Source: Actinopolymorpha singaporensis
GTDB taxonomy: Bacteria > Actinomycetota > Actinomycetes > Propionibacteriales > Actinopolymorphaceae
Length of the DNA stretch: 64,000 bases
Direction of reading: 5' to 3'
NCBI RefSeq assembly: GCF_900104745.1
Contig: NZ_LT629732.1
Coordinates: 3,211,981 to 3,275,980 of the forward strand
Part shown: in pieces, positions 1-64,000 of the stretch
Numbering within the stretch: position 1 is the first letter of the stretch
Layout: the number at the start of each line of letters is the position of its first letter
Notes under the pieces: model-generated
The model's database searches: none
The model's input: the letters and a program-made list of their open reading frames with translations, nothing else
What the model was told of the DNA's origin: nothing
Position numbers and translations under genes: made by a program

Positions 1-420
1 GGCTGGAACCGCCCCGCCTACCTCCACGCGGAGGCGCGGCTGCCCCGCCGGGTCCGTGCCCGCGCTCTCGTCGGCCCGTTCGACTCGCTGGTCTTCGAAC
101 GCACCCGCACCGAGCAGTTGTTCGGCTTCCGCTACCGCATCGAGATCTACGTCCCGGCACCGCAGCGCGTCTACGGCTACTACGTCCTGCCGTTCCTGCT
201 CGGTGACCGGTTGGTGGCCCGGGTCGACCTCAAGGCAGACCGGGCGGCCGGCGTGCTGCGGGTGCGTTCCGCGCACGCCGAGGACCACGCGCCGCCGGAC
301 ACCGCGCCGGAGCTGGCCGCCGAGCTGATCGCGATGGCTGCGTGGCTTGGGCTTTCGGACGTCGACGTACACGAGCAGGGCGACCTGGCCACACCGCTGC
401 GCAAGGCGCTGCTTGCCTGA
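1..420 (+). CDS. C-terminal part of YcaQ/AlkX-like winged-helix protein (5' end outside window)
   Basis: The reading frame is open from base 1 to the TGA at 418-420, giving about 139 residues with no start in the window. The visible part contains [18 protein letters not shown] followed by [20 protein letters not shown] and [14 protein letters not shown], the conserved C-terminal block of the winged helix-turn-helix family PF06224 (HTH_42, E. coli YcaQ/AlkX). Characterised members are DNA glycosylases that unhook alkylated or cross-linked bases. The catalytic region normally lies in the N-terminal or middle part, which is not visible, so glycosylase activity here is inferred from the family. 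The gene converges on the acetyltransferase gene, with a hairpin at 601-634 between them. Confidence 0.82.
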
Positions 421-600
421 CCGACCGTTGCAGGCCGCGAGGGGCGTTCGCCGCGGCGGCCGTTTTCAGTCGCGGAATCTTCCCCCCGACTTCCCCAACG
501 CGTCGGTGTGGTGGCATGCTCGGACACGCACTCGGCGGGGCCACGTCGCGTGGCCGACCTCACGAGGGGGTGCCGGCGACGAAGGCCACCGGGATCACTT

Positions 601-634
601 GGGGCGGCCGTCCGGCGTGGGTGACGGCCGCCCC
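601..634. terminator. 12-bp perfect inverted repeat between convergent genes
   Basis: GGGGCGGCCGTC at 601-612 pairs perfectly with 623-634 around a 10-base loop. It lies between the YcaQ-like gene (ending 420) and the acetyltransferase gene (ending 683 on the other strand), so it could terminate both. No T-run follows, which is usual in high-GC actinobacteria. The rest of 421-682 shows no gene I can support. Confidence 0.55.
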
Positions 635-682
635 TCGCATCTCCTCGGTCCGCCCGGGGCCTCGGGTCGCTCGGTGGTTGAC

Positions 683-1804
683 TCAGGGAGTCACCTCGGC
701 GGTGAGCCGGTCGTAGCCCACCAGGTCGTCGAAGCTGCCGTCGCCAAGTCGTTCGGCTGCCCGCCACACTCCTGCCCGGCGAAAGCCCGCGCGTTCGGCG
801 ACCCGTTGCGAGGCGGTGTTGCCGGTGGCGGCGCGCAACGTCACCAGCCGCAGTCCGAGTCCACCGTCCTCGGCAGGCACGGCCGCGTGGCGCACGATCA
901 GCCGGGTCGCCTCGGTGGCCACTCCGCGTCCCCGCGCGTCGGGGTGGACCCAGTAGCCGATCTCGCCGCTGCCGGTGGTCTGGTCGATGTCCATCAGCCC
1001 GAACGAGCCCACGCACTCGTCGGTGTCCGGGTCGGCGGCCGCCCAGTAGATGCCGCGCCCGCCCGCGTGCTCCTCCTCCCGGCTCTGGATGTAGCCGAGG
1101 GCCGCCGCCACGGTGTAGGGGCGGGGGAGCGCGCCCAGCCAGTGCTGGGTCACCGGGTCCGAGCACGCCGTGAGGACGGCGGGCACGTCGGTGTCCCGGA
1201 AACGCCGCAGCACGCAGCGTTCGCCGCGCAGGGTGGGTACGGGATACCACGGAGTGCCCGGCTCCCGCGGGTCGCCCGAGCGAAGCGAGCCGATCCAGCC
1301 GTCGTACCTGCGTCCCCGGGCCACGCACAGCCCGCGGACCGTCCCCTCGACCCGGAAGCCGCACCGCCAGGCGACCTTGCGGGACGGCCAGTTGCCGACC
1401 TGGGCCCGCCAGTGAACGACGTCGAGGTCCAGTCCGGCGGACGCGAACGCCCACTCCAGTACTGCCCGTACGGCGGTCGTCATCACCCCTCGGCCGCGCA
1501 CGGACCGGCGCAACCCGAAGCCCACCTCCGCACCGCCGGCCTCGTCCAGGCGCAGGTCGACGGTCCCCAGGAAGTCGTCGGAGCGCGCGTCGGCCACCGC
1601 GAGAGCGAGGTAGGACTCCTCCCGCCATCCGGCGGGCACCGCGTCGCGGACGTACTGCGCGGCGTGTGCCGCCGTGTAGGGGGAGGGCACGGTGGTCCAC
1701 GCCTGGGTCTCGGGGTCGGTGCACTGGTCGAGGACGCCGGCGATGTCGTCGTCGCGGTGCGGACGGAGGACGACCGGGCCGGCGGGGAGACGCACGGGAT
1801 CCAT
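683..1804 (-). CDS. Tandem GNAT acetyltransferase (two RimJ/RimL-type domains)
   Basis: This 373-residue protein has two consecutive GNAT domains, at about residues 5-175 and 190-368. Each carries an acetyl-CoA pyrophosphate loop, VRGRGVMT in the first and ARGRGVATEA in the second, followed by the N-x-x-S segment (GNWPSRKVAWRCGF and GNTASQRVAERAGF) typical of RimJ/RimL relatives. It should transfer an acetyl group from acetyl-CoA to an amine, but the substrate (ribosomal protein, drug or metabolite) cannot be read from sequence. The start is the ATG at 1804; the gene diverges from secA. Both loops look intact, so neither domain is obviously degenerate. Confidence 0.85.
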   Translation of the reverse strand: MDPVRLPAGPVVLRPHRDDDIAGVLDQCTDPETQAWTTVPSPYTAAHAAQYVRDAVPAGWREESYLALAVADARSDDFLGTVDLRLDEAGGAEVGFGLRRSVRGRGVMTTAVRAVLEWAFASAGLDLDVVHWRAQVGNWPSRKVAWRCGFRVEGTVRGLCVARGRRYDGWIGSLRSGDPREPGTPWYPVPTLRGERCVLRRFRDTDVPAVLTACSDPVTQHWLGALPRPYTVAAALGYIQSREEEHAGGRGIYWAAADPDTDECVGSFGLMDIDQTTGSGEIGYWVHPDARGRGVATEATRLIVRHAAVPAEDGGLGLRLVTLRAATGNTASQRVAERAGFRRAGVWRAAERLGDGSFDDLVGYDRLTAEVTP

Positions 1805-1906
1805 GGCTGACGATCCTGGTGTAAGAAGGCCTGGGCGGGCAAAGTGGGGTAAGTCGGGGAAATGCCGTGTGGCGCGATCGCGGGCGGGTGCGGCGCGGCG
1901 GTGGCC

Positions 1907-1985
1907 GTCGCCTACCGTGGCCGTGAGCGTCGCCTACGATGGCCGAAGGCGCGTCGCGGGTGTTGGATGCACACTTGTGACACAA
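1907..1985. promoter_or_regulatory. secA upstream region: 17-bp direct repeat and TTGTGACACAA palindrome
   Basis: Two near-identical 17-mers (GTCGCCTAC followed by CG or GA and TGGCCG) occur at 1907-1923 and 1929-1945, 22 bp apart. At 1975-1985 there is an 11-bp palindrome, TTGTG-A-CACAA, about 50 bp upstream of the secA start. The position suits a control region for secA or for the divergent acetyltransferase gene. No known regulator is recognised, and the role is inferred only from position and symmetry. Confidence 0.3.
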
Positions 1986-2034
1986 CCTCTGACGGAATGT
2001 AGTCGACACCGCAACGACGAGGAGTCAAGAGTCC

Positions 2035-4852
<2,818 letters not shown>

Positions 4853-4863
<11 letters not shown>

Positions 4864-4904
4864 GCTGAACGGCTGAGCTGAACGGCTGAGCTGATCTGCT
4901 GAGC
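4853..4904 (+). repeat. 13-bp tandem repeat across the secA stop codon
   Basis: The unit TGAACGGCTGAGC occurs at 4853-4865, 4866-4878 and 4879-4891, with a diverged fourth copy at 4892-4904. The secA stop TGA is at 4861-4863, inside the first copy. Because 13 is not a multiple of 3, successive copies put TGA triplets in different frames, so read-through ends quickly. Confidence 0.9.
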
Positions 4905-4937
4905 TGACCCTGACCCGCAGGTCCGCGCGCTGACCGA

Positions 4938-4985
4938 CGCCGCGTACCCACGCACTCCCGTCCGGAGTGCGGGTACGCGGCGTTT
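4938..4985 (+). terminator. Strong hairpin after secA
   Basis: The left arm 4938-4958 pairs with 4964-4982 (19 bp, with a two-base AC bulge on the left) around loop CGTCC, and TTT follows at 4983-4985. This is a convincing intrinsic terminator for secA. It may also serve the converging Rv3235-like gene, which ends at 5120. Confidence 0.8.
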
Positions 4986-5119
4986 GGCGGTCGAGTGGCT
5001 GAGACGACCCGGTGCGCGGACCCGGCCCTGTGCGGACGTGGAACCGCCGGCCCCGATGCCTTTGGTTGGTTCCCCCGCGCATCGGAGCCGGCGGGCTCAT
5101 GGGGTGGTGCTCCGGTGGG

Positions 5120-5728
5120 TCAGCCCAGCTGGAGTGCGGTGCACCGCCAGCGCCCGTCGAGCCCCTCCAGCCGAACGGCCACCGCACGCGACCGTCCGCC
5201 GTGGTTGACGTGCACCGCCACCTCGGCGACTCCGTCCCGGGGTTCGCAGACGTGCACCGAACGGACCATCGCCCGGCCGCGGTCGCCGCGTTGGGCCGAA
5301 CCGGACGGCCCCAGCGCCCGCACGCGGTTGAGGACGTCGTTGTAGACCCGGTGGTCGGTCCACCGCAGCAGCTGGGCGGCCGGCCGGTCACCGGCCAGAA
5401 CCTCCACCAGCGCCTGGACGAACCGTCCCGACCACGATCGGGGATCGGGCAGCGCCACCCGCGGGGTCTGCTGGGGAGCGAAGAACGGGTCGTCGCGGTC
5501 GCGGAGGGCGTTGCGGCCTCCGACGACACTGAGGTGACGCGTCGCGGCAGCCGCCCGGTCGGCGACGGCCAGGTCCAGCGCGAGGGCCCCACGGGTCAGC
5601 GTCCGGCCGCCCCGGTCGGCTGGGCGCTCGTCGTCGTAGGCGGGCTCGGTGGAGGGAGTCGGTATCCGGCGGGGCAACGGCCGGATGGTCTCCCTCGCGA
5701 CCGGCAGCGGCTGCTGGGTTGCGATCAT
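5120..5728 (-). CDS. Rv3235-like protein (DUF6459 family)
   Basis: This 202-residue protein has a disordered, Pro/Arg-rich N-terminus (1-60) and a compact C-terminal domain (about 100-202) containing WSGRFVQALVEVLAGDRPAAQLLRWTDHRVYNDVL and a closing beta-rich segment. This matches the uncharacterised actinobacterial family that includes M. tuberculosis Rv3235, also found close to secA. The biochemical function is unknown. It starts at ATG 5728 after GGGGGA. The LysM protein gene lies just upstream on the same strand (stop to start 48 bp), so the two are probably co-transcribed. Confidence 0.75.
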   Translation of the reverse strand: MIATQQPLPVARETIRPLPRRIPTPSTEPAYDDERPADRGGRTLTRGALALDLAVADRAAAATRHLSVVGGRNALRDRDDPFFAPQQTPRVALPDPRSWSGRFVQALVEVLAGDRPAAQLLRWTDHRVYNDVLNRVRALGPSGSAQRGDRGRAMVRSVHVCEPRDGVAEVAVHVNHGGRSRAVAVRLEGLDGRWRCTALQLG

Positions 5729-5776
5729 CGTGGGTCCCCCGATCGATGTGAGCGGTGTGGTGGTCGTCGGCCGCGG

Positions 5777-6592
5777 TCAGGACTGAGGTGGGGTGAGGAT
5801 CTGACCGGGCTGGATCAGGTCGGGGTTGTCCCCGATGACCTGCCGGTTGGCGTCGTACCACCGGTGCCACTCGCGGTTGATCTCTGCGTTGCTGGCGTTT
5901 TCGGGCAGGTGCTGCTTGGCGATGTTCCAGAGGTTGTCCCCGCGCTTGACGACGATCTGCTGCTGGGAGTCGGCGCCGCGCACCGGTGCCCGGGTGATCG
6001 GGTCGGCGCTCGCCGGCCGGTCCGGATTGGGCAGGCCGGCCCGGTCGAAACCGATCCGGCCGGAGGTGGGCCGGTCGGGCATGGGGAGCTGGGAGTCGCG
6101 GATGTCCGTGCCGCCGGGGCGGTCGAGGTCGGGCAACTGGATGCCGCCGGGAAGCTGGCTGTCGATGGTGCCGGGGCGGTCGAGACCGGGCAGCATCTGC
6201 GCGGCCGCGGCGGCCTGGGTGGGCTGGTCGACCGTGGCGGCGTTGGCGGGCAGCGACCCGAGCACGGGCCCGGCGGCCACGGACAGGCCGAGCGCGACCC
6301 GGGCCGCCCGCCGGTAGAAGGCCGGAGTGACGCGTTCGGCCAGTGAGCCGCAGGCGGCGCCGATGGCTCCGGGCAGTGCGGACAGCGCCATCAGCACGGT
6401 GCCGAGTGCCAGCCAGGCGAAGCAGGCCCAGGCGAGCACCGCCACGACGAAGACCAGGAGCGCGTCGAAGGTCAGGGCACCGTCTCGCACCGCCGTCAGA
6501 CTGCCGGCGGTGAGCCAGCGAAGGGCCCAGGCGCCGGCGAGGAAGGCGAGCAGCACGCCGATGGGCGAGACGACCCGGCGGACGATCCGCAT
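5777..6592 (-). CDS. Membrane protein with C-terminal LysM domain
   Basis: This 271-residue protein has membrane segments at about residues 10-30 and 43-75 and a further hydrophobic stretch at 98-118. A Pro/Asp-rich linker with repeated DRPG and DRPTSG motifs follows, then a LysM-like domain (about 210-268) beginning IVVKRGDNLWNIAKQHL and ending IQPGQILTPP. LysM domains bind N-acetylglucosamine-containing glycans, so the protein probably tethers the membrane to peptidoglycan; this is a family inference. ATG 6592 is preceded by GGAGG at 7-nt spacing. Its leader carries two 10-bp direct repeats (6613-6632), the same type as in front of the helix-turn-helix gene nearby. Confidence 0.8.
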   Translation of the reverse strand: MRIVRRVVSPIGVLLAFLAGAWALRWLTAGSLTAVRDGALTFDALLVFVVAVLAWACFAWLALGTVLMALSALPGAIGAACGSLAERVTPAFYRRAARVALGLSVAAGPVLGSLPANAATVDQPTQAAAAAQMLPGLDRPGTIDSQLPGGIQLPDLDRPGGTDIRDSQLPMPDRPTSGRIGFDRAGLPNPDRPASADPITRAPVRGADSQQQIVVKRGDNLWNIAKQHLPENASNAEINREWHRWYDANRQVIGDNPDLIQPGQILTPPQS

Positions 6593-6612
6593 GACTTGGC
6601 CTCCGAAGCATT

Positions 6613-6632
6613 CGTTTGCTTGCGTTTGCCTT
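6613..6632 (+). promoter_or_regulatory. 10-bp direct-repeat site A, before the LysM gene
   Basis: CGTTTGCTTG (6613-6622) is directly followed by CGTTTGCCTT (6623-6632). The site lies 21 bp upstream of the LysM gene start, just outside its ribosome site. The 10-bp spacing places equal bases on one DNA face. It is related to sites B and C and is proposed as an operator for the helix-turn-helix protein at 7613-7846. Confidence 0.55.
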
Positions 6633-6859
6633 CATACTCTGCCGTTCGCTGAGCTGTCAACACACTTGCCGGCGACGGAGTGGCCGCCGCGGAGCGGCCA
6701 TGGACGCTCAAAAGAGCTCTGACCTGCGCTTTCGATCGCCGGCGCGGCTGGACGTTGGGTCAGGTCGGCCAGTGGACAGATCGGAAAATCTCCCGGACTG
6801 GTGTATCCGGACCTCCTTCTGCGGCCTGCACCTGCCTCGGCTCCACTGCACTGATACGT

Positions 6860-6909
6860 GTTTAGCATCGTTTGCTTGTGTTTGCTTGTGCTGACATCTG
6901 CTTGAACGT
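6860..6909 (+). promoter_or_regulatory. 10-bp direct-repeat site B, before the barrel-protein gene
   Basis: Two perfect units GTTTGCTTGT lie at 6870-6879 and 6880-6889. They are flanked in the same 10-bp phase by diverged units GTTTAGCATC (6860), GCTGACATCT (6890) and GCTTGAACGT (6900). The array ends about 70 bp before the GTG at 6981. Confidence 0.55.
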
Positions 6910-6980
6910 CGTAGGAGGGCGGGCGAGGCACCCCGTCGGGTCGTGATCACCACCCGTGGGTGAGGAAGTACGGTGGGCGC

Positions 6981-7535
6981 GTGCGCTGGGAAAGCCTCTT
7001 CGCCGACCTCGACTCCCAGATGGCGGAGCTGGAGGCGGCCGAACTCGCGTCGGAGGTTGCCGACCGGACCCGACGAGAGGTCGCGTTGTTCCGCCTGGTC
7101 GACCGGCTACGGCCCGCGTTCGGTCACCCCGTGACGGTCTTCACCCTCGGCGGCGGCAAGGTCACCGGGCACGTCTCCGGGGTGGGCGCGGACTGGCTGC
7201 TGGTCGCCGAGGACTTCCGCTTCGAGGTGCTGTTGCCGCTGGACTCCATCACGGGCATCACCGGACTCGGCAACCTCACCGCCGCACCGGGAAGTGAGGG
7301 GAAGGTCGCGGCGCGGCTGACGCTCGGCCACGCACTGCGCGGTGTGGCGCGCGACCGGTCGTCGGTGGCGGTGGCGTTACGCGATTCCACGACGGTCACC
7401 GGAACGATCGACCGGGTGGGTGCGGACTTCTTCGAGATGGCCGAGCACGGCCCGGCCGAGATCCGCCGTGCCCGCGACGTCAGAGGCGTGCGCACGGTGC
7501 CGTTCGGTGGGGTCGCGTTCGTTCGTCGTTCGTGA
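6981..7535 (+). CDS. Conserved actinobacterial protein with two small-barrel (Sm-like) repeats
   Basis: This protein of about 184 residues of unknown function begins with an acidic helix (WESLFADLDSQMAELEAAEL). Two related beta-rich units follow. The first has VTVFTLGGGKVTGHVSGVGADWLLVAED and the second VAVALRDSTTVTGTIDRVGADFFEMAEH. The shared pattern V-x-L-x(4)-VTG-x-(V/I)-x-x-VGAD resembles an Sm/SH3-like barrel, suggesting RNA or protein binding, but this is pattern reading only. GTG 6981 is preferred because the protein then begins VRWESLFADL after GGTGGG; an in-frame GTG at 6960 would add seven residues. It is transcribed divergently from the LysM gene. Confidence 0.65.
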   Translation: MRWESLFADLDSQMAELEAAELASEVADRTRREVALFRLVDRLRPAFGHPVTVFTLGGGKVTGHVSGVGADWLLVAEDFRFEVLLPLDSITGITGLGNLTAAPGSEGKVAARLTLGHALRGVARDRSSVAVALRDSTTVTGTIDRVGADFFEMAEHGPAEIRRARDVRGVRTVPFGGVAFVRRS

Positions 7536-7612
7536 GGAGCTGAACGCCGACCGTCCGGTCAGGTTGACAGGCGGCCCGGAGAGTGGGGCACTGCCCGGAG
7601 AACTGGCCCGGC

Positions 7613-7846
7613 CTACAACTCGTCGGCCTTGCCGTAGGGGTGAGTGGTGATGAAGTCGCGGGTCTCGGAGTACATCCGCTCGATGTAGGTCTCCAGGGCG
7701 GACGCCTCGACCCGCCACTGGCCCCGGCCGCCGATCTTGATCGCCGGAAGCTCGCCGCTGCGCACCAACGCGTAGGCCTGCGCTGACGAGATGTTGAGCA
7801 CTTCGGCAACATCGGCCAGCTGCAGGAACCTTGTCGTGCCAGGCAA
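7613..7846 (-). CDS. Small MerR/BldC-type helix-turn-helix DNA-binding protein
   Basis: This 77-residue protein is made almost entirely of a winged helix-turn-helix of the excisionase/MerR type (PF12728, HTH_17): FLQLADVAEVLNISSAQAYALVRSGELPAIKIGG then RGQWRVEASALETYIERMY. The TTG start at 7846 is chosen because AAGGAG lies 7 nt upstream; no ATG or GTG fits the domain. Proteins of this size, such as BldC, bind 9-10 bp direct repeats head-to-tail. Its own upstream region carries such repeats (7890-7919), as do two neighbouring promoters, so autoregulation and control of the LysM and barrel genes is a specific inference. It diverges from the cpaB-like gene. Confidence 0.8.
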   Translation of the reverse strand: MPGTTRFLQLADVAEVLNISSAQAYALVRSGELPAIKIGGRGQWRVEASALETYIERMYSETRDFITTHPYGKADEL

Positions 7847-7889
7847 CGCGTTCTCCTTCCGGGCTTGGTGCCTTGTCAGTCTGCCACGT

Positions 7890-7919
7890 GTTTGCTTGCG
7901 GTTGCGTTCGGTTGTCCAC
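7890..7919 (+). promoter_or_regulatory. 10-bp direct-repeat site C, before the HTH gene
   Basis: GTTTGCTTGC (7890-7899) is followed in phase by GGTTGCGTTC (7900-7909) and GGTTGTCCAC (7910-7919). It lies 44 bp upstream of the TTG start of the HTH gene, where a promoter would be expected. The first unit is nearly identical to the units of sites A and B. Confidence 0.55.
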
Positions 7920-7922
7920 AGG
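7910..7922 (+). promoter_or_regulatory. Actinobacterial DnaA-box word, copy 1
   Basis: GGTTGTCCACAGG contains TTGTCCACA, the consensus DnaA box of high-GC actinobacteria. The same 12-mer GTTGTCCACAGG recurs at 8062-8073 and, inverted, at 43963-43974, always in front of Tad genes. Confidence 0.6.
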
Positions 7923-7980
7923 TCCATGGGAGCGTTCCCACGTCCCATACCCCACTCCGTGGCGTACTGATCACGCCTGC

Positions 7981-8030
7981 GCCGGGTTCCGCCGGTTTCC
8001 GCCGGTTTCCGCCGTGTTCTGCCCGGTTCA
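7981..8030 (+). repeat. Phased 10-bp repeat array (GCCGGTTTCC type)
   Basis: Five consecutive 10-mers keep exact register: GCCGGGTTCC, GCCGGTTTCC twice, GCCGTGTTCT and GCCCGGTTCA. The array lies midway between the divergent HTH and cpaB-like genes. Its helical phasing resembles sites A-C, although the unit differs. Confidence 0.7.
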
Positions 8031-8060
8031 GGCCACCCCGCGGTTCTCCGGGCCCGACCG

Positions 8061-8073
8061 GGTTGTCCACAGG
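8061..8073 (+). promoter_or_regulatory. Actinobacterial DnaA-box word, copy 2
   Basis: GGTTGTCCACAGG is identical over 13 bp to copy 1, 151 bp away. It lies about 160 bp upstream of the cpaB-like start. Confidence 0.6.
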
Positions 8074-8231
8074 CGTGCCCGGTTTGGGAGCAGGTGTGCC
8101 CGTCCTTCCGTGACAATCGGTGTCGTACTGTTCTGTCGGCAATCCGATCGGCAGATCCGATCGTCGGCCGGCACCCGTTCCAGCGTCTGCGTCCACCTGA
8201 CGTCGCGGCACCCATGAACCCGGAGGAACCC

Positions 8232-8903
8232 TTGTCGGATGCGCCGTCGCCCAAGGCCACTCGGCAGTCGCGGCCCAGGTGGCTCGACCCCAAGCTGTTT
8301 CTCGGCATCCTGCTGGTCCTCGCGTCCATGGCGCTCGGCGCACGGGTGATCTCGCAGTCGGACAAGACCGCCGAGATCTGGGCGGTGAAGGACGACGTGA
8401 CGCTCGCGCCGACGGCCACGCTCACCCAGAGCCAGCTGGTGGCCCGGAAGGTGCGCTTCACCAGCCAGAAGGACGCCGACCGCTACGTCTCGGCGACCGC
8501 GCAGATCCCGGAGGGTGCCCGGATGGTCCGCGAGGTCGGGCCCGGTGAGTTCCTTCCCCGGGACGCCTGGACCGACCAGGCCGACGACCAGCTGCTCGAC
8601 ACACCGATCCCCGTGACCGCGGCCGGCCTGCCCAAGTCGATCCACAAGGGCGACCGCGTCGACATCTACGTCGTGCGGGCCAACGACGACAAGTTCCGAC
8701 CGGACAGGGGCATCCTCGCCGCCAGCAACGTCATCGTCGTCGACCTGCCCACCGGCGGCGGCTTCGGCGGTGGCGGCGACACCAGTGCGACCGTGCGGGT
8801 GGCGCTCGACCAGATGAGCAAGGGGTTCTCCCTCGACCAGCTCGTCGGCGACGTCTCCGGCGGCAGGGCCGTCATCGTCAAGCACGTCGCACCGAAGAGG
8901 TGA
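8232..8903 (+). CDS. CpaB/RcpC-like SAF-domain protein of a Tad pilus system
   Basis: This protein of about 223 residues has a short cytoplasmic tail, one membrane segment (about 20-38, LFLGILLVLASMALGARVI) and an extracytoplasmic SAF region (about 45-120) with TLTQSQLVARKVRF and GEFLPRDAW. A C-terminal part containing KGDRVDIYVVRAND follows. CpaB/RcpC proteins are periplasmic or wall-facing parts of Tad (Flp) pilus machines. TTG 8232 is chosen because GGAGG lies 5 nt upstream; ATG 8214 is in frame but lacks a site. It is 4 nt upstream of the cpaE-like gene and clearly co-transcribed with it. The rest of the Tad genes lie near 44-49 kb. Confidence 0.78.
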   Translation: MSDAPSPKATRQSRPRWLDPKLFLGILLVLASMALGARVISQSDKTAEIWAVKDDVTLAPTATLTQSQLVARKVRFTSQKDADRYVSATAQIPEGARMVREVGPGEFLPRDAWTDQADDQLLDTPIPVTAAGLPKSIHKGDRVDIYVVRANDDKFRPDRGILAASNVIVVDLPTGGGFGGGGDTSATVRVALDQMSKGFSLDQLVGDVSGGRAVIVKHVAPKR

Positions 8904-8907
8904 CACC

Positions 8908-10212
8908 GTGAGCCTTCCCGTCCTCACCGCCGTCACCGGCGCACAGTGGGAGTCCGATCTCGTCTCGGCGCTGGAACGCAGTTCCCTGGGGCTGGACGTC
9001 GTCCGGCGCTGCGTCGACCTGCCCGACGTGCTCGCCACCGCCCAGTCCGGGCAGGCCCGCGCCGTGCTGTTGTCGGCCGACCTGCGCCGACTCGACCGCG
9101 ACGCGGTGGCCCGGCTGATGGCCGGAGGGGTCGCGGTGGTGGGCGTGGTGACCCCGGGCGACCTGGCGGGGGAGGACCGGTTGCGCCGGCTCGGCATCAG
9201 CCGGGTCGTTCCGGCGGACGCACCGGCCGACGTGCTCGCCGGAGCGGTGGCCGAGGCGGTGGAGGTCGCGCAGACCGCGGGGCCGGTGCCGGTGGCGGAG
9301 TTCGCGATGTCGGACCCGCACCGGTCGATGCCGACGCTGCCTCCGGCGGAGGAGGTGCCGGCGTACGAAACCGGTACGGGCACGGGCCAGCTGCTGGCGG
9401 TCTGGGGCCCCACCGGCGCGCCGGGCCGGACCTCCGTGGCGGTCACTCTCGCCACCGAGCTCTCGCTGTTCGGCGTACCCACCCTGCTCGCCGACGCCGA
9501 CGTCTACGGCGGCGTGGTGGCCCAGACCCTCGGCCTGCTCGACGAGGCACCCGGCCTCGCTGCCGCGTGCCGGTCCGCCAACAACGGCACCCTCGACCTG
9601 CCCGCGCTCGCCCGGCACGCCCGGGAGGTGCTGCCCAGGCTGCGGGTGCTGACCGGCATCCAACGTGCCGACCGGTGGCCGGAGCTTCGGGCCAGCGCAC
9701 TGGAGCAGGTCTGGGACCTGTCCCGCCAGCTCGCCGCGGCCATCGTGGTCGACTGCGGGTTCAGCCTCGAACAGGACGAGGAGATCTCCTTCGACACCGC
9801 GGCTCCCCGCCGAAACGGCGCGACTCTCACCACTCTGGAGCTCAGCGACACCGTGGTCGCCGTCGGCGCCGCCGACCCGATCGGACTGCAGCGACTGATC
9901 CGGGGGATCGAGGAGCTGCGGGAGGTCGTACCGGGCGCGGTGATCCGGGTGGTCGTCAACGGCGTACGCAAGGGGCCGGTGGGCGGTGACGCGGAGAGCC
10001 AGATCCGGGACGCGCTGCGGCGCTACGTCGGCGTCGACTCGGTGGTGTGCGTTCCGTACGACCGGGTCTCCTTCGACACCGCACTGGCCCAGGGCCGCAC
10101 CCTGTCGGAGGTAGCCGCCAAGTCGCCCGCCCGCGCTCCGCTGCGCGCGCTGGCCGCGGACCTGATGGGAATCACGATGCCCAAGCAGCGCCGGCGGGCA
10201 CGTAGGCGGTAG
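8908..10212 (+). CDS. CpaE/TadZ-like P-loop ATPase with atypical Walker A
   Basis: This 434-residue protein has a receiver-like N-terminal half (1-130), as in CpaE/TadZ, and a MinD/ParA-type domain (about 155-420) with LLADADVYGGVVAQTLGL and AIVVDCGF. TadZ proteins position Tad pilus assembly at the cell pole or septum. The nucleotide loop reads WGPTGAPGRTSVA, so the usual Walker A lysine is arginine (R174) and the loop has Ala-Pro where Gly-Val is common; ATP hydrolysis may be reduced. The GTG start at 8908 follows AAGAGG. The C-terminus is strongly basic (KQRRRARRR), which may help membrane or DNA contact. It forms an operon with the cpaB-like gene. Confidence 0.8.
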   Translation: MSLPVLTAVTGAQWESDLVSALERSSLGLDVVRRCVDLPDVLATAQSGQARAVLLSADLRRLDRDAVARLMAGGVAVVGVVTPGDLAGEDRLRRLGISRVVPADAPADVLAGAVAEAVEVAQTAGPVPVAEFAMSDPHRSMPTLPPAEEVPAYETGTGTGQLLAVWGPTGAPGRTSVAVTLATELSLFGVPTLLADADVYGGVVAQTLGLLDEAPGLAAACRSANNGTLDLPALARHAREVLPRLRVLTGIQRADRWPELRASALEQVWDLSRQLAAAIVVDCGFSLEQDEEISFDTAAPRRNGATLTTLELSDTVVAVGAADPIGLQRLIRGIEELREVVPGAVIRVVVNGVRKGPVGGDAESQIRDALRRYVGVDSVVCVPYDRVSFDTALAQGRTLSEVAAKSPARAPLRALAADLMGITMPKQRRRARRR

Positions 10213-10376
10213 GGCTCGTCCTGGCCGGGCCCGGTGCGTGAGCCCCCGGGACAGAACCCCGGCAGCGTTGCGGGGCGGAGTTCCCGGTGTCGTCGCCGCG
10301 TGCCGCGGCGTCCGGCCCCCGATCGGGTCGGCCGGCGTGTCACGATGAGGGGCTTGACGAATCGGGAGGTACGCCG

Positions 10377-11819
10377 ATGCCTGACCGGCTGAGCGCGCTC
10401 GACCTGTCGTTCCTCTACCTCGAGGAACCGACCACGCCGATGCACGTGGGCAGTGTCAGCGTGTTCGACACACCCGAGGACGGGTTCGGGTACGACACCC
10501 TGCTCTCGCTCGTCCGCGAACGCCTCGCCTACGTACCCCGTTACCGGCAGCGGATCCGTCGGGTTCCCGGCAACCTCGCCAACCCGGTGTGGGTGGACGA
10601 CGAGGACTTCGACCTCACCTACCACGTCCGCCGGTCCGCCGTGCCCCGGCCGGGTACGCCGGACCGGCTGCACGAGCTGGTCGCCCGGCTGATGAGCCGG
10701 CCGCTGGACCGCGAGCGCCCGCTGTGGGAGATGTACCTCGTCGAGGGCCTGGAGCACGGCAGGTTCGCGCTGGTGTCCAAGACCCACCAGGCGGTCATCG
10801 ACGGGATCAGTGCCGTCGACATCGGCCAGGTGGTCCTGGACCCGCATCCGCAGGCGCCGGAGGCGCCGGCCGACAACTGGGTCCCGAGCCCGGAGCCGAC
10901 GTCCCTGGAACTCCTCGCCGGTGCGGTGGCCTCCGCGGTCTCCCGGCCGAGCGACCTGCTGGAGACCGCCCGGCACACCGTCGCCGAACTGCCGTTCACC
11001 GGCGGGCGGCTGGTGCGCGGGCTCGGCAGCGCCGCGGGCAGCCTGGTCACTGCCCTCAGCACCGCCGCGTGGCCGGCGCCGGGCAGCCCGCTCAACGTGC
11101 CGATCAGCTCCCAGCGGCGGTTCACCACCGTGGACACCTCGCTGGACGACTACCGCGCCGTACGCTCCCGGCTCGGCGGCGACGTCAACGACGTGGTCCT
11201 CGCCACCATCGCCGGTGCACTGCGGTCGTGGCTGTTCACCCGAGGGGTGCGGGTGCCGCCAGCCACGTCGGTGCGTGCCCTGGTGCCGATGAGCGTGCTC
11301 ACCGGCGAGGGGCAGAGCAGGGTGGCCGAGTACATCGTGGACCTTCCGGTCGGCGAGGGCAGTCCGGCCATGCGGTTGCACCAGGTGTCGTACGCCATGA
11401 AGGCGCACCAGGAGACCGGACGGGCCGTGCGGGCCCGGGCGCTGGCAGGCATGGCGGGCTTTGCGCCGCCGACGCTGCACGCCATGGGCGCCCGGGTGGC
11501 GAGTTCGCTGTCCCGGCGTATTTTCAACCTGGTGGTCACGAACGTCCCCGGTCCACAGAGTCCGCTGTACGTCGCGGGGACGCCGATGACCGGGACGTAT
11601 CCGGTCGTTCCGCTTGCCAAGGGGCAGGCGCTGGCCATCGGCCTGACCTCGTACAACGGCATTGTGTGCTTCGGCCTGAACGCCGACCGGGACGCGATGT
11701 CCGATCTCGACGTGCTCGCGCAGTGCATCCCCGATGCCCTGGCCGAGTTGGTTGAGACCGTTGACCCGGTTGAGCCCCGACCAAGTCGGCCCGAGCGTCG
11801 GCGGGGAAAGGCACACTGA
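10377..11819 (+). CDS. WS/DGAT-family O-acyltransferase
   Basis: This 480-residue protein matches bacterial wax ester synthase/diacylglycerol acyltransferases, which esterify fatty alcohols or diacylglycerol with acyl-CoA: N-terminal LSALDLSFLYLE, PLWEMYLVEGL, PLNVPISSQRRF and the C-terminal NLVVTNVPGPQSPLY block. The catalytic HHxxxDG motif reads HQAVIDG (H137-G143), so the second histidine, usually taken as the general base, is glutamine. The enzyme may therefore be inactive or act on another substrate. ATG 10377 follows GGGAGG. It is followed 42 bp later by a patatin lipase gene, giving a lipid-making and lipid-cutting pair. Confidence 0.85.
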   Translation: MPDRLSALDLSFLYLEEPTTPMHVGSVSVFDTPEDGFGYDTLLSLVRERLAYVPRYRQRIRRVPGNLANPVWVDDEDFDLTYHVRRSAVPRPGTPDRLHELVARLMSRPLDRERPLWEMYLVEGLEHGRFALVSKTHQAVIDGISAVDIGQVVLDPHPQAPEAPADNWVPSPEPTSLELLAGAVASAVSRPSDLLETARHTVAELPFTGGRLVRGLGSAAGSLVTALSTAAWPAPGSPLNVPISSQRRFTTVDTSLDDYRAVRSRLGGDVNDVVLATIAGALRSWLFTRGVRVPPATSVRALVPMSVLTGEGQSRVAEYIVDLPVGEGSPAMRLHQVSYAMKAHQETGRAVRARALAGMAGFAPPTLHAMGARVASSLSRRIFNLVVTNVPGPQSPLYVAGTPMTGTYPVVPLAKGQALAIGLTSYNGIVCFGLNADRDAMSDLDVLAQCIPDALAELVETVDPVEPRPSRPERRRGKAH

Positions 11820-11861
11820 AAGATAAAGATGAGGACGCAGAGCCAAGGTGAGGAGGTCGCC

Positions 11862-12896
11862 ATGAGTGGCCCACGACGGGGCCTGGTTCTCGGGGCCGGC
11901 GGCGTCCTCGGCGCGGCCTGGACGATCGGCGCACTCTGTGCGCTGGAGGAAGAGACCGGGATCAGGGCGACGAAGGTCGACTTCCTGCTCGGCACGTCCG
12001 CCGGTTCCGTGGTCGCGGCCCTGCTGGCCGCCGGCGTGACCCCGGAGGAGCAGCGGGCGCACCAGCGCGGTGAGGTGCTCGACGGGAGCCTGCTGAACGA
12101 CGTCGACTTCGACTACGCGTTCGGCGGCCGCCCGCCCACGCCCTGGCCCGGGGTCGGTTCGGCCAGGCTGCTCGCCTCGGTGGTCCGCGACCGCCGGCTG
12201 CTCAGCGCACCTGTGGTCCTGGCCGGCCTGGTACCGCGCGGCCGGGGCTCGGTGGAGGAACTCCTCCGGCTGGTCGGGGGAATCGTCCCCGAGTGGCCCC
12301 GGAAGCCCGAGCTGAAGGTGGTCGCCATGGACTACCACGCCGGCGCCCGGGTCGCCCTGGGCGTCGACTCCGAATTCGCCACCACCCCCTCGGAGGCGGT
12401 GGCCGCTTCCTGTGCGATCCCCGGGTGGTTCGCCCCCGTGGAGATCGGCGGCCGGGTGTACGTCGACGGCGGCACGTCCTCCATCGCCTCGGTCGACCTT
12501 GCCGCGGGACACCGGCTCGACGAGGTGTTCGTCCTCGCGCCGCTGGCCTGGATGGCGTCCCCCGAGTCGATGGGTCCGTCGATGTGGATGCTGCAGCACT
12601 GGCGGCGTTCGCTCACCCGGCAGCTCAACCGCGAGGTCGAGGCGCTCCGCGCCGACGGCACCAAGGTCACGGTGATCGCGCCGTCCGCGGAGGACCTCAC
12701 CAAGCTGGGCACCAACCCGATGGACGAGCACCGCCGCCTGGACGTGCTCGAGACCTCGATGCGCACCAGCCGGGTCGCGGTGCAGGGCATGCGCCGCCGG
12801 CGGACCAGCCGAGCCAACGGCCGGCCCGTCCGCAAGCACCGGGATCTGCAGCGCCACGCCGACGCGTCGGAGGCCAAGCGCCGCGACCGGTCCTGA
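11862..12896 (+). CDS. Patatin-like phospholipase
   Basis: This 344-residue alpha/beta hydrolase of the patatin family has the oxyanion loop GAGGVLGAA at residues 10-18, the nucleophile elbow GTSAG with S46, and the catalytic aspartate D202 in VYVDGGTSS, so the Ser-Asp dyad is complete. Patatins release fatty acids from membrane or storage lipids. ATG 11862 follows AGGTGAGGAGG. The C-terminus (about 300-344) is Arg/Lys-rich and probably disordered. Its position behind the WS/DGAT-like gene suggests a shared role in lipid turnover. Confidence 0.88.
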   Translation: MSGPRRGLVLGAGGVLGAAWTIGALCALEEETGIRATKVDFLLGTSAGSVVAALLAAGVTPEEQRAHQRGEVLDGSLLNDVDFDYAFGGRPPTPWPGVGSARLLASVVRDRRLLSAPVVLAGLVPRGRGSVEELLRLVGGIVPEWPRKPELKVVAMDYHAGARVALGVDSEFATTPSEAVAASCAIPGWFAPVEIGGRVYVDGGTSSIASVDLAAGHRLDEVFVLAPLAWMASPESMGPSMWMLQHWRRSLTRQLNREVEALRADGTKVTVIAPSAEDLTKLGTNPMDEHRRLDVLETSMRTSRVAVQGMRRRRTSRANGRPVRKHRDLQRHADASEAKRRDRS

Positions 12897-12986
12897 ACCG
12901 CTACGTTCGTCCGGACAGCCCGGAGTGGCAGCCGGGAAAACCGGACAGGCGGCCCGGGCGGACGGCGCACAGGAAGGACGCAGCGC

Positions 12987-13481
12987 ATGCGGGTGTATCT
13001 CGGAGTGACGCTCACCGAGTTGGCGGGCGCCGTCGCCCAGGGCGGTTTCGGCCCGCCGCCACTGGCCGCCGCGGCGGTCACCCCCGAGCTTCGGGAGTGG
13101 TACGCCGAAGGCGACCTGGAGGAGCTCGAGTACGCCGCGACGATGGAGGCCGCCCGGGAGTCGCTGCGCCGCCTGTACCGCGACCCGGACACGCCGCGTC
13201 GCCGGGTGGTGGTGGCCGCCGACGCGGCGGACGGGCTGGTGCTTCCCGACCGGGCCGCCGGCCGCGCGGCGGTCGTGGTGCAGGCACCGATTCCGATGGA
13301 CAAGGTGGCCGCCGTGCACGTCGACGAGGTGGAGGCCGCGGAGGTCGTGGCCGCGGCGGCGGAGGCGGTCGCCAAGGCCGACGCCGGTGACGAGGACGCC
13401 GGGTTCGCGGTGGACGAGGCCGAGGGCCGCGAGCTGTTGTGGTACGCCCGGCAGGAGATCGCCGACCTGTTGCGGGAGTGA
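12987..13481 (+). CDS. Conserved actinobacterial protein (DUF6912-like)
   Basis: This 164-residue protein begins MRVYLGVTLTELAGAVAQGGFGPPPLAAAAVTPELREWYAEGD. It has the mixed alpha/beta pattern and the closing ELLWYARQEIADLL of a small actinobacterial family usually annotated DUF6912. Function is unknown. The ATG is preceded by AGGAAGGA. A VEAAEVVAAAAEAVAKA helix precedes a flexible Asp/Gly stretch. It may share a transcript with the patatin gene 90 bp upstream; it converges on the response regulator. Confidence 0.65.
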   Translation: MRVYLGVTLTELAGAVAQGGFGPPPLAAAAVTPELREWYAEGDLEELEYAATMEAARESLRRLYRDPDTPRRRVVVAADAADGLVLPDRAAGRAAVVVQAPIPMDKVAAVHVDEVEAAEVVAAAAEAVAKADAGDEDAGFAVDEAEGRELLWYARQEIADLLRE

Positions 13482-13561
13482 CGTCAGGAAACCTCGGCGC
13501 CAGTTGACCCCGCCGTACGCCGGTACGTGCGCGCCGCGACGTCCGTACTGCACCGGGTACG

Positions 13562-14266
13562 TCAGCCGGCGGGCGACTCGTCCTCGACGTGCGAGCCCTC
13601 GGGCTCCTCGGCCGCGGCGGCCTTCACCACCGCCTCCAGCTTCGACCGGGCGCCGAGCTTCTCCAGGACCTTCCGCACGTGGCTGCGCACCGTGGGGTAG
13701 GCGATGTTGAGCCGGGCGGAGATCTCGCGGTTGTCCAGGCCCTTGGACATCATGGCGAGGATCTCGCGTTCGCGGGTGGTGAGGCTGGCCAGCGCCTGCG
13801 CCCGGTCACTGCGTTCGCGGGTGGCCTCCCGGCTGCGGGTGAGGAGCTCGTGCAGCCTCGACGCGGGAATGAGCATCTCCCCGGCCGCCGCACGCAGGAT
13901 CGCGTCCACGATCTCCTCACCGCTCGCGGTCTTGATGAGGTAGCCGGACGCCCCGGCCTCGATCGCGGCGATCATCGCCTGGTCGCTGTCGTCGGCGCTG
14001 ACGAAGACCACGGCTGCCTCGGGGCGGTGCCGACGGATCCCTGCGGCGGCGTCCACGCCGCTGCCGTCGGGTAGCCAGAAGTCGAGGACGGCGACGTCGA
14101 CGCGCTCCTGCTCGGCCGAGCGGGTGGCGTCGGCGACCGTCGGTGCCCAGCCCTGTACGTGCAGGCCGGGGTGGTCGTCGAGCAACGCGCAAAGGCCCTC
14201 CGCCACGACCTGGTGGTCTTCGACGATGAGGACCTGAACGGGCCCGGAGTTCGGCTCGGTGGTCAC
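13562..14266 (-). CDS. NarL/LuxR-type response regulator
   Basis: This 234-residue protein has an N-terminal receiver domain (about 10-128) with acidic residues in VEDHQ, phospho-acceptor D62 in VLDFWLPDGSG, and the conserved lysine in YLIKTAS. A LuxR helix-turn-helix follows (about 165-225): LTTREREILAMMSKGLDNREISARLNIAYPTVRSHVRKVLEKLGARSK. It should bind DNA as a phosphorylated dimer. GTG 14266 is the start. The gene lies 67 bp downstream of a hybrid PAS sensor kinase on the same strand, its probable partner. Confidence 0.92.
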   Translation of the reverse strand: MTTEPNSGPVQVLIVEDHQVVAEGLCALLDDHPGLHVQGWAPTVADATRSAEQERVDVAVLDFWLPDGSGVDAAAGIRRHRPEAAVVFVSADDSDQAMIAAIEAGASGYLIKTASGEEIVDAILRAAAGEMLIPASRLHELLTRSREATRERSDRAQALASLTTREREILAMMSKGLDNREISARLNIAYPTVRSHVRKVLEKLGARSKLEAVVKAAAAEEPEGSHVEDESPAG

Positions 14267-14333
14267 CGGCCGTCCCCGGGCTGTTCACGCTCGTGGGTGC
14301 CCTCCTGGGCACGCCTTGTCGCGGGCTTCGCGG

Positions 14334-16247
14334 TCACTGGTCGCCTCCGGTCATTCCCGCTTCCCGCGGGACCCAGAACTCCACGGTAGTCCCGGCCCCG
14401 GGCGCGCTCTCCACCCGGCACCACCCACCGGCGATCTCGGCGCGGTCGCGCATCAGCGTCAGTCCCAGATGCCCCGGTTTGGCCTCGGTTTCGAGTGGGT
14501 TGTAGCCCACGCCGTTGTCGATGATCTCCACGAGCACTCCGTCCTCGACGTCGGACAGCCGGACCCGCAGCTCGGTCGCCTCGGCGTGCACGCGGACGTT
14601 CATCAACGCCTCCTGGGCGATCCGGTAGATCAGCACCCGGGTCTCCTGCGGCGGCTCCACCTCCATCCGGCTCTCCAGTACGCACCGCAGGCTGGTCTCG
14701 GCATGCAACTGCTCGAGGTAGACGTTCATGGCCGCCATCAGGCCCTCCTGTTCGAGGGCGGGCGGGCGGAAGTCGAAGATCATGCGGCGGAGCCGGTCCG
14801 CGGCCAGCCGGATGGTCTCCTCCAGCTTGGCCAGCACCCGCAGGTCCTCCGGGTCGCGCAGCCGGCGCCGAAGCTGCTGCAGGCGCAGGGCCGCCGCGGT
14901 GATCACCTGCAGGCTGTCGTCGTGGATGCCGGCGGCGATCCGCAGCCGTTCGCGTTCCTGCGCGCCCACCAGGTCGACCAGGACGTGCCGGTGTTCCTGC
15001 CCGGCCGCGCGGAGGGCCTCCACGCTGCGTTCGAGGACCGCGCGCGAGCCGGCCGACTCGGTCATGTCCCGTACGGAGAGGATCACCCGAGGGCCGTCCT
15101 CGGTACGGATCCAGGCGAAGCTGACGTCGGCAGGGAAGTCGGTGCCGTCCCGCCGGCGGCCGGTCAGCTCCATGCCCTCCGGCGCCGTCGGCTCACCGGC
15201 CCGGTGCGGGGTCTCGTCGGTCTCCCGCCGGTAGATCGTCACCGGGTGGTCGGGGAGGAGCACGTCCACCGACTGGTTCACCAGGTCCTCGCGGGCGAAG
15301 CCGAACATCTGCTCCGCCGCCGCGCTCACCAGCCGGATCACTCCGGAGCTGTCCACGATCAGGGTGGCGTCCGGTGAGGACTCGAACAGCTGCTGGTACT
15401 GCGCCTCGGCCAGGCTGAGGTCGGTGATGTCGCGCAGGAACACCGCGACGCCGCGATGTCCGTGCGCCATCGGGCTGGCCGACACCTCCACCCGGAAGGT
15501 GTTGCCGTCCTTGCGGCGCCCGGACGCGGTGAAGTGCACCTCCGCCTGCTCCTCGCCCCCGCCGCGGCCGAGCAACCGGTGGATCACCTCGTCGGCCGGC
15601 TCGCCGTACCCCGACGCCGGGACGAGCTTGGTGATCGGCTCGCCGATCACCTCCATCCGGCGGTAGCCGAAGAGTTCCTGGACGCGTGCGTTGACCGTTT
15701 CGATGGTGCCGTCCGGGCCGACCAGGACCGCTGCCGCACCCACCCTGTCCAGGAGCTGGCGGAGAGTGTTGGCGTTCTGCAGGGTCGCCGCGCCGGTACG
15801 GCGTTCGTTCTCCAGGTTGCGGCGCAGCACCTGGATGCACTCGCGTGCCAGTGGGACGGAGATGCTCAGCTGGCCGCGGGCGGACCGGGTGATGGCCTCC
15901 AGGATCTCCTCGTCGGGGATGCCCTTGACGAGGTAGCCGCTGGCGCCGGCGGCCAGCACGTCCACCGCGCTGCCGGGATCCTCGTACGCCGACAGCACCA
16001 GCACCGCCGTGGTCGGGCTTCCGTCCAGGATCGAGCGCACGCTGGCCTGTGCGGTGCCGCCGGGCATCCGGACGTCGAGCACCACGACCCGCGGCCGGTC
16101 CCGCAGGGCGAGGCGTACGGCGTCGGGATGGCTGACCGCCTGCCCCACCAACTCCAGGTTGGGCTGCATCGCGATCAGATCGGCCAGCGCGTCGCGCAGT
16201 GCGCGGTCGTCGTCGGCGATGACGACCCGGACGGACTGTTCAGGCAT
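14334..16247 (-). CDS. Hybrid sensor kinase: REC-PAS-PAS-HisKA_3-HATPase
   Basis: This 637-residue protein starts with a full receiver domain (5-125; DDD acidic pocket, D58 in VVVLDVRMPGG, lysine in YLVKGIP). It continues with two PAS domains (about 165-285 and 290-405) and ends with a NarX-type kinase core. H442 in ERERLRIAAGIHDDSLQV is the phosphorylation site, the N-box is near YRIAQEALMNVRVHA, and the G-box is in IIDNGVGYN. There is no membrane segment, so it senses a cytoplasmic signal. An N-terminal receiver on a kinase suggests it also receives phosphate. Its ATG overlaps the stop of the upstream 147-residue gene by 8 nt, so the two are translationally coupled. Confidence 0.9.
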   Translation of the reverse strand: MPEQSVRVVIADDDRALRDALADLIAMQPNLELVGQAVSHPDAVRLALRDRPRVVVLDVRMPGGTAQASVRSILDGSPTTAVLVLSAYEDPGSAVDVLAAGASGYLVKGIPDEEILEAITRSARGQLSISVPLARECIQVLRRNLENERRTGAATLQNANTLRQLLDRVGAAAVLVGPDGTIETVNARVQELFGYRRMEVIGEPITKLVPASGYGEPADEVIHRLLGRGGGEEQAEVHFTASGRRKDGNTFRVEVSASPMAHGHRGVAVFLRDITDLSLAEAQYQQLFESSPDATLIVDSSGVIRLVSAAAEQMFGFAREDLVNQSVDVLLPDHPVTIYRRETDETPHRAGEPTAPEGMELTGRRRDGTDFPADVSFAWIRTEDGPRVILSVRDMTESAGSRAVLERSVEALRAAGQEHRHVLVDLVGAQERERLRIAAGIHDDSLQVITAAALRLQQLRRRLRDPEDLRVLAKLEETIRLAADRLRRMIFDFRPPALEQEGLMAAMNVYLEQLHAETSLRCVLESRMEVEPPQETRVLIYRIAQEALMNVRVHAEATELRVRLSDVEDGVLVEIIDNGVGYNPLETEAKPGHLGLTLMRDRAEIAGGWCRVESAPGAGTTVEFWVPREAGMTGGDQ

Positions 16248-16683
16248 CGCGGCCCCCGAGGGAGGCGATCGTGGCCTGCAGGCCGTCCCGGCTCAGCCGG
16301 GTGGGTGTCCGGTCGCGCAGCCACGGCAGCGTGGCGGCCAGGGGTTCGACCAGGACGCGGAAGTTCTCCTCCTCCATCCGGTCACCCGCCGCGACCGCGG
16401 CGGCGGCGTCCCACGCGGCGGCCCAGAACGCCCACTCGGTGCGCTGATGGCGCTGGGCCGCCGCCATCGCGTCCCGGCGGGCCTGGACCGCGGCGTCCAG
16501 GATCGCCCGGCGTTCTGCCGGGGTCGTCCCGTGCCCGAGCGAGGCCCATGCCAGCGCCCGCTCGGACCGGGACTGCCGCCGCCAGGCGGCCACCACCTCG
16601 TCGATCTGCGCACCGGTGACGCGGTTGAGGTGCGAGATCAGATGGAGTACCCCGCGTGTGTTGGGCCCGAAGACGTCGGTCAT
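16240..16683 (-). CDS. Small helical protein coupled to the hybrid kinase, function unknown
   Basis: This 147-residue protein appears mostly alpha-helical and is rich in Trp and Ala (AAWRRQSRSERALAWASLGH and RTEWAFWAAAWDAAAAVAAGD). It shows no signal peptide, membrane segment or motif I recognise. Its stop overlaps the kinase start by 8 nt, so it is made with the kinase and may be a modulator or input subunit; that role is inference from position only. Confidence 0.6.
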   Translation of the reverse strand: MTDVFGPNTRGVLHLISHLNRVTGAQIDEVVAAWRRQSRSERALAWASLGHGTTPAERRAILDAAVQARRDAMAAAQRHQRTEWAFWAAAWDAAAAVAAGDRMEEENFRVLVEPLAATLPWLRDRTPTRLSRDGLQATIASLGGRDA

Positions 16684-16751
16684 GCCGACGCACCTCCCTC
16701 ATGCCCGGTTCCTGCTCGGATCCAGGTACCTGCCCGGCAACTGCGTCCGGG

Positions 16752-18182
16752 TCAGTACCTCAGGTCGGCAGGAAGCCGGTACTTCTTCTGCGGAGGCAAC
16801 TGCACCTTGCCCTCGGACTTGTCGACGGTGACGGTCGCGGTGCCCACGCCCTGGCTTCGCGCCCCGACGAGCTTGAAGACCACCTTGTTCTGGGCGTCCG
16901 CCGGGATCGTGTACGTGCCGGCGGCGAGCGCGGAACCCTTCTCGTTGACGCGGAACGCCGCGACGAGCTCGCCCTGCACGAAGACGTGGACCGCCTCGTT
17001 CGGTGCGAAACCCTTCGCGTAGAAGTTCAGCATCGTCCCCGGCAGCCCGCCCCAGGTGCTGGTGCGAACGCTCGGCATGTACTTCTGGGCAAGGAACCCG
17101 GCCTTGGTGGAGGCGCGGGACTGCTCACCCACGAAGACCAGCGACTGCCGGCCGAACAGTCCGTACGGCACCTTGAACCCGATACCGCCGATGGTGCCAT
17201 TGCCGGCAGCCCGCATCGTCATCACCGGTGTGCCCTGCGGGCTGTTGAAGTAGCCGAGCACCCGCTCGTTCGGCGCGAAACCCTTGCCGGTCAGGTTGAT
17301 CGTCTGGTTGGCTCTGGCCGCGAACGGCTTGGTGAGCACCATGGGGTACTGCCGCAGCAGCTGGAACGGCGCCAGCGCGGTGGTCTTGCTCCTCGCGCCC
17401 ATCAGGATGACGGTGTTCGGGCCGACCGCGCCTACGCCGACCCGCAGCGAAGCGTGCGACAGCCGGCCCGCCGGGTCGGCACGCAGCATGGAGCTGGGAA
17501 CGCCGCTGATCCGGCCCCAGTAGACCTTGATGGGCTCGTTGGGTGCGAAGCCCTCGGCGTCAACCTCGAGTTGCGTTCCCGGCGTTCCCACCTCGTCGCT
17601 GAGCGACATCAGCCCGACGCCGGACTGCGCGCTGAGCTGTGCCTTGGCCACCTTGGTCGTGCTGCCGACCTGCGCCAGGGTGACGGTCTGCATGCCGCCT
17701 TGGTTGGCGACGCCGACCGGGTAGGTGAAGTTGGCGTTGACCACTCCGTCACGGTTGGCCCGCGCCGAGGCCACCACCCTGCCCTTGTCCGCGGCAGGGG
17801 CCTTGACCTTGGCCTTGCCCTTGCCGGTGGCCTTGGCCTTGCTCGGACCGGTGGACAGCATCACGTCGACGCGGGCGCCCTTGTCGAAACCCGAGCCGTT
17901 GACGCCCACCTGTCCGCCCGGCTTAGCCAGCGCCGGGTTGAGGACCGCGACCGGCCCGGCGCCGACGGGCACCTTGTGACCGTTGAAACGCACGATCTTC
18001 GTCGGCTGGCGTACCTCGGGCACCTTCACCTCGGTGGTCCTGCCCGAGCCGTGGCCGGTGAGGTCGACGGCGTCTCCCTTGCCGCCGGACGAAGGGAGGA
18101 TCGACCGCGCGATCGAGATGACGGCCAACGCGACGACCGTCACGATCAGGATCTGTTTCCAGGTCCATTTCGACATGTTCAT
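16752..18182 (-). CDS. Membrane-anchored surface protein with four Ig-like repeats
   Basis: This 476-residue protein has a single N-terminal membrane segment (about 8-27, KQILIVTVVALAVISIARSIL), so the rest should lie outside the cell. Four beta-sandwich-like units repeat the signature GSGFDKGARVDVM, AEGFAPNEPIKVYW, GKGFAPNERVLGYF and AKGFAPNEAVHVF, spaced roughly 85-105 residues, as in IPT/TIG or carbohydrate-binding Ig folds. A Lys/Ala-rich insert (about 110-135) interrupts the first. A ligand cannot be predicted. It is last in the operon GtrA, GT2, GT39-like, surface protein (all minus strand), so it may be glycosylated by, or bind the glycan made by, its neighbours. Confidence 0.72.
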   Translation of the reverse strand: MNMSKWTWKQILIVTVVALAVISIARSILPSSGGKGDAVDLTGHGSGRTTEVKVPEVRQPTKIVRFNGHKVPVGAGPVAVLNPALAKPGGQVGVNGSGFDKGARVDVMLSTGPSKAKATGKGKAKVKAPAADKGRVVASARANRDGVVNANFTYPVGVANQGGMQTVTLAQVGSTTKVAKAQLSAQSGVGLMSLSDEVGTPGTQLEVDAEGFAPNEPIKVYWGRISGVPSSMLRADPAGRLSHASLRVGVGAVGPNTVILMGARSKTTALAPFQLLRQYPMVLTKPFAARANQTINLTGKGFAPNERVLGYFNSPQGTPVMTMRAAGNGTIGGIGFKVPYGLFGRQSLVFVGEQSRASTKAGFLAQKYMPSVRTSTWGGLPGTMLNFYAKGFAPNEAVHVFVQGELVAAFRVNEKGSALAAGTYTIPADAQNKVVFKLVGARSQGVGTATVTVDKSEGKVQLPPQKKYRLPADLRY

Positions 18183-18227
18183 CGTTCACTCCCGTTTCAC
18201 CCCAGCGCCCCCCAGCAGGGCGAGTGG

Positions 18228-19829
18228 TCACTTGATGATCCGGTAGACGGAGAGGTGGATGTTGCCCTTGTTCAGGTCCCAGACGCGTTCGCCGTGCTGG
18301 TCGATCGCGTCGAGCATCCACTGCTCCTGGCCACCGGTGTTGTTGCGTTCCATGGCCTGTCGCATCTTGTTGGACATCACGACGTAGTCGATGTTCGCCC
18401 AGTTCTTGCGGAACAACTTGTCGCGGACGGCCGGGTCCGAGGCCGCCTTGAAGTGTGAGTGCGCGCGCGGGAAGTACGGCGGCGCGTCATGCAGTTGCGT
18501 CCAGGTGTCGTCGTCGATGATGATCCGGGCGTTCGACGGGATGTTGGCCCGCACCCAGGCCACCTGCTGGCTCTGCAGCGGCGTGACCTTCAGGTGGTAC
18601 AGGTCGTGCACCTGGACCTGTCCCTGGGTGTTGTGGGACAGGAAGTACCCGCCCGGGATGACCAGCGCCGCGCCCACGATCGCGGTGGTGGTGGCCACCT
18701 GTAGCGGACGTGGTACGGCCTTCATGAAGGTGCCGAACACCAGGCCGGCGTTCATCGCCAGCACCGGGATCATGGGCACGATGTAGAAGTCCAGCAGCAC
18801 GCTCCCGCGCGCCATGTAGACGCCGTAGCCGAGCGCCATCAGTGCCGCGACCAGATAGCCGGTCCGGGACTTGTCCTGCGACCACAGGAGGAGCACGACC
18901 GCGACGGAGATCAGCCCGCCGATGAGGATGATCGAGTCCCGCGACATCCAGGAGTTCTCCAGCAGCCGCACGAACAACTCCCGGCCGGAGATGCCGGTCC
19001 GGTTGGACTGCCACCAGATCGTGTAGAGCAGGGACACGTGCTTGGCCTGCGGCGCGTTCAGGTCGAAGTTCATCCCGCTCGGCAGCAGTTCGTTGCGCAG
19101 CGCGGAGAACAGCAGGTAGAACCCGACCGGGATGCCGGCACCGAACCACCAGAAGCTGGTCTGGAACCTCCGGCTCCGGCTGTCCTTGGAGTACTTGTGT
19201 GCCATGTAGGCCAGTGCCGGGAGGAAGAAGACCGCGTTCTCCTTGGTGACCATCGCCAGGCCGAACGCCAGTCCCGCCGAGATCGCGGTGACCACTCTGT
19301 CGCCGTTGCGGGCGATGAGGTAGACCGCCAGCAGCAGCCAGACCACCATCAGGTTGTCCAGCAGGACCTGACGCTGGTAGTAGACCGCGAGCGGGGAGAA
19401 GTTGAAGATGAAGCAGGCGAGGAACGCCCCGGCCGAGCTGTTGCAGAACCTCCGGACGATCCCGAACAGCAGGCCGGTGCTGATCACGTGCGCGATCACC
19501 ATCAGCACCCGCATCGTGTTGATCGGGTTGCCGAACGCCTCGAACTGGTTGGGCAGTACGTTGGCCCAGGCCGCCATCACCAGCCAGCCGAAGGGTGCGT
19601 GGTCGTAGAAGTAGGTGTACGGCGACAGGGCGTGCTCGCGCAGGACCGCCCACGCCTGCTGGGTGTAGATGCCCTCGTCGGTGATGTACAGCGGATAGAG
19701 GAACGTGTGGTACGCATGCGTGATCGCCCCACTCACCAGGGAGATCAGCAGCAACAGGTTGGGCCGCTGCCGCATCCGTTCCCCGAGCGCGGGTTTGGGG
19801 GTCGCCGTAGCGACGTCAGCTGCTGCCAC
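18228..19829 (-). CDS. ArnT/PMT-like membrane glycosyltransferase
   Basis: This protein of about 533 residues has roughly ten predicted membrane helices and a C-terminal soluble domain (about 415-533). The first outer loop contains LYITDEGIYTQQAWAVLREHALSPY, with the DE residues used by GT-C enzymes (PMT, ArnT) to bind a polyprenyl-phosphate sugar, followed by the typical DHAPFGW segment. Such enzymes move a sugar from a lipid carrier to protein or glycan outside the membrane. GTG 19829 is chosen because GGAAGG precedes it; a longer frame to 19895 lies wholly inside the upstream GT2 gene. It overlaps the GT2 stop by 14 nt. Confidence 0.82.
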   Translation of the reverse strand: MAAADVATATPKPALGERMRQRPNLLLLISLVSGAITHAYHTFLYPLYITDEGIYTQQAWAVLREHALSPYTYFYDHAPFGWLVMAAWANVLPNQFEAFGNPINTMRVLMVIAHVISTGLLFGIVRRFCNSSAGAFLACFIFNFSPLAVYYQRQVLLDNLMVVWLLLAVYLIARNGDRVVTAISAGLAFGLAMVTKENAVFFLPALAYMAHKYSKDSRSRRFQTSFWWFGAGIPVGFYLLFSALRNELLPSGMNFDLNAPQAKHVSLLYTIWWQSNRTGISGRELFVRLLENSWMSRDSIILIGGLISVAVVLLLWSQDKSRTGYLVAALMALGYGVYMARGSVLLDFYIVPMIPVLAMNAGLVFGTFMKAVPRPLQVATTTAIVGAALVIPGGYFLSHNTQGQVQVHDLYHLKVTPLQSQQVAWVRANIPSNARIIIDDDTWTQLHDAPPYFPRAHSHFKAASDPAVRDKLFRKNWANIDYVVMSNKMRQAMERNNTGGQEQWMLDAIDQHGERVWDLNKGNIHLSVYRIIK

Positions 19830-21225
19830 TGCGCATCGCCTTCCTCGGGGTCTCGACGGCCGGCAGGTCGGCGGTCCTGGCGGTGCCCGGGTCACGCGAG
19901 CGCCGGACCGCGCCGGGGTTGCCGAACGCGTCCGCGGTCCCGGCGGGCCGGGACCGTTCCGGAGCGGCGCCGCGGTGGGCGCCGACGTGCTGGGTCTTCT
20001 CCCAGTCCCCGCGGCCGGCGAGCTGCCGGCGCAGGGCTCGCACCGAGGCGTAGGCCATCACGAACTGGTACGGAATCCAGGTGAGCGCCATCTTCACCGT
20101 CAGCGCCGGGCTCGGCTTCAGGCCGTGTGCCTCGGTGAACTCGTGCAGACCGATCACGGCCGTGAGGAAGTGCGCGGCCAGCAACAACACCGGCAGGAAG
20201 GACAGCAGCGCAACCCCGACCGGTGCGTGCAGGAAGAGCATCATCCCGACCGCGAGCGGGGTGTAGACGCCGAGCATGGCCTGGGCGTACGGGAAGGCCA
20301 GGGTGTAGCAGGCAAGGAAGCGTTGACGCCGGGTCGGCAGCTTCTTCCAGGTGCCCTTGCGCAGCGTCTGCATGAACCCCTGGTTCCAGCGGGTGCGCTG
20401 GCGTACGAAGCTGCCGAGCGTGGGGGGAGTCTCCTCCTTGGTGACGTACCGGTCGTCGTAGATCACCCGGATCGGCTCACCCATCGCGCAGACCCGCAGG
20501 CCGACGTCGGCGTCCTCGGTGAGGTTGGTCTCGTCCCACCCGCCGAGGTACACCATCAGCTTCCGGTTGAAGAAGCAGGTGTTGCCGCCGAGCGGGATCG
20601 AGCCGTGCTTCGCGTGGTGGTGCAGGCGGCTCTTGAACCAGAAGAAGTACTCCAGCACGTTGAACGTCGAGTACCAGTTCGTGCTGTAGTTCATCAACTG
20701 CACACCGGACTGCACGACGTTGACCCGCTCGCGCACCATCACGGTGTTGACCACCCGCAGGATGTCCGGGTGCATCTCGTCCTCGGCGTCGAAGATCGTC
20801 ACCACGTCCCCACGTGCCTGCCGCAGCGCGCAGTTGAGACCGTGCGGCTTGTTGATCGGCTGGTCGTCGAAGACCACGAGTGCGGCGTTGTCGATGCCCT
20901 CGTAGCGCAGTTCCTCGATCTTGGCGCGGACCGCCGCGATGGTCCCGGTGTCATCGGCCGAGCACACGACCAGCACCTGCAGCAGGTGCATGGGGTAGTT
21001 ACTGTGCACGATCCGGTCGACGGTGGTCGCGATGACCTCTTCTTCGTGCCGGGCCGGAAGAATCGCGGTGAACGACAGGGCCGGCGCGGCGAAATGCTCG
21101 GGGGCCGCGTTGCTCTCGTTCGGCGGCTGGTCCCAGGTGTAGATCATCAGGTACAAGGTGTGCGCCGCCTGGATGCTCAGCAGGAGAGAGATCCCCACCA
21201 GGCCCGCGAAGATGAACGACTCCAT
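19816..21225 (-). CDS. Processive family 2 glycosyltransferase (cellulose/hyaluronan synthase type)
   Basis: This protein of about 469 residues has an N-terminal membrane helix, a cytoplasmic GT-A domain (about 55-300) and at least three C-terminal helices. It shows the D-D-D-QxxRW signature of processive synthases: ILPARHEE, the DAED metal motif, the TED catalytic acid in TNLTEDADVG and QRTRW. This suggests polymer synthesis and export rather than single-sugar transfer; the sugar is not determined. The C-terminal 80 residues are polar and low-complexity. ATG 21225 gives MESFIFAGLVG; an in-frame ATG at 21255 is possible. The GtrA frame continues 227 bp into this gene. Confidence 0.85.
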   Translation of the reverse strand: MESFIFAGLVGISLLLSIQAAHTLYLMIYTWDQPPNESNAAPEHFAAPALSFTAILPARHEEEVIATTVDRIVHSNYPMHLLQVLVVCSADDTGTIAAVRAKIEELRYEGIDNAALVVFDDQPINKPHGLNCALRQARGDVVTIFDAEDEMHPDILRVVNTVMVRERVNVVQSGVQLMNYSTNWYSTFNVLEYFFWFKSRLHHHAKHGSIPLGGNTCFFNRKLMVYLGGWDETNLTEDADVGLRVCAMGEPIRVIYDDRYVTKEETPPTLGSFVRQRTRWNQGFMQTLRKGTWKKLPTRRQRFLACYTLAFPYAQAMLGVYTPLAVGMMLFLHAPVGVALLSFLPVLLLAAHFLTAVIGLHEFTEAHGLKPSPALTVKMALTWIPYQFVMAYASVRALRRQLAGRGDWEKTQHVGAHRGAAPERSRPAGTADAFGNPGAVRRSRDPGTARTADLPAVETPRKAMRSGSS

Positions 21226-21667
21226 CCTTCTTGCCACCCCATATCCATGTCGCACTGACGGCGAGGTTGATGCCCATCGCGGCCGCGATGCCGAAAGCGT
21301 TTCCGACCAGGTAGAAAATGCCGAGTCTGTCCAGTGCCCACACGACCGTGACGTTCACCGAGAGGGCGACCAGAGCGGTGGCGTTGAACTTCGTGAAGCG
21401 GAGGAGAGACGCCTGCCTGGAGCCGAACGTCCAGACCTCGTTGAGTACGTAGTTGTTGGCGATGGCAAGTTCGGTCGCCATCACCGACGCCAGGACGAGC
21501 GGCAGGCGGAGGACGCCGTGGATCAGCTGAAGGGCCAGCGTGTTGACGCCCGCACCCACCAGCCCGACGACGGAGAACCGCCATACCCTCGGGTCGAGGA
21601 TCAGCCTGGCGGCGCGTCGCCAGCATCGCTGGTACGCACGCGTAAGAGAAAGCCCGTGGGCGCACAT
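20999..21667 (-). CDS. GtrA-family membrane protein with long frame overlap into the GT2 gene
   Basis: This 222-residue frame has a recognisable GtrA/DPMS domain in about the first 145 residues, with four membrane helices: FSVVGLVGAGVNTLALQLIH, VMATELAIANNYVLNEVWTF, FTKFNATALVALSVNVTVVW and VGNAFGIAAAMGINLAV. GtrA proteins are thought to help flip polyprenyl-linked sugars. The domain should end near SATWIWGGKK, but no stop follows and the frame runs to 20999, overlapping the GT2 gene by 227 bp with a tail that looks like shadow sequence. Either the overlap is real or a single-base shift hides a GtrA-GT2 fusion. ATG 21667 follows a G-rich site; longer starts lack support. Confidence 0.68.
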   Translation of the reverse strand: MCAHGLSLTRAYQRCWRRAARLILDPRVWRFSVVGLVGAGVNTLALQLIHGVLRLPLVLASVMATELAIANNYVLNEVWTFGSRQASLLRFTKFNATALVALSVNVTVVWALDRLGIFYLVGNAFGIAAAMGINLAVSATWIWGGKKDGVVHLRGPGGDLSPAEHPGGAHLVPDDLHLGPAAEREQRGPRAFRRAGPVVHRDSSGPARRRGHRDHRRPDRAQ

Positions 21668-22018
21668 GTGGCGCCGCCCCCCATGACGGTCCGCTTCGTT
21701 CGTCCATCGCAATCCTCCGTTGACGCAGCGGCACACGCCTCCCCCGGCCATCCGCGATCGCCACCCCCCTTCGGGGGAGTCCACGCCTCCCTCCTCCCGG
21801 TGACGGGTGCCGCGAACGCCAACCAGGTCAGGAGAAGTCCGGACAAGAACGCCCTCGGGGCAACGTCGGCACAGAGGGCGCCCGGCCGCGAGGCGCCGGG
21901 CGTACGCTGTCGATCCGGCAACCGGGCGGACGGGGGACTACGGCGGCAGGGTTCGCTTCACCCCGGACGGCCGTACCGTGGAGGTAGGAGCGGCATCGCC
22001 TGGGGGTGGGAGGGGCCG
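21668..22018. other. Divergent region between GtrA operon and response regulator
   Basis: No convincing gene is seen in these 351 bases. A short hairpin, CCCCCC-TTC-GGGGGA, lies at about 21763-21777. The last 30 bases hold the GGGAGG ribosome site of the response regulator. Promoters for both directions are expected here but none is clear. Confidence 0.45.
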
Positions 22019-22666
22019 ATGACTGTCCGACTGCTGATCGCGGAGGACCACGCCGTCGTGCGGCAGGGACTGATGATGTTCCTGAAGCTGGACGACGGCA
22101 TCGAAGTGGTGGGGGAGGCGCGAAACGGACGTGAGGCCGTCGAGCTGGCACACAAGGTCACACCGGACGTCGTGCTGATGGACCTGCTCATGCCGGTGAT
22201 GGACGGCATCAGCGCCACCGCGGCGATCCGGCGTGAACTACCCGACGTCGAGGTGGTCGCGCTGACCAGTTTCCTCGAGGACCACCTCGTTGTGGATGCC
22301 CTGCGCTCCGGCGCGATCGGTTACCTGCTCAAGGACACCGACGCCGACGGACTGCGGCGCGCCGTGCGCGCTGCGGCCGCCGGGCAGGTTCACCTGTCGC
22401 CGGCCGCGGCGGCCCGGCTGGTGCGCGACATGCGGGTGACCAACGCGCCCGGCCCGCTGACCCGGCGCGAGGTGGAGGTGCTGATCCTGCTGGCCCGCGG
22501 CAGGTCCAACAAGGAGGTCGCACGCGAGCTGTCCATCGGCCAGCAGACGGTCAAGACGTACGTCAGCAGCATTCTTCGCAAGCTGGACGTGCAGAGCAGG
22601 ACACAGGCCGCGTTGTACGCGGTGCAGACCGGCCTGGTGTCCACGCACGAGCTGGCGCAGGCGTGA
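22019..22666 (+). CDS. NarL/LuxR-type response regulator
   Basis: This 215-residue protein has a receiver domain (1-120) with IAEDHAVV, D55 in VVLMDLLMPVMDG and lysine in YLLKDTD. A LuxR helix-turn-helix follows (about 148-208): LTRREVEVLILLARGRSNKEVARELSIGQQTVKTYVSSILRKL. ATG 22019 follows GGGAGGGG. Its stop overlaps the GTG of the next gene (GTGA), so regulator and kinase are translationally coupled. Position suggests control of the divergent glycan operon, but this is inference. Confidence 0.93.
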   Translation: MTVRLLIAEDHAVVRQGLMMFLKLDDGIEVVGEARNGREAVELAHKVTPDVVLMDLLMPVMDGISATAAIRRELPDVEVVALTSFLEDHLVVDALRSGAIGYLLKDTDADGLRRAVRAAAAGQVHLSPAAAARLVRDMRVTNAPGPLTRREVEVLILLARGRSNKEVARELSIGQQTVKTYVSSILRKLDVQSRTQAALYAVQTGLVSTHELAQA

Positions 22667-24390
22667 CCGGTCCCACGGCGGTCGGCGGAGTCACCGGTGC
22701 CACGCCGGGGGCGCCGCGGACGGATCCGGCCCACGGGGTGCCGGATAGAACGGCGGCCGACGTCGCCGATGTCAACGACGCCTTGCTGCAAGGGCTGGAC
22801 CGCGACTCGGTCCTGCGGTTGGTGGCGCGCGGTGTGCACCGCGGCCTGGACGCCATGGCCTGCGCGGTCTCGACCCTGGAACGTGACGGCACCCTGGTGG
22901 TCCGCGCGGCGGACGGCCGGGTGCGCCCGGATCTTGTCGGCACTCGCGTGCCGGTGGCGAACTCGCCGGCGGGTGAGGCGCTGCGCCGGCGGGAGCCTGT
23001 CGTCACCGACTCGGGCCAGGCGGGCGTCTGGTCGGGTTCGGTACTCGGTCCGGTGCTGGTGGTGCCGATACCGGGGCTGGAACGCCCGGGCGGTGTGATC
23101 GAGGTTGCCGACGTCGCGAGTGCCGACAGCTCCGAGAGCCGCCGGTTCGGGGCCGGTGACGTGTGCACGGCCGGTCTGTTCGCCGCCGCGGCGGGAATGG
23201 CCGTCGAGCACGATCGGGTCAACACCGACCTGGAATTGTCGGCGGCGGTGCTCGGCGCGCCGGGCGGTGAACCGTTGCCCGAGACGCTGCGCCGGCTGAG
23301 CGCGGCCGCCCTCACCGGTACCGGCGGGCCGGCAGCGGCGATCTACCTGCTCGACGACAACCTCACGTTGCGCCGGGCCGCCGGTACCGGGCCGACGGAG
23401 TTGCTGGAGGACGGCGCCGCGGGTGCGGCGCCGAACGTCGCCCAGGCCGCCGTCGCCTCCAGGGCACCGATCGTGCACCAGCACGTCCATCCCGAAGGTG
23501 GTCGCTCCGGCACCACATCGCCGGGCGCGGCTCAGTCCTCGGACGGTCCCGGGCACGGCACCGAGAACGGAGCCGGGCCGGGCGCGGACCGCCGGACGAC
23601 GGCGCTGGTGTGTGTGCCCCTGATGTCGCGCGGTGTCGTACTCGGTGTGCTGTGCTGCCTGTGCCCGGCCGGGTCCTATCCGGGTCGCCGGGAGCTCGCG
23701 TACCTGTCCATGGTGGCGGGCAAGGCCGCGATGACGGTGGACAGTTCGCACCTGGTCGCGTCGGCGCAGGAGAAGGCCGCGCAGGAGGAGCGGCAACGGT
23801 TGGCACGGGAGCTTCACGACTCGGTCTCGCAGGCCTTGTACGGCATCGCACTCGGTGCCCGCACCGCACGGGAGTCGATCGGCCAGGCACCCGATCGGAT
23901 CGACCAGCCGCTCGCCTATGTCCTGCAGCTGGCCGAGGCGGCCCTGGCCGACATGCGGGCACTGATCTTCGAGTTGCGCCCACAGGCACTCGCCGAGGAG
24001 GGTCTGGTGGCCGCACTCGGCAAGCAGCTCGCGGCGTTCCGGGTACGCCACGGTGTGCGGACGCGAGCCGTACTGGGCAACGAGCCGGCCGGGGCGTTCA
24101 AGGTGAAACAGACGTTGTACCGCATCGCGCAGGAGGCGTTGCAGAACGCCGCGAAACACGCGCAGGCGCACAACGTGCTGGTACGCCTGGACGCCAGCCC
24201 CACCGCGCTCACCCTCGAGGTGGCCGACGACGGCGTGGGGTTCGACCCGGGCGCCTCGTATCCGGGACACCTCGGTCTGCGGTCGATGCGGGAGCGGGTC
24301 GGCGAGCTGGGCGGCACGCTGGAGATCCACAGTGCGCCGGGGAAGGGCACCCGGATCGTGGCCCGGGCGCCGACCGGCCTGTGGCCGTGA
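22663..24390 (+). CDS. GAF-domain sensor histidine kinase (NarX/LiaS type)
   Basis: This 575-residue cytoplasmic kinase has two GAF-like sensory regions (about 30-180 and 195-370), the second holding a low-complexity Gly/Ser insert (about 280-312). The HisKA_3 dimerisation region follows with H385 in EERQRLARELHDSVSQALYG, then the HATPase domain with YRIAQEALQNAAKHAQ and VADDGVGFD. No membrane helix is seen, so it probably senses redox, light or a small ligand inside the cell. The GTG start overlaps the preceding response-regulator stop, identifying its partner. A strong hairpin follows at 24408-24442. Confidence 0.9.
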   Translation: MTGPTAVGGVTGATPGAPRTDPAHGVPDRTAADVADVNDALLQGLDRDSVLRLVARGVHRGLDAMACAVSTLERDGTLVVRAADGRVRPDLVGTRVPVANSPAGEALRRREPVVTDSGQAGVWSGSVLGPVLVVPIPGLERPGGVIEVADVASADSSESRRFGAGDVCTAGLFAAAAGMAVEHDRVNTDLELSAAVLGAPGGEPLPETLRRLSAAALTGTGGPAAAIYLLDDNLTLRRAAGTGPTELLEDGAAGAAPNVAQAAVASRAPIVHQHVHPEGGRSGTTSPGAAQSSDGPGHGTENGAGPGADRRTTALVCVPLMSRGVVLGVLCCLCPAGSYPGRRELAYLSMVAGKAAMTVDSSHLVASAQEKAAQEERQRLARELHDSVSQALYGIALGARTARESIGQAPDRIDQPLAYVLQLAEAALADMRALIFELRPQALAEEGLVAALGKQLAAFRVRHGVRTRAVLGNEPAGAFKVKQTLYRIAQEALQNAAKHAQAHNVLVRLDASPTALTLEVADDGVGFDPGASYPGHLGLRSMRERVGELGGTLEIHSAPGKGTRIVARAPTGLWP

Positions 24391-24407
24391 GCCGCACGCA
24401 CAGAATC

Positions 24408-24442
24408 GGCGGTCCCGGACGTGGTGTACGTCCGGGACCGCC
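24408..24442. terminator. Perfect 15-bp hairpin between convergent genes
   Basis: GGCGGTCCCGGACGT at 24408-24422 pairs perfectly with 24428-24442 around loop GGTGT, followed by GTCCTGTTTCC. It lies between the kinase gene (ending 24390) and the GH5 gene (ending 24523, minus strand), so it is probably bidirectional. Confidence 0.85.
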
Positions 24443-24522
24443 GTCCTGTTTCCTACTTCGCGTACCTACTGAGCCTGGCTGGCCCTACCGTTGACCGGTT
24501 CGGCCGTTCGGTACCGCGGAGG

Positions 24523-25761
24523 TCACCGCTTGTCGGCGGTGGGCACCTCCGCGAGCGGCGCCTGGTACTGCCGCAGCATCTGGAGCTTGGCCTTGTCCAC
24601 GGTCTTCCAGTCGTCCTTCAGAACACCGCCGGTGTCACCGGAGTTGGCGTTCCACGACCAGTAGGTGTAGTTCAGGCCGTGCTTCTTGGCGAAGGCGACC
24701 GTGGCGTGCTGCCACTTGCCCTCGGCGGTCTTCGGGCTGACCGACTTGCCGCCGAACTCACCCAGCAGCAGCGGGGTCTTGTCCTTCAGGTACGCCCAGT
24801 GCTTCTCCCAGACACCCGGAAGGTTGTTCGGGTAGTTGGGCGCCTGGAACCACTTCTGCTGGTAGACACCGGGGCCGTAGTCGTGCGGCGCGTAGACCAG
24901 CTTGTCGTTCTTCACCAGCCGGACGGGGTACTGCTCGGCACCCATCAGGTTGCCGCCCCACCAGTAGTAGTTGTTCTTGTAGGACTCGATGCCCTCGACG
25001 GCGATCAGCCAGTTGGGGTTGGCCTTGAGGACCGCGTTACCGGCCCGCTCGGCCGCGAGACGCCAGTCGGTGCTCTTCTCCCCGGTGCCCCAGGTGGCCT
25101 GGCCACGCGGCTCGTTGTGGAGGTCGGCACCGATGACCAGCGGGTCGCTCTTGTAGTGCTTGGCGAGCATGGTCCAGTCGTCGATCCAGCGCTTCTCGCT
25201 GACGTCGGAGGTGTACCACAGCTCGCTCTGCGCCTGCGCCGTCGGACGGTGCCGGTCGAGCAGGACCATGAGGCCGCGGTCGGTCGCGCCCTTCACGATC
25301 TTGTCCATCAGCGGAAGGCCCTTCAGCCCCTTGAGGTCCGGGTTCAGCTTGTAGTTGATCCCGGTGGGCTTGCTTTCCTTGTCGAACATCTGGTTGGTGT
25401 ACGGCAACCGGATGGTGTTGAAGCCGGTGGACCGGATCTGGTCGAGCATGCTCTCCCAGTTGCGGGCCCACAGACCGTGCGGCGCGAACGTCTCCGTCTC
25501 GAAGCCGAACCAGTTGACGCCGGTCAGGTTGACCTTCTTGCCACTGGCGTCGACGATGTTCGGTCCGTCCGTGTGCAACGGAGTCTGGATCTTGGCGTTA
25601 CCGCCGGCGGTAGCCTTGTCATCGCCCGGAGCAGTTCCGGGCTTGGGCGCGAACGCCGCGACCACACCCACGATCAACGCCACGACCACGGGGACCAACA
25701 ATACGGCGACCCGACCACGCTTGGTGGTCTTTCGGTAACGAGAACTAACCCAGGTTAGCAT
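24523..25761 (-). CDS. Membrane-anchored GH5 glycoside hydrolase (endoglucanase-like)
   Basis: This 412-residue protein has a basic N-terminus, a membrane segment (about 17-38) and a family 5 (beta/alpha)8 catalytic domain (about 70-400). Both catalytic glutamates are present: E217 in GADLHNEPRG (acid/base) and E335 in LLLGEFGG (nucleophile). Supporting motifs are LTGVNWFGFET and FNTIRLPYTNQMF. GH5 enzymes cut beta-1,4-glucans or mannans outside the cell. ATG 25761 lies 3-4 nt after AGGAGG and overlaps the stop of the upstream pseudo-receiver gene by 17 nt. With the processive GT2 nearby it may trim a self-made glycan, as the cellulase in cellulose-synthase operons does; this is inference. 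Confidence 0.88.
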   Translation of the reverse strand: MLTWVSSRYRKTTKRGRVAVLLVPVVVALIVGVVAAFAPKPGTAPGDDKATAGGNAKIQTPLHTDGPNIVDASGKKVNLTGVNWFGFETETFAPHGLWARNWESMLDQIRSTGFNTIRLPYTNQMFDKESKPTGINYKLNPDLKGLKGLPLMDKIVKGATDRGLMVLLDRHRPTAQAQSELWYTSDVSEKRWIDDWTMLAKHYKSDPLVIGADLHNEPRGQATWGTGEKSTDWRLAAERAGNAVLKANPNWLIAVEGIESYKNNYYWWGGNLMGAEQYPVRLVKNDKLVYAPHDYGPGVYQQKWFQAPNYPNNLPGVWEKHWAYLKDKTPLLLGEFGGKSVSPKTAEGKWQHATVAFAKKHGLNYTYWSWNANSGDTGGVLKDDWKTVDKAKLQMLRQYQAPLAEVPTADKR

Positions 25762-26149
25762 GCTCCTCCTTCAAAATTGCTGCCAGATCCTGCTCGACGA
25801 ACCGCTTACTCACGTGTCGGTGGAATCCGGCTTCGAGGGTCTGTCCAACGGCGGCGATGTCGTCGTAGTTCGACAGCGCAACTAATCGGGTATTCGGTAG
25901 ACGGCGGCTTAGGTCGTTGACGACCGGAGCGTCTTTGCTGCCGGTCGACTCGATGCTCGACTGGATGTACGAATCGATGTCGAACAGAAGTACGTCGGGC
26001 GCGCGTGGTGCCTGCACCAGTGCGAGAACCTCCTCGCTCTTGCCGGCAACCCCGAGCAGTTCGAGGTCTGGCTCGTCTGTCAGCAGGTCGACAAGTGCAT
26101 CGACCAGTTCCGGATGATTGCCGACGACGACCACACGAGTTCTTCGAAT
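25745..26149 (-). CDS. Stand-alone atypical receiver protein coupled to the GH5 gene
   Basis: About 134 residues form one CheY-like receiver fold and nothing else. The acidic pocket at the end of strand 1 is lost (VVVVGNHPEL instead of a DD/ED pair). The phospho-site aspartate (LLFDIDS) and the strand-5 lysine (HVSKRF) remain, so phosphorylation with Mg2+ is doubtful. The start is uncertain: an ATT at 26149 lies 4 nt after GGAGG and would give the canonical beginning IRRTRVVVVG, whereas the in-frame TTG at 26164 has no ribosome site. The stop overlaps the GH5 start, so the receiver and hydrolase are made together. Confidence 0.65.
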   Translation of the reverse strand: MRRTRVVVVGNHPELVDALVDLLTDEPDLELLGVAGKSEEVLALVQAPRAPDVLLFDIDSYIQSSIESTGSKDAPVVNDLSRRLPNTRLVALSNYDDIAAVGQTLEAGFHRHVSKRFVEQDLAAILKEEHANLG

Positions 26150-26480
26150 GACTCCTCCCGGCAATGGCGATCCGAACGCCGAAAAACCTAGTGAGCCGAA
26201 GCGGGTGAGTCGTCGTACGCGCGGTCGAACTTCAGGTCGCTCAAATGCGGCCGGCGTCTAGTCCAGATGAATGTCGGCCAATTGCACGCGGCACCTGATT
26301 CGTTTGGCCGAGGCGGGAGTAGTTCGTTTGGATGACGCTGGCGCTCGGGTCGCGGACACCGGCCGATTCGCCGCCGTGCCCGCTCGTCGGCCCGCCCGGA
26401 GCCCGGCGTTCCACAACCGGCCCGGTGGAAACCCGCCGTGACCCGTTGACCTCACCGGGCTACGTAGGTAGCTTCCGCAC
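26150..26480. other. Intergenic region between pseudo-receiver and GH3 pseudogene
   Basis: This 331-bp divergent region has lower GC than its surroundings and no credible gene. It contains a direct repeat TTCGTTTGG at 26299-26307 and 26323-26331. A small inverted repeat GCTAC-GTAG-GTAGC lies just before 26480, partly resembling the candidate MurR operator at 30481-30495. Confidence 0.45.
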
Positions 26481-26941
26481 ATGGCCCCCGCCGACGTAGG
26501 AAGTTTTCGTCCCTCGTCCCGCCCCGCCCGCCGGTCCGTCCTGCTGGGCACCGCCGGCGCCGTCGCCGCGTTCGGCTCGCTCGGTGGCAGGCCCGCCCCC
26601 GCGCACAGGCGTGGATCCGCCGGGTCGTGGCCCGGATGTCGGTGGAGGAGAAGGTCGGCCAGCTACTCGTCACGCATGTATATGGAGCGGCCGCGGACAG
26701 TGCCGGCGCCCGCAACACCGCGGAGTACGGCGTGGCCACCCCTGCGGAGGTGGTGGCGAAATACCACCATGGCGGCGTCTGCTACTCCACCTGGTCGGGC
26801 AACGTCGGGGCCGCTGCCGGGGGTGCACTCGCCCGGATCCTGTGCGGCGAGGTCGGCCCGCACGGCCGGCTGCCGGTGGAGATCCCCACCGCCGACGGCG
26901 CGGGTGTGCTGTATCCGTACGGCCACGGCCTCACCTGGTGA
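26481..26941 (+). pseudogene. GH3 (NagZ-like) beta-N-acetylhexosaminidase remnant
   Basis: A Tat-type leader (ARRSVLLGTAGAVAAFGSLGG, from ATG 26481) is followed in another frame by GH3 sequence: AWIRRVVARMSVEEKVGQLLVTHVYG and EVVAKYHHGGVCYSTWSGNV. The shift lies in the C-rich run near 26590-26605. After GNV the sequence jumps to the extreme C-terminus of the family, ALARILCGEVGPHGRLPVEIP then LYPYGHGLTW, so most of the enzyme, including the catalytic aspartate, is missing. It is a clear pseudogene with one frameshift and one large internal deletion. GH3 NagZ enzymes remove GlcNAc from peptidoglycan fragments, fitting the MurNAc recovery genes downstream. Confidence 0.85.
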
Positions 26942-26970
26942 CCCGCTCGCCGTCGCACGACCCGAAACGC

Positions 26971-27020
26971 GCGAACACCGAGCCGGCGAACACCGAGCCC
27001 GCGAACCAGCGAACCCCGAA
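26971..27020 (+). repeat. 15-bp tandem repeat after the GH3 remnant
   Basis: GCGAACACCGAGCCG at 26971-26985 is repeated with one change at 26986-27000, followed by partial copies (GCGAACCAGCGAACC). It lies between the GH3 pseudogene stop (26941) and the NamZ-like gene. Confidence 0.75.
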
Positions 27021-27074
27021 AGCCTCGACACCAAACGCCCGAACACCAGATCCGCGAAACGAACGGAGTACGCG

Positions 27075-28466
27075 ATGACCCGCACAGGTTCGCCGTCCCG
27101 GCGCACCCTCCTCGGTTCCGCACTGGCCTCCGGCGCCGTGGTGACAACGGGGCTGCAGCTGTCCGGCTCGGCCTCCGCCGCCACCGAGCGCCCGGGCGAC
27201 CAGCAGGCCGCCGCCGATGGTGACGACCAGCCGGCCACCGACCAGCCGGCCACCGCCTCGGCGCAGCCGCGAAGCGGTAGCCGGGTGCTCACCGGCGCCG
27301 AGGTCGCGGCGGCGAACGACTGGGCGGTGCTGCGAGGCACCAGGCTGGGCATCTTCAGCAACCCGACCGGCATCCTGCCCGACGCCCGCCACATCGTGGA
27401 CGACCTCGCCGAGCACGACGACCTGACGATCGTCGGTGCGTTCGGACCCGAGCACGGCTTCCGCGGCAGCGCACAGGCGGGCGGCTCGGAGGGCGACAGC
27501 CGTGACCCGCGGACCGGCATACCGGTCTACGACGCGTACGGCGCCAACCAGACGAAGCTCGGTCAGTTGTTCACCAAGGCCGGCGTGGAGACGCTGGTCT
27601 TCGACATCCAGGACGTCGGCGCGCGCTTCTACACCTACATCTGGACGATGTACAACTCGATGGCCGCTGCCGCCCGGCTCGGCATCAGGTACGTCGTACT
27701 GGACCGGCCGAACCCGATCGGCGGCCGGGTGGACGGCGCGATGATGACGCCGGACTACACCTCCGGCGTCGGCGCCAAGGAGATCGTGCAGCAGCACGGG
27801 CTGACGGTGGGAGAGCTCGCGCGCTTCTTCAACGGCGAGTTGCTGCCTGCGGAGGCGGGCCGCCCGGTCGACCTCGAGGTCGTGGAGGTCCGGGGCTGGC
27901 GGCCGGACTCGCGCGCACAGGAGTACGACCCGGTGTGGCCGCCGCCCTCGCCGAACGTCCCCACTCCGGACACCGCCCTCGCCTACGTCGGCACCTGTTT
28001 CTTCGAGGGCACCAACCTCTCCGAGGGCCGCGGCACGACCCGGCCGTTCGAGCTCGTCGGCGCGCCCTACCTCGACTACCACTGGGGCGACCGGCTGAAC
28101 TCCCACGGGCTTGCGGGTGTGGAGTTCCGCGAGGCGTACTTCGTACCTACGTTCAACAAGTACGTCGGGGAGACCTGCGCGGGTGTGCAGGTGCACGTCA
28201 CCGACGTACGCGCGTTCCAGCCGATCCCGGCCGCGGTGGCGATGCTGGTGGAGGCCCGCAGGTACGCGGACTTCCAGTGGCGCTACGACACCTACGACGC
28301 GAACCGGCCGTACTGGATCGACAAGCTGTCCGGTTCACCACGGCTGCGCACGATGATCGACGCGGGCGCGACGGTGACCGAGGTGGTGGGTGCGTGGAGT
28401 GAGGAGGTGAAGGAGTTCGACGCGCGCCGTCGGCAGTACCTCCTGTATCCGGGACGACGGGCCTAG
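27075..28466 (+). CDS. namZ: NamZ-like exo-beta-N-acetylmuramidase (DUF1343), secreted
   Basis: This 463-residue protein has a Tat signal (SRRTLLGSALASGAVVTTG), an Asp/Gln/Thr-rich linker and a DUF1343 domain (about 75-460) with LGIFSNPTGI, GAFGPEHGFRG, VFDIQDVGARFYTYIWTM, VVLDRPNPIGG and FFEGTNLSEGRGTTRPFE. Characterised NamZ (B. subtilis YbbC) removes MurNAc from the non-reducing end of peptidoglycan fragments outside the cell. ATG 27075 follows ACGGAG. The upstream frame is open to 26481, but that stretch is the GH3 leader out of context. It lies in a cluster with an AmiE-like hydrolase, MurR and MurQ, matching the Bacillus MurNAc recovery operon. Confidence 0.9.
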   Translation: MTRTGSPSRRTLLGSALASGAVVTTGLQLSGSASAATERPGDQQAAADGDDQPATDQPATASAQPRSGSRVLTGAEVAAANDWAVLRGTRLGIFSNPTGILPDARHIVDDLAEHDDLTIVGAFGPEHGFRGSAQAGGSEGDSRDPRTGIPVYDAYGANQTKLGQLFTKAGVETLVFDIQDVGARFYTYIWTMYNSMAAAARLGIRYVVLDRPNPIGGRVDGAMMTPDYTSGVGAKEIVQQHGLTVGELARFFNGELLPAEAGRPVDLEVVEVRGWRPDSRAQEYDPVWPPPSPNVPTPDTALAYVGTCFFEGTNLSEGRGTTRPFELVGAPYLDYHWGDRLNSHGLAGVEFREAYFVPTFNKYVGETCAGVQVHVTDVRAFQPIPAAVAMLVEARRYADFQWRYDTYDANRPYWIDKLSGSPRLRTMIDAGATVTEVVGAWSEEVKEFDARRRQYLLYPGRRA

Positions 28467-28474
28467 GACACGAC

Positions 28475-28684
28475 GTGCCCAGGGCAGGTCTGTCGATGGA
28501 CGGGTGGAGAAGGCGGGCTAGCGTACGGGTGGTCGCCGCGATCGCGTTGGTCGGCACGGTTCTCGTCGCCGCACTGGCATCGATACCACCGCCCGCCCGC
28601 GCCGATGCGCGCAGTCGTGGTTTCGACCATCCGTATGAAGGCTTCGCTCCGCCCGGCACCCGACTTCGTGCCGGCACACCGTAG
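28475..28684 (+). pseudogene. Signal-peptide fragment of AmiE-like hydrolase ended by an in-frame amber codon
   Basis: This 69-residue reading frame (GTG 28475, or more likely ATG 28496) contains a signal peptide (VRVVAAIALVGTVLVAALASI...ARA) and the start of a mature serine hydrolase (GFAPPGTRLRAGTP). It stops at TAG 28682-28684 in the same frame as the downstream catalytic domain, which continues EAGLDAAELTTMVEDLRGYL. In relatives a residue such as Gln or Glu sits here, so a CAG-to-TAG change is the simplest explanation. Without suppression this fragment is non-functional. Confidence 0.75.
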
Positions 28685-28717
28685 GAGGCAGGTCTGGACG
28701 CCGCCGAACTCACCACG

Positions 28718-30265
28718 ATGGTGGAGGACCTGCGTGGATACCTCCGGCCGCAGGGCGACGGGCACCCGCTCTACCCGGGTGCGGTCGTCCTGGTCGCCCG
28801 CGACGGCAAGGTCGTCGTGCACGAGGCGATGGGCCAGGCGGTGAAGTACGCCGACGCGTCCGGCGCCGAGCTGCCCGCGGACCAGCAGGTGCCCATGAGG
28901 CCGGACACGATTTTCGACCTGGCCAGCATCTCCAAGCTGTTCACGTCGATCGTCGTGATGCAGCAGGTCGAGGCCGGGCAGGTAAACCTGGACGCGCCGG
29001 TCGCCAACTACCTTCCGGAGTTCGGAAGCTTCGGCAAGGAACCAATCACCGTACGCCAGTTGCTCACGCACACCTCCGGCCTGCCGTCATGGATGCGCCT
29101 GTGGCGGCCCTACCCGGACCGGGCGAGCCGGATCGCGGCGGTGCTCGCGGTCAGGCCGAGCGCGCCACCAGGAACGACGTACGTCTACTCCGACCTCAAC
29201 CTCATCACTCTCGGCGTCCTGGTCGAACGCGTCACCGGCCGCGGCCTCGACGAACTCGTGCGCACAGGCATCACCGAGCCGCTCGGCATGGTCGACACCG
29301 GCTACAACCCGCCGGCGGACAAGCTGTACCGAGTGGCGGCCACGGAGTTCCAGACCGACCCCGACCGGGGCATGGTGCGAGGTAGCGTGCATGACGAGAA
29401 CGCCTGGTCGCTTGGCGGTGTCGCCGGGCACGCGGGGGTGTTCTCCACCGCGTCCGACCTCGCGATCCTCGCGCAGGCGATGATGAACGGCGGCAGCCAC
29501 GCAGGTCACCGTGTCCTTGAGGAGACGTCGGTCACGGCGATGCTCACCGACCTCAACGAGGGCTTCCCCGGTCACGCGCACGGGCTCGGGTTCGAGCTCG
29601 ACCAGAGGTTCTACATGGGCGCGTTGGCTTCGCCGCGCACGGCAGGGCACACCGGTTTCACGGGGACGTCGGTGGTCATCGACCTGTTGTCGCGTTCCAT
29701 CGCCGTCCTGACGACCAACCGTGTCCACCCACGCAGGGAGTGGAGCAGCGTCAACGTCGCACGCCGCACGGTCGCCGACCACGTGGCGCGTGCACTCGAC
29801 GTCGCACCGCGACGCGGTCGCACCGCGTGGTACGCCGGTCACGCGGACGGCACCACTGCGACGCTGACGTTGCCGGTGACGTTGCGGGAGAAACACACCA
29901 GACTTGGCTTCGACCTGTTCGTGGACACCGAAACCGCAGACGTCCTGACACTGGAGTTGTCTCGCGACGGTGGCGCTACGTGGTCGCCACTGCCGTATGT
30001 CGTGTCGAGTCGTGGACGGATCGCTCACCACGACGGCTCTATCTGCGGATTCACCGGACGACATTGGCAGCAGGCGTACGCTGAGGTCGACGAATCGCCA
30101 GGTCAGGTCCAGATTCGCTGGCGATACGTCACCGATCCGCTCTACCAGGGTCGCGGTGTCTACGTCGATGAGGTCCGGTTGGGTGACGCGCAGGGCACGC
30201 TCGTCAACGGGGAGCGGGAAGCCGATCGCTTCCTCGCGGACGGCTGGTCACAGGCAACGCGCTAA
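28718..30265 (+). CDS. Serine hydrolase of the beta-lactamase/AmiE family, cut off from its signal peptide
   Basis: The 515-residue catalytic part has the SxxK nucleophile (SISK in FDLASISKLFTS), the second motif YSDLN, and HTG in AGHTGFTG, all needed for class C beta-lactamase-fold hydrolases. A C-terminal beta-rich domain (about 375-515) follows. In B. subtilis the equivalent AmiE (YbbE) is an N-acetylmuramyl-L-alanine amidase in MurNAc recovery. The in-frame amber codon at 28682 separates this part from its leader. Translation could restart on AGGAGG at 28683-28688 or at ATG 28718, but the product would stay in the cytoplasm. The gene lies between namZ and murR. Confidence 0.75.
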   Translation: MVEDLRGYLRPQGDGHPLYPGAVVLVARDGKVVVHEAMGQAVKYADASGAELPADQQVPMRPDTIFDLASISKLFTSIVVMQQVEAGQVNLDAPVANYLPEFGSFGKEPITVRQLLTHTSGLPSWMRLWRPYPDRASRIAAVLAVRPSAPPGTTYVYSDLNLITLGVLVERVTGRGLDELVRTGITEPLGMVDTGYNPPADKLYRVAATEFQTDPDRGMVRGSVHDENAWSLGGVAGHAGVFSTASDLAILAQAMMNGGSHAGHRVLEETSVTAMLTDLNEGFPGHAHGLGFELDQRFYMGALASPRTAGHTGFTGTSVVIDLLSRSIAVLTTNRVHPRREWSSVNVARRTVADHVARALDVAPRRGRTAWYAGHADGTTATLTLPVTLREKHTRLGFDLFVDTETADVLTLELSRDGGATWSPLPYVVSSRGRIAHHDGSICGFTGRHWQQAYAEVDESPGQVQIRWRYVTDPLYQGRGVYVDEVRLGDAQGTLVNGEREADRFLADGWSQATR

Positions 30266-30332
30266 CCGTTGCGTCACCGACGGTGCACGGTATGGGCACG
30301 GCAACGGCACCGTAGCGGCACGGCAGGGAACA

Positions 30333-30346
30333 CGGACACGTGTCCG
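30333..30346. promoter_or_regulatory. 14-bp perfect palindrome CGGACACGTGTCCG
   Basis: A perfect palindrome without a loop lies between the serine hydrolase stop and the murR start, about 150 bp upstream of murR. Its form suits a dimeric regulator site better than a terminator. The regulator is unknown. Confidence 0.4.
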
Positions 30347-30480
30347 GCTACCGGTTCGCCGGGTGGCCGACGGCGTTGGTGGAGTGGTCGGTGGGCGAAC
30401 ACCGGTGCGGTAGGCCGGAACGGTGTTCGGCGAGGTGGCCGTCCGCGAGCGTGGCTGGACACGCGCTCCCAGGTTGCGAG

Positions 30481-30495
30481 GGTAAGTTACTTTCC
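30481..30495. promoter_or_regulatory. Candidate MurR/RpiR operator directly before murR
   Basis: GGTAAGTTACTTTCC is a near-perfect inverted repeat (GGnAAGT-T-ACTTnCC) ending 3 nt before the murR ATG. RpiR-family operators commonly have GAAA...TTTC symmetry, and autoregulation is usual. No Shine-Dalgarno site is visible, so the transcript may be leaderless with the operator in the core promoter. Confidence 0.5.
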
Positions 30496-30498
30496 ACT

Positions 30499-31422
30499 AT
30501 GGGCAAGAATTCGAAGATTCCTGAGGCCGACCCGGTGGCCGAAGGTGTCGTGATCCGGATCCGGGCCCTCGCTCCTTCGTTGTCACCGGCCGAGCGCCGC
30601 GTGGCCAGCCTCGTCCTCGAGGATCCCGAGGGGGCGTCCGCCCGCACCATCACCGAGTTGGCCCGCGCGGCCGGCACGTCGGAGACGACGGTCATCAGGT
30701 TCTGCAAGGTTCTCGGACTGCCCGGCTACCCGGAGCTACGGCTTCGGCTGGCGGCGGAGTCGGCGCGGGAGTCCGCCCGCGACGGCGACCGCGGCCGGGT
30801 CGTCGGCAGCGACATCGGTCCCGACGACTCGATGGCGCAGATCGTGGAGAAGGTCGCGTTCGCCGACGCACGTGCGGTGGAGGAGACCGCCCGCCAGCTC
30901 GACGTCGCGGTGGTGGAGACGGTGTCGGAGGTGCTCGCCGGCGCGCGGCGCACCGAACTCTTCGGCGTGGGCGCCAGTGCGTTCGTGGCCCTGGACTTCC
31001 AGCAGAAGCTGCACCGCATCGGCCGGTTGGCGTTCGCGTGGGTCGACACGCACGCCGCGCTGGCCAGCTCCGCCCTGCTCGGGCCGGGCGACGTCGCGGT
31101 CGGCATCTCCCACACCGGCATGACGGGCGACACCATCGAGGTGCTCGCCCAGGCACGCGACCGGGGCGCGACCACGGTGGCGCTGACCAACTTCCCGCGG
31201 TCCCCGATCGCGGAGGTCGCCGACTACGTGCTCACCACGGCGGCGCGGGAGACGACGTTCCGTTCGGGTGCCACCGCCAGCCGGATCGCCCAGCTCACCG
31301 TGGTGGACTGCCTGTTCGTGGCGGTGGCCAGGCGCCACTACGACAAGACGATGGGCGCGCTCGAGGTGACCTTCGACGCGATCAGCGGACGTCGGGTGGC
31401 GGCTTCGCGCGGACGACGTTGA
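30499..31422 (+). CDS. murR: RpiR/MurR-family transcriptional regulator
   Basis: This 307-residue protein has an N-terminal RpiR helix-turn-helix (about 10-90; LSPAERRVASLVLEDPEGASARTITELARAAGTSETTVIRFCKVLGLPGYPELR) and a C-terminal SIS domain (about 135-260; RTELFGVGASAFVALDFQQKL and AVGISHTGMTGDTIEVL) that binds phosphosugars. In MurR the effector is MurNAc-6-phosphate, which relieves repression. The gene name is supported by its overlap with murQ: its TGA shares a base with the murQ ATG. A palindrome lies immediately upstream of the ATG. Confidence 0.85.
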   Translation: MGKNSKIPEADPVAEGVVIRIRALAPSLSPAERRVASLVLEDPEGASARTITELARAAGTSETTVIRFCKVLGLPGYPELRLRLAAESARESARDGDRGRVVGSDIGPDDSMAQIVEKVAFADARAVEETARQLDVAVVETVSEVLAGARRTELFGVGASAFVALDFQQKLHRIGRLAFAWVDTHAALASSALLGPGDVAVGISHTGMTGDTIEVLAQARDRGATTVALTNFPRSPIAEVADYVLTTAARETTFRSGATASRIAQLTVVDCLFVAVARRHYDKTMGALEVTFDAISGRRVAASRGRR

Positions 31423-32384
31423 TGGGTGAGTCGCGGAGTGAGCCGCGCCAGGAGAAGGGAACCCGGCCGGTGATCGAGGACTACGTACGCGTGGAATCAC
31501 CCACCGAGGCACGCAATCCGCGCACCACGCAGATCGACCGGGTGCCCACCCTCGCGGTGCTCGAACTCATCAACGACGAGGACCAGCAGGTGGCGGGCGC
31601 GGTCCGCGCAGTGCTGCCCCGCCTCGCGGTCGCGGTCGACCTCGCGGTGCGGGCACTGCGCGAGGGACACCGCGTGCACTACGTCGGAGCCGGTACCTCC
31701 GGACGGCTCGGGGTACTGGACGCCGCGGAACTCCCGCCGACGTTCGCCGTACCGGACGGGTGGTTCGTCACCCACGCCGCCGGCGGGCCGACCGCCCTGC
31801 TGCGTGCGATCGAGGGAGCCGAGGACGACGAGGAGGCCGGGGCGGCGGAGATCGCGGAGTCGGTGGTGGCCGGCGACGTCGTGGTCGGACTCGCCGCCAG
31901 CGGCCGGACGCCGTACGTCGTCGGTGCACTGCGGGCCGCTCGCCGGCTCGGCGCGGCCACCGTCCTGGTGACCGCCAACCCGTCGGCGGTCGTGGGCGGG
32001 GAGGTCGACGTGTTCGTCGCCGTCGACACCGGCCCGGAGGTGGTCGCCGGCTCGACGCGGATGAAGGCGGGCACCGCACAGAAGCTGATCCTGAACGCCT
32101 TCTCCACCGCGGTGATGGTGCGGATGGGGCGGACGTACTCCAATCTGATGGTCGACCTGATGGCCACGAACGCCAAGCTGCGCGGGCGGATGCTGGAGAT
32201 CCTCGGCGAGGCGACGGGGGAGGACCAGCAGACCTGCGCCCGGGCACTCACCGACGCCGGCGGAGAACTGAAGACCGCGCTGGTCTCGGTGCTCGGCGGG
32301 GTCGTGCCGGAGGTGGCGCGGGCGGCGCTGGAGCGGGCCGACGGGCACGTGCACGCCGCGCTCGCCGACGTGCGCCGGGTGTGA
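31422..32384 (+). CDS. murQ: N-acetylmuramic acid 6-phosphate etherase
   Basis: This 320-residue cytoplasmic enzyme splits the lactyl ether of MurNAc-6-phosphate to give GlcNAc-6-phosphate and D-lactate. The SIS domain shows VGAGTSGRLGVLDAAELPPTF, and the family block GPEVVAGSTRMKAGTAQKLILN with MGRTYSNLMVDLMATNAKLR is complete; a small C-terminal helical domain follows. ATG 31422 overlaps the murR stop; a GTG at 31470 would remove 16 non-conserved residues. No MurNAc transporter or MurNAc kinase is seen beside it, so how the substrate is phosphorylated is open. Confidence 0.95.
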   Translation: MGESRSEPRQEKGTRPVIEDYVRVESPTEARNPRTTQIDRVPTLAVLELINDEDQQVAGAVRAVLPRLAVAVDLAVRALREGHRVHYVGAGTSGRLGVLDAAELPPTFAVPDGWFVTHAAGGPTALLRAIEGAEDDEEAGAAEIAESVVAGDVVVGLAASGRTPYVVGALRAARRLGAATVLVTANPSAVVGGEVDVFVAVDTGPEVVAGSTRMKAGTAQKLILNAFSTAVMVRMGRTYSNLMVDLMATNAKLRGRMLEILGEATGEDQQTCARALTDAGGELKTALVSVLGGVVPEVARAALERADGHVHAALADVRRV

Positions 32385-32492
32385 ACACCTGTCCGGTTGT
32401 GGTCTTGCACCAGGGGTAGAGGACCACGCAGTGTGGAGGTTCCAGGTGCGTCTCTTCCCTCGTCGACGCGCCCAGACGTGCCGGAGGTCCCT

Positions 32493-33482
32493 GTGCAGGC
32501 GATATGGAAGGGTTCGGTCTCCTTCGGCCTGGTGACGATCCCCGTCAAGGTATACGCGGCCACCCAGGAGAAGGATGTCGCGTTCCGTCAGGTTCACGCC
32601 GCAGACGGTGGCCGCATCCGGTACCGCCGCTTCTGCGAGGTCGACGGCGAGGAGGTGGCGTACTCCGACATCGCCAAGGGGTACGAGCTTCCCGACGGTG
32701 AGATGGCGGTCCTGACCGCGGAGGACATGGCCGACCTTCCGTTGCCGACCCGGCACGTGGTGGAGGTGCTGGAGTTCGTTCCCGCGGAGGAGATCGACCC
32801 GATCTACGTCTCCCGCAGTTACTACCTGCAGGCCGACGGTCCGGCCGCGAAACCCTATGTCCTGTTGCGCGACGCGCTGCGGCGCACGGGCCAGACCGCC
32901 CTTGTCAAGGTGGCCTTGCGCAACCGCGAGGCGCTGGCGATGCTGCGGCCCAAGGGGGACGTGCTGGTCCTGCAGACGATGTTGTGGCCGGACGAGGTAC
33001 GCGACGCGTCGTTCGCCGCACCGGCGTCGGAGGTGGAGGTCCGCCCGCAGGAGGTGGCGATGGCGGAGTCCTACATCCAGACGTTGGAGACCAGCTTCGA
33101 TCCCGACCGCTACCACGACGAGTACCGCGCCGCCCTCGAGGTCGTCCTCGAGGCGAAGGCGACCGGGCACGAGGTGGAGGCCCCGGCGACCGCCGCACCC
33201 GCCAAGGGTGAGGTGGTCGACCTGATGGCGGCGTTGCAGGCCAGCGTGGACGAGGCGCGCCGGCAACGCGGTGAGTCGGCCGGTGGCGGCGCCGGACGCA
33301 CGGCCGGTTCGGCCGCGAAGGCAGCGAAGCCGGCGAAGTCGACGAAGAAGGCGCCGGCCAAGAAGACGGCGGCGAAGAAGACGGCCACCAAGAAAGCCAC
33401 CGCGAAGAAGACCACCACCAAGAAGGCAGCCAAGAAGCCGGCCGCGAAGACCGCGAAGACGCCGGCCCGCAAGTCGGCGTAG
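32493..33482 (+). CDS. ku: Bacterial Ku, non-homologous end-joining protein
   Basis: This 329-residue protein has a Ku core (about 1-255): AIWKGSVSFGLVTIPVKVYAATQEKDVAFRQVH, a middle segment VEVLEFVPAEEIDPIYVSRSYYL and ETSFDPDRYHDEYRAALEVVLEAK. Ku homodimers thread onto broken DNA ends and recruit ligase LigD. The C-terminal 60 residues are a Lys/Ala-rich tail of repeated KKTAAKKTATKK-type units, resembling histone H1, as in several actinobacterial Ku proteins where the tail adds DNA binding. GTG 32493 has GGAGG 5 nt upstream and begins exactly at the domain. No ligD lies within the window. Confidence 0.95.
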   Translation: MQAIWKGSVSFGLVTIPVKVYAATQEKDVAFRQVHAADGGRIRYRRFCEVDGEEVAYSDIAKGYELPDGEMAVLTAEDMADLPLPTRHVVEVLEFVPAEEIDPIYVSRSYYLQADGPAAKPYVLLRDALRRTGQTALVKVALRNREALAMLRPKGDVLVLQTMLWPDEVRDASFAAPASEVEVRPQEVAMAESYIQTLETSFDPDRYHDEYRAALEVVLEAKATGHEVEAPATAAPAKGEVVDLMAALQASVDEARRQRGESAGGGAGRTAGSAAKAAKPAKSTKKAPAKKTAAKKTATKKATAKKTTTKKAAKKPAAKTAKTPARKSA

Positions 33483-33534
33483 CCGCCCGGCCGACTGCCT
33501 GTCCGGCCCGGTCCGCCCTGCCGGGCTTGAGGAT

Positions 33535-34815
33535 TCAGGCCCGGCGGTGCAGCACGACGGCCCGGCCGGCGAGGCCGAGCCCGAACATCACCACTCCCGC
33601 GACGACCGACGTCCACGGCAGCGCCGCCACCAGAACCACACAACCGGTGACGCCGAGCACGTTCAGCGCGCGTGGCCAGCGTCGCTGGCCGGCCGGCTGG
33701 GTGAACGCCGACGCGTTGGCGATCGCGTAGTAGACCAGTACGCCGAACGACGAGAAGCCGATCACGCCGCGCACGTCCGTGGTGAGGACCAGCACGCAGA
33801 CCACGGCCGCCACCGCGATTTCGGCGTGGTGGGGGATCCGGTAGCGGGGGTGGACCGCGGCCAACCACCCGGGCAGGTCGCGGTTGCGTGCCATCGCCAG
33901 CGTCGTCCGACCCACGCCGGCGATCAGCGCGAGCAGCGCGCCGAGGCTTGCCAGCGCGCCGCCGACCCGGACCAGCGGCGCGAGCTCGCCCACCCCGGCC
34001 GCCTGCACCGTCGCCGCGAGCGGTGCGGCCGACCGGGCCAGCAGCTCCGGACCGGCGGCGAACAGCGCGGACAGGCCGACCACGAGGTAGACCACGACGG
34101 TGATCGCCAGCGCGAGGGGGATCGCCCGCGGGATCGTGCGCGCGGGGTCGCGAACCTCCTCGCCCAGGGTGGCCACCCGGGCGTAACCGGCGAACGCGAA
34201 GAAGAGCAGTCCGGCGGCCTGCAGGATGCCGTAGGCCCCGCCGGTCGTCAGCGCGTCCCAGCCGCCCACCCGGTCCGGTGAGGCGTGCCCACCCAGCCAG
34301 ATGCCGGCGACCAGCACCGCGAGGGTGGTGAGCGTGCACGCGACCAGGATCCGGGTGGCCTGGGCGGTCCGGGTGACGCCGCGGTAGTTCAGGGCGGCGA
34401 GCCCGACTACGCCGAGCACCGCGACGATCCGCTGCACCCACCACGGACCCGGCACGGCGTACGCCGCGAAGGTCAGCGCCATCGCCGCACAGGACGCGGT
34501 CTTGCCGACGACGAACCCCCACCCGGCGACGAAGCCCCACCGGTGACCGAGGCGTTCCCGTCCGTACACATAGGTGCCGCCGGAGGTCGGGTAGGCGGCG
34601 GCGAGCTGGGCGGACGCGGTGGCGTTGCAGTAGGCGATCACCGCCGCGATCACCAGGCCGATGATCAGTCCCGCCCCGGCGGCGGCCGCGGCCGGGCCGA
34701 ACGCCGCGAACACGCCCGCGCCGATCATCGATCCCAGCCCGATCACGACGGCGTCACCGACACCGAGCCGGCGCACCAACCGGTCGGGCCCGGCGGCGTT
34801 GCCCGAACCGCTCAT
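33535..34815 (-). CDS. APC-family amino acid/polyamine permease
   Basis: This 426-residue protein has about 12 membrane helices. The first helix carries the APC signature GLGSMIGAGVFAAFGPAAAAAG, where the glycines bind the substrate backbone, and the block GLLFFAFAGYARVATLGEEVRDPARTIPRAI is conserved. It should exchange or take up amino acids or amines with protons or antiport; the substrate is unknown. ATG 34815 follows GGAGGA at 8-nt spacing. It diverges from pruA, so amino-acid uptake linked to catabolism is plausible. Confidence 0.9.
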   Translation of the reverse strand: MSGSGNAAGPDRLVRRLGVGDAVVIGLGSMIGAGVFAAFGPAAAAAGAGLIIGLVIAAVIAYCNATASAQLAAAYPTSGGTYVYGRERLGHRWGFVAGWGFVVGKTASCAAMALTFAAYAVPGPWWVQRIVAVLGVVGLAALNYRGVTRTAQATRILVACTLTTLAVLVAGIWLGGHASPDRVGGWDALTTGGAYGILQAAGLLFFAFAGYARVATLGEEVRDPARTIPRAIPLALAITVVVYLVVGLSALFAAGPELLARSAAPLAATVQAAGVGELAPLVRVGGALASLGALLALIAGVGRTTLAMARNRDLPGWLAAVHPRYRIPHHAEIAVAAVVCVLVLTTDVRGVIGFSSFGVLVYYAIANASAFTQPAGQRRWPRALNVLGVTGCVVLVAALPWTSVVAGVVMFGLGLAGRAVVLHRRA

Positions 34816-35007
34816 CGGCGGAGTCCTCCGGAGGGCTGACTGGGCTGTGGGCTGATCGATTCGGGGGAACGATACCGGTCGGAGCGGATTCTTCGTCCCG
34901 GCGCCGGGCCGCGGACGCCGTCGGGGTGGGACGATGGCGCTGGGAGCTCCCCGACCGGGAGACCCACCCCAACCTGGTCCACGCCCACAAAGACGCGGGA
35001 GCCATCG

Positions 35008-36633
<1,626 letters not shown>

Positions 36634-36655
36634 GGCTGTCTCGCAGGGGGCGTTC

Positions 36656-36709
36656 GACGCGTGGCTCCTCGCAGCGCAAGCCAGGCTGCGACGCGGGGAG
36701 CCACGCGTC
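36656..36709. terminator. Long bidirectional hairpin between pruA and zinc-ribbon gene
   Basis: The outer arm 36656-36668 pairs with 36697-36709 (13 bp) and the inner arm 36669-36675 with 36685-36691 (7 bp), with a five-base bulge and a nine-base loop. The far arm overlaps the stop codon of the zinc-ribbon gene (36708-36710). Confidence 0.85.
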
Positions 36710-36920
36710 AGGCGACGCGCGGAGCCTTGCGTACCTTCTCGACCTGGACCTGCTCGCCCGCGGCGAACGACGTGTCCACGAACAGGGCGGTGCCGCAGAT
36801 CACGCACGCCCAGTCGGGGCACTGCTCGCCGTGGCCCTCCTCGCACTGTGGCTGGACGAACAGCTCCAGCCGTCGGCAGGTCGGGCACTGGTAGGTCGTC
36901 TCGCGTGTCGCGTCGGTCAT
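36708..36920 (-). CDS. Small zinc-ribbon protein
   Basis: This 70-residue protein has two cysteine knuckles, YQCPTCRRLELF and CPDWACVICGTALF, plus a Cys/His in QPQCEEGHGEQ, which suggests one or two bound zinc ions. The fold is a rubredoxin-like ribbon; the partner is unknown. ATG 36920 follows GGGGAGG at 7 nt. The terminator hairpin overlaps its stop codon. This small gene is conserved in appearance but I cannot name a family. Confidence 0.78.
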   Translation of the reverse strand: MTDATRETTYQCPTCRRLELFVQPQCEEGHGEQCPDWACVICGTALFVDTSFAAGEQVQVEKVRKAPRVA

Positions 36921-37104
36921 GGCCGGGCCTCCCCACGTCGGTGGAATCCGGGCCGCCAGGATCTGGTGACCTCCGGGCGGTACCGAACTCACGTTCGCAG
37001 CAAGGACCGGCAACGCCGAGACGACACGCCGTACTGATCGCGAACCGACTCCGAGTGACGGACACCCGGACACCGGGCCGCCGGTCGGCACGCAGGCGCC
37101 CGGG

Positions 37105-37668
37105 TCACCCCGCTTCCGGCGGCGGCACCCAGGTGAGTTCGATGCCGAGGCCACGCAGCCAGGCGTCCACGTCGTGGCCGTGTCCCACGATCCCGGCGTA
37201 CGCGGTGAAGCTCGCCTCCAAGGCGCGTTCGGCGCCGGCCGGGTCGAGCAGGCCGGCACGCACCGCGGCCACGAACTCGTCGGAGTCGACCACCCGGGCG
37301 TGCGCTCCGGTGCGGACCAGGATGTCGAGGTACTGGTCGACGGTGCGCCACACCGGGCCGTCGACGGTCGTGGCCATGACGTCGACGTAGTGATCCTCGG
37401 ACCGGACCGCCCCCGGGTGCCTGCGGAAGTCGCTGACCCGCACACCCAGGCCGGGCAGGATCCAGGACTGCACCCACCTGATGGTGGGGTGGGCGATCAC
37501 CGGCCTGGCGAAGTACAGCCCGAAGTCGGTGACGCGCCAGGCATCGAGGCGGCCCGGGATGCCCGAGCGGTCGACGTTGACTCCCGCCACCACGTCGTAC
37601 GTCTCGACGTGCGGCGGGTGGATCGGCGTCTCCACCAGATCCGCGCCGCCCGCCGTCTCCGGCGTCAC
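37105..37668 (-). CDS. DUF402-domain protein
   Basis: This 187-residue protein has the DUF402 (FomD-like) core: VNVDRSGIPGRLDAWRVTDFGLYFARP, then YVDVMATTVDGPVWRTVDQYLDILVRTG, with the acidic VVDSDEFVAAVRAGLLDPAGAERAL segment that holds metal ligands in this family. Some members hydrolyse nucleotide diphosphates or nucleotide-linked compounds; the substrate here is unknown. The GTG start overlaps the stop of the SRPBCC gene (GTGA), so both are translated together. Confidence 0.8.
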   Translation of the reverse strand: MTPETAGGADLVETPIHPPHVETYDVVAGVNVDRSGIPGRLDAWRVTDFGLYFARPVIAHPTIRWVQSWILPGLGVRVSDFRRHPGAVRSEDHYVDVMATTVDGPVWRTVDQYLDILVRTGAHARVVDSDEFVAAVRAGLLDPAGAERALEASFTAYAGIVGHGHDVDAWLRGLGIELTWVPPPEAG

Positions 37669-38168
37669 CGCTGGTTGGCCAGCCAGTCGCGGCCGAGGTC
37701 CTCCATGCCGTCCAGACCTGCCATCACCGCGGGCGCGGCGGCCTGCTCGATCTTCTTCCCGATGATCGGGACGGAAGCCTTCAGGTCGGCGTCCACGATC
37801 TGCTTGGTGGACGAGCCGCCTCCGTCGGGCACCAGCCGGATCTTGCCGCGCATCGAGACCGGCGCGTTGGCGATCTCGACCTTGAGGTCTCCGGTGCGGG
37901 ACCCGTCCGGGCCGGGGGGACCCCAGTCGATCACCTCGTCGAGCTCGATCCGCTCGCCGACGAACTTGCGGACGAAGTCGGGCACATTCGCGGGCAACTC
38001 CTGGTGGGTGGTCGTACGGGCGCCGCCGCCGTCGCCGTCGCGTACGTCGATCTCGTAGCTCAGCGCGTGCGCCTTCTCCACCCGGTGCCGGATGAAGCTC
38101 TTGTTGGTCAGCATGGCGAACACGATGTCCGGCGGAGCCGCGTAGCTGCATTCCCGATGAAGGTCCAT
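37665..38168 (-). CDS. SRPBCC-fold lipid/ligand-binding protein (DUF2505-like)
   Basis: This 167-residue protein begins MDLHRECSYAAPPDIVFAMLTNKSFIRHRVEKAHAL, typical of the DUF2505 group in the START/SRPBCC superfamily, which forms a deep pocket for hydrophobic ligands. The ending PIIGKKIEQAAAPAVMAGLDGMEDLGRDWLANQR matches the long closing helix. No catalytic residue is evident. It is coupled to the DUF402 gene by a 4-base overlap and diverges from NAD-GDH. Confidence 0.82.
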   Translation of the reverse strand: MDLHRECSYAAPPDIVFAMLTNKSFIRHRVEKAHALSYEIDVRDGDGGGARTTTHQELPANVPDFVRKFVGERIELDEVIDWGPPGPDGSRTGDLKVEIANAPVSMRGKIRLVPDGGGSSTKQIVDADLKASVPIIGKKIEQAAAPAVMAGLDGMEDLGRDWLANQR

Positions 38169-38409
38169 GGTGAGATCCAACACGAAGATCGGCGCGAATG
38201 CCGATATCGAGGGCACAACAGCGCATGGAGGGCGCCCGCCGCACCCTTTGTCCGGCCTGTACGCCCGCGATGCGCGGTCGGCCGGATTCATCCCACCCAT
38301 GGACCCTCGGCCGGACCGGTCAGGGATTAGGGTCGGAGAGGCCCGTACGACGGCGTACGGCCCCGGCGCCCGCCGTGGCTCCGGTGGACAGATGGGGCAG
38401 GGCGAGGTC

Positions 38410-41400
38410 ATGACCGTCACCGGCAGCAAGTGGGACGACGCCAAGGACGCGATCCTGGCCGATGCCGCCAAGGTCGCCGAGCACAGTCGTTCGGCCGGAG
38501 CGCTGCCCCGCGACCTGGTGGAGCGGCTGCTGGCCATCTACTACCGCCACGTCTCCGCCGAGGACCTGCTCCACAGCGACCCGGTGGACGTCTACGGCGC
38601 CGCGCGCAGCCACTACCGCCTGGCGCAGGAGCGCCTGCAGGGCACCGCCGCGGTCAACGTCTTCACCCCCACGGTCGAGGAGCACGGCTGGTCGTGCAGC
38701 CACACCGTGGTGGAGGTCGTCACCGACGACATGCCGTTCCTCGTCGACTCGGTGACGATGGAGCTGTCCCGGCGCAACCACGGCATCCACCTCGTGGTCC
38801 ACCCCCAGGTCACCGTGCACCGGGAGATCACCGGCCGGCTCCTCGGGGTCGAGGGCGGCTACAACGGCACGCCGGTGACGGCGCCGGGCCGCCGCGAGCC
38901 CGACCTGGTGGCGGAGTCGTGGATCCACGTCGAGATCGACCGGGTGAGCGACCCCGACGACCTGGTGCAGATCGAGGCCGACCTGCGCCGCGTCCTCAAC
39001 GACGTACGCGAGTCGGTGGAGGACTGGGAGAAGCTGCAGGCCCGGGCCCTGGAGGTGGTGGAGGACCTCGCCACCAACCCGCCGCCGCTGCCCGAGCAGG
39101 AGATCGCCGACGCCCGGGAGCTGCTGACCTGGCTGGCCGACAACCACTTCACCTTCCTCGGCTACCGCGAGTACACCCTGCACGAGACCCCGGACGGCGA
39201 CTGCGTCATGCGCGCCATCCCCGGCAAGGGGCTCGGCATCATGCGTTCGGACCCGCGTTCGGTCCGGTCGTTCCGGCAGATGCCGCCGGAGGTTCGCACC
39301 AAGGCGAAGGAGAAGCGGCTCCTCATCATCACCAAGGCCAACTCCCGCTCCACGGTGCACCGGCCGGCCTACCTCGACTACATCGGCATCAAGACCTTCG
39401 ACGAGTCCGGTGAGGTGGTGGGCGAACGCCGCTTCCTCGGGCTGTTCACCTCCGCGGTCTACACCCAGAGCGTGCGCCGCATCCCCGTCCTGCGGGCACG
39501 CACGGCCGAGGTGCTGGAGCGTTCGGGCTTCTCCATCGACTCCCACTCCGGCAAGGTCCTGCTGGACATCCTGGAGACCTACCCGCGCGACGAACTGTTC
39601 CAGGTCTCGGCGGAGGAACTCCTCCCGACCGTGATGGCCGTCCTCTACCTCCAGGAACGCCGCCGGCTGCGGTTGTTCGTACGCCGCGACGACTACGGCC
39701 GCTACGTCTCCTGCCTGGTCTACCTCCCGCGCGACCGGTTCTCCACCGACGTACGCCTGGAGCTGCAGCGGCTGCTCCTCGACGCCTACGGCGGGGAGAC
39801 CATCGACTTCGCGTTGCGGCTGTCGGAGTCGGTGCTGGCCCGCCTGCACTTCGTGATCCGGATGCGGCGCGGCGCCACGATCCCCGACCTCGACGTGGCC
39901 GAGGTGGAGGAGCAGCTGTCCCAGGCCACCCGCACCTGGTCCGACGACTTCGCCGACGCGCTCAACGACCAGGTGGGCGAGGCCGAGGCCGCGCGCCTGC
40001 TGCACCGCTACGACGAGGCGTTCCCGGTCGCCTACCGCGACGACTTCCCCGCCCGCACCGGCGTGGCCGACCTGCTCCGGCTGGAGGAGCTGCCGGCCGA
40101 GGGCGGCCTGGGCCTGTCGTTGTACGAGCCGGTCGACGCGGCGTCGAACGAACGCCGGTTCAAGATCTACCGCACGGGGCAGAGCCTGTCGCTGTCCGAC
40201 GTACTGCCCCGGCTCACCCGGATGGGTGTGGAGGTGATCGACGAACGCCCGTACGAGATCGAGACCGCCGACCACCGGCGGGCCTGGATCTACGACTTCG
40301 GGCTCGTCTACGACGCCGCGGCGGTCGGGGCGCCGGCCGCCGCGATCCGGGAGCTGTTCCAGGACGCGTTCGCCGCGGTGTGGTCCGGCCGCGCCGAGAG
40401 CGACGGGTTCAACGCGCTCGTGCTGCGGGCCGGGCTGGACTGGAGGCAGGCGAGCATCCTGCGCGCGTACGCGAAGTACATGCGCCAGTCGGGGTCGACG
40501 TTCAGCCAGAGCTACATCGAGGACGCCCTCACCGCCAACGTCGACCTTGCCTGCCTGCTCGTCAGCCTGTTCGAGGCGCGGTTCGACCCGCACGCCGGCC
40601 AGGACGCGAAGGCGCGCGACGAGCAGGCCGCGGAGCTGGTCGACCGGATCGAGGCGGGCCTGGACGACGTGGTGAGCCTGGACCACGACCGCATCCTGCG
40701 GTCCCTGCTCAACCTCGTCCGCACCACGCTGCGCACCAACTACTTCCAGCGCGGCGCCGACGGCGAGCCCAAGCCGTACATCTCGTTCAAGCTCGACCCG
40801 CGGTCCAACCCCGAGCTGCCCGAGCCGCGGCCGCAGTACGAGATCTGGGTCTACTCCCCGCGGGTGGAGGGTGTGCACCTGCGGTTCGGCCCGGTGGCGC
40901 GCGGCGGGCTGCGCTGGTCGGACCGCCGGGAGGACTTCCGTACCGAGGTGCTCGGCCTGTCCAAGGCGCAGATGGTGAAGAACACCGTGATCGTACCGGT
41001 CGGTGCCAAGGGCGGGTTCTTCTGCAAGCAGCTGCCCGACCCGGCCGACCGGGACGCGTGGATGGCCGAAGGGGTCGCGTCCTACCGCACGTTCATCAGC
41101 GGGCTGCTGGACATCACCGACAACCTCCGGCGTGGCGAGGTGATCCCGCCGAAGGACGTCGTACGCCACGACGGCGACGACGCCTACCTCGTGGTTGCCG
41201 CCGACAAGGGCACCGCGAGCTTCTCCGACATCGCCAACGACGTGGCGAAGTCCTACGGCTTCTGGCTCGGTGACGCGTTCGCCTCCGGCGGCTCCGACGG
41301 CTACGACCACAAGGCGATGGGCATCACCGCGCGCGGGGCATGGGAGTCGGTCAAGCGGCACTTCCGCGAGCTGGGCCGGGACTGCCAGAACGAGGACTTC

Positions 41401-43308
41401 ACCTGCGTGGGCGTCGGCGACATGTCCGGTGACGTCTTCGGCAACGGCATGCTGTGCTCGCGGCACACCCGGCTGGTCGCGGCCTTCGACCACCGGCACA
41501 TCTTCCTCGACCCCGATCCGGACCCCGAGACGTCCTACGACGAACGCCGGCGGCTGTTCGACCTGCCGAGGTCGAGCTGGGCCGACTACGACCGCGACCT
41601 GATCAGCAAGGGGGGAGGGGTCTACCGCCGGACGGCGAAGTCGATCCCCCTCAGCCCGGAGGTCCGCGCCTCGCTCGGCATCGCTCGCAACGTCGACGCG
41701 CTCACCCCCAGCGAGTTGATCCGCGCCATCCTCTCCGCGCCGGTCGACCTGCTGTGGAACGGCGGCATCGGCACCTACGTCAAGGCGTCCACCGAGTCCC
41801 ACGCCGACGTCGGCGACAAGGCCAACGACGCGGTGCGCGTCAACGGCCGCCAGCTGCGCGCCGCCTGCGTGGGCGAGGGCGGCAACCTCGGACTCACCCA
41901 GCTCGGCCGGATCGAGTACGCCCAGCAGGGCGGCAAGCTCACCACCGACTTCATCGACAACTCCGCGGGCGTGGACACCTCCGACCACGAGGTCAACATC
42001 AAGGTCCTGCTGGACCGGTTGGTGCAGGAGGGCGACCTCACCGGCAAGCAGCGCAACGAGCTGCTGGCCGCGATGACCGACGAGGTGGCCCAGCTCGTCC
42101 TGGACGACAACTACCAGCAGAACGTCGCCCTGCAGAACGCCGCGGCCGGATCCAAGGCGCTGATGCACGTGCACGCCGACTGGATCCGCCGGCTGGAGAA
42201 GCTCGGGCTGATCGACCGCGAGCTGGAGTTCCTGCCCACCCCCAAGCAGTTCCGCGAACGCCAGGCCCAGGGTGGCGGGCTCACCCCGCCCGAGCTCGCC
42301 GTGCTCTTCGCGTACACAAAGGTCGTGCTCGCGGACGAACTGCTGGGCACCTCGCTTCCCGACGACCCCTACCTCAACGCCGAGCTGGTGGCCTACTTCC
42401 CCGCGCCGATCCGGGAACGCTTCCAGGAACAGATGGCCGAGCACCCACTCCGCCGGGAGATCATCACCACCCAGGTGGTCAACCGGATGGTCAACATGGC
42501 CGGGATGACGTTCTATCCGCGGCTGTCGCTGGAGACAGGCGCGCCTGCGGAGGAGCTGGCGCGCGCCCACGTCGCCGCCCGGGCCATCTTCGGGGCCGAC
42601 GAGATCTTCGCCGAGATCCAGCGGCTGGACAACCGGATCGAGGCCGGCATGCAGGTGCGGATGCGGCTGGAGGTGCGCACGATCGTCGAACGCGCCAGCC
42701 GGTGGTTCGTCCAGAACCGCCGGCCGCCGATGGACGTCGCCGGCACGATCGAGTTCTTCGCCGCGGGGATGCGGGAGTTGTCGGAGTCGCTGCCGGAGGT
42801 GCTGACCGGTCGCGAGCGGACGCTGTTCGAGGGCCGGCTGCACGGGTACGTCGAGGCAGGGGTGCCCGAGGAGCTCGCCACCAGGGTCGCCGCGCTGGCA
42901 CCGACGTACGCCGGCCTGGGCATCGTGGAGACCGCCAACCGCACCGGCGTCGATCTGATCGACGTCGCCCGGGTGCACTTCATCCTGGGCGAACGCCTGG
43001 AGCTCGGCCGGTTGCTCGAACGCATCCTCGCCCTGCCCCGACAGGACCGCTGGCAGACCACGGCCCGGGCGACGCTGCGCGACGACCTGCACAACGTCCA
43101 CGCCCAGCTGACCCAGGACGCGTTGTCGGTGACGCCCGACGACGCCGAGCCGGAGCAGCGGGTGGAGGCCTGGGCAGAACGCGACCAGTCGCTGGTCAGC
43201 CGCACCAGGTCGACTCTCGGCGAGATCGTGGAGGGCGACGTCGCCGACCTGGCGCGGTTGTCGGTCGGCCTCCGCGTCGTCCGCCGCCTGCTCCCGTCCG
43301 CCAACTAG
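38410..43308 (+). CDS. gdh: Large NAD-specific glutamate dehydrogenase
   Basis: This 1632-residue protein belongs to the 180-kDa NAD-GDH class known from Streptomyces, Mycobacterium and Pseudomonas, which oxidatively deaminates glutamate to 2-oxoglutarate and ammonia. ACT-like regulatory segments fill the N-terminal half. The catalytic region (about 770-1170) has FGPVARGGLRWSDRREDFRTEVLGL, the lysine block SKAQMVKNTVIVPVGAKGGFF and the NAD-binding GVGDMSGDVFGNGML. A long helical C-terminal domain follows. ATG 38410 is preferred, though ATG 38392 is in frame. In mycobacteria this enzyme is restrained by GarA, which is not visible here. Confidence 0.95.
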   Translation: MTVTGSKWDDAKDAILADAAKVAEHSRSAGALPRDLVERLLAIYYRHVSAEDLLHSDPVDVYGAARSHYRLAQERLQGTAAVNVFTPTVEEHGWSCSHTVVEVVTDDMPFLVDSVTMELSRRNHGIHLVVHPQVTVHREITGRLLGVEGGYNGTPVTAPGRREPDLVAESWIHVEIDRVSDPDDLVQIEADLRRVLNDVRESVEDWEKLQARALEVVEDLATNPPPLPEQEIADARELLTWLADNHFTFLGYREYTLHETPDGDCVMRAIPGKGLGIMRSDPRSVRSFRQMPPEVRTKAKEKRLLIITKANSRSTVHRPAYLDYIGIKTFDESGEVVGERRFLGLFTSAVYTQSVRRIPVLRARTAEVLERSGFSIDSHSGKVLLDILETYPRDELFQVSAEELLPTVMAVLYLQERRRLRLFVRRDDYGRYVSCLVYLPRDRFSTDVRLELQRLLLDAYGGETIDFALRLSESVLARLHFVIRMRRGATIPDLDVAEVEEQLSQATRTWSDDFADALNDQVGEAEAARLLHRYDEAFPVAYRDDFPARTGVADLLRLEELPAEGGLGLSLYEPVDAASNERRFKIYRTGQSLSLSDVLPRLTRMGVEVIDERPYEIETADHRRAWIYDFGLVYDAAAVGAPAAAIRELFQDAFAAVWSGRAESDGFNALVLRAGLDWRQASILRAYAKYMRQSGSTFSQSYIEDALTANVDLACLLVSLFEARFDPHAGQDAKARDEQAAELVDRIEAGLDDVVSLDHDRILRSLLNLVRTTLRTNYFQRGADGEPKPYISFKLDPRSNPELPEPRPQYEIWVYSPRVEGVHLRFGPVARGGLRWSDRREDFRTEVLGLSKAQMVKNTVIVPVGAKGGFFCKQLPDPADRDAWMAEGVASYRTFISGLLDITDNLRRGEVIPPKDVVRHDGDDAYLVVAADKGTASFSDIANDVAKSYGFWLGDAFASGGSDGYDHKAMGITARGAWESVKRHFRELGRDCQNEDFTCVGVGDMSGDVFGNGMLCSRHTRLVAAFDHRHIFLDPDPDPETSYDERRRLFDLPRSSWADYDRDLISKGGGVYRRTAKSIPLSPEVRASLGIARNVDALTPSELIRAILSAPVDLLWNGGIGTYVKASTESHADVGDKANDAVRVNGRQLRAACVGEGGNLGLTQLGRIEYAQQGGKLTTDFIDNSAGVDTSDHEVNIKVLLDRLVQEGDLTGKQRNELLAAMTDEVAQLVLDDNYQQNVALQNAAAGSKALMHVHADWIRRLEKLGLIDRELEFLPTPKQFRERQAQGGGLTPPELAVLFAYTKVVLADELLGTSLPDDPYLNAELVAYFPAPIRERFQEQMAEHPLRREIITTQVVNRMVNMAGMTFYPRLSLETGAPAEELARAHVAARAIFGADEIFAEIQRLDNRIEAGMQVRMRLEVRTIVERASRWFVQNRRPPMDVAGTIEFFAAGMRELSESLPEVLTGRERTLFEGRLHGYVEAGVPEELATRVAALAPTYAGLGIVETANRTGVDLIDVARVHFILGERLELGRLLERILALPRQDRWQTTARATLRDDLHNVHAQLTQDALSVTPDDAEPEQRVEAWAERDQSLVSRTRSTLGEIVEGDVADLARLSVGLRVVRRLLPSAN

Positions 43309-43327
43309 GGCGGCCAGGAGCCTGCGG

Positions 43328-43798
43328 TCACAGCGGGCCGAACACCTCGCCCACGGCGGCGTGCAGCTCGAGGGTCTCCAGCACCTCGAGCAGTCGGCGT
43401 TCCTCGTAGCGGAAGTGGTTCTCCATGATCGCGGCCACGCCCTCCAGGTGACGGTCGAGCTCCTCCGCCGGGGCGGAGCGGTCGACCGCCGCGCGCAGTT
43501 CACCGAGGAGACCAGCTATCACCGCATGGTCGCCTTCGAGCGCGCGGAGTACGGGCGCCAGCTGCGGGTGCGCCTGCTCGATCGCGGGGAACAGCGTTCG
43601 GTCCTCCCCCCGGTGGTGGCCGTCGAGCGCCGCACAGAAGCCGTGGCAGTACAGCAGCAGGTCGCGACCGGCCCGCTCGGACGGGTGCCCGGCACTCACG
43701 GCCTCCTGCGTGACGCGAAGAGCTTCACGGATGCGTTGGTGCACGCGGCGGAGTTCGGTGCTCCAGGCGAGGAGCCTGGTCGTCTCGCGCTCAGTCAC
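43328..43798 (-). CDS. Hemerythrin/HHE-domain protein
   Basis: This 156-residue four-helix bundle has the iron-binding histidine/glutamate pattern of HHE proteins: H in LRRVHQRIREAL, ALDGHHRGEDRTLFPAI, GDHAVIAGLL and MENHFRYEERRLLEVL. Such proteins bind oxygen, NO or serve in iron-sulfur repair; no extra domain indicates which. GTG 43798 is chosen as the start closest to the fold; its ribosome site is weak. It converges on NAD-GDH. Confidence 0.82.
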   Translation of the reverse strand: MTERETTRLLAWSTELRRVHQRIREALRVTQEAVSAGHPSERAGRDLLLYCHGFCAALDGHHRGEDRTLFPAIEQAHPQLAPVLRALEGDHAVIAGLLGELRAAVDRSAPAEELDRHLEGVAAIMENHFRYEERRLLEVLETLELHAAVGEVFGPL

Positions 43799-43962
43799 GC
43801 GAGGACGAAGGGAGCGATGAGAACATCGACAGTCCTTCGGTTCGACGCCTCCATGCCTGACACGGACTGCCACCGGCACGCGACGTTGCACCGACTCTAG
43901 GGCATCGCCGACGGCGGACCACGGGGTACCGGCCGGTGACCCCTCGCAGTGCGGCGGGAAGG

Positions 43963-43975
43963 CCTGTGGACAACG
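43963..43975 (-). promoter_or_regulatory. Actinobacterial DnaA-box word, copy 3 (inverted), before tadA
   Basis: CCTGTGGACAACG is the reverse complement of CGTTGTCCACAGG and shares the 12-mer GTTGTCCACAGG with copies 1 and 2. It lies 104 bp upstream of the tadA start in the 280-bp hemerythrin-tadA gap. The rest of that gap shows a possible TTGACC -35 element at 44033 but no clear -10. Confidence 0.6.
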
Positions 43976-44078
43976 GTTCGCGGTCCCGATCGGTGCATGA
44001 CACAATCCACGAGCGGCAAGTGATCGACGCCGTTGACCGGGATGTGGACGTGCTAGTGGCGCGGGGTGCAGGGAAGAC

Positions 44079-45317
44079 ATGAGTGCGGTCGACATCATCG
44101 ACTCCGAGGTGCGCGAGAAGGTACGCCGGGAAGGGCTCGATCCCCTCAAGGAGCCGGGCGCGATCCGCCGGATCATCGACCAGGTCATCCTTCGCTACGA
44201 CGAGCGCACGCTGGTGGCCACGCTGCCTCCGCTGGGCGACCAGCGCGAGGTCGCCCGTGAGGTGTTCAACGCCATCGCCGGGTTCGGCCCGCTGCAGAAG
44301 TACCTCGACGACCCCACCATCGAGGAGATCTGGATCAACCAGCCCTCGAAGGTGTTCATCGCCCGCAACGGCCGGTCCGAGCTCACCACCACGGTGCTCA
44401 CCAGCGACGAGGTGCGCGACCTGGTCGAGCGGATGCTCAAGACCACCGGACGCCGGATCGACTTCTCCACTCCGTTCGTCGACGCGATGCTGCCCGACGG
44501 CAGCCGACTGCACGTGGTGATTCCCGACATCACCCGCACGCACTGGGCGGTCAACATCCGCAAGTTCGTGGTGCGCGCCACCCACCTGGAGGACCTGGTC
44601 GCACTGGGCACGCTCAGCACGCAGGGCGCGCACTTCCTCGAGGCCTGCGTCGTCGCGGGGCTCAACATCCTCGTCGCGGGCGGCACCCAGGCCGGCAAGA
44701 CCACGTTGCTCAACTGCCTCGGCGCGGCCGTGCCGCCGCGGGAGCGGATCGTCAGCTGCGAGGAGGTCTTCGAGCTGAAGATCCCGCTGCCCGACTGGGT
44801 GCCGATGCAGACCAGGCAGTCCAACCTCGAGGGCACCGGAGAGATCCGGCTCCGCAACCTCGTCAAGGAAGCCTTGCGGATGCGGCCCAGCCGGATCATC
44901 GTCGGCGAGGTCCGCGCCGAGGAGTGTCTCGACCTGCTGATCGCGCTCAACTCCGGGCTGCCGGGCATGTGCACCATCCACGCCAACTCCGCCCGCGAGG
45001 CGATCACCAAGATGTGCACGCTTCCGCTGCTCGCGGGGGAGAACATCGGGTCGCGGTTCGTCGTTCCGACGGTGGCCGGAGCGGTCGACATCGTGGTGCA
45101 CACCCAGCTGATCGAGAGCGGCCGGCGGCGCGTACGCGAGATCTGCGCGGTGCCGGGCCGGGTCGAGGGTGACGTGGTGGAGCTGGAGCCGATCTTCGTC
45201 CTGCGCGGTGACCGGCTGGTCCGCGCCGACGGCTACCCGCCGCACCCGGACCGCTTCGAACGCATCGGCTACGACCTGTCCCGCCTGCTGGCGCCCCGCT
45301 TCGAGGGAGTCGCCTGA
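44079..45317 (+). CDS. tadA: TadA/CpaF secretion ATPase
   Basis: This 412-residue hexameric ATPase of the type II/IV secretion superfamily powers Tad pilus assembly. The N-terminal domain (about 1-150) has VREVFNAIAGFGPLQKYLDDPTIEEIWINQPSKVFIARNG; the Walker A is GGTQAGKTTLLN (K207), followed by EEVFELK, the Asp/His boxes and IIVGEVRAEECLDLLIALNSGLPGMCTIHANS. ATG 44079 follows AGGGAAG. Its stop overlaps the tadB ATG by one base, beginning a tightly packed Tad operon. Confidence 0.95.
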   Translation: MSAVDIIDSEVREKVRREGLDPLKEPGAIRRIIDQVILRYDERTLVATLPPLGDQREVAREVFNAIAGFGPLQKYLDDPTIEEIWINQPSKVFIARNGRSELTTTVLTSDEVRDLVERMLKTTGRRIDFSTPFVDAMLPDGSRLHVVIPDITRTHWAVNIRKFVVRATHLEDLVALGTLSTQGAHFLEACVVAGLNILVAGGTQAGKTTLLNCLGAAVPPRERIVSCEEVFELKIPLPDWVPMQTRQSNLEGTGEIRLRNLVKEALRMRPSRIIVGEVRAEECLDLLIALNSGLPGMCTIHANSAREAITKMCTLPLLAGENIGSRFVVPTVAGAVDIVVHTQLIESGRRRVREICAVPGRVEGDVVELEPIFVLRGDRLVRADGYPPHPDRFERIGYDLSRLLAPRFEGVA

Positions 45318-46180
45318 TGGGAATCCTCCTCGGCCTGATGCTGGGGCTCGGCCTGGTGCTCATCATCAGGTCGTTCCTCAAGCCGACGCCGAAGGCGACC
45401 ACGAAGTCCGGCCCCTCGGTCCGCGAACGCCTGGAGGACCTGCTCGCCCAGGCCGGGATCGAGGCGGTGACCCCGGGGCAGCTGCTCGGCGCCTGCATCG
45501 GCGTGGGGACCTTCGTCTTCCTGGTCATGTTCGTCATCTCCGGTGCGTTCCCGGTGGCACTCGCGTTCGCCGCGTTCGCGGCGTACGGCCCGCTGGCACT
45601 GGTGCGGTTCCGCGCCCGGTCGCGGCGGCAGGAGCTGCGCGAGCTGTGGCCCGACGTCGTGGACAACCTCGCCTCCAGCGTCCGGGCCGGGCTGTCGCTT
45701 GCGGAGGCACTCACCCAGATCGGCATCCGCGGACCGGAGGCGCTGCGCCGGCCGTTCCAGCGGTTCGCCGAGGACTACCGCGCCACCGGCCGCTTCAACG
45801 AGTGCCTCGACCAGCTCAAGCGCAACCTCGCCGACCCGGTGGGCGACCGCATCGTCGAGTCGCTGCGGATCGCCCGTGAGGTGGGCGGCAGTGACCTGGG
45901 CCGGCTGCTGCGCACGCTGTCGTCGTTCCTGCGCGAGGACGTCCGCACCCGGGCGGAGCTGGAGGCCCGGCAGTCCTGGACCGTCAACGGCGCCCGGCTC
46001 GCGGTCGCGGCGCCCTGGCTGGTGCTGGGCTTCATGTCGTTCCAGCGCGAGGTCATCTCCCGTTACAACACGCCTCTCGGCTTCTTCGTGCTGGTCGCGG
46101 GTGCCGTGCTGTGTGCCGTCGCCTACCGGCTGATGCTGCGGATCGGCCGGCTGCCCGAGGAACAGCGGGTGCTGCGATGA
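45317..46180 (+). CDS. tadB: TadB-like inner-membrane pilus assembly protein
   Basis: This 287-residue GspF-type platform protein has hydrophobic segments at about 1-16, 55-90, 225-250 and 255-275. The cytoplasmic domain (about 100-220) contains LWPDVVDNLASSVRAGLSLAEALTQIG and RIVESLRIAREVGGSDLGRLLRTLSSFLREDVRTRAELEARQSW. It should work with TadC and be driven by TadA. The start overlaps the tadA stop (TGATG) and its stop overlaps the next ATG (ATGA). Confidence 0.9.
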   Translation: MGILLGLMLGLGLVLIIRSFLKPTPKATTKSGPSVRERLEDLLAQAGIEAVTPGQLLGACIGVGTFVFLVMFVISGAFPVALAFAAFAAYGPLALVRFRARSRRQELRELWPDVVDNLASSVRAGLSLAEALTQIGIRGPEALRRPFQRFAEDYRATGRFNECLDQLKRNLADPVGDRIVESLRIAREVGGSDLGRLLRTLSSFLREDVRTRAELEARQSWTVNGARLAVAAPWLVLGFMSFQREVISRYNTPLGFFVLVAGAVLCAVAYRLMLRIGRLPEEQRVLR

Positions 46181-47115
46181 CGATCAGTTGGTACGGCATG
46201 CTGCTCGGCCTGTTCGCGGGCCTCGGACTGGTGCTGGCGATCTTCCGGATGCCGGTGTTCCGCCGGCCGAAGCTCGACGACCGGCTGGCGCCGTACGTCC
46301 GAGACGCGGCCGGCCCCGCCGCGTACGACCTGTCGGACCGGGTCTTCACGCCGTTCCCCACCCTGGAACGCATCCTGCGGCCCTACTTCCGCAGCGGTGC
46401 CGGCCTGCTCGAGCGGGTGCTCGGAGGCGGTGCGGTGATCCGCCGCCGGTTGCAGCAGGCCGGCCTGGACATGCGGGTGGAGGACTTCCGGGTGGAGCAG
46501 CTGATCTGGGGAGCGGGCGGGTTCGCCGCCGCTCTCGCGGTGTCGCTGCTGCTCCTGGTGAGCCGGGGCACCAACCCGATTCCGCTGCTGGTCCTGTGCG
46601 TCGCGGCGTTCGTCATCGGCGTCCTGCTGCGCGACCGCCGCCTGGTCGACCAGGTGAAGCGGCGCGAGGTCCGGATGATGGCGGAGTTCCCGACCGTCGC
46701 CGACATGCTGGCGCTGTCGGTGACCGCGGGCGAGGGGCCGGTGGCCGCGCTCGAACGCGTGGCGAACGTCAGCAAGGGCGAGCTGGCCCGGGAGTTCCGG
46801 TTCGCCCTGGCCGAGGCACGTACGGGCGCAACCCTCGTGCAGGCGCTGGAAAGCGTGGGCGACCGCACCAACGTCTCGATCCTGGCCCGCTTCGTCGACG
46901 GCATCGCCATCGCAGTCGAACGCGGCACCCCACTCGCAGACGTTCTTCGCGCGCAGGCGGCCGACGTACGCGAGGCGGGCAAAAGGGAGCTGATCGAGGC
47001 CGGCGGTCGCAAGGAGATCGGGATGATGGTGCCGATCGTCTTCCTCGTCCTGCCGGTGACCGTACTTTTCGCATTTTTCCCGGGCGCCATCGGCCTACAG
47101 ATGGTGTCCCCATGA
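46177..47115 (+). CDS. tadC: TadC-like inner-membrane pilus assembly protein
   Basis: This 312-residue partner of TadB has an N-terminal membrane segment (about 5-24), two near 115-150 and a last one near 285-305. The T2SSF core reads MAEFPTVADMLALSVTAGEGPVAALERV and LVQALESVGDRTNVSILARFVDGIAIAVERGTPLADVLRAQAADVREAGKRELIEAGGRKEIGMMVPIVFLVLP. ATG 46177 shares ATGA with the tadB stop; a longer frame back to 46111 lies inside tadB and is not used. Confidence 0.9.
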   Translation: MTISWYGMLLGLFAGLGLVLAIFRMPVFRRPKLDDRLAPYVRDAAGPAAYDLSDRVFTPFPTLERILRPYFRSGAGLLERVLGGGAVIRRRLQQAGLDMRVEDFRVEQLIWGAGGFAAALAVSLLLLVSRGTNPIPLLVLCVAAFVIGVLLRDRRLVDQVKRREVRMMAEFPTVADMLALSVTAGEGPVAALERVANVSKGELAREFRFALAEARTGATLVQALESVGDRTNVSILARFVDGIAIAVERGTPLADVLRAQAADVREAGKRELIEAGGRKEIGMMVPIVFLVLPVTVLFAFFPGAIGLQMVSP

Positions 47116-47128
47116 GAGAGGACCGACA

Positions 47129-47344
47129 ATGATCGCCGTCACGGAGCAGTTCACAGCAGCGCTCGTGCGCATGCACGCTCGCCTGCTGACCGGGGGTCGT
47201 GACCGTGGTGACATGGTGGGCTGGATTCTCATCACCGTCATGACCGCCGCTCTGATCGCGGTGCTGTGGGCGATTCTCGGCCCGCAGCTGCAGTCGATGC
47301 TGCAGGACGCGCTCAACAGGGCTCGGGGCTCCGTCCCCGGATGA
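47129..47344 (+). CDS. Short pilin-like membrane protein of the Tad cluster
   Basis: This 71-residue protein has one membrane helix (about 29-48, MVGWILITVMTAALIAVLWAIL) behind a short basic leader ending GGRDRGD. Its size and place between tadC and TadE-like genes fit a Flp-type pilin. The helix lacks the glutamate at position +5 typical of type IV prepilins, so processing by a prepilin peptidase is uncertain, and no peptidase gene is in the window. ATG 47129 is 13 nt after tadC. Confidence 0.65.
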   Translation: MIAVTEQFTAALVRMHARLLTGGRDRGDMVGWILITVMTAALIAVLWAILGPQLQSMLQDALNRARGSVPG

Positions 47345-47784
47345 GCATCCAACGGGGCCGCCGGCGTGGCCTCGGCATTCGTCGGGCCCTCGGCTTTCGG
47401 CCGGCCCTCGGCTCGGAGCGGGGAGCCGCGCCGGTGGAGTTCGTGCTGGTGCTGATCGTGTTGTTGCCGTTGTTCCTCGGCGTGCTCCAGCTCGGTCTGT
47501 TCCTGCACGTACGCAACACCCTCACCGCCTGCGCGCACGACGGTGCCCGGCAGGCCGCCAACTACGACGGCACGCCGGCGGAGGGTGTGGCGGTGACCCG
47601 CGACTGCATCTCGGGCGCGCTCTCGGCCGGGATGGCGGGTGCGGTGACGCCGGGCACGGCCAGTGCCGGCGGCCAGGAGGTGGTGCAGATGCGGGTACGC
47701 GCCAGGATGCCCGCGATGGGCCTGTGGGGTCCGACGTTCGGCTTCACCGTGGCCGGGCACGCGGTGAAGGAGCCGACGCCATGA
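47341..47784 (+). CDS. TadE-like pseudopilin
   Basis: This 147-residue protein has a basic N-terminus (1-35) and the TadE signature ERGAAPVEFVLVLIVLLPLFLGVLQLGLFLHVRNTLTACAHDGARQAA, including the glutamate expected at +5 after the Gly/Ala processing region. The remainder is an extracellular domain with two cysteines. TadE-like minor pilins help start the Flp fibre. ATG 47341 overlaps the previous stop (ATGA), as does its own stop with the next ATG. Confidence 0.85.
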   Translation: MSIQRGRRRGLGIRRALGFRPALGSERGAAPVEFVLVLIVLLPLFLGVLQLGLFLHVRNTLTACAHDGARQAANYDGTPAEGVAVTRDCISGALSAGMAGAVTPGTASAGGQEVVQMRVRARMPAMGLWGPTFGFTVAGHAVKEPTP

Positions 47785-48275
47785 CCGGCGGGCTGCTCCG
47801 CGCCGTCCGTGCAGTCGCTTCCGCCCCTGCTGCCCTCGCCCGCCGGCGGCGTACGCGCTGCGAGGCCGGGAACGCCATCGTGGAGTTCTGCATGATGGGG
47901 ATCCTGTTCCTGGTCCCGCTGGTCTACGTCATGCTCGCGGTGTTCGACCTGCAGCGCGCGATGTACGGCGCCTCGGCAGCGGCCCGCGACGCCGGCCGTG
48001 CGTTCGTGCTGGCGCCCGACCTGGGTTCCGCTCAGTCCAGGGCCCGGCAGGCCGCGCAGTTCGCCATGGCCGACCAGGGTCTCGAGCTCGGCTCCGGCTT
48101 CTCCTACCGGTGCGACGGCGGCTGCCTGCAGGCCGGCTCCGCGGTGACCGTCCGGATCAGCTACACCGTTCCGCTGCCGTTCGTTCCGGATGCCATCGGC
48201 GGCCCGCTCGCGTCGATCCCGGTCAGCAGCACCCACCGCACGCCCTACGGCGACTACCGCGAGTCGAAGGGGTGA
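47781..48275 (+). CDS. TadE/TadF-like pseudopilin
   Basis: This 164-residue protein has a basic leader, the processing-like segment CEAGNAIVEFCMMGILFLVPLVYVMLAVFDLQRAMYGASAAARDAGRAF, and an outer domain with a CDGGC motif that may form a disulfide. The pattern is that of TadE/TadF pseudopilins. It shares ATGA overlaps on the upstream side, consistent with equal production of the minor subunits. Confidence 0.83.
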   Translation: MTGGLLRAVRAVASAPAALARRRRTRCEAGNAIVEFCMMGILFLVPLVYVMLAVFDLQRAMYGASAAARDAGRAFVLAPDLGSAQSRARQAAQFAMADQGLELGSGFSYRCDGGCLQAGSAVTVRISYTVPLPFVPDAIGGPLASIPVSSTHRTPYGDYRESKG

Positions 48276-48280
48276 CCCGG

Positions 48281-48727
48281 ATGGCCCGACCGGGGGTCCG
48301 GAACCGCCCGGACGAGCGCGGCTCGCTGATTCCGTTGATCATCGGGTTCGGGATCATCGTGATGCTGCTGTGCGCGGTGGTCTTCGACGCCGCCCAGGCG
48401 TTCGTCTACCGCCGGGCGCTCAGCGGCATCGCCGACGGTGCCGCGCTGGCCGCCACGAACGGCATCGACAAGGCGGCCATCTACCGGGGCGGGGTGGAGG
48501 ACAGGGTGGTGCTCAGCCGCCAGTTGGCGCAGGAGGAGGTCGACAGGTACGTCGCCGAGGGCGGATACAACTCCGTCGACTGCGGCGTGACCGCGATGAC
48601 GGCCGCGGAGGTCAGCGTCACCTGCGGCGGCACCGTGGTCCTGCCGATCACCAACTCCGTGTCCGGCGGCCGGGGCCGGATCGACATCACCGTACGCGCC
48701 AACGCCGAGACCTTCGCCACTCCCTAG
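48281..48727 (+). CDS. TadG-like pilus assembly protein
   Basis: This 148-residue protein has DERGSLIPLIIGFGIIVMLLCAVVFDAAQAFVYRRALSGIADGAALAATNGID, the putative Flp pilus assembly TadG N-terminal motif, followed by a short beta-rich outer part. TadG proteins are usually much longer with a von Willebrand domain, so this is a short form. ATG 48281 is placed 9-10 nt after AAGGGG; a GTG at 48272 would overlap the upstream stop. It closes the Tad operon. Confidence 0.78.
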   Translation: MARPGVRNRPDERGSLIPLIIGFGIIVMLLCAVVFDAAQAFVYRRALSGIADGAALAATNGIDKAAIYRGGVEDRVVLSRQLAQEEVDRYVAEGGYNSVDCGVTAMTAAEVSVTCGGTVVLPITNSVSGGRGRIDITVRANAETFATP

Positions 48728-48820
48728 GGCGGGGCTGCGAGTCGGCCGGACACCGCGGTCCAAACCGGGCGGCCGATGCCCGAATCCGGCGTCACCGCCG
48801 AGCGCGTACGCTTGGGGATC

Positions 48821-49942
48821 GTGGCCGGACCCGACTTCGAAGCAGAAATCAAGGCACTCGACTCGACGCTGCGCAGCATCGAGGCGGTGCTCGACCTCGA
48901 CCAGCTGCGCCGGGAGATCGCCGAGCTGAGCGAGCAGGCGTCCGCACCCAACCTGTGGGACGACCAGACCAACGCCCAGCGGGTGACCAGCCGGCTCGCC
49001 GCCCGCCAGGCCGACCTGGACCGGGTGACCAGCCAGCGGCAGCGACTGGACGACCTCGCCGTCCTGGTCGAGCTGGCCGACGCCGAGAACGACGCGGCCA
49101 CGCGGGCCGAGGCGGAGAAGGAGCTGGCCGACCTGCGCCGGGCCGTGGACGCGCTGGAGGTCCGCACCCTCCTCTCCGGTGATTACGACTCCCGCGAGGC
49201 CCTGGTCACCATCCGTTCCGGCGCGGGCGGAGTGGATGCCGCCGACTTCGCCGAGATGCTGATGCGGATGTATATCCGCTGGGCCGAGCGGCACAAGTAC
49301 CCCAGCGAGGTCTACGACACCTCCTACGCCGAGGAGGCCGGCATCAAGTCGGCCACCTTCGCGGTGAAGGCTCCCTACGCCTACGGCACCCTCTCGGTCG
49401 AGCAGGGCACCCACCGGCTGGTCCGGATCTCACCGTTCGACAACCAGGGCCGCCGACAGACCTCCTTCGCCGGGGTCGAGGTCGTTCCCGTCCTCGAGCA
49501 GACCGACGAGATCGACATCCCCGAGGAGGAGATCCGCATCGACGTCTACCGCTCGTCGGGTCCGGGCGGACAGAGCGTCAACACCACCGACTCGGCGGTG
49601 CGCATCACCCACCTCCCGACCGGGCTCGTCGTCTCCTGTCAGAACGAGAAGAGCCAGATCCAGAACCGCGCCACCGCGATGACGATCCTCAAGGCGAAGC
49701 TGCTCGCCCAGCGCAAGGCGGAGGAGCGGGCCAAGATCGACGAGATGCGCGGCAACGTCACCAGCTCGTGGGGCGACCAGATGCGCAACTACGTCCTGCA
49801 CCCGTACCAGATGGTGAAGGACCTGCGCACCGAGCAGGAGACCGGCAACCCGCAGGCGGTCTTCGACGGCGAGATCGACGACTTCATCGAGGCCGGCATC
49901 CGCTGGCGCCGCACCAGCGGCGCGGCCGCCGCCACCGCCTGA
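48821..49942 (+). CDS. prfB: Peptide chain release factor 2
   Basis: RF2 (373 residues) ends translation at UGA and UAA. The stop-recognition tripeptide SPF is at residues 204-206 ([16 protein letters not shown]), and the GGQ peptidyl-tRNA hydrolysis motif at 249-251 ([20 protein letters not shown]). The GTG start at 48821 follows GGGGA and no programmed frameshift is present, as expected in actinobacteria. It is followed by ftsE, the usual actinobacterial order prfB-ftsE-ftsX-smpB. Confidence 0.97.
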
Positions 49943-50170
49943 CCGGACCCCTTCCGCGAAGGCCGTCCCCGTATGGGCGCGGAGCGTGACATTTGCGGCT
50001 TGCTGGGGACTCGGGCGATTGGGCAGGATTCGGGTCGTACACTCAACGACTGGCCGATCCAGACAGCGGCCGGACAGAGGACCAGACCGACGCCAGACCC
50101 CATGCCCCCGATCCGTGCCGGAGCCCGACCAAGGACCCCGGCCCCCCCGACCCAGGTCAGGAAGCATGCC

Positions 50171-50860
50171 GTGATCCGCTTCGAGAACGTCAGCAAGATC
50201 TACGACGGGCAGACCCGGCCCGCGCTCGCCGACCTGTCCCTGGAGGTCGACAAGGGCGAGTTCGTCTTCCTCGTGGGGCAGTCGGGCTCGGGAAAGTCGA
50301 CGTTCCTCCGGCTCGCCCTGCGCGAGCTGCGGCCCTCCCGGGGCCGGGTCTTCGTGGCCGGCAAGGAGCTCAACCGGCTCTCGTCGTGGAAGGTCCCGCG
50401 GCTGCGCCGCCAGATCGGCACGGTCTTCCAGGACTTCCGGCTGCTGCCCAACAAGACGATCTTCGACAACGTCGCGTTCGCGTTGCAGGTGATCGGCGGC
50501 TCGCGGTCCCAGATCGTCAAGGAGGTCCCGGTCGTCCTGGAGCTGGTCGGGCTGGACGGCAAGGAGAACCGCATGCCGGACGAGCTGTCCGGCGGTGAGC
50601 AGCAGCGGGTCGCGATCGCCCGGGCGTTCGTCAACCGGCCGAAGATCCTGATCGCCGACGAGCCGACCGGAAACCTCGACCCGTCGACGTCGGTCGGCAT
50701 CATGAAGCTGCTGGACCGGATCAACCGCACCGGCACCACGGTCATCATGGCCACCCACGACGCGTCGATCGTGGACCAGATGCGCAAGCGCGTCATCGAA
50801 CTCGACGGCGGCAAGCTGGTCCGCGACCAGACCCGCGGCGTCTACGGCTACCAGACCTAG
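50171..50860 (+). CDS. ftsE: Cell division ATP-binding protein FtsE
   Basis: This 229-residue ABC ATPase has Walker [10 protein letters not shown] (about 37-45), Q-loop [20 protein letters not shown], signature [15 protein letters not shown] and Walker [14 protein letters not shown]. FtsE with FtsX converts ATP hydrolysis into control of cell-wall hydrolases at the septum. GTG 50171 follows AGGAAG by 7 nt; the longer frame upstream is intergenic. ftsX follows after 43 bp. Confidence 0.97.
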
Positions 50861-50903
50861 CCCGGACCGCCCCGACGTCACGACCCCGACACGCTAGGAC
50901 ACC

Positions 50904-51803
50904 ATGCAGATCAGGTACGCCTTCTCCGAACTCGGCACGGGCCTTCGCCGCAACGTCACCATGACGGTGGCCGTCGTCGTCACCGTGTGGATCTCGCTCG
51001 TCCTCTTCGGGATGGGGATGCTCATCCGCTCAGAGGTCGGCATGGTCAAGGGCTTCTGGTACGACAAGGTGGAGATCGCGGTCTTCCTCTGCAACGGGGT
51101 GTCGTCCTCGCCGCAGTGCGCCGACGGTGCGGTCAGCGCCAGCCAGCGGTCGGAGATCAAGCAGGCGCTCTCCGCGAGCCCTGAGGTCCGCAGGGTCTAC
51201 CACGAGAGCCAGCAGCAGGCGTTCAAGCGCTACCAGGAGATCTACAAGGACTCCGCCACCTCCAAGGTGGTGCAGGTGAAGGACCTGCCGGAGTCGTTCC
51301 GGGTGAGCCTGAAGAATCCCCAGGAGTACCAGGGCGTGGTCTCGTCGGTGCAGGGTCTGCCCGGGGTGTTCAGCGTCCAGGACTCCCGCAAGCTGCTCGA
51401 ACCCCTGTTCAAGGGCCTGAACGGCCTGCAGTGGATCTCGATCGGGCTGGCCGGCGGGCTGCTGGTTGCGGCGGTGCTGCAGATCGGCAACACGATCCGG
51501 CTCACGGTCTTCAGCCGACGACGTGAGATAGGCATCATGCGGCTCGTCGGCGCGTCGAACCTCTACATCCAGCTGCCGTTCATCGTGGAAAGCGTCGTCG
51601 CGGCGCTTGTGGGCGCCGCGCTGGCCTGCGGGACGCTCGCGCTGACGCCCATGCTCACCTCCCGCTTACGCACCGACATCCGGGCCATTCCCTGGATCGG
51701 GTGGGAGGAGACTCTTGCGGTGATGCCGGTCTTGGCGGTGCTGGGTGCACTTTTGGCCATCGTCGCCTCGTTCGTGACACTGCGGAAATACCTCACGGTG
51801 TGA
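50904..51803 (+). CDS. ftsX: Cell division protein FtsX
   Basis: This 299-residue membrane protein has four helices (about 20-45, 175-198, 220-245 and 270-292) and a large outer loop (about 47-170). The loop has a cysteine pair (CNGVSSSPQC) as in actinobacterial FtsX. FtsX holds FtsE to the membrane and activates periplasmic or wall hydrolases through this loop. The SRRREIGIMRLVGASNLYIQLPFI segment is the family core. The M23 peptidase encoded 49 bp downstream is the obvious target. Confidence 0.96.
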   Translation: MQIRYAFSELGTGLRRNVTMTVAVVVTVWISLVLFGMGMLIRSEVGMVKGFWYDKVEIAVFLCNGVSSSPQCADGAVSASQRSEIKQALSASPEVRRVYHESQQQAFKRYQEIYKDSATSKVVQVKDLPESFRVSLKNPQEYQGVVSSVQGLPGVFSVQDSRKLLEPLFKGLNGLQWISIGLAGGLLVAAVLQIGNTIRLTVFSRRREIGIMRLVGASNLYIQLPFIVESVVAALVGAALACGTLALTPMLTSRLRTDIRAIPWIGWEETLAVMPVLAVLGALLAIVASFVTLRKYLTV

Positions 51804-51852
51804 TGGGTAACTCCTACTCTCGGTAGAACCTCCGAGAGAGAGGGGACCCTCC

Positions 51853-53268
51853 GTGTCCCGTCCGACCCCTTTGGTGCGCCGGCGCTCTGCGTACGTCGCG
51901 CTCGTGGTGGCCTGCCTCGCAGCGCTGCTCGGGTCCACCGCGACGCTGAGTCCCGACCTGCAGCGGGCGCAGGCACGCCCCGACGACGAAAAGCGCCGGG
52001 TCGAGCGCCAGCTGGACGACGCCAAGGGCGACCTCGACGAGTCCTCTGCCGGCCTGCGCTCGGCGACGTTCGCCCTGGCCCAGGCCCAGGCCCGGCTGCG
52101 GACGGCGCAGACCCGGCTGGCGACGGTTCGGGGTCAGCTCGCCGCCGCCAAGACGAAGGACGCCGCACTCGCTGCCGACCTGGGCCGGGCCCGTGCGGCG
52201 GTCGCACGGAGCAGATCGGAGCTGGCCCGGACCGAGTCGGGCGTGCGCACCCAGCGGAAGGAGATCGCGGCGTTCGCGGCCGCGGCGTACCAGCAGCCGG
52301 GCGTGAGCGAGCTCACCGCGGTGCTCACCAGCGAGACCACCGGTGAGCTGCTCGACCGGGCACAGCTGGTCACCAGCGTGTCCGACTCCCAGCAGGGTGC
52401 CCTGAACCGGCTGAACGCCGCCCGCGCCCAGTTGGCCGGCAGGCGAAGCGTGCTGGCCAACGCCGAGCGCGTGGTCTCCCGGAGACGGGACGCGGCCGCG
52501 GCCAACCTCGCCCGCGTTCGCGAGCTGGAGCAGCAGGCCGCGTCGACCGCCGCGTCGATCGGGAGCCTGGTCGCCGAGCGCAGGTCCGCCCGGGCCGCGG
52601 CCGAGCGGGCCAGGGCCGACGATCTGCGCCGCTACCAGGAGCTGGTCGCAGAGCGAAACCGCATCCAGGCGATGCTGGAGAAGCTGGCCCGCCAGGAGGC
52701 CAGGCAGGAACGCCAACGCCAGGAGCGTCAGCGGCAGGAGCAGCGCCAGAGGCGCCAGCGCGAGCGGAACGACAGCGGCCGCTCCCGTGGCGACAACGGC
52801 GGAGGCGGCTCCGGCGGCGACAACGGTGGCGGGGGCTCCGGTGGCGGGGGCTCCGGTGGCGGCGGAAACGGCGGCAGCACGTTGTCCCGGCCGGTTCAGG
52901 CCTCGATCACCTCGCCGTACGGCATGCGGCTCCACCCGATCCTGCACCGGTGGAAGCTGCACGACGGCACCGACTTCGGGGCGGCGTGTGGCACCCCCAT
53001 CCACGCGGCGGCCGGCGGCCGGGTGATCGCCCGCTACTACAACGTCGCCTACGGCAACCGCGTCCTGGTCTCGCACGGGCGGATGCGGGGCGCGTCCATC
53101 GTCACCGCGTACAACCACATGTCGAGGTACGCCGTGCACGTCGGCGAGCGGGTCAGCCGCGGCGAGGTGGTCGGCTATGTCGGCACCACGGGTTACTCCA
53201 CCGGCTGCCATCTGCACTTCATGGTCTATCGGAACGGATCCACGACGAATCCCATGAAGTGGCTGTAA
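51853..53268 (+). CDS. Secreted coiled-coil M23 (LytM) peptidoglycan endopeptidase
   Basis: This 471-residue protein has a signal peptide (about 10-38), a long coiled coil (about 45-290, heptad-rich with many Gln/Arg), a Gly/Ser linker of (GGGSGG)n (about 315-340) and a C-terminal M23 domain (about 345-471). The zinc ligands are complete: H370 and D374 in KLHDGTDFG, and H455 in HLHF, with H453 nearby, so it should be an active endopeptidase, unlike E. coli EnvC, which lacks these ligands. The architecture is that of FtsEX-regulated hydrolases. GTG 51853 follows GAGAGGGGA. Confidence 0.9.
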   Translation: MSRPTPLVRRRSAYVALVVACLAALLGSTATLSPDLQRAQARPDDEKRRVERQLDDAKGDLDESSAGLRSATFALAQAQARLRTAQTRLATVRGQLAAAKTKDAALAADLGRARAAVARSRSELARTESGVRTQRKEIAAFAAAAYQQPGVSELTAVLTSETTGELLDRAQLVTSVSDSQQGALNRLNAARAQLAGRRSVLANAERVVSRRRDAAAANLARVRELEQQAASTAASIGSLVAERRSARAAAERARADDLRRYQELVAERNRIQAMLEKLARQEARQERQRQERQRQEQRQRRQRERNDSGRSRGDNGGGGSGGDNGGGGSGGGGSGGGGNGGSTLSRPVQASITSPYGMRLHPILHRWKLHDGTDFGAACGTPIHAAAGGRVIARYYNVAYGNRVLVSHGRMRGASIVTAYNHMSRYAVHVGERVSRGEVVGYVGTTGYSTGCHLHFMVYRNGSTTNPMKWL

Positions 53269-53367
53269 CCGGACCGGCCCCGGTCGGGCACCCGCGGTCC
53301 TGGCCACGAACCAGGCCCGCGGGTCCCCAGCGGAAACGCTGTTGCGCCGGTCCGGGAAGATAGAGGG

Positions 53368-53844
53368 ATGGCAAAGGAGCGCGGGCGCCGGGTGATCGCG
53401 CAGAATCGCAAGGCCCGGCACGACTACCACATCGACGACACGTTCGAGGCGGGCATCGTCCTCACCGGGACGGAGGTGAAGGCCCTCCGCGCCGGCCGCG
53501 CTTCGCTGGTGGACGGCTACGCCGTCGTGATGAACGACGAGGTGTGGCTGCAGGGCGTACACATCCCGGAGTACTCCCAGGGCACCTGGACCAACCACGC
53601 GCCCCGGCGCACCCGCAAGCTGCTCCTGCACCGCAAGGAGATCGCCGAGATCGGCGCGGCCACCCGGGAGAGCGGCATCACGATCGTCCCGCTGGCGCTG
53701 TACTTCAAGGACGGCAAGGCAAAGATCGAGATCGGCCTGGCCCGAGGCAAGCGGGAGTACGACAAGCGGCAGACGATCGCCAAGCGGGAGGCCGACCGCG
53801 ACGCCGCCCGGCAGCTGGCCGAACACAACCGCCGCCGCGGCTGA
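53368..53844 (+). CDS. smpB: SsrA-binding protein SmpB
   Basis: SmpB (158 residues) escorts tmRNA to stalled ribosomes for trans-translation. The family blocks are present: [53 protein letters not shown] and the basic tail [23 protein letters not shown] that mimics a codon-anticodon stem. It starts at ATG 53368. A hairpin at 53845-53868 follows directly. No ssrA gene is seen in the following intergenic DNA. Confidence 0.97.
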
Positions 53845-53868
53845 CCGCGGGCCGCTGTCCGCCCGCGG
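53845..53868 (+). terminator. Hairpin after smpB
   Basis: CCGCGGGC (53845-53852) pairs with GCCCGCGG (53861-53868) around an eight-base loop directly behind the smpB stop. It probably ends the ftsEX-smpB transcript and faces the convergent quinone oxidoreductase gene. Confidence 0.65.
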
Positions 53869-53889
53869 CCCCCGACCGGCCGGCCGCCG

Positions 53890-54855
53890 TCAGCGGGGGA
53901 GGATCAGCAGCTTTCCGGTGGTCCGGCGGCCCTGCAGGTCCTCGTGCGCCCGGTCGGCCTCCGCCAGCGAGTAGCGTCCACCGATCCGTACGTCCAGCCG
54001 GCCCGCGCCGATCCAGCCGAACAGCTCCTCGGCGCGGTCGACGAGCTCTGCGCGGTCCCGCGTGTAGTGCGCCAGACTCGGCCTGGTCAGGAACAGCCCA
54101 CCCTTGGCGTTCAGCGTCTGCGGGTCGAAGGGCGGCACCGGCCCGCTGGCCGCGCCGTACAACACCATCAGCCCGCGCACCCGCAGCGCGTCCAGGCCGC
54201 GTTCGAACGTCGCCTTGCCCACCCCGTCATAGACGACAGGGAAGCCCTCGCCGTCGGTCAGCTCACGGGCCCGGTCGGCGAAGTTCTCGTAGGTGGTGAC
54301 CTCGTCCGCGCCGGCGCCGCGGGCGAGGTCGGCCTTCTCCTCCGTGGACGTGGTGGCGAGGACGCGTCCGCCCCGCAGCTTGACGATCTGGGTGAGCAGC
54401 AGCCCGACCCCGCCCGCGGCGGCGTGCACGAGCGTCCAGTCGTCCTTGCCGACTGGAAAGGTGGAGGTGGCGAGGTAGTGCGCCGTCAGCCCCTGCAGCA
54501 TCGTCGCCGCGGCCACCTCGTCCGAGACGGCGTCCGGGACGGGGACGACCTCGGCCACCGGGACGCACACCTGCTCGGCGTAGGAACCCGGCGCCTCCTT
54601 CCAGGCCACCCGGTCGCCCACCGCCACGTGCGTCACACCGGGGCCGAGCCGGGCGACGGTGCCGGCGCCCTCGCTCCCGGCCACGAACGGCGTGGTCATG
54701 GGGTAGGCGCCCGAGCGCCGGTAGATGTCGATGAAGTTGACGCCGGCGGCGGCAACGTCGACGAGCACCTCACCCGGCCCGGGCTCGGGGGTCGGGAGGT
54801 CGGCCACCTCGAGAACTTCCGGTCCGCCGGTTCGGGTCACCTGCACTGCTCGCAC
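53890..54855 (-). CDS. Quinone oxidoreductase (zinc-free MDR family)
   Basis: This protein of about 321 residues is a medium-chain dehydrogenase/reductase of the QOR type: NFIDIYRRSGAYP, the NADPH loop HAAAGGVGLLLTQIVKLRGG (about 145-165) and YDGVGKATFERGLDAL. It lacks the structural-zinc cysteines of alcohol dehydrogenases. It should reduce quinones with NADPH. GTG 54855 is preferred because AGGAAGG precedes it at normal distance; GTG 54864 is also in frame. It converges on smpB. Confidence 0.9.
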   Translation of the reverse strand: MRAVQVTRTGGPEVLEVADLPTPEPGPGEVLVDVAAAGVNFIDIYRRSGAYPMTTPFVAGSEGAGTVARLGPGVTHVAVGDRVAWKEAPGSYAEQVCVPVAEVVPVPDAVSDEVAAATMLQGLTAHYLATSTFPVGKDDWTLVHAAAGGVGLLLTQIVKLRGGRVLATTSTEEKADLARGAGADEVTTYENFADRARELTDGEGFPVVYDGVGKATFERGLDALRVRGLMVLYGAASGPVPPFDPQTLNAKGGLFLTRPSLAHYTRDRAELVDRAEELFGWIGAGRLDVRIGGRYSLAEADRAHEDLQGRRTTGKLLILPR

Positions 54856-55060
54856 CCGGGACACCCCTTCCTGGTCCTCCTGGTCCTCGCCCGGTCGTCC
54901 AGGCCCGGCTTCCAACCTATGGATGCTGCGCGAATCCGCAAACCGGACATCTGTTGAGTACGCCGGCGCGCCCGGTTTGGGCCCACGTACTCAGGCGGCC
55001 TGGCGCGGCCCGGGTGCAGGGTGGTTCCTACAAGGCTTCCGACGAAGACGGAGGACGCCG

Positions 55061-56041
55061 ATGCGGGATGTGGTCCTGGCGGCGGTGGTGTGCGGCGGCG
55101 CCGTCCTCTGCGTGCCGTACCTTCGGACGGTGCTGGCGGACGCGGTCCGCACCGGCAGGTGGTCGCCCGGAATCAGCCAGGAGTGGCTGCAGGTCGTCGT
55201 GGTGCCCGTCGCCTGCGCAGCCGCCGCCACCCTCGTGCTGTGGACGCTGAGGGCGGACCGACCGGTGCTCGCCCCTCTCGTGGCCGGCACGGCCGTGCTG
55301 GTCGTGCACGTCGCCCTGGCACGTACGTTCTTCCTCGTGGCCGACGCGGTCGGACTGACGCCGACGCTCGCGCCGGCCGTCCTCGCGGCCCTCGTCGCCG
55401 GCTGGGCGGGCTGGGCGGGCGCTCCGGGCCGTGCGTGGCCGCCCCGCGTCGCCGGCCTGATAGTGCTGACCGGGCTGGCGGTGCTGGCGGTGGTCGAGCA
55501 CGTGTTCGCCGAACGCCTGGACGTCGCGGTGAAGCGGCAGGAGATACGCGCCACCGGTTTGCGCCCGCTGCTCGTGGAAGACCCGTCCTGGCGGTTGGAC
55601 TACGTCTACGTCGCACCCGACGGCCGGTCGATCAGCGTGGGGTACGACAACGCGGCCGCCGACAACTCGCTCTCGGTCGAGTTGACCCCGCTCGACCACG
55701 CACCCGAGCGGGACCTCGCACCCGCCCAGGCGGAGCGGCAACTCGTCCTCGCCGGCGTGGTGCGGCCCGTCCTGCGGCGGCTCGGCGGGCGCACCTCGCC
55801 GCGCTACCTGACCAGAGTGGGCAGCCAGTGGGTACGCCTGGAGTTCGACCACGGCGAGGTCAACGAGGAGGAGGCCGCGCGCCTGGTGGCCGGGATGCGG
55901 GCGGTCGACCCCGGCGAACTCGCCGACCGCGACGCCGGTGCGGCGACCTGGTGGCGGGCGGTCCGCGACGCGGCCGGCGACGACGAGCCCACCGGCCGGT
56001 GGTTGCCCGGATCTCGGCGGCGCGGACGGGTCGTCGGCTGA
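55061..56041 (+). CDS. Membrane protein of unknown function
   Basis: This 326-residue protein has about five N-terminal membrane helices (roughly 4-25, 38-58, 64-88, 95-120 and 128-148) followed by a soluble domain (about 150-326). That domain contains VYVAPDGRSISVGYDNAAADNSLSVELTPLDHAPERD and LTRVGSQWVRLEFDHGEVNEEEAARLVAGMRAVD. I do not recognise a family. ATG 55061 follows CGGAGGA. It is close to, and co-directional with, the acyl-CoA dehydrogenase-like gene (31 bp gap). Confidence 0.7.
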   Translation: MRDVVLAAVVCGGAVLCVPYLRTVLADAVRTGRWSPGISQEWLQVVVVPVACAAAATLVLWTLRADRPVLAPLVAGTAVLVVHVALARTFFLVADAVGLTPTLAPAVLAALVAGWAGWAGAPGRAWPPRVAGLIVLTGLAVLAVVEHVFAERLDVAVKRQEIRATGLRPLLVEDPSWRLDYVYVAPDGRSISVGYDNAAADNSLSVELTPLDHAPERDLAPAQAERQLVLAGVVRPVLRRLGGRTSPRYLTRVGSQWVRLEFDHGEVNEEEAARLVAGMRAVDPGELADRDAGAATWWRAVRDAAGDDEPTGRWLPGSRRRGRVVG

Positions 56042-56072
56042 CCGGACCGGCGGTTGATGGCAGGATCGCGGC

Positions 56073-57242
56073 GTGACCGCCGACGCCACGACAGGCTCGC
56101 CTCTGCTGCGGGCCGCCCACGAACTCGCTGCCGACCTGCTCGCCCCGAACGCCGCCGAGGTCGACAACACCACGGTGCCGCGCTCGCACCTGGACGCGCT
56201 GGGACGGGCAGGCCTGCTCGGCCTGGCCGCGCCGGTCGCAGCCGGCGGAAGTGCGGCTCCGCCCCGCCTGCAGCGCCGGATCCAGGAGGTGCTGGCCGGT
56301 GCCGACGCGGCGACCTGGTTCGTCGGCGCCCAGCACCACGGCCCCGTCCGGTTGCTCGCCGACAGCGACGTGCCGGCGCGGGCCGAGTTGTTGCCCCGGC
56401 TGGCCCGCGGCGAACTCGTGGCGGGTACGGCGTTCGCGCACCTGCGCCGCTGGCCGGACCGGCCGGTGGAGGCCGAGCGCGTCGCCGGCGGCTGGCGGTT
56501 CAGCGGTGTCGCGCCGTGGTACACCGGCTGGGAGCTCAACGACGTCTTCTCTCTCGGCGGCGCGACCGCGGACGGCGAGGTGGTGTTCGGCATCGTGCCC
56601 GCACGGCCGGCGGACGGGCTGGTCGCCTCCGAGCCGCTGCGGCTGGCGGCGATGACCGCGACGCGGACGGTGCGACTGCGGTTCACCGGGCTCTTCGTAC
56701 CCGACTCGCACGTCGTGGCACGGGTTCCGGTCGACCGCTGGCTGCACACCGACCGGCGCAACACCGTGATGCCCAACCCGGCCGCCTTCGGACTGGTCGA
56801 GACCGCCGTCCGCCGGCTTCGCGAGGTCGCCGAGCAGACCGGGCTGACTCCGGCCGCCCAGGCCGCGGACCGGTTCGCCGAGCGTCTGGACCAGTTGCGC
56901 GTTCGCACCGACCGGCTCTTCGACGACGTACCACCCGACGACCAGCACGACCTCCGGCTGGCCACCAGAGCCCAGGTCGGCACGTTGCTGATGGACGCGA
57001 CCACGGCGCTGGTCGTCGCCGGCGGCGGCAGGTCGATGACGCTGACCGACCCGGCCCAGCGGCTGGCCCGGGAGGCGGCGTTCCTGCTGGTGCAGGCGCA
57101 GACCCGGCCCGCGCGGGAGGAGCAGCTCCGGTACTGGGCCGACGGCGGGGCCGGCGCCCCAGCCGACGGCGGTAGCGACGGTCCGGCCGGCCATCTGGGC
57201 ACCGCCCCCACTGGCGCCGGTGATGTCGGTGGATCAACCTAA
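56073..57242 (+). CDS. Acyl-CoA dehydrogenase-family flavoprotein
   Basis: This 389-residue protein has the acyl-CoA dehydrogenase layout: an N-terminal helical domain (LDALGRAGLLGLAAPVAAGGS), a middle beta domain (LVAGTAFAHLRRWPDRPVEAERVAGGWRFSGVAPWYTGW) and a C-terminal helical domain ending LTDPAQRLAREAAFLLVQAQTRPAREEQL. The usual catalytic glutamate is not obvious, so it may be a monooxygenase-type or inactive paralogue. GTG 56073 is the start. It ends 33 bp before the GH31 gene. Confidence 0.75.
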   Translation: MTADATTGSPLLRAAHELAADLLAPNAAEVDNTTVPRSHLDALGRAGLLGLAAPVAAGGSAAPPRLQRRIQEVLAGADAATWFVGAQHHGPVRLLADSDVPARAELLPRLARGELVAGTAFAHLRRWPDRPVEAERVAGGWRFSGVAPWYTGWELNDVFSLGGATADGEVVFGIVPARPADGLVASEPLRLAAMTATRTVRLRFTGLFVPDSHVVARVPVDRWLHTDRRNTVMPNPAAFGLVETAVRRLREVAEQTGLTPAAQAADRFAERLDQLRVRTDRLFDDVPPDDQHDLRLATRAQVGTLLMDATTALVVAGGGRSMTLTDPAQRLAREAAFLLVQAQTRPAREEQLRYWADGGAGAPADGGSDGPAGHLGTAPTGAGDVGGST

Positions 57243-57275
57243 GCTGAAGGGTCCACTCGCGAGAACGGAGAGGAC

Positions 57276-59726
57276 ATGCGGCCGAGCAGGTCCCTGCCCG
57301 GGAACGATCCGGTCACCCCGCCGATGTTCGGCGGCTGGTTGCGGCACCTGCGCCCGCGTTCGCGCGAGAACGTCCTCGACCGTACGAAGGCCCTCGCCGG
57401 CGCGTTCCAGCTGATCGGCTGGCAGAACAGCCTGCGGGCGGTCCGCTACGCCGTCCAGCGGACGTGGCTCGACCGGCGGCTGGAGCGGCCGCCGCGCGCG
57501 CCGTCGCGCGTGCCGGGCCGGCTGACCGCCGCGGAGCAGGTCACCGGGGGAGCGCGGTTCACGTTCGCGCCGACCGGCGGGTCCTCGTCCGGCGACTCCG
57601 CGGCCGACCTCACTCTGGAGGTGCGGTGCCTCGCCGCCGGCGGCGTCTTCGTCGGCTGGGACGGTGCCGGCCCCACGCCGTCCTACGCGCTGGCCGGTTT
57701 CGAGGCCGGGCACGCCCCCGCCCCCGCCGGCGACACCACGCTCGCCCGGGAGGGTGACGACTGGACGGTCGGCACCGGCGCGCTGAGCGTCACCGTCCAT
57801 CCTTCCGGTGGCCTCACGTTCCGCTCCGGCGGCGACGGGCACGCTCCGCCGCTGCGCCACGACCTGCCGCCCCGCTGGGACGGCGTGTCCTGGACCCACC
57901 GCAGCACACTGGACAGTGACGCCGCTGTGCTCGGGCTCGGTGGCCGCAGCGCACCGCTCGACCGGCGCGGCGGCACCTACCGGTTGTGGAACTCCGACCC
58001 CGGTGGCACCTACGCCCTGGGCGACGACCCGTTGTCGCTGTCGATTCCTGCCTACCTCGTCGTCGCCGACGCCGGCACTCACGTCGCGTTCCACGACACC
58101 AGCTTCGACGGCACCGTCGAGGTGGGCGAGCAGGTCGTCACCCGCGTGACCGACGGCCCACTGCGCTACTACGTCTTCCCGGGCACTCCGGCGCGCGCCC
58201 TCGACGCCTACACCGCGCTCACCGGGCGACCGGCATTGCCGCCGCGCTGGGCACTCGGCTACCACCAGAGCCGCTGGGGGTACGGCAGCGAGTCCGCGGT
58301 CCGCCGGATCGTCGGCCAGTTCGCAGAGCGCGACCTGCCGCTGTCGGTGATCTGGCTGGACATCGACCACCTGGTCGACAACCGGCCGTTCAACGTCGAC
58401 CCGCGCCGTTACCCCGACCTCGCCACGCTCACGTCCGACCTGGCCGAGCGTGGCATCCACCTGGTGGCCATCGCCGACCCCGGCGTCGCCATGGACCGGC
58501 GCGACCCCGTGTTCGCCGGTGGGCTGGCGGCCGACGTGTTCTGCCGCGACGAGCGTGGCGGGCTGGCGACGGGGGTGGTGTGGCCGGGCACCACGGTCTT
58601 TCCCGACTTCACCGCCTCCCGGACCCGCGAGTGGTGGAGCCGGCTCTACCAGACCTACGTCAGCGCCGGGATCGCCGGCTTCTGGCACGACATGAACGAG
58701 CCGTCGTCGTTCGCGGCCTGGGGCGACGGGACGCTTCCGCTGTCGACCCGCCACGATCTCGACGGCCGCGGTGGCGACCACCGCGAGGCGCACAACGTCT
58801 ACGCGCTGCTGCTCAACCACGCCGGGTTCGACGGTGTCCGGCGGTTGCGACCGGACCGGCGCCCCTACCTTCTGTCGCGGTCCGGCTTCGCGGGCCTGCA
58901 GCGCTACGCCGGCACCTGGTCCGGCGACATCGGCACGGCTTGGGAGGGCCTGCGGATCAGTCTCAGTTTCACCCTCGGGCTGGGCTGTTCGGGAATGCCG
59001 TACTCCGGCCCCGACATCGGCGGCTTCGACGCGCACCCGTCGGCGGAGCTGTACGTCCGGTGGTTCCAGCTCGCGTCGTACCTCCCGTTCTTCCGGGTGC
59101 ACTGCGCCGCGTCCCTGCCGCACCGGGAGCCGTGGGCGTTCGGGCCGGAGGTCCTCGGACAGGTGCGGCCCGCGCTGACCGAGCGGTACACCCTGCTGCC
59201 GTACTGGTACACCCTTGCCTGGATCGCGCACCGCACCGGCACGCCCTACGCCCGGCCGATGTTCTGGGCGGACCCGGCCGACGCCGCACTGCGCTGGGAG
59301 GACGACCAGTTCCTGCTGGGCGACGCCCTGCTGGTGGCACCGGTGCTGGCCGAGGGCGTCCGCGAGCGGACCGTCCGGCTGCCCGCCGGGCGGTGGTACG
59401 ACCGGCGCACCGGGACCGCCCACGACGGGCCCGGGCACGTGACCGTCCCGGCACCGCTGGACTCGACGCCGGTGCTCGTCCGGGCGGGCGCGGTGCTTCC
59501 GGTGGAGCGGGCCGGCTCGATCGTGCTGGAGGTGTACCCACCCGGTGAAGACGAGGGTCCGGGCGGGGTGCTGTTCACCGACGCCGGCGACGGGTTCGCC
59601 GAGCCGGTGGAGGAGCGCTTCACGATCGGCCGCGGCGACGACGGACGGCTCGAGGTGCGCTACTCCGGTCCGGCCGGCTCGCTGCCCTACGACGTGGACT
59701 GGCGCGTGCCGCGCGACCGGGGATGA
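57276..59726 (+). CDS. Family 31 alpha-glycosidase
   Basis: This 816-residue enzyme has an N-terminal beta-sandwich (about 60-280), a (beta/alpha)8 catalytic domain (about 295-640) and C-terminal beta domains. The GH31 nucleophile is D472 in GFWHDMNEPSSFAAWG and the acid/base is D551 in YAGTWSGDIGTAWEG; SVIWLDIDHLVD and GMPYSGPDIGGF support it. It removes alpha-linked glucose or xylose from the non-reducing end. No signal peptide is seen, so it should act inside the cell. Its stop lies in a 23-bp tandem repeat. Confidence 0.93.
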   Translation: MRPSRSLPGNDPVTPPMFGGWLRHLRPRSRENVLDRTKALAGAFQLIGWQNSLRAVRYAVQRTWLDRRLERPPRAPSRVPGRLTAAEQVTGGARFTFAPTGGSSSGDSAADLTLEVRCLAAGGVFVGWDGAGPTPSYALAGFEAGHAPAPAGDTTLAREGDDWTVGTGALSVTVHPSGGLTFRSGGDGHAPPLRHDLPPRWDGVSWTHRSTLDSDAAVLGLGGRSAPLDRRGGTYRLWNSDPGGTYALGDDPLSLSIPAYLVVADAGTHVAFHDTSFDGTVEVGEQVVTRVTDGPLRYYVFPGTPARALDAYTALTGRPALPPRWALGYHQSRWGYGSESAVRRIVGQFAERDLPLSVIWLDIDHLVDNRPFNVDPRRYPDLATLTSDLAERGIHLVAIADPGVAMDRRDPVFAGGLAADVFCRDERGGLATGVVWPGTTVFPDFTASRTREWWSRLYQTYVSAGIAGFWHDMNEPSSFAAWGDGTLPLSTRHDLDGRGGDHREAHNVYALLLNHAGFDGVRRLRPDRRPYLLSRSGFAGLQRYAGTWSGDIGTAWEGLRISLSFTLGLGCSGMPYSGPDIGGFDAHPSAELYVRWFQLASYLPFFRVHCAASLPHREPWAFGPEVLGQVRPALTERYTLLPYWYTLAWIAHRTGTPYARPMFWADPADAALRWEDDQFLLGDALLVAPVLAEGVRERTVRLPAGRWYDRRTGTAHDGPGHVTVPAPLDSTPVLVRAGAVLPVERAGSIVLEVYPPGEDEGPGGVLFTDAGDGFAEPVEERFTIGRGDDGRLEVRYSGPAGSLPYDVDWRVPRDRG

Positions 59727-59781
59727 ACGCCGACCCGGACGGGCGATGAACGCCGACCCGGACGGGCGATGAACGCCGACC
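59722..59781 (+). repeat. 23-bp tandem repeat across the GH31 stop codon
   Basis: The unit GATGAACGCCGACCCGGACG plus GGC begins at 59722, 59745 and 59768; the third copy is partial. The GH31 stop TGA is at 59724-59726 in the first copy. It parallels the 13-bp repeat on the secA stop; both contain GATGAACG or TGAACG at the junction. Confidence 0.9.
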
Positions 59782-59840
59782 CGCGGTGAGCGGCGACCGG
59801 TCCGCCGGGTCAGAGCCGGAGGACCGGTCCGCGGCAAACG

Positions 59841-61061
59841 CTAGGAAAGCTGGCGGAGGCGGATGGTCTCCGGCATCTCCCGCAGCACCTGGGCCACCTT
59901 GTCCGCGGCCGGTGCGCCGATGTCGGTGATCACGTAGCCGACCTCACCGCGCGTACCGAGGAACTGCCCCTCGATGTTGACGCCGTGCTCGGCGAGGACG
60001 CCGTTGATGGTGGCGAGTACGCCCGGCGTGTTCACGTGCACGTGCGCGAGCCGGTGGGCGCCGACCCGCTCGGGCAGGGCGAGCTCCGGGAGGTTCACGC
60101 TCAGGGAGGTGTTGCCGTCGTCGGTGTAGTGGCGCAGCTTGGACGCCACGAACCGCCCGATGTCCTGCTGGGCCTCCTCGGTGGACCCGCCGACGTGCGG
60201 GGTGAGGATGACGTTGGACAGCCCGCGCAGCTCCGACTCGAACGGCTCACCGCGGCGCTTGGGCTCGCGCGGGAACACGTCGACGGCCGCGCCTGCGAGG
60301 TGGCCGGACTCGATGTGCCCCCGCAGCGCCTGGTGGTCGACGAGGAAGCCCCGGGAGAGGTTGAGGAAGATCGAGCCGGGACGCATCCGGGCGAACTCCG
60401 CCTCACCGAACATCCCGCTGTTGCCGGGCCGCCCGTCGACGTGCAGCGTCACGATGTCGACCGACTCCAGCAGCTCCTCGATCGAGGAGCAGCGGACCGC
60501 GTTGCCGAGGGCCAGCTTGTCGTTGATGTCGTAGAAGTACACCGACATGCCGAGTGTCTCGGCCAGCACCGACAGCTGGCTGCCGATGTTGCCGTACCCC
60601 ACGATGCCGAGCCGGCGGCCGCGCACCTCGTGGCTGCCGGCGGCCGACTTGTCCCAGATACCGGCGTGCATGTCCCGGCTCTTGTCGGTGAGGCGCCGGG
60701 TGAGCGCGATGATCTCGGCGATGGCGAGCTCGACGACGCTGCGGGTGTTGGAGAACGGCGCGTTGAACACCGCCACCCCCCGCCGGGTCGCCGCCGGCAG
60801 GTCGATCTGGTTGGTGCCGATGCAGAACGCGCCGACCGCGAGGAGGTTGCCGGCCCGGTCGAGCACCTTCTCGGTGAGCTGGGTGGTCGATCGGATGCCG
60901 AGCAGGTGTACGTCGCCGACGCGCTCGGCCAGCTCGTCCTCGCCGAGTGCGCCGTCGTGGGTCTCCACGTGGAAGCCGGCCGAGGAGAGCAGCCCGGTGG
61001 CGTCGGGGTGGATGTTCTCCAGCAGCAGGACGTTGATCTTGTCGTCTCCGGTGGGGGCCAT
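59841..61061 (-). CDS. serA: D-3-phosphoglycerate dehydrogenase
   Basis: This 406-residue enzyme is of the E. coli SerA length class: a D-2-hydroxyacid dehydrogenase core with FCIGTNQIDL, the NAD loop LGIVGYGNIGSQLSVLAE, the catalytic Arg/Glu/His block ending in ILTPHVGGST, and a C-terminal ACT domain (about 335-406; HVNTPGVLATINGVLAEHGVNIEGQF) that binds serine for feedback control. It makes 3-phosphohydroxypyruvate, the first step of serine synthesis. ATG 61061 is preferred over an in-frame start at 61109. Confidence 0.95.
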   Translation of the reverse strand: MAPTGDDKINVLLLENIHPDATGLLSSAGFHVETHDGALGEDELAERVGDVHLLGIRSTTQLTEKVLDRAGNLLAVGAFCIGTNQIDLPAATRRGVAVFNAPFSNTRSVVELAIAEIIALTRRLTDKSRDMHAGIWDKSAAGSHEVRGRRLGIVGYGNIGSQLSVLAETLGMSVYFYDINDKLALGNAVRCSSIEELLESVDIVTLHVDGRPGNSGMFGEAEFARMRPGSIFLNLSRGFLVDHQALRGHIESGHLAGAAVDVFPREPKRRGEPFESELRGLSNVILTPHVGGSTEEAQQDIGRFVASKLRHYTDDGNTSLSVNLPELALPERVGAHRLAHVHVNTPGVLATINGVLAEHGVNIEGQFLGTRGEVGYVITDIGAPAADKVAQVLREMPETIRLRQLS

Positions 61062-61165
61062 GGCAAAGATGGTGCCCCCTTCACCCGGAGCAGGCACACC
61101 CGGGTCCACGGTGCGGTACGCCCGGTGCCGGCGTGCGGCCGTCCCGGCGATCGGCTCCGCGACCG

Positions 61166-62575
61166 CTACGCACCACTTCCGGTAGCTACCCGCCGGTCAT
61201 GGTCGTCTGTTCCCTCGCCGAACTGGCCGGTGCGCTCGCCCTGGTCGTCGTCGGTCGCAGGGCCGGTCGCAGGGCCGGTCGCAGGGCCGGTCGCAGGGGC
61301 GGTCACCGGCCCGGTCGCCGGGTCGGCCGCCGGACGGTTCGGGATCCGGATGGACGCGGCGGCGGCCAGGAAGCAGAGGAGGCCGGCTCCGGTGAACGCG
61401 AGGGTGTAGCTGCCCAGGCCGTCGCGGACCAACCCGGCGGCGGTCGCGGCGATCGCCGCGCCGATCTGGTGGGAGGCGAAGACCCAGCCGAACACGATCG
61501 GTCCAGCGGTGCCGAAATGCGTACGGCACAAGGCGATCGTCGGCGGCACGGTCGCCACCCAGTCCAGCCCGTAGAACACGATGAAGATCAGGAGGCTCGG
61601 GTGCGGCTCGGCCGCGAGCAGTGACGGAAGCAGCAGCAGGGAGCCGCCGCGCAGCGCGTAGTACAAGCCGAGCAGCAGCGGGGCCGGAACCCGGTCGGTG
61701 AGCCAGCCGGAGGCGATCGTCCCCACCACGTCCAGCACACCCGCCAGGGCCAGGAGGGACGCGGCCACAGGTTCGGCCATGCCGTGGTCGTGCGCGGCGG
61801 GGATCAGGTGGATCTGGATCAGTCCGTTGGTCGACATGCCGCAGATCGCGAAGCCTACGGCGAGCAGCCAGAAGGGCTTCGTGCGAGCTGCCGCGGCCAG
61901 CGTGGCCAGGGCCCGGCCGGCGGCCGGGTGCTGGACCGGTTCGGCGGGTTCGTCACCCGTTGCGCCGTACGGTACGAGCCCGACGTCGCTCGGCCGGTCG
62001 CGCAGGAACACCACGACCAGCGGAATGACCGCCAGAGCGGCGATCGTCACCGTCCAGGAGGCGCTGCGCCAGCCGGAGCCGACGGCGAGAGTGGCGAGTA
62101 CGGGCAGGAACACCAGCCGCCCGGCCGCGCCCCCGGAGGTCAGAACACCGGTCACCAGGCCGCGGTGCCGGACGAACCACCGCCCGGTGATCGTTGCCAC
62201 GAAGCCCAGCGCCATCGCCCCGGTGCCCAGGCCGACGAGCACACCCCACAGCAGGACCAGCTGCCAGCTGGCGGTCATGAAGACCGTCAGCCCGCTGCCC
62301 ACCACGATCAGCCCGAGCGCGCAGACCAGGACCCGGCGGATCCCGAACCGCTCCATCAGTGCGGCAGCGAACGGCGCGGTCAGGCCGTAGAGGAGGAGGT
62401 TCACCGAGATCGCGAGCGAGATCGTGCTGCGCGACCAGCCGAACTCCTCCTGCAGGGGAGTGACGAGGACTCCCGGTGTGGCGCCGAATCCCGCGGCGGC
62501 GACCAGGGTGAGCATCGAGACGCCCGCGACCAGCCAGGCACGGTGGAGGCGGGGCGAGAGTGTGGACGTTCGCAC
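61166..62575 (-). CDS. MFS transporter with repeat-rich C-terminus
   Basis: This protein of about 469 residues has 12 membrane helices and the OFA/MCT-like signature GVLVTPLQEEFGWSRSTISLAISVNLLLYGL, with a second half starting TKPFWLLAVGFAICGMSTNGLIQIHLIPAAHDHG. It should move a small organic acid or similar solute with protons; the substrate is unknown. GTG 62575 is chosen over the longer frame to 62671. The last 45 residues are repeats of TGPA followed by an acidic tail, encoded by 12-bp DNA repeats. It diverges from the GlxA-type regulator. Confidence 0.88.
   Translation of the reverse strand: MRTSTLSPRLHRAWLVAGVSMLTLVAAAGFGATPGVLVTPLQEEFGWSRSTISLAISVNLLLYGLTAPFAAALMERFGIRRVLVCALGLIVVGSGLTVFMTASWQLVLLWGVLVGLGTGAMALGFVATITGRWFVRHRGLVTGVLTSGGAAGRLVFLPVLATLAVGSGWRSASWTVTIAALAVIPLVVVFLRDRPSDVGLVPYGATGDEPAEPVQHPAAGRALATLAAAARTKPFWLLAVGFAICGMSTNGLIQIHLIPAAHDHGMAEPVAASLLALAGVLDVVGTIASGWLTDRVPAPLLLGLYYALRGGSLLLLPSLLAAEPHPSLLIFIVFYGLDWVATVPPTIALCRTHFGTAGPIVFGWVFASHQIGAAIAATAAGLVRDGLGSYTLAFTGAGLLCFLAAAASIRIPNRPAADPATGPVTAPATGPATGPATGPATDDDQGERTGQFGEGTDDHDRRVATGSGA
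61253..61324 (-). repeat. 12-bp tandem repeat encoding TGPA units
   Basis: GGTCGCAGGGCC (plus strand) occurs at 61253, 61265 and 61277, with diverged copies at 61289, 61301 and 61313. On the coding strand the unit reads (A)TGPAT. Being a multiple of three, copy-number changes would keep the transporter frame. Confidence 0.88.
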
Positions 62576-62646
62576 GGAGACCAGTCTTCGGGCTGGAACG
62601 GGACCGAACGAGTGGCCTGAAGGCCAACATGTGCAAGGATCGGGCC

Positions 62647-63639
62647 ATGCCGTTTCGCGCCGTCGGATCACGGCACCGGATCGCGGTGCTGGCCCTGCCC
62701 GCCGTCGTGCCGTTCGACCTGGGCACGGCGACCCAGGTCTTCGGCTCCGCCCGCGACGGCGACGGGCGGCGGCACTACGTCGTCCGGGTCTGTACGCCCG
62801 ACGGAGCGGCGGTGCCGACGGCCTCCGGCTTCGACGTCACTCCCGAGCACGGCCCGGAGCTGCTGGCCGACGCGGACACCGTGGTGGTTCCCGGTGTGCA
62901 CGGCGGCTCGGCGATGACCGACGGGACGATCGACCCGCTGGTCGCCCAGGCCCTGCGGGAGGTGGTGGCGACCGGGCGGCGACTGGTGTCGATCTGCACA
63001 GGTGCGTTCGTGCTGGCCGCGGCGGGTGTGCTGGACGGGCGCCCGGCGACGACCCACTGGGCGCACGCCGAGCGGTTCCGTCAGCTGTATCCGAAGGTAC
63101 GGCTCGACCCGGACGTGTTGTTCGTCGACGACGGCCAGGTGCTCACCTCGGCGGGGGTGGGCGCCGGGCTCGACCTGTGCCTGCACATCATCCGACGCGA
63201 TCACGGTGCCGAGGTGGCCAACAGCGCGGCCCGCCGGTGTGTGGTGCCGCCCTGGCGTGACGGCGGTCAGTCGCAGTACATCGAACGCCCGGTTCCCTCC
63301 CCGGCCGGCACCACCACCGAACCCACCCGCCGGTGGATGCTGGAACACCTGGCCGACCCGCTCGACCTGCAGGCGCTGGCCGGGCACGCGCGGATGAGCG
63401 TACGGACGTTCACCCGGCGGTTCCGGGAGGAGACCGGCCTGAGCCCCGGCAGCTGGCTGGGACGGCAGCGCATCGAACACGCCCGGCACCTGCTGGAGTC
63501 CACCGACCTGCCGGTCGACGGGGTGGCCCGGGCGGCAGGGTTCGCGACCACCGCGTCGCTGCGCCAGCACCTGCACGCGGTCGTCGGCGTCTCGCCGCTC
63601 GCGTACCGGCGAACCTTCCGAGGCACGTCGACGTCCTGA
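62647..63639 (+). CDS. GlxA-type regulator (DJ-1/PfpI domain plus AraC helix-turn-helix)
   Basis: This 330-residue protein has an N-terminal DJ-1/PfpI-like domain (about 8-175) with VVVPGVHGG and the SICTGAFVLAAAGVLDGRPATTHW elbow including the usual cysteine. An AraC-type double helix-turn-helix follows (about 225-325; LAGHARMSVRTFTRRFREETGLSPGSWLGRQRIEHARHLLESTDLPVDGVARAAGFATTASLRQHL). It is a transcription regulator, probably sensing a small metabolite, and may control the divergent MFS gene. ATG 62647 is used; ATG 62629 is in frame. Confidence 0.9.
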   Translation: MPFRAVGSRHRIAVLALPAVVPFDLGTATQVFGSARDGDGRRHYVVRVCTPDGAAVPTASGFDVTPEHGPELLADADTVVVPGVHGGSAMTDGTIDPLVAQALREVVATGRRLVSICTGAFVLAAAGVLDGRPATTHWAHAERFRQLYPKVRLDPDVLFVDDGQVLTSAGVGAGLDLCLHIIRRDHGAEVANSAARRCVVPPWRDGGQSQYIERPVPSPAGTTTEPTRRWMLEHLADPLDLQALAGHARMSVRTFTRRFREETGLSPGSWLGRQRIEHARHLLESTDLPVDGVARAAGFATTASLRQHLHAVVGVSPLAYRRTFRGTSTS

Positions 63640-63704
63640 GCTGGGGCCGAGCCGCCGCCGGTCCACTTCTTCGCGGAGCGTCGCGGAGCCCTGCGCGGCC
63701 GCTG

Positions 63705-64000
63705 TCAACCAGCGCTTGTCGGGGTACGGGACCGCAGCGAACTCGCCCTTACGTGCAACTCGGTGGGCAGCACCGTCACCGACGGCGGGCGGTCCGGATC
63801 CTCGACCCGGCGCAGCAACAGGTCGGCGGCGGTGCGCCCGATCTCGTACGTGGGCTGGGTGATCGTGGACAGTGGCGGCCGGATCAGCGTCGCGCACGGC
63901 ACGTCGTCGAACCCGAACACGCCCACATCGGCGGGCACCCGCAGGCCCCGGTCCACCAGGCACTCCAGCGCCCCGACGGTGAGCAGGTTGTTGGTGGCGA
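63705..64000 (-). CDS. C-terminal part of LacI-family regulator (cut by window end)
   Basis: The frame is open from the window edge to the stop at 63705: ATNNLLTVGALECLVDRGLRVPADVGVFGFDDVPCATLIRPPLSTITQPTYEIGRTAADLLLRRV. This is the distal sugar-binding lobe of LacI/GalR repressors, with the typical GFDD and LTTI-like blocks. The DNA-binding domain lies beyond the window. Direct repeats GCGGAGC in 63675-63690 follow its end; no clear terminator is seen. Confidence 0.88.
   Translation of the reverse strand, partial: ATNNLLTVGALECLVDRGLRVPADVGVFGFDDVPCATLIRPPLSTITQPTYEIGRTAADLLLRRVEDPDRPPSVTVLPTELHVRASSLRSRTPTSAG

Follow-up and report, generated by a model that had tools for sequence, protein, structure and literature searches.

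In Actinopolymorpha singaporensis, a small gene annotated as coding for a helix-turn-helix (HTH) protein of 77 residues lies among three groups of tandem 10-bp repeats, and this arrangement raises the question of which protein reads the repeats and which genes are controlled through them. The window analysed is a stretch of 64,000 nucleotides of contig NZ_LT629732.1, and all coordinates given below refer to it.

Organization of the locus

The genes that concern us are the following:
2035–4863, plus strand: secA, a conserved neighbour that anchors the locus
5120–5728, minus strand: gene of a DUF6459 protein, downstream of the LysM gene and a putative direct target where the latter is missing
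5777–6592, minus strand: gene of a LysM membrane protein (271 residues), the main putative target
6981–7535, plus strand: barrel gene (184 residues), the second putative target in Actinopolymorpha
7613–7843, minus strand: gene of the winged-HTH putative regulator (HTH_17, 77 residues), with a TTG start and a GGAAGGAG ribosome site
8214–8903, plus strand: SAF/CpaB-like gene, divergent from the HTH gene
8908–10212, plus strand: CpaE/TadZ-like ATPase gene, a conserved neighbour

The gene order CpaE-SAF, HTH, barrel, LysM-DUF6459, secA is kept in many actinobacterial loci, the closest named relatives being Actinopolymorpha rutila and A. alba, and the HTH gene is separated from the LysM gene in named Nocardioides loci and in g8 genomes. 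A preliminary description of this DNA had regarded the genes under control as coding for envelope proteins; this applies to the LysM protein, which combines membrane segments with LysM, but not to the barrel protein, for which no Pfam match was found. The window also contains PAS-domain and LuxR-type two-component genes (13562–16247), which follow the CpaE, WS/DGAT and patatin genes, and the CpaB-CpaE operon of Micrococcus luteus likewise includes a PAS histidine kinase.

Three tandem repeat sites in the window

A search of the whole window for the tandem 20-mer, allowing up to three mismatches, gave three sites only (6614–6633 with two mismatches, 6870–6889 with none and 7890–7909 with three), while none was found in 100 dinucleotide shuffles of the window. 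When the pattern search was extended to the 6.4-Mb genome, GTTTGCTTGYGKTTGC matched exactly at the three sites A, B and C and nowhere else; there was no match with one mismatch, and there were six with two. The local regulon that had been proposed is not confined to the locus in every family. The sites are:
6614–6633, minus strand: site A, with two 10-bp units (GCAAACGCAA GCAAACG) that cover the predicted start of LysM transcription
6860–6889, minus strand: site B, three 10-bp units (GCAAACACAA GCAAACGATG CTAAAC), upstream of the barrel gene
7890–7905, minus strand: site C, upstream of the HTH gene, with two units (GCAACCGCAA GCAAAC) and a weak third one reaching about 7915

Read on the minus strand, the 10-bp unit is GCAAACNNNN. 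Its GTTTGC complement starts at 6614 and 6624 in site A, at 6870 and 6880 in site B and at 7890 in site C, with the variants GTTTAG at 6860 (site B) and GGTTGC at 7900 (site C). At all three sites, GCAAAC on the minus strand is sense for the LysM and HTH genes and antisense for the barrel gene. The three sites are thus tandem, as had been described, but the extension of site B to 6909 and of site C to 7919 rests on weak units.

The placement of the sites before the LysM, barrel and HTH genes was also confirmed. Between site A, which is found at the downstream side of a TTGACA-18-TATGAA promoter, and the LysM ATG there are about 21 bp; the corresponding distances are about 90 bp from site B to the barrel GTG (6981) and about 46 bp from site C to the TTG start of the HTH gene (7843). 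The predicted promoter elements are:
6631–6636, minus strand: predicted -10 (TATGAA) of the LysM promoter, kept in L037, L038 and L160–L164
6655–6660, minus strand: predicted -35 (TTGACA) of the LysM promoter, with an 18-bp spacer, kept in relatives
7878–7883, minus strand: -10-like CAGACT of the HTH promoter, directly downstream of site C

Conservation and placement of the repeats in relatives

Comparison of the loci shows the repeats themselves, their age, their position with respect to predicted promoters and their co-variation with the HTH protein. Sites A and B recur within Actinopolymorpha. The position of site A is the same in L037, L038 and L159–L164; site B is kept in L037 and L038, and has about four units in L159. 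Site C is degenerate in the A. singaporensis window, and L159, which belongs to a neighbouring genus, carries a perfect GCAAACACAGGCAAAC at the corresponding position.

On a wider scale, repeats spaced by 10 bp precede the LysM gene in 179 of 189 barrel-linked loci of relatives, a redundant set that corresponds to 112 distinct HTH sequences. GYAAAC pairs spaced by exactly 10 bp were counted in 41 named loci: there were 29 in the 400-bp barrel-LysM regions and one in the remaining 363 kb, and no other pair spacing was enriched. Relatives whose HTH protein has Lys or Gln at position 37 (K37 or Q37) nearly all keep the 10-bp repeats before the LysM gene. Some genomes have the HTH gene and no recognisable repeats, and their proteins are mostly R37 or strongly diverged; L262 was mis-scored by the automatic repeat caller, since its ATCAAA units are plain by eye.

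In the relatives, where promoters were called by eye, the repeats of the barrel-LysM intergenic region usually follow directly a promoter resembling TTGAC-17/18-TANNNT, so that in most clades the operator lies at or after the predicted LysM start point; in Intrasporangiaceae, the repeats lie between the -35 and the -10 of the LysM promoter. Repeats before the HTH gene were found in Actinopolymorpha, L159, L246 and three f6 genomes (G415, G416 and G439), and such putative autoregulatory sites were not seen in all lineages. The HTH genes of relatives are preceded by a recurring element similar to TGGCARACTG.

Particular situations were observed in single groups. In L256–L260 (family f32 g65), the HTH protein is strongly diverged, and neither a LysM gene nor convincing repeats were found at the locus; here the HTH-operator module appears to be decaying. 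Family f18 (L230–L240) has extra sites of the GCAAAC type before other genes, namely a family of 213–214 residues (three copies seen), one of 171–175 residues, and two similar ORFs of about 655–665 residues, NERD-like on inspection by eye; in this family, the regulon may be larger. Genome G377 contains four paralogues of this HTH family.

The repeats follow the HTH gene in cis and in trans

Co-occurrence of the repeats with the HTH gene was examined across genomes. All 38 f3 genomes have both the gene and the repeat pattern, whereas the gene is present in none of 50 f2 genomes, which have no site at the locus; the pattern matched in six f2 genomes, and the four examples examined are all outside the locus. 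In the g8 genomes, the HTH gene is located elsewhere (0.1–2 Mb off in single-contig genomes) and the site is kept: the pattern was found in 28 of 32 genomes, exactly once in each, and the five matches examined were all at the LysM gene. The site is likewise kept in G314, where the HTH gene is far from the LysM gene. In the scan of the order, a reversed control pattern also matched in places, and for this reason we gave more weight to the location of the matches than to their number.

In a class-wide scan, strict matches were found in 40 of 86 genomes with a close HTH protein as compared to 21 of 165 without it (Fisher p = 9e-9), and every linked match was on the HTH strand. In the g6 genomes, the pattern typical of Q37 lineages occurs exactly once genome-wide in eight of nine genomes tested, about 620–715 bp from the HTH gene. 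The co-occurrence expected from the preliminary description is thus borne out: nearly all K37 and Q37 relatives keep the repeats, lineages without the HTH gene lack them, and the unit changes with the protein.

Two genomes, G214 and G294, lack a LysM gene at the locus, and their operator lies before the DUF6459 gene (in G294 also before the HTH gene). No match to the barrel gene was obtained in either genome at E ≤ 0.001, and since both keep the HTH gene and the operator, the barrel protein was rejected as the binder. Judged from the distribution of these sequences among genomes, the repeats track the HTH gene, and neither mtrA nor the barrel gene.

Residue 37 and the change of the unit

In the Q37 lineages (g6 of the same order, family f6 and G339 of f40), the unit is (A/G)TCAAAY and the 10-bp period is kept. 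Whole-genome scans of 49 Q37 genomes gave 36 matches as compared to 2 for the control, nearly all at the HTH-LysM locus. Counted over distinct proteins, the variable base of the unit was G in 52, T in 4 and C in 7 of the K37 proteins, and T in 33, C in 2 and G in none of the Q37 proteins; considering only G and T, GCAAAC goes with K37 in 52 of 56 cases and TCAAAC with Q37 in 33 of 33. Residue 37 changed at least four times on the tree of neighbouring proteins; of three supported independent pairs, an average of 2.7 show the base changing in the same direction and none in the opposite one, with too few independent events for significance (sign test, p = 0.25). Other positions of the HTH protein, mainly C-terminal, have similar mutual information with the unit through shared ancestry. 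Because independent changes are few and significance is not reached, residue 37 is taken as a marker of the specificity change and not as a proven contact. R37 proteins occur both with repeats of the TCAAA type (L287–L289, three f6 genomes) and with GCAAAC (L158).

Fold of the 77-residue protein and comparison with known systems

The only domain found in the 77-residue protein is HTH_17. It is a small, stand-alone protein devoid of an effector domain, as BldC-family proteins are, and its AF2 model is a winged HTH (pLDDT 90) whose best solved fold matches are phage Xis and BldC. BldC (6amk/6ama) matched with TMt 0.78–0.87 and was the best VIA match (Z 7.9, 1.2–2.4 Å over 51–54 residues), although not a unique one, phage Xis reaching Z 7.5; BldC was absent from the matches of the sequence-based structure search and surfaced by fold alone. 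The best HTH paralogue in the A. singaporensis genome (L003) is a distant excisionase-like protein.

In Streptomyces, BldC (PDB 6AMA, 6AMK) binds direct repeats of 9-bp units, AATTXXXX(C), in variable number, and contacts bases through Lys26 and Arg30 (PMC5859096). The operators described here are also tandem direct repeats in variable number (2–4 units), but the unit is of 10 bp (GCAAACNNNN or ATCAAACNNN) and the putative regulon, unlike that of BldC, is local. From an alignment by eye with BldC, the residues at the two contact positions are presumably Ala22 and Ala26. We therefore set this system apart from BldC itself, since unit, period and base-contacting residues differ; the term "BldC-like" of the preliminary description suits the fold and not the operator sequence or the contacts. 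By analogy, the best explanation is that the protein works like BldC with a different operator. The directionality factors RdfS and Xis (8DGL, 4J2N) share the fold and are oligomeric winged-HTH proteins, but they act with integrases, whereas the sites described here are at promoters; no recombinase was seen at the locus.

A counterpart is found in M. luteus, where Mlut_14660, an HTH_17 gene of the "excisionase family", is divergent from a CpaB/SAF-CpaE operon; point mutations in it raised comEA/EC expression, attempts to delete it failed, and no operator or binding site was described (PMC8467076). The HTH gene studied here has the same annotation and the same divergent arrangement with CpaB(SAF)-CpaE, and on annotation and gene order the two very probably belong to one orthologous group. 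An operator at the com genes was considered as the cause of the M. luteus phenotype and rejected, because no convincing repeats were found before the com genes at 16 f6 loci; for the same reason, the effect on competence genes is probably indirect.

A model of repression and its alternatives

We consider it likely, on the comparative evidence, that the 77-residue protein binds the repeats head-to-tail and represses the LysM operon, and that in Actinopolymorpha it also controls itself and the barrel gene. By analogy with BldC (PMC5859096), monomers of the stand-alone winged-HTH protein would line up on the tandem 10-bp direct repeats in a head-to-tail row, with one monomer for each helical turn. 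At site A, this row would cover the transcript start of LysM-DUF6459 and block initiation; at site C, it would lie against the -10 of its own gene, giving negative autoregulation, which we infer for some clades; and at site B it would control the barrel gene. Direct binding and packing remain parts of the model, and repression rather than activation is inferred because the operators overlie the predicted start or the core promoter.

The same protein might instead activate the LysM gene by remodelling its promoter as MerR does, a reading to which the MerR/BldC-like fold and the Intrasporangiaceae repeats, located between -35 and -10 like MerR sites, lend some weight. We regard it as unlikely, given that in most clades the repeats are at or after the predicted start, where activators rarely bind, and that the LysM promoter combines a good -35 with a spacer of 18 bp.

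The OmpR-type response regulator MtrA is a different candidate for the binder: it controls cell-wall genes through direct-repeat operators, its sites are loose direct repeats of 5–6 bp separated by 5 bp (PMC5650626), and mtrA is about 15 kb away, near secA. It was nevertheless rejected, as MtrA is present where the operator is absent: it occurs in 137 of 147 genomes of the order, among them most of the f2 genomes, which lack HTH gene and operator, and most of the g6 genomes, where the operator is altered. Unit and period also differ (10 bp here vs. about 11 for MtrA), so that binding by MtrA seems very improbable. Least credible of all is that the repeats function in RNA, as an element of the LysM mRNA 5' leader. 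Site A does fall within the predicted leader, but the repeats precede the -10 at site C, sit in the -35/-10 spacer in Intrasporangiaceae and are antisense to the barrel gene at site B; this idea was discarded because the position of the repeats differs between clades.

A broader picture is offered tentatively and with slightly less than even confidence. The HTH protein and its operator would form an ancient actinobacterial pair separate from BldC, the 10-bp unit having shifted from GCAAAC to TCAAAC on three or more occasions along with K37Q; nature would thereby have tested a one-residue code of specificity for a head-to-tail filament of winged-HTH proteins, and the secA-linked LysM envelope module would be coupled to a Tad-pilus-like gene pair.

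Significance

Neither a description of this operator nor papers on the locus were found in the literature searched, in line with the view that the regulon was undescribed. The comparison suggests that protein and repeats have travelled and changed together over much of Actinobacteria, and hence that they may form an old, so far undescribed switch of a cell-envelope gene. A predicted binding site and a predicted target can be given to a family annotated only as "excisionase-family DNA-binding protein", whose M. luteus member could not be deleted and affects competence. The pair may also serve as a simple model in which to study how small winged-HTH proteins recognise tandem repeats and shift their specificity.
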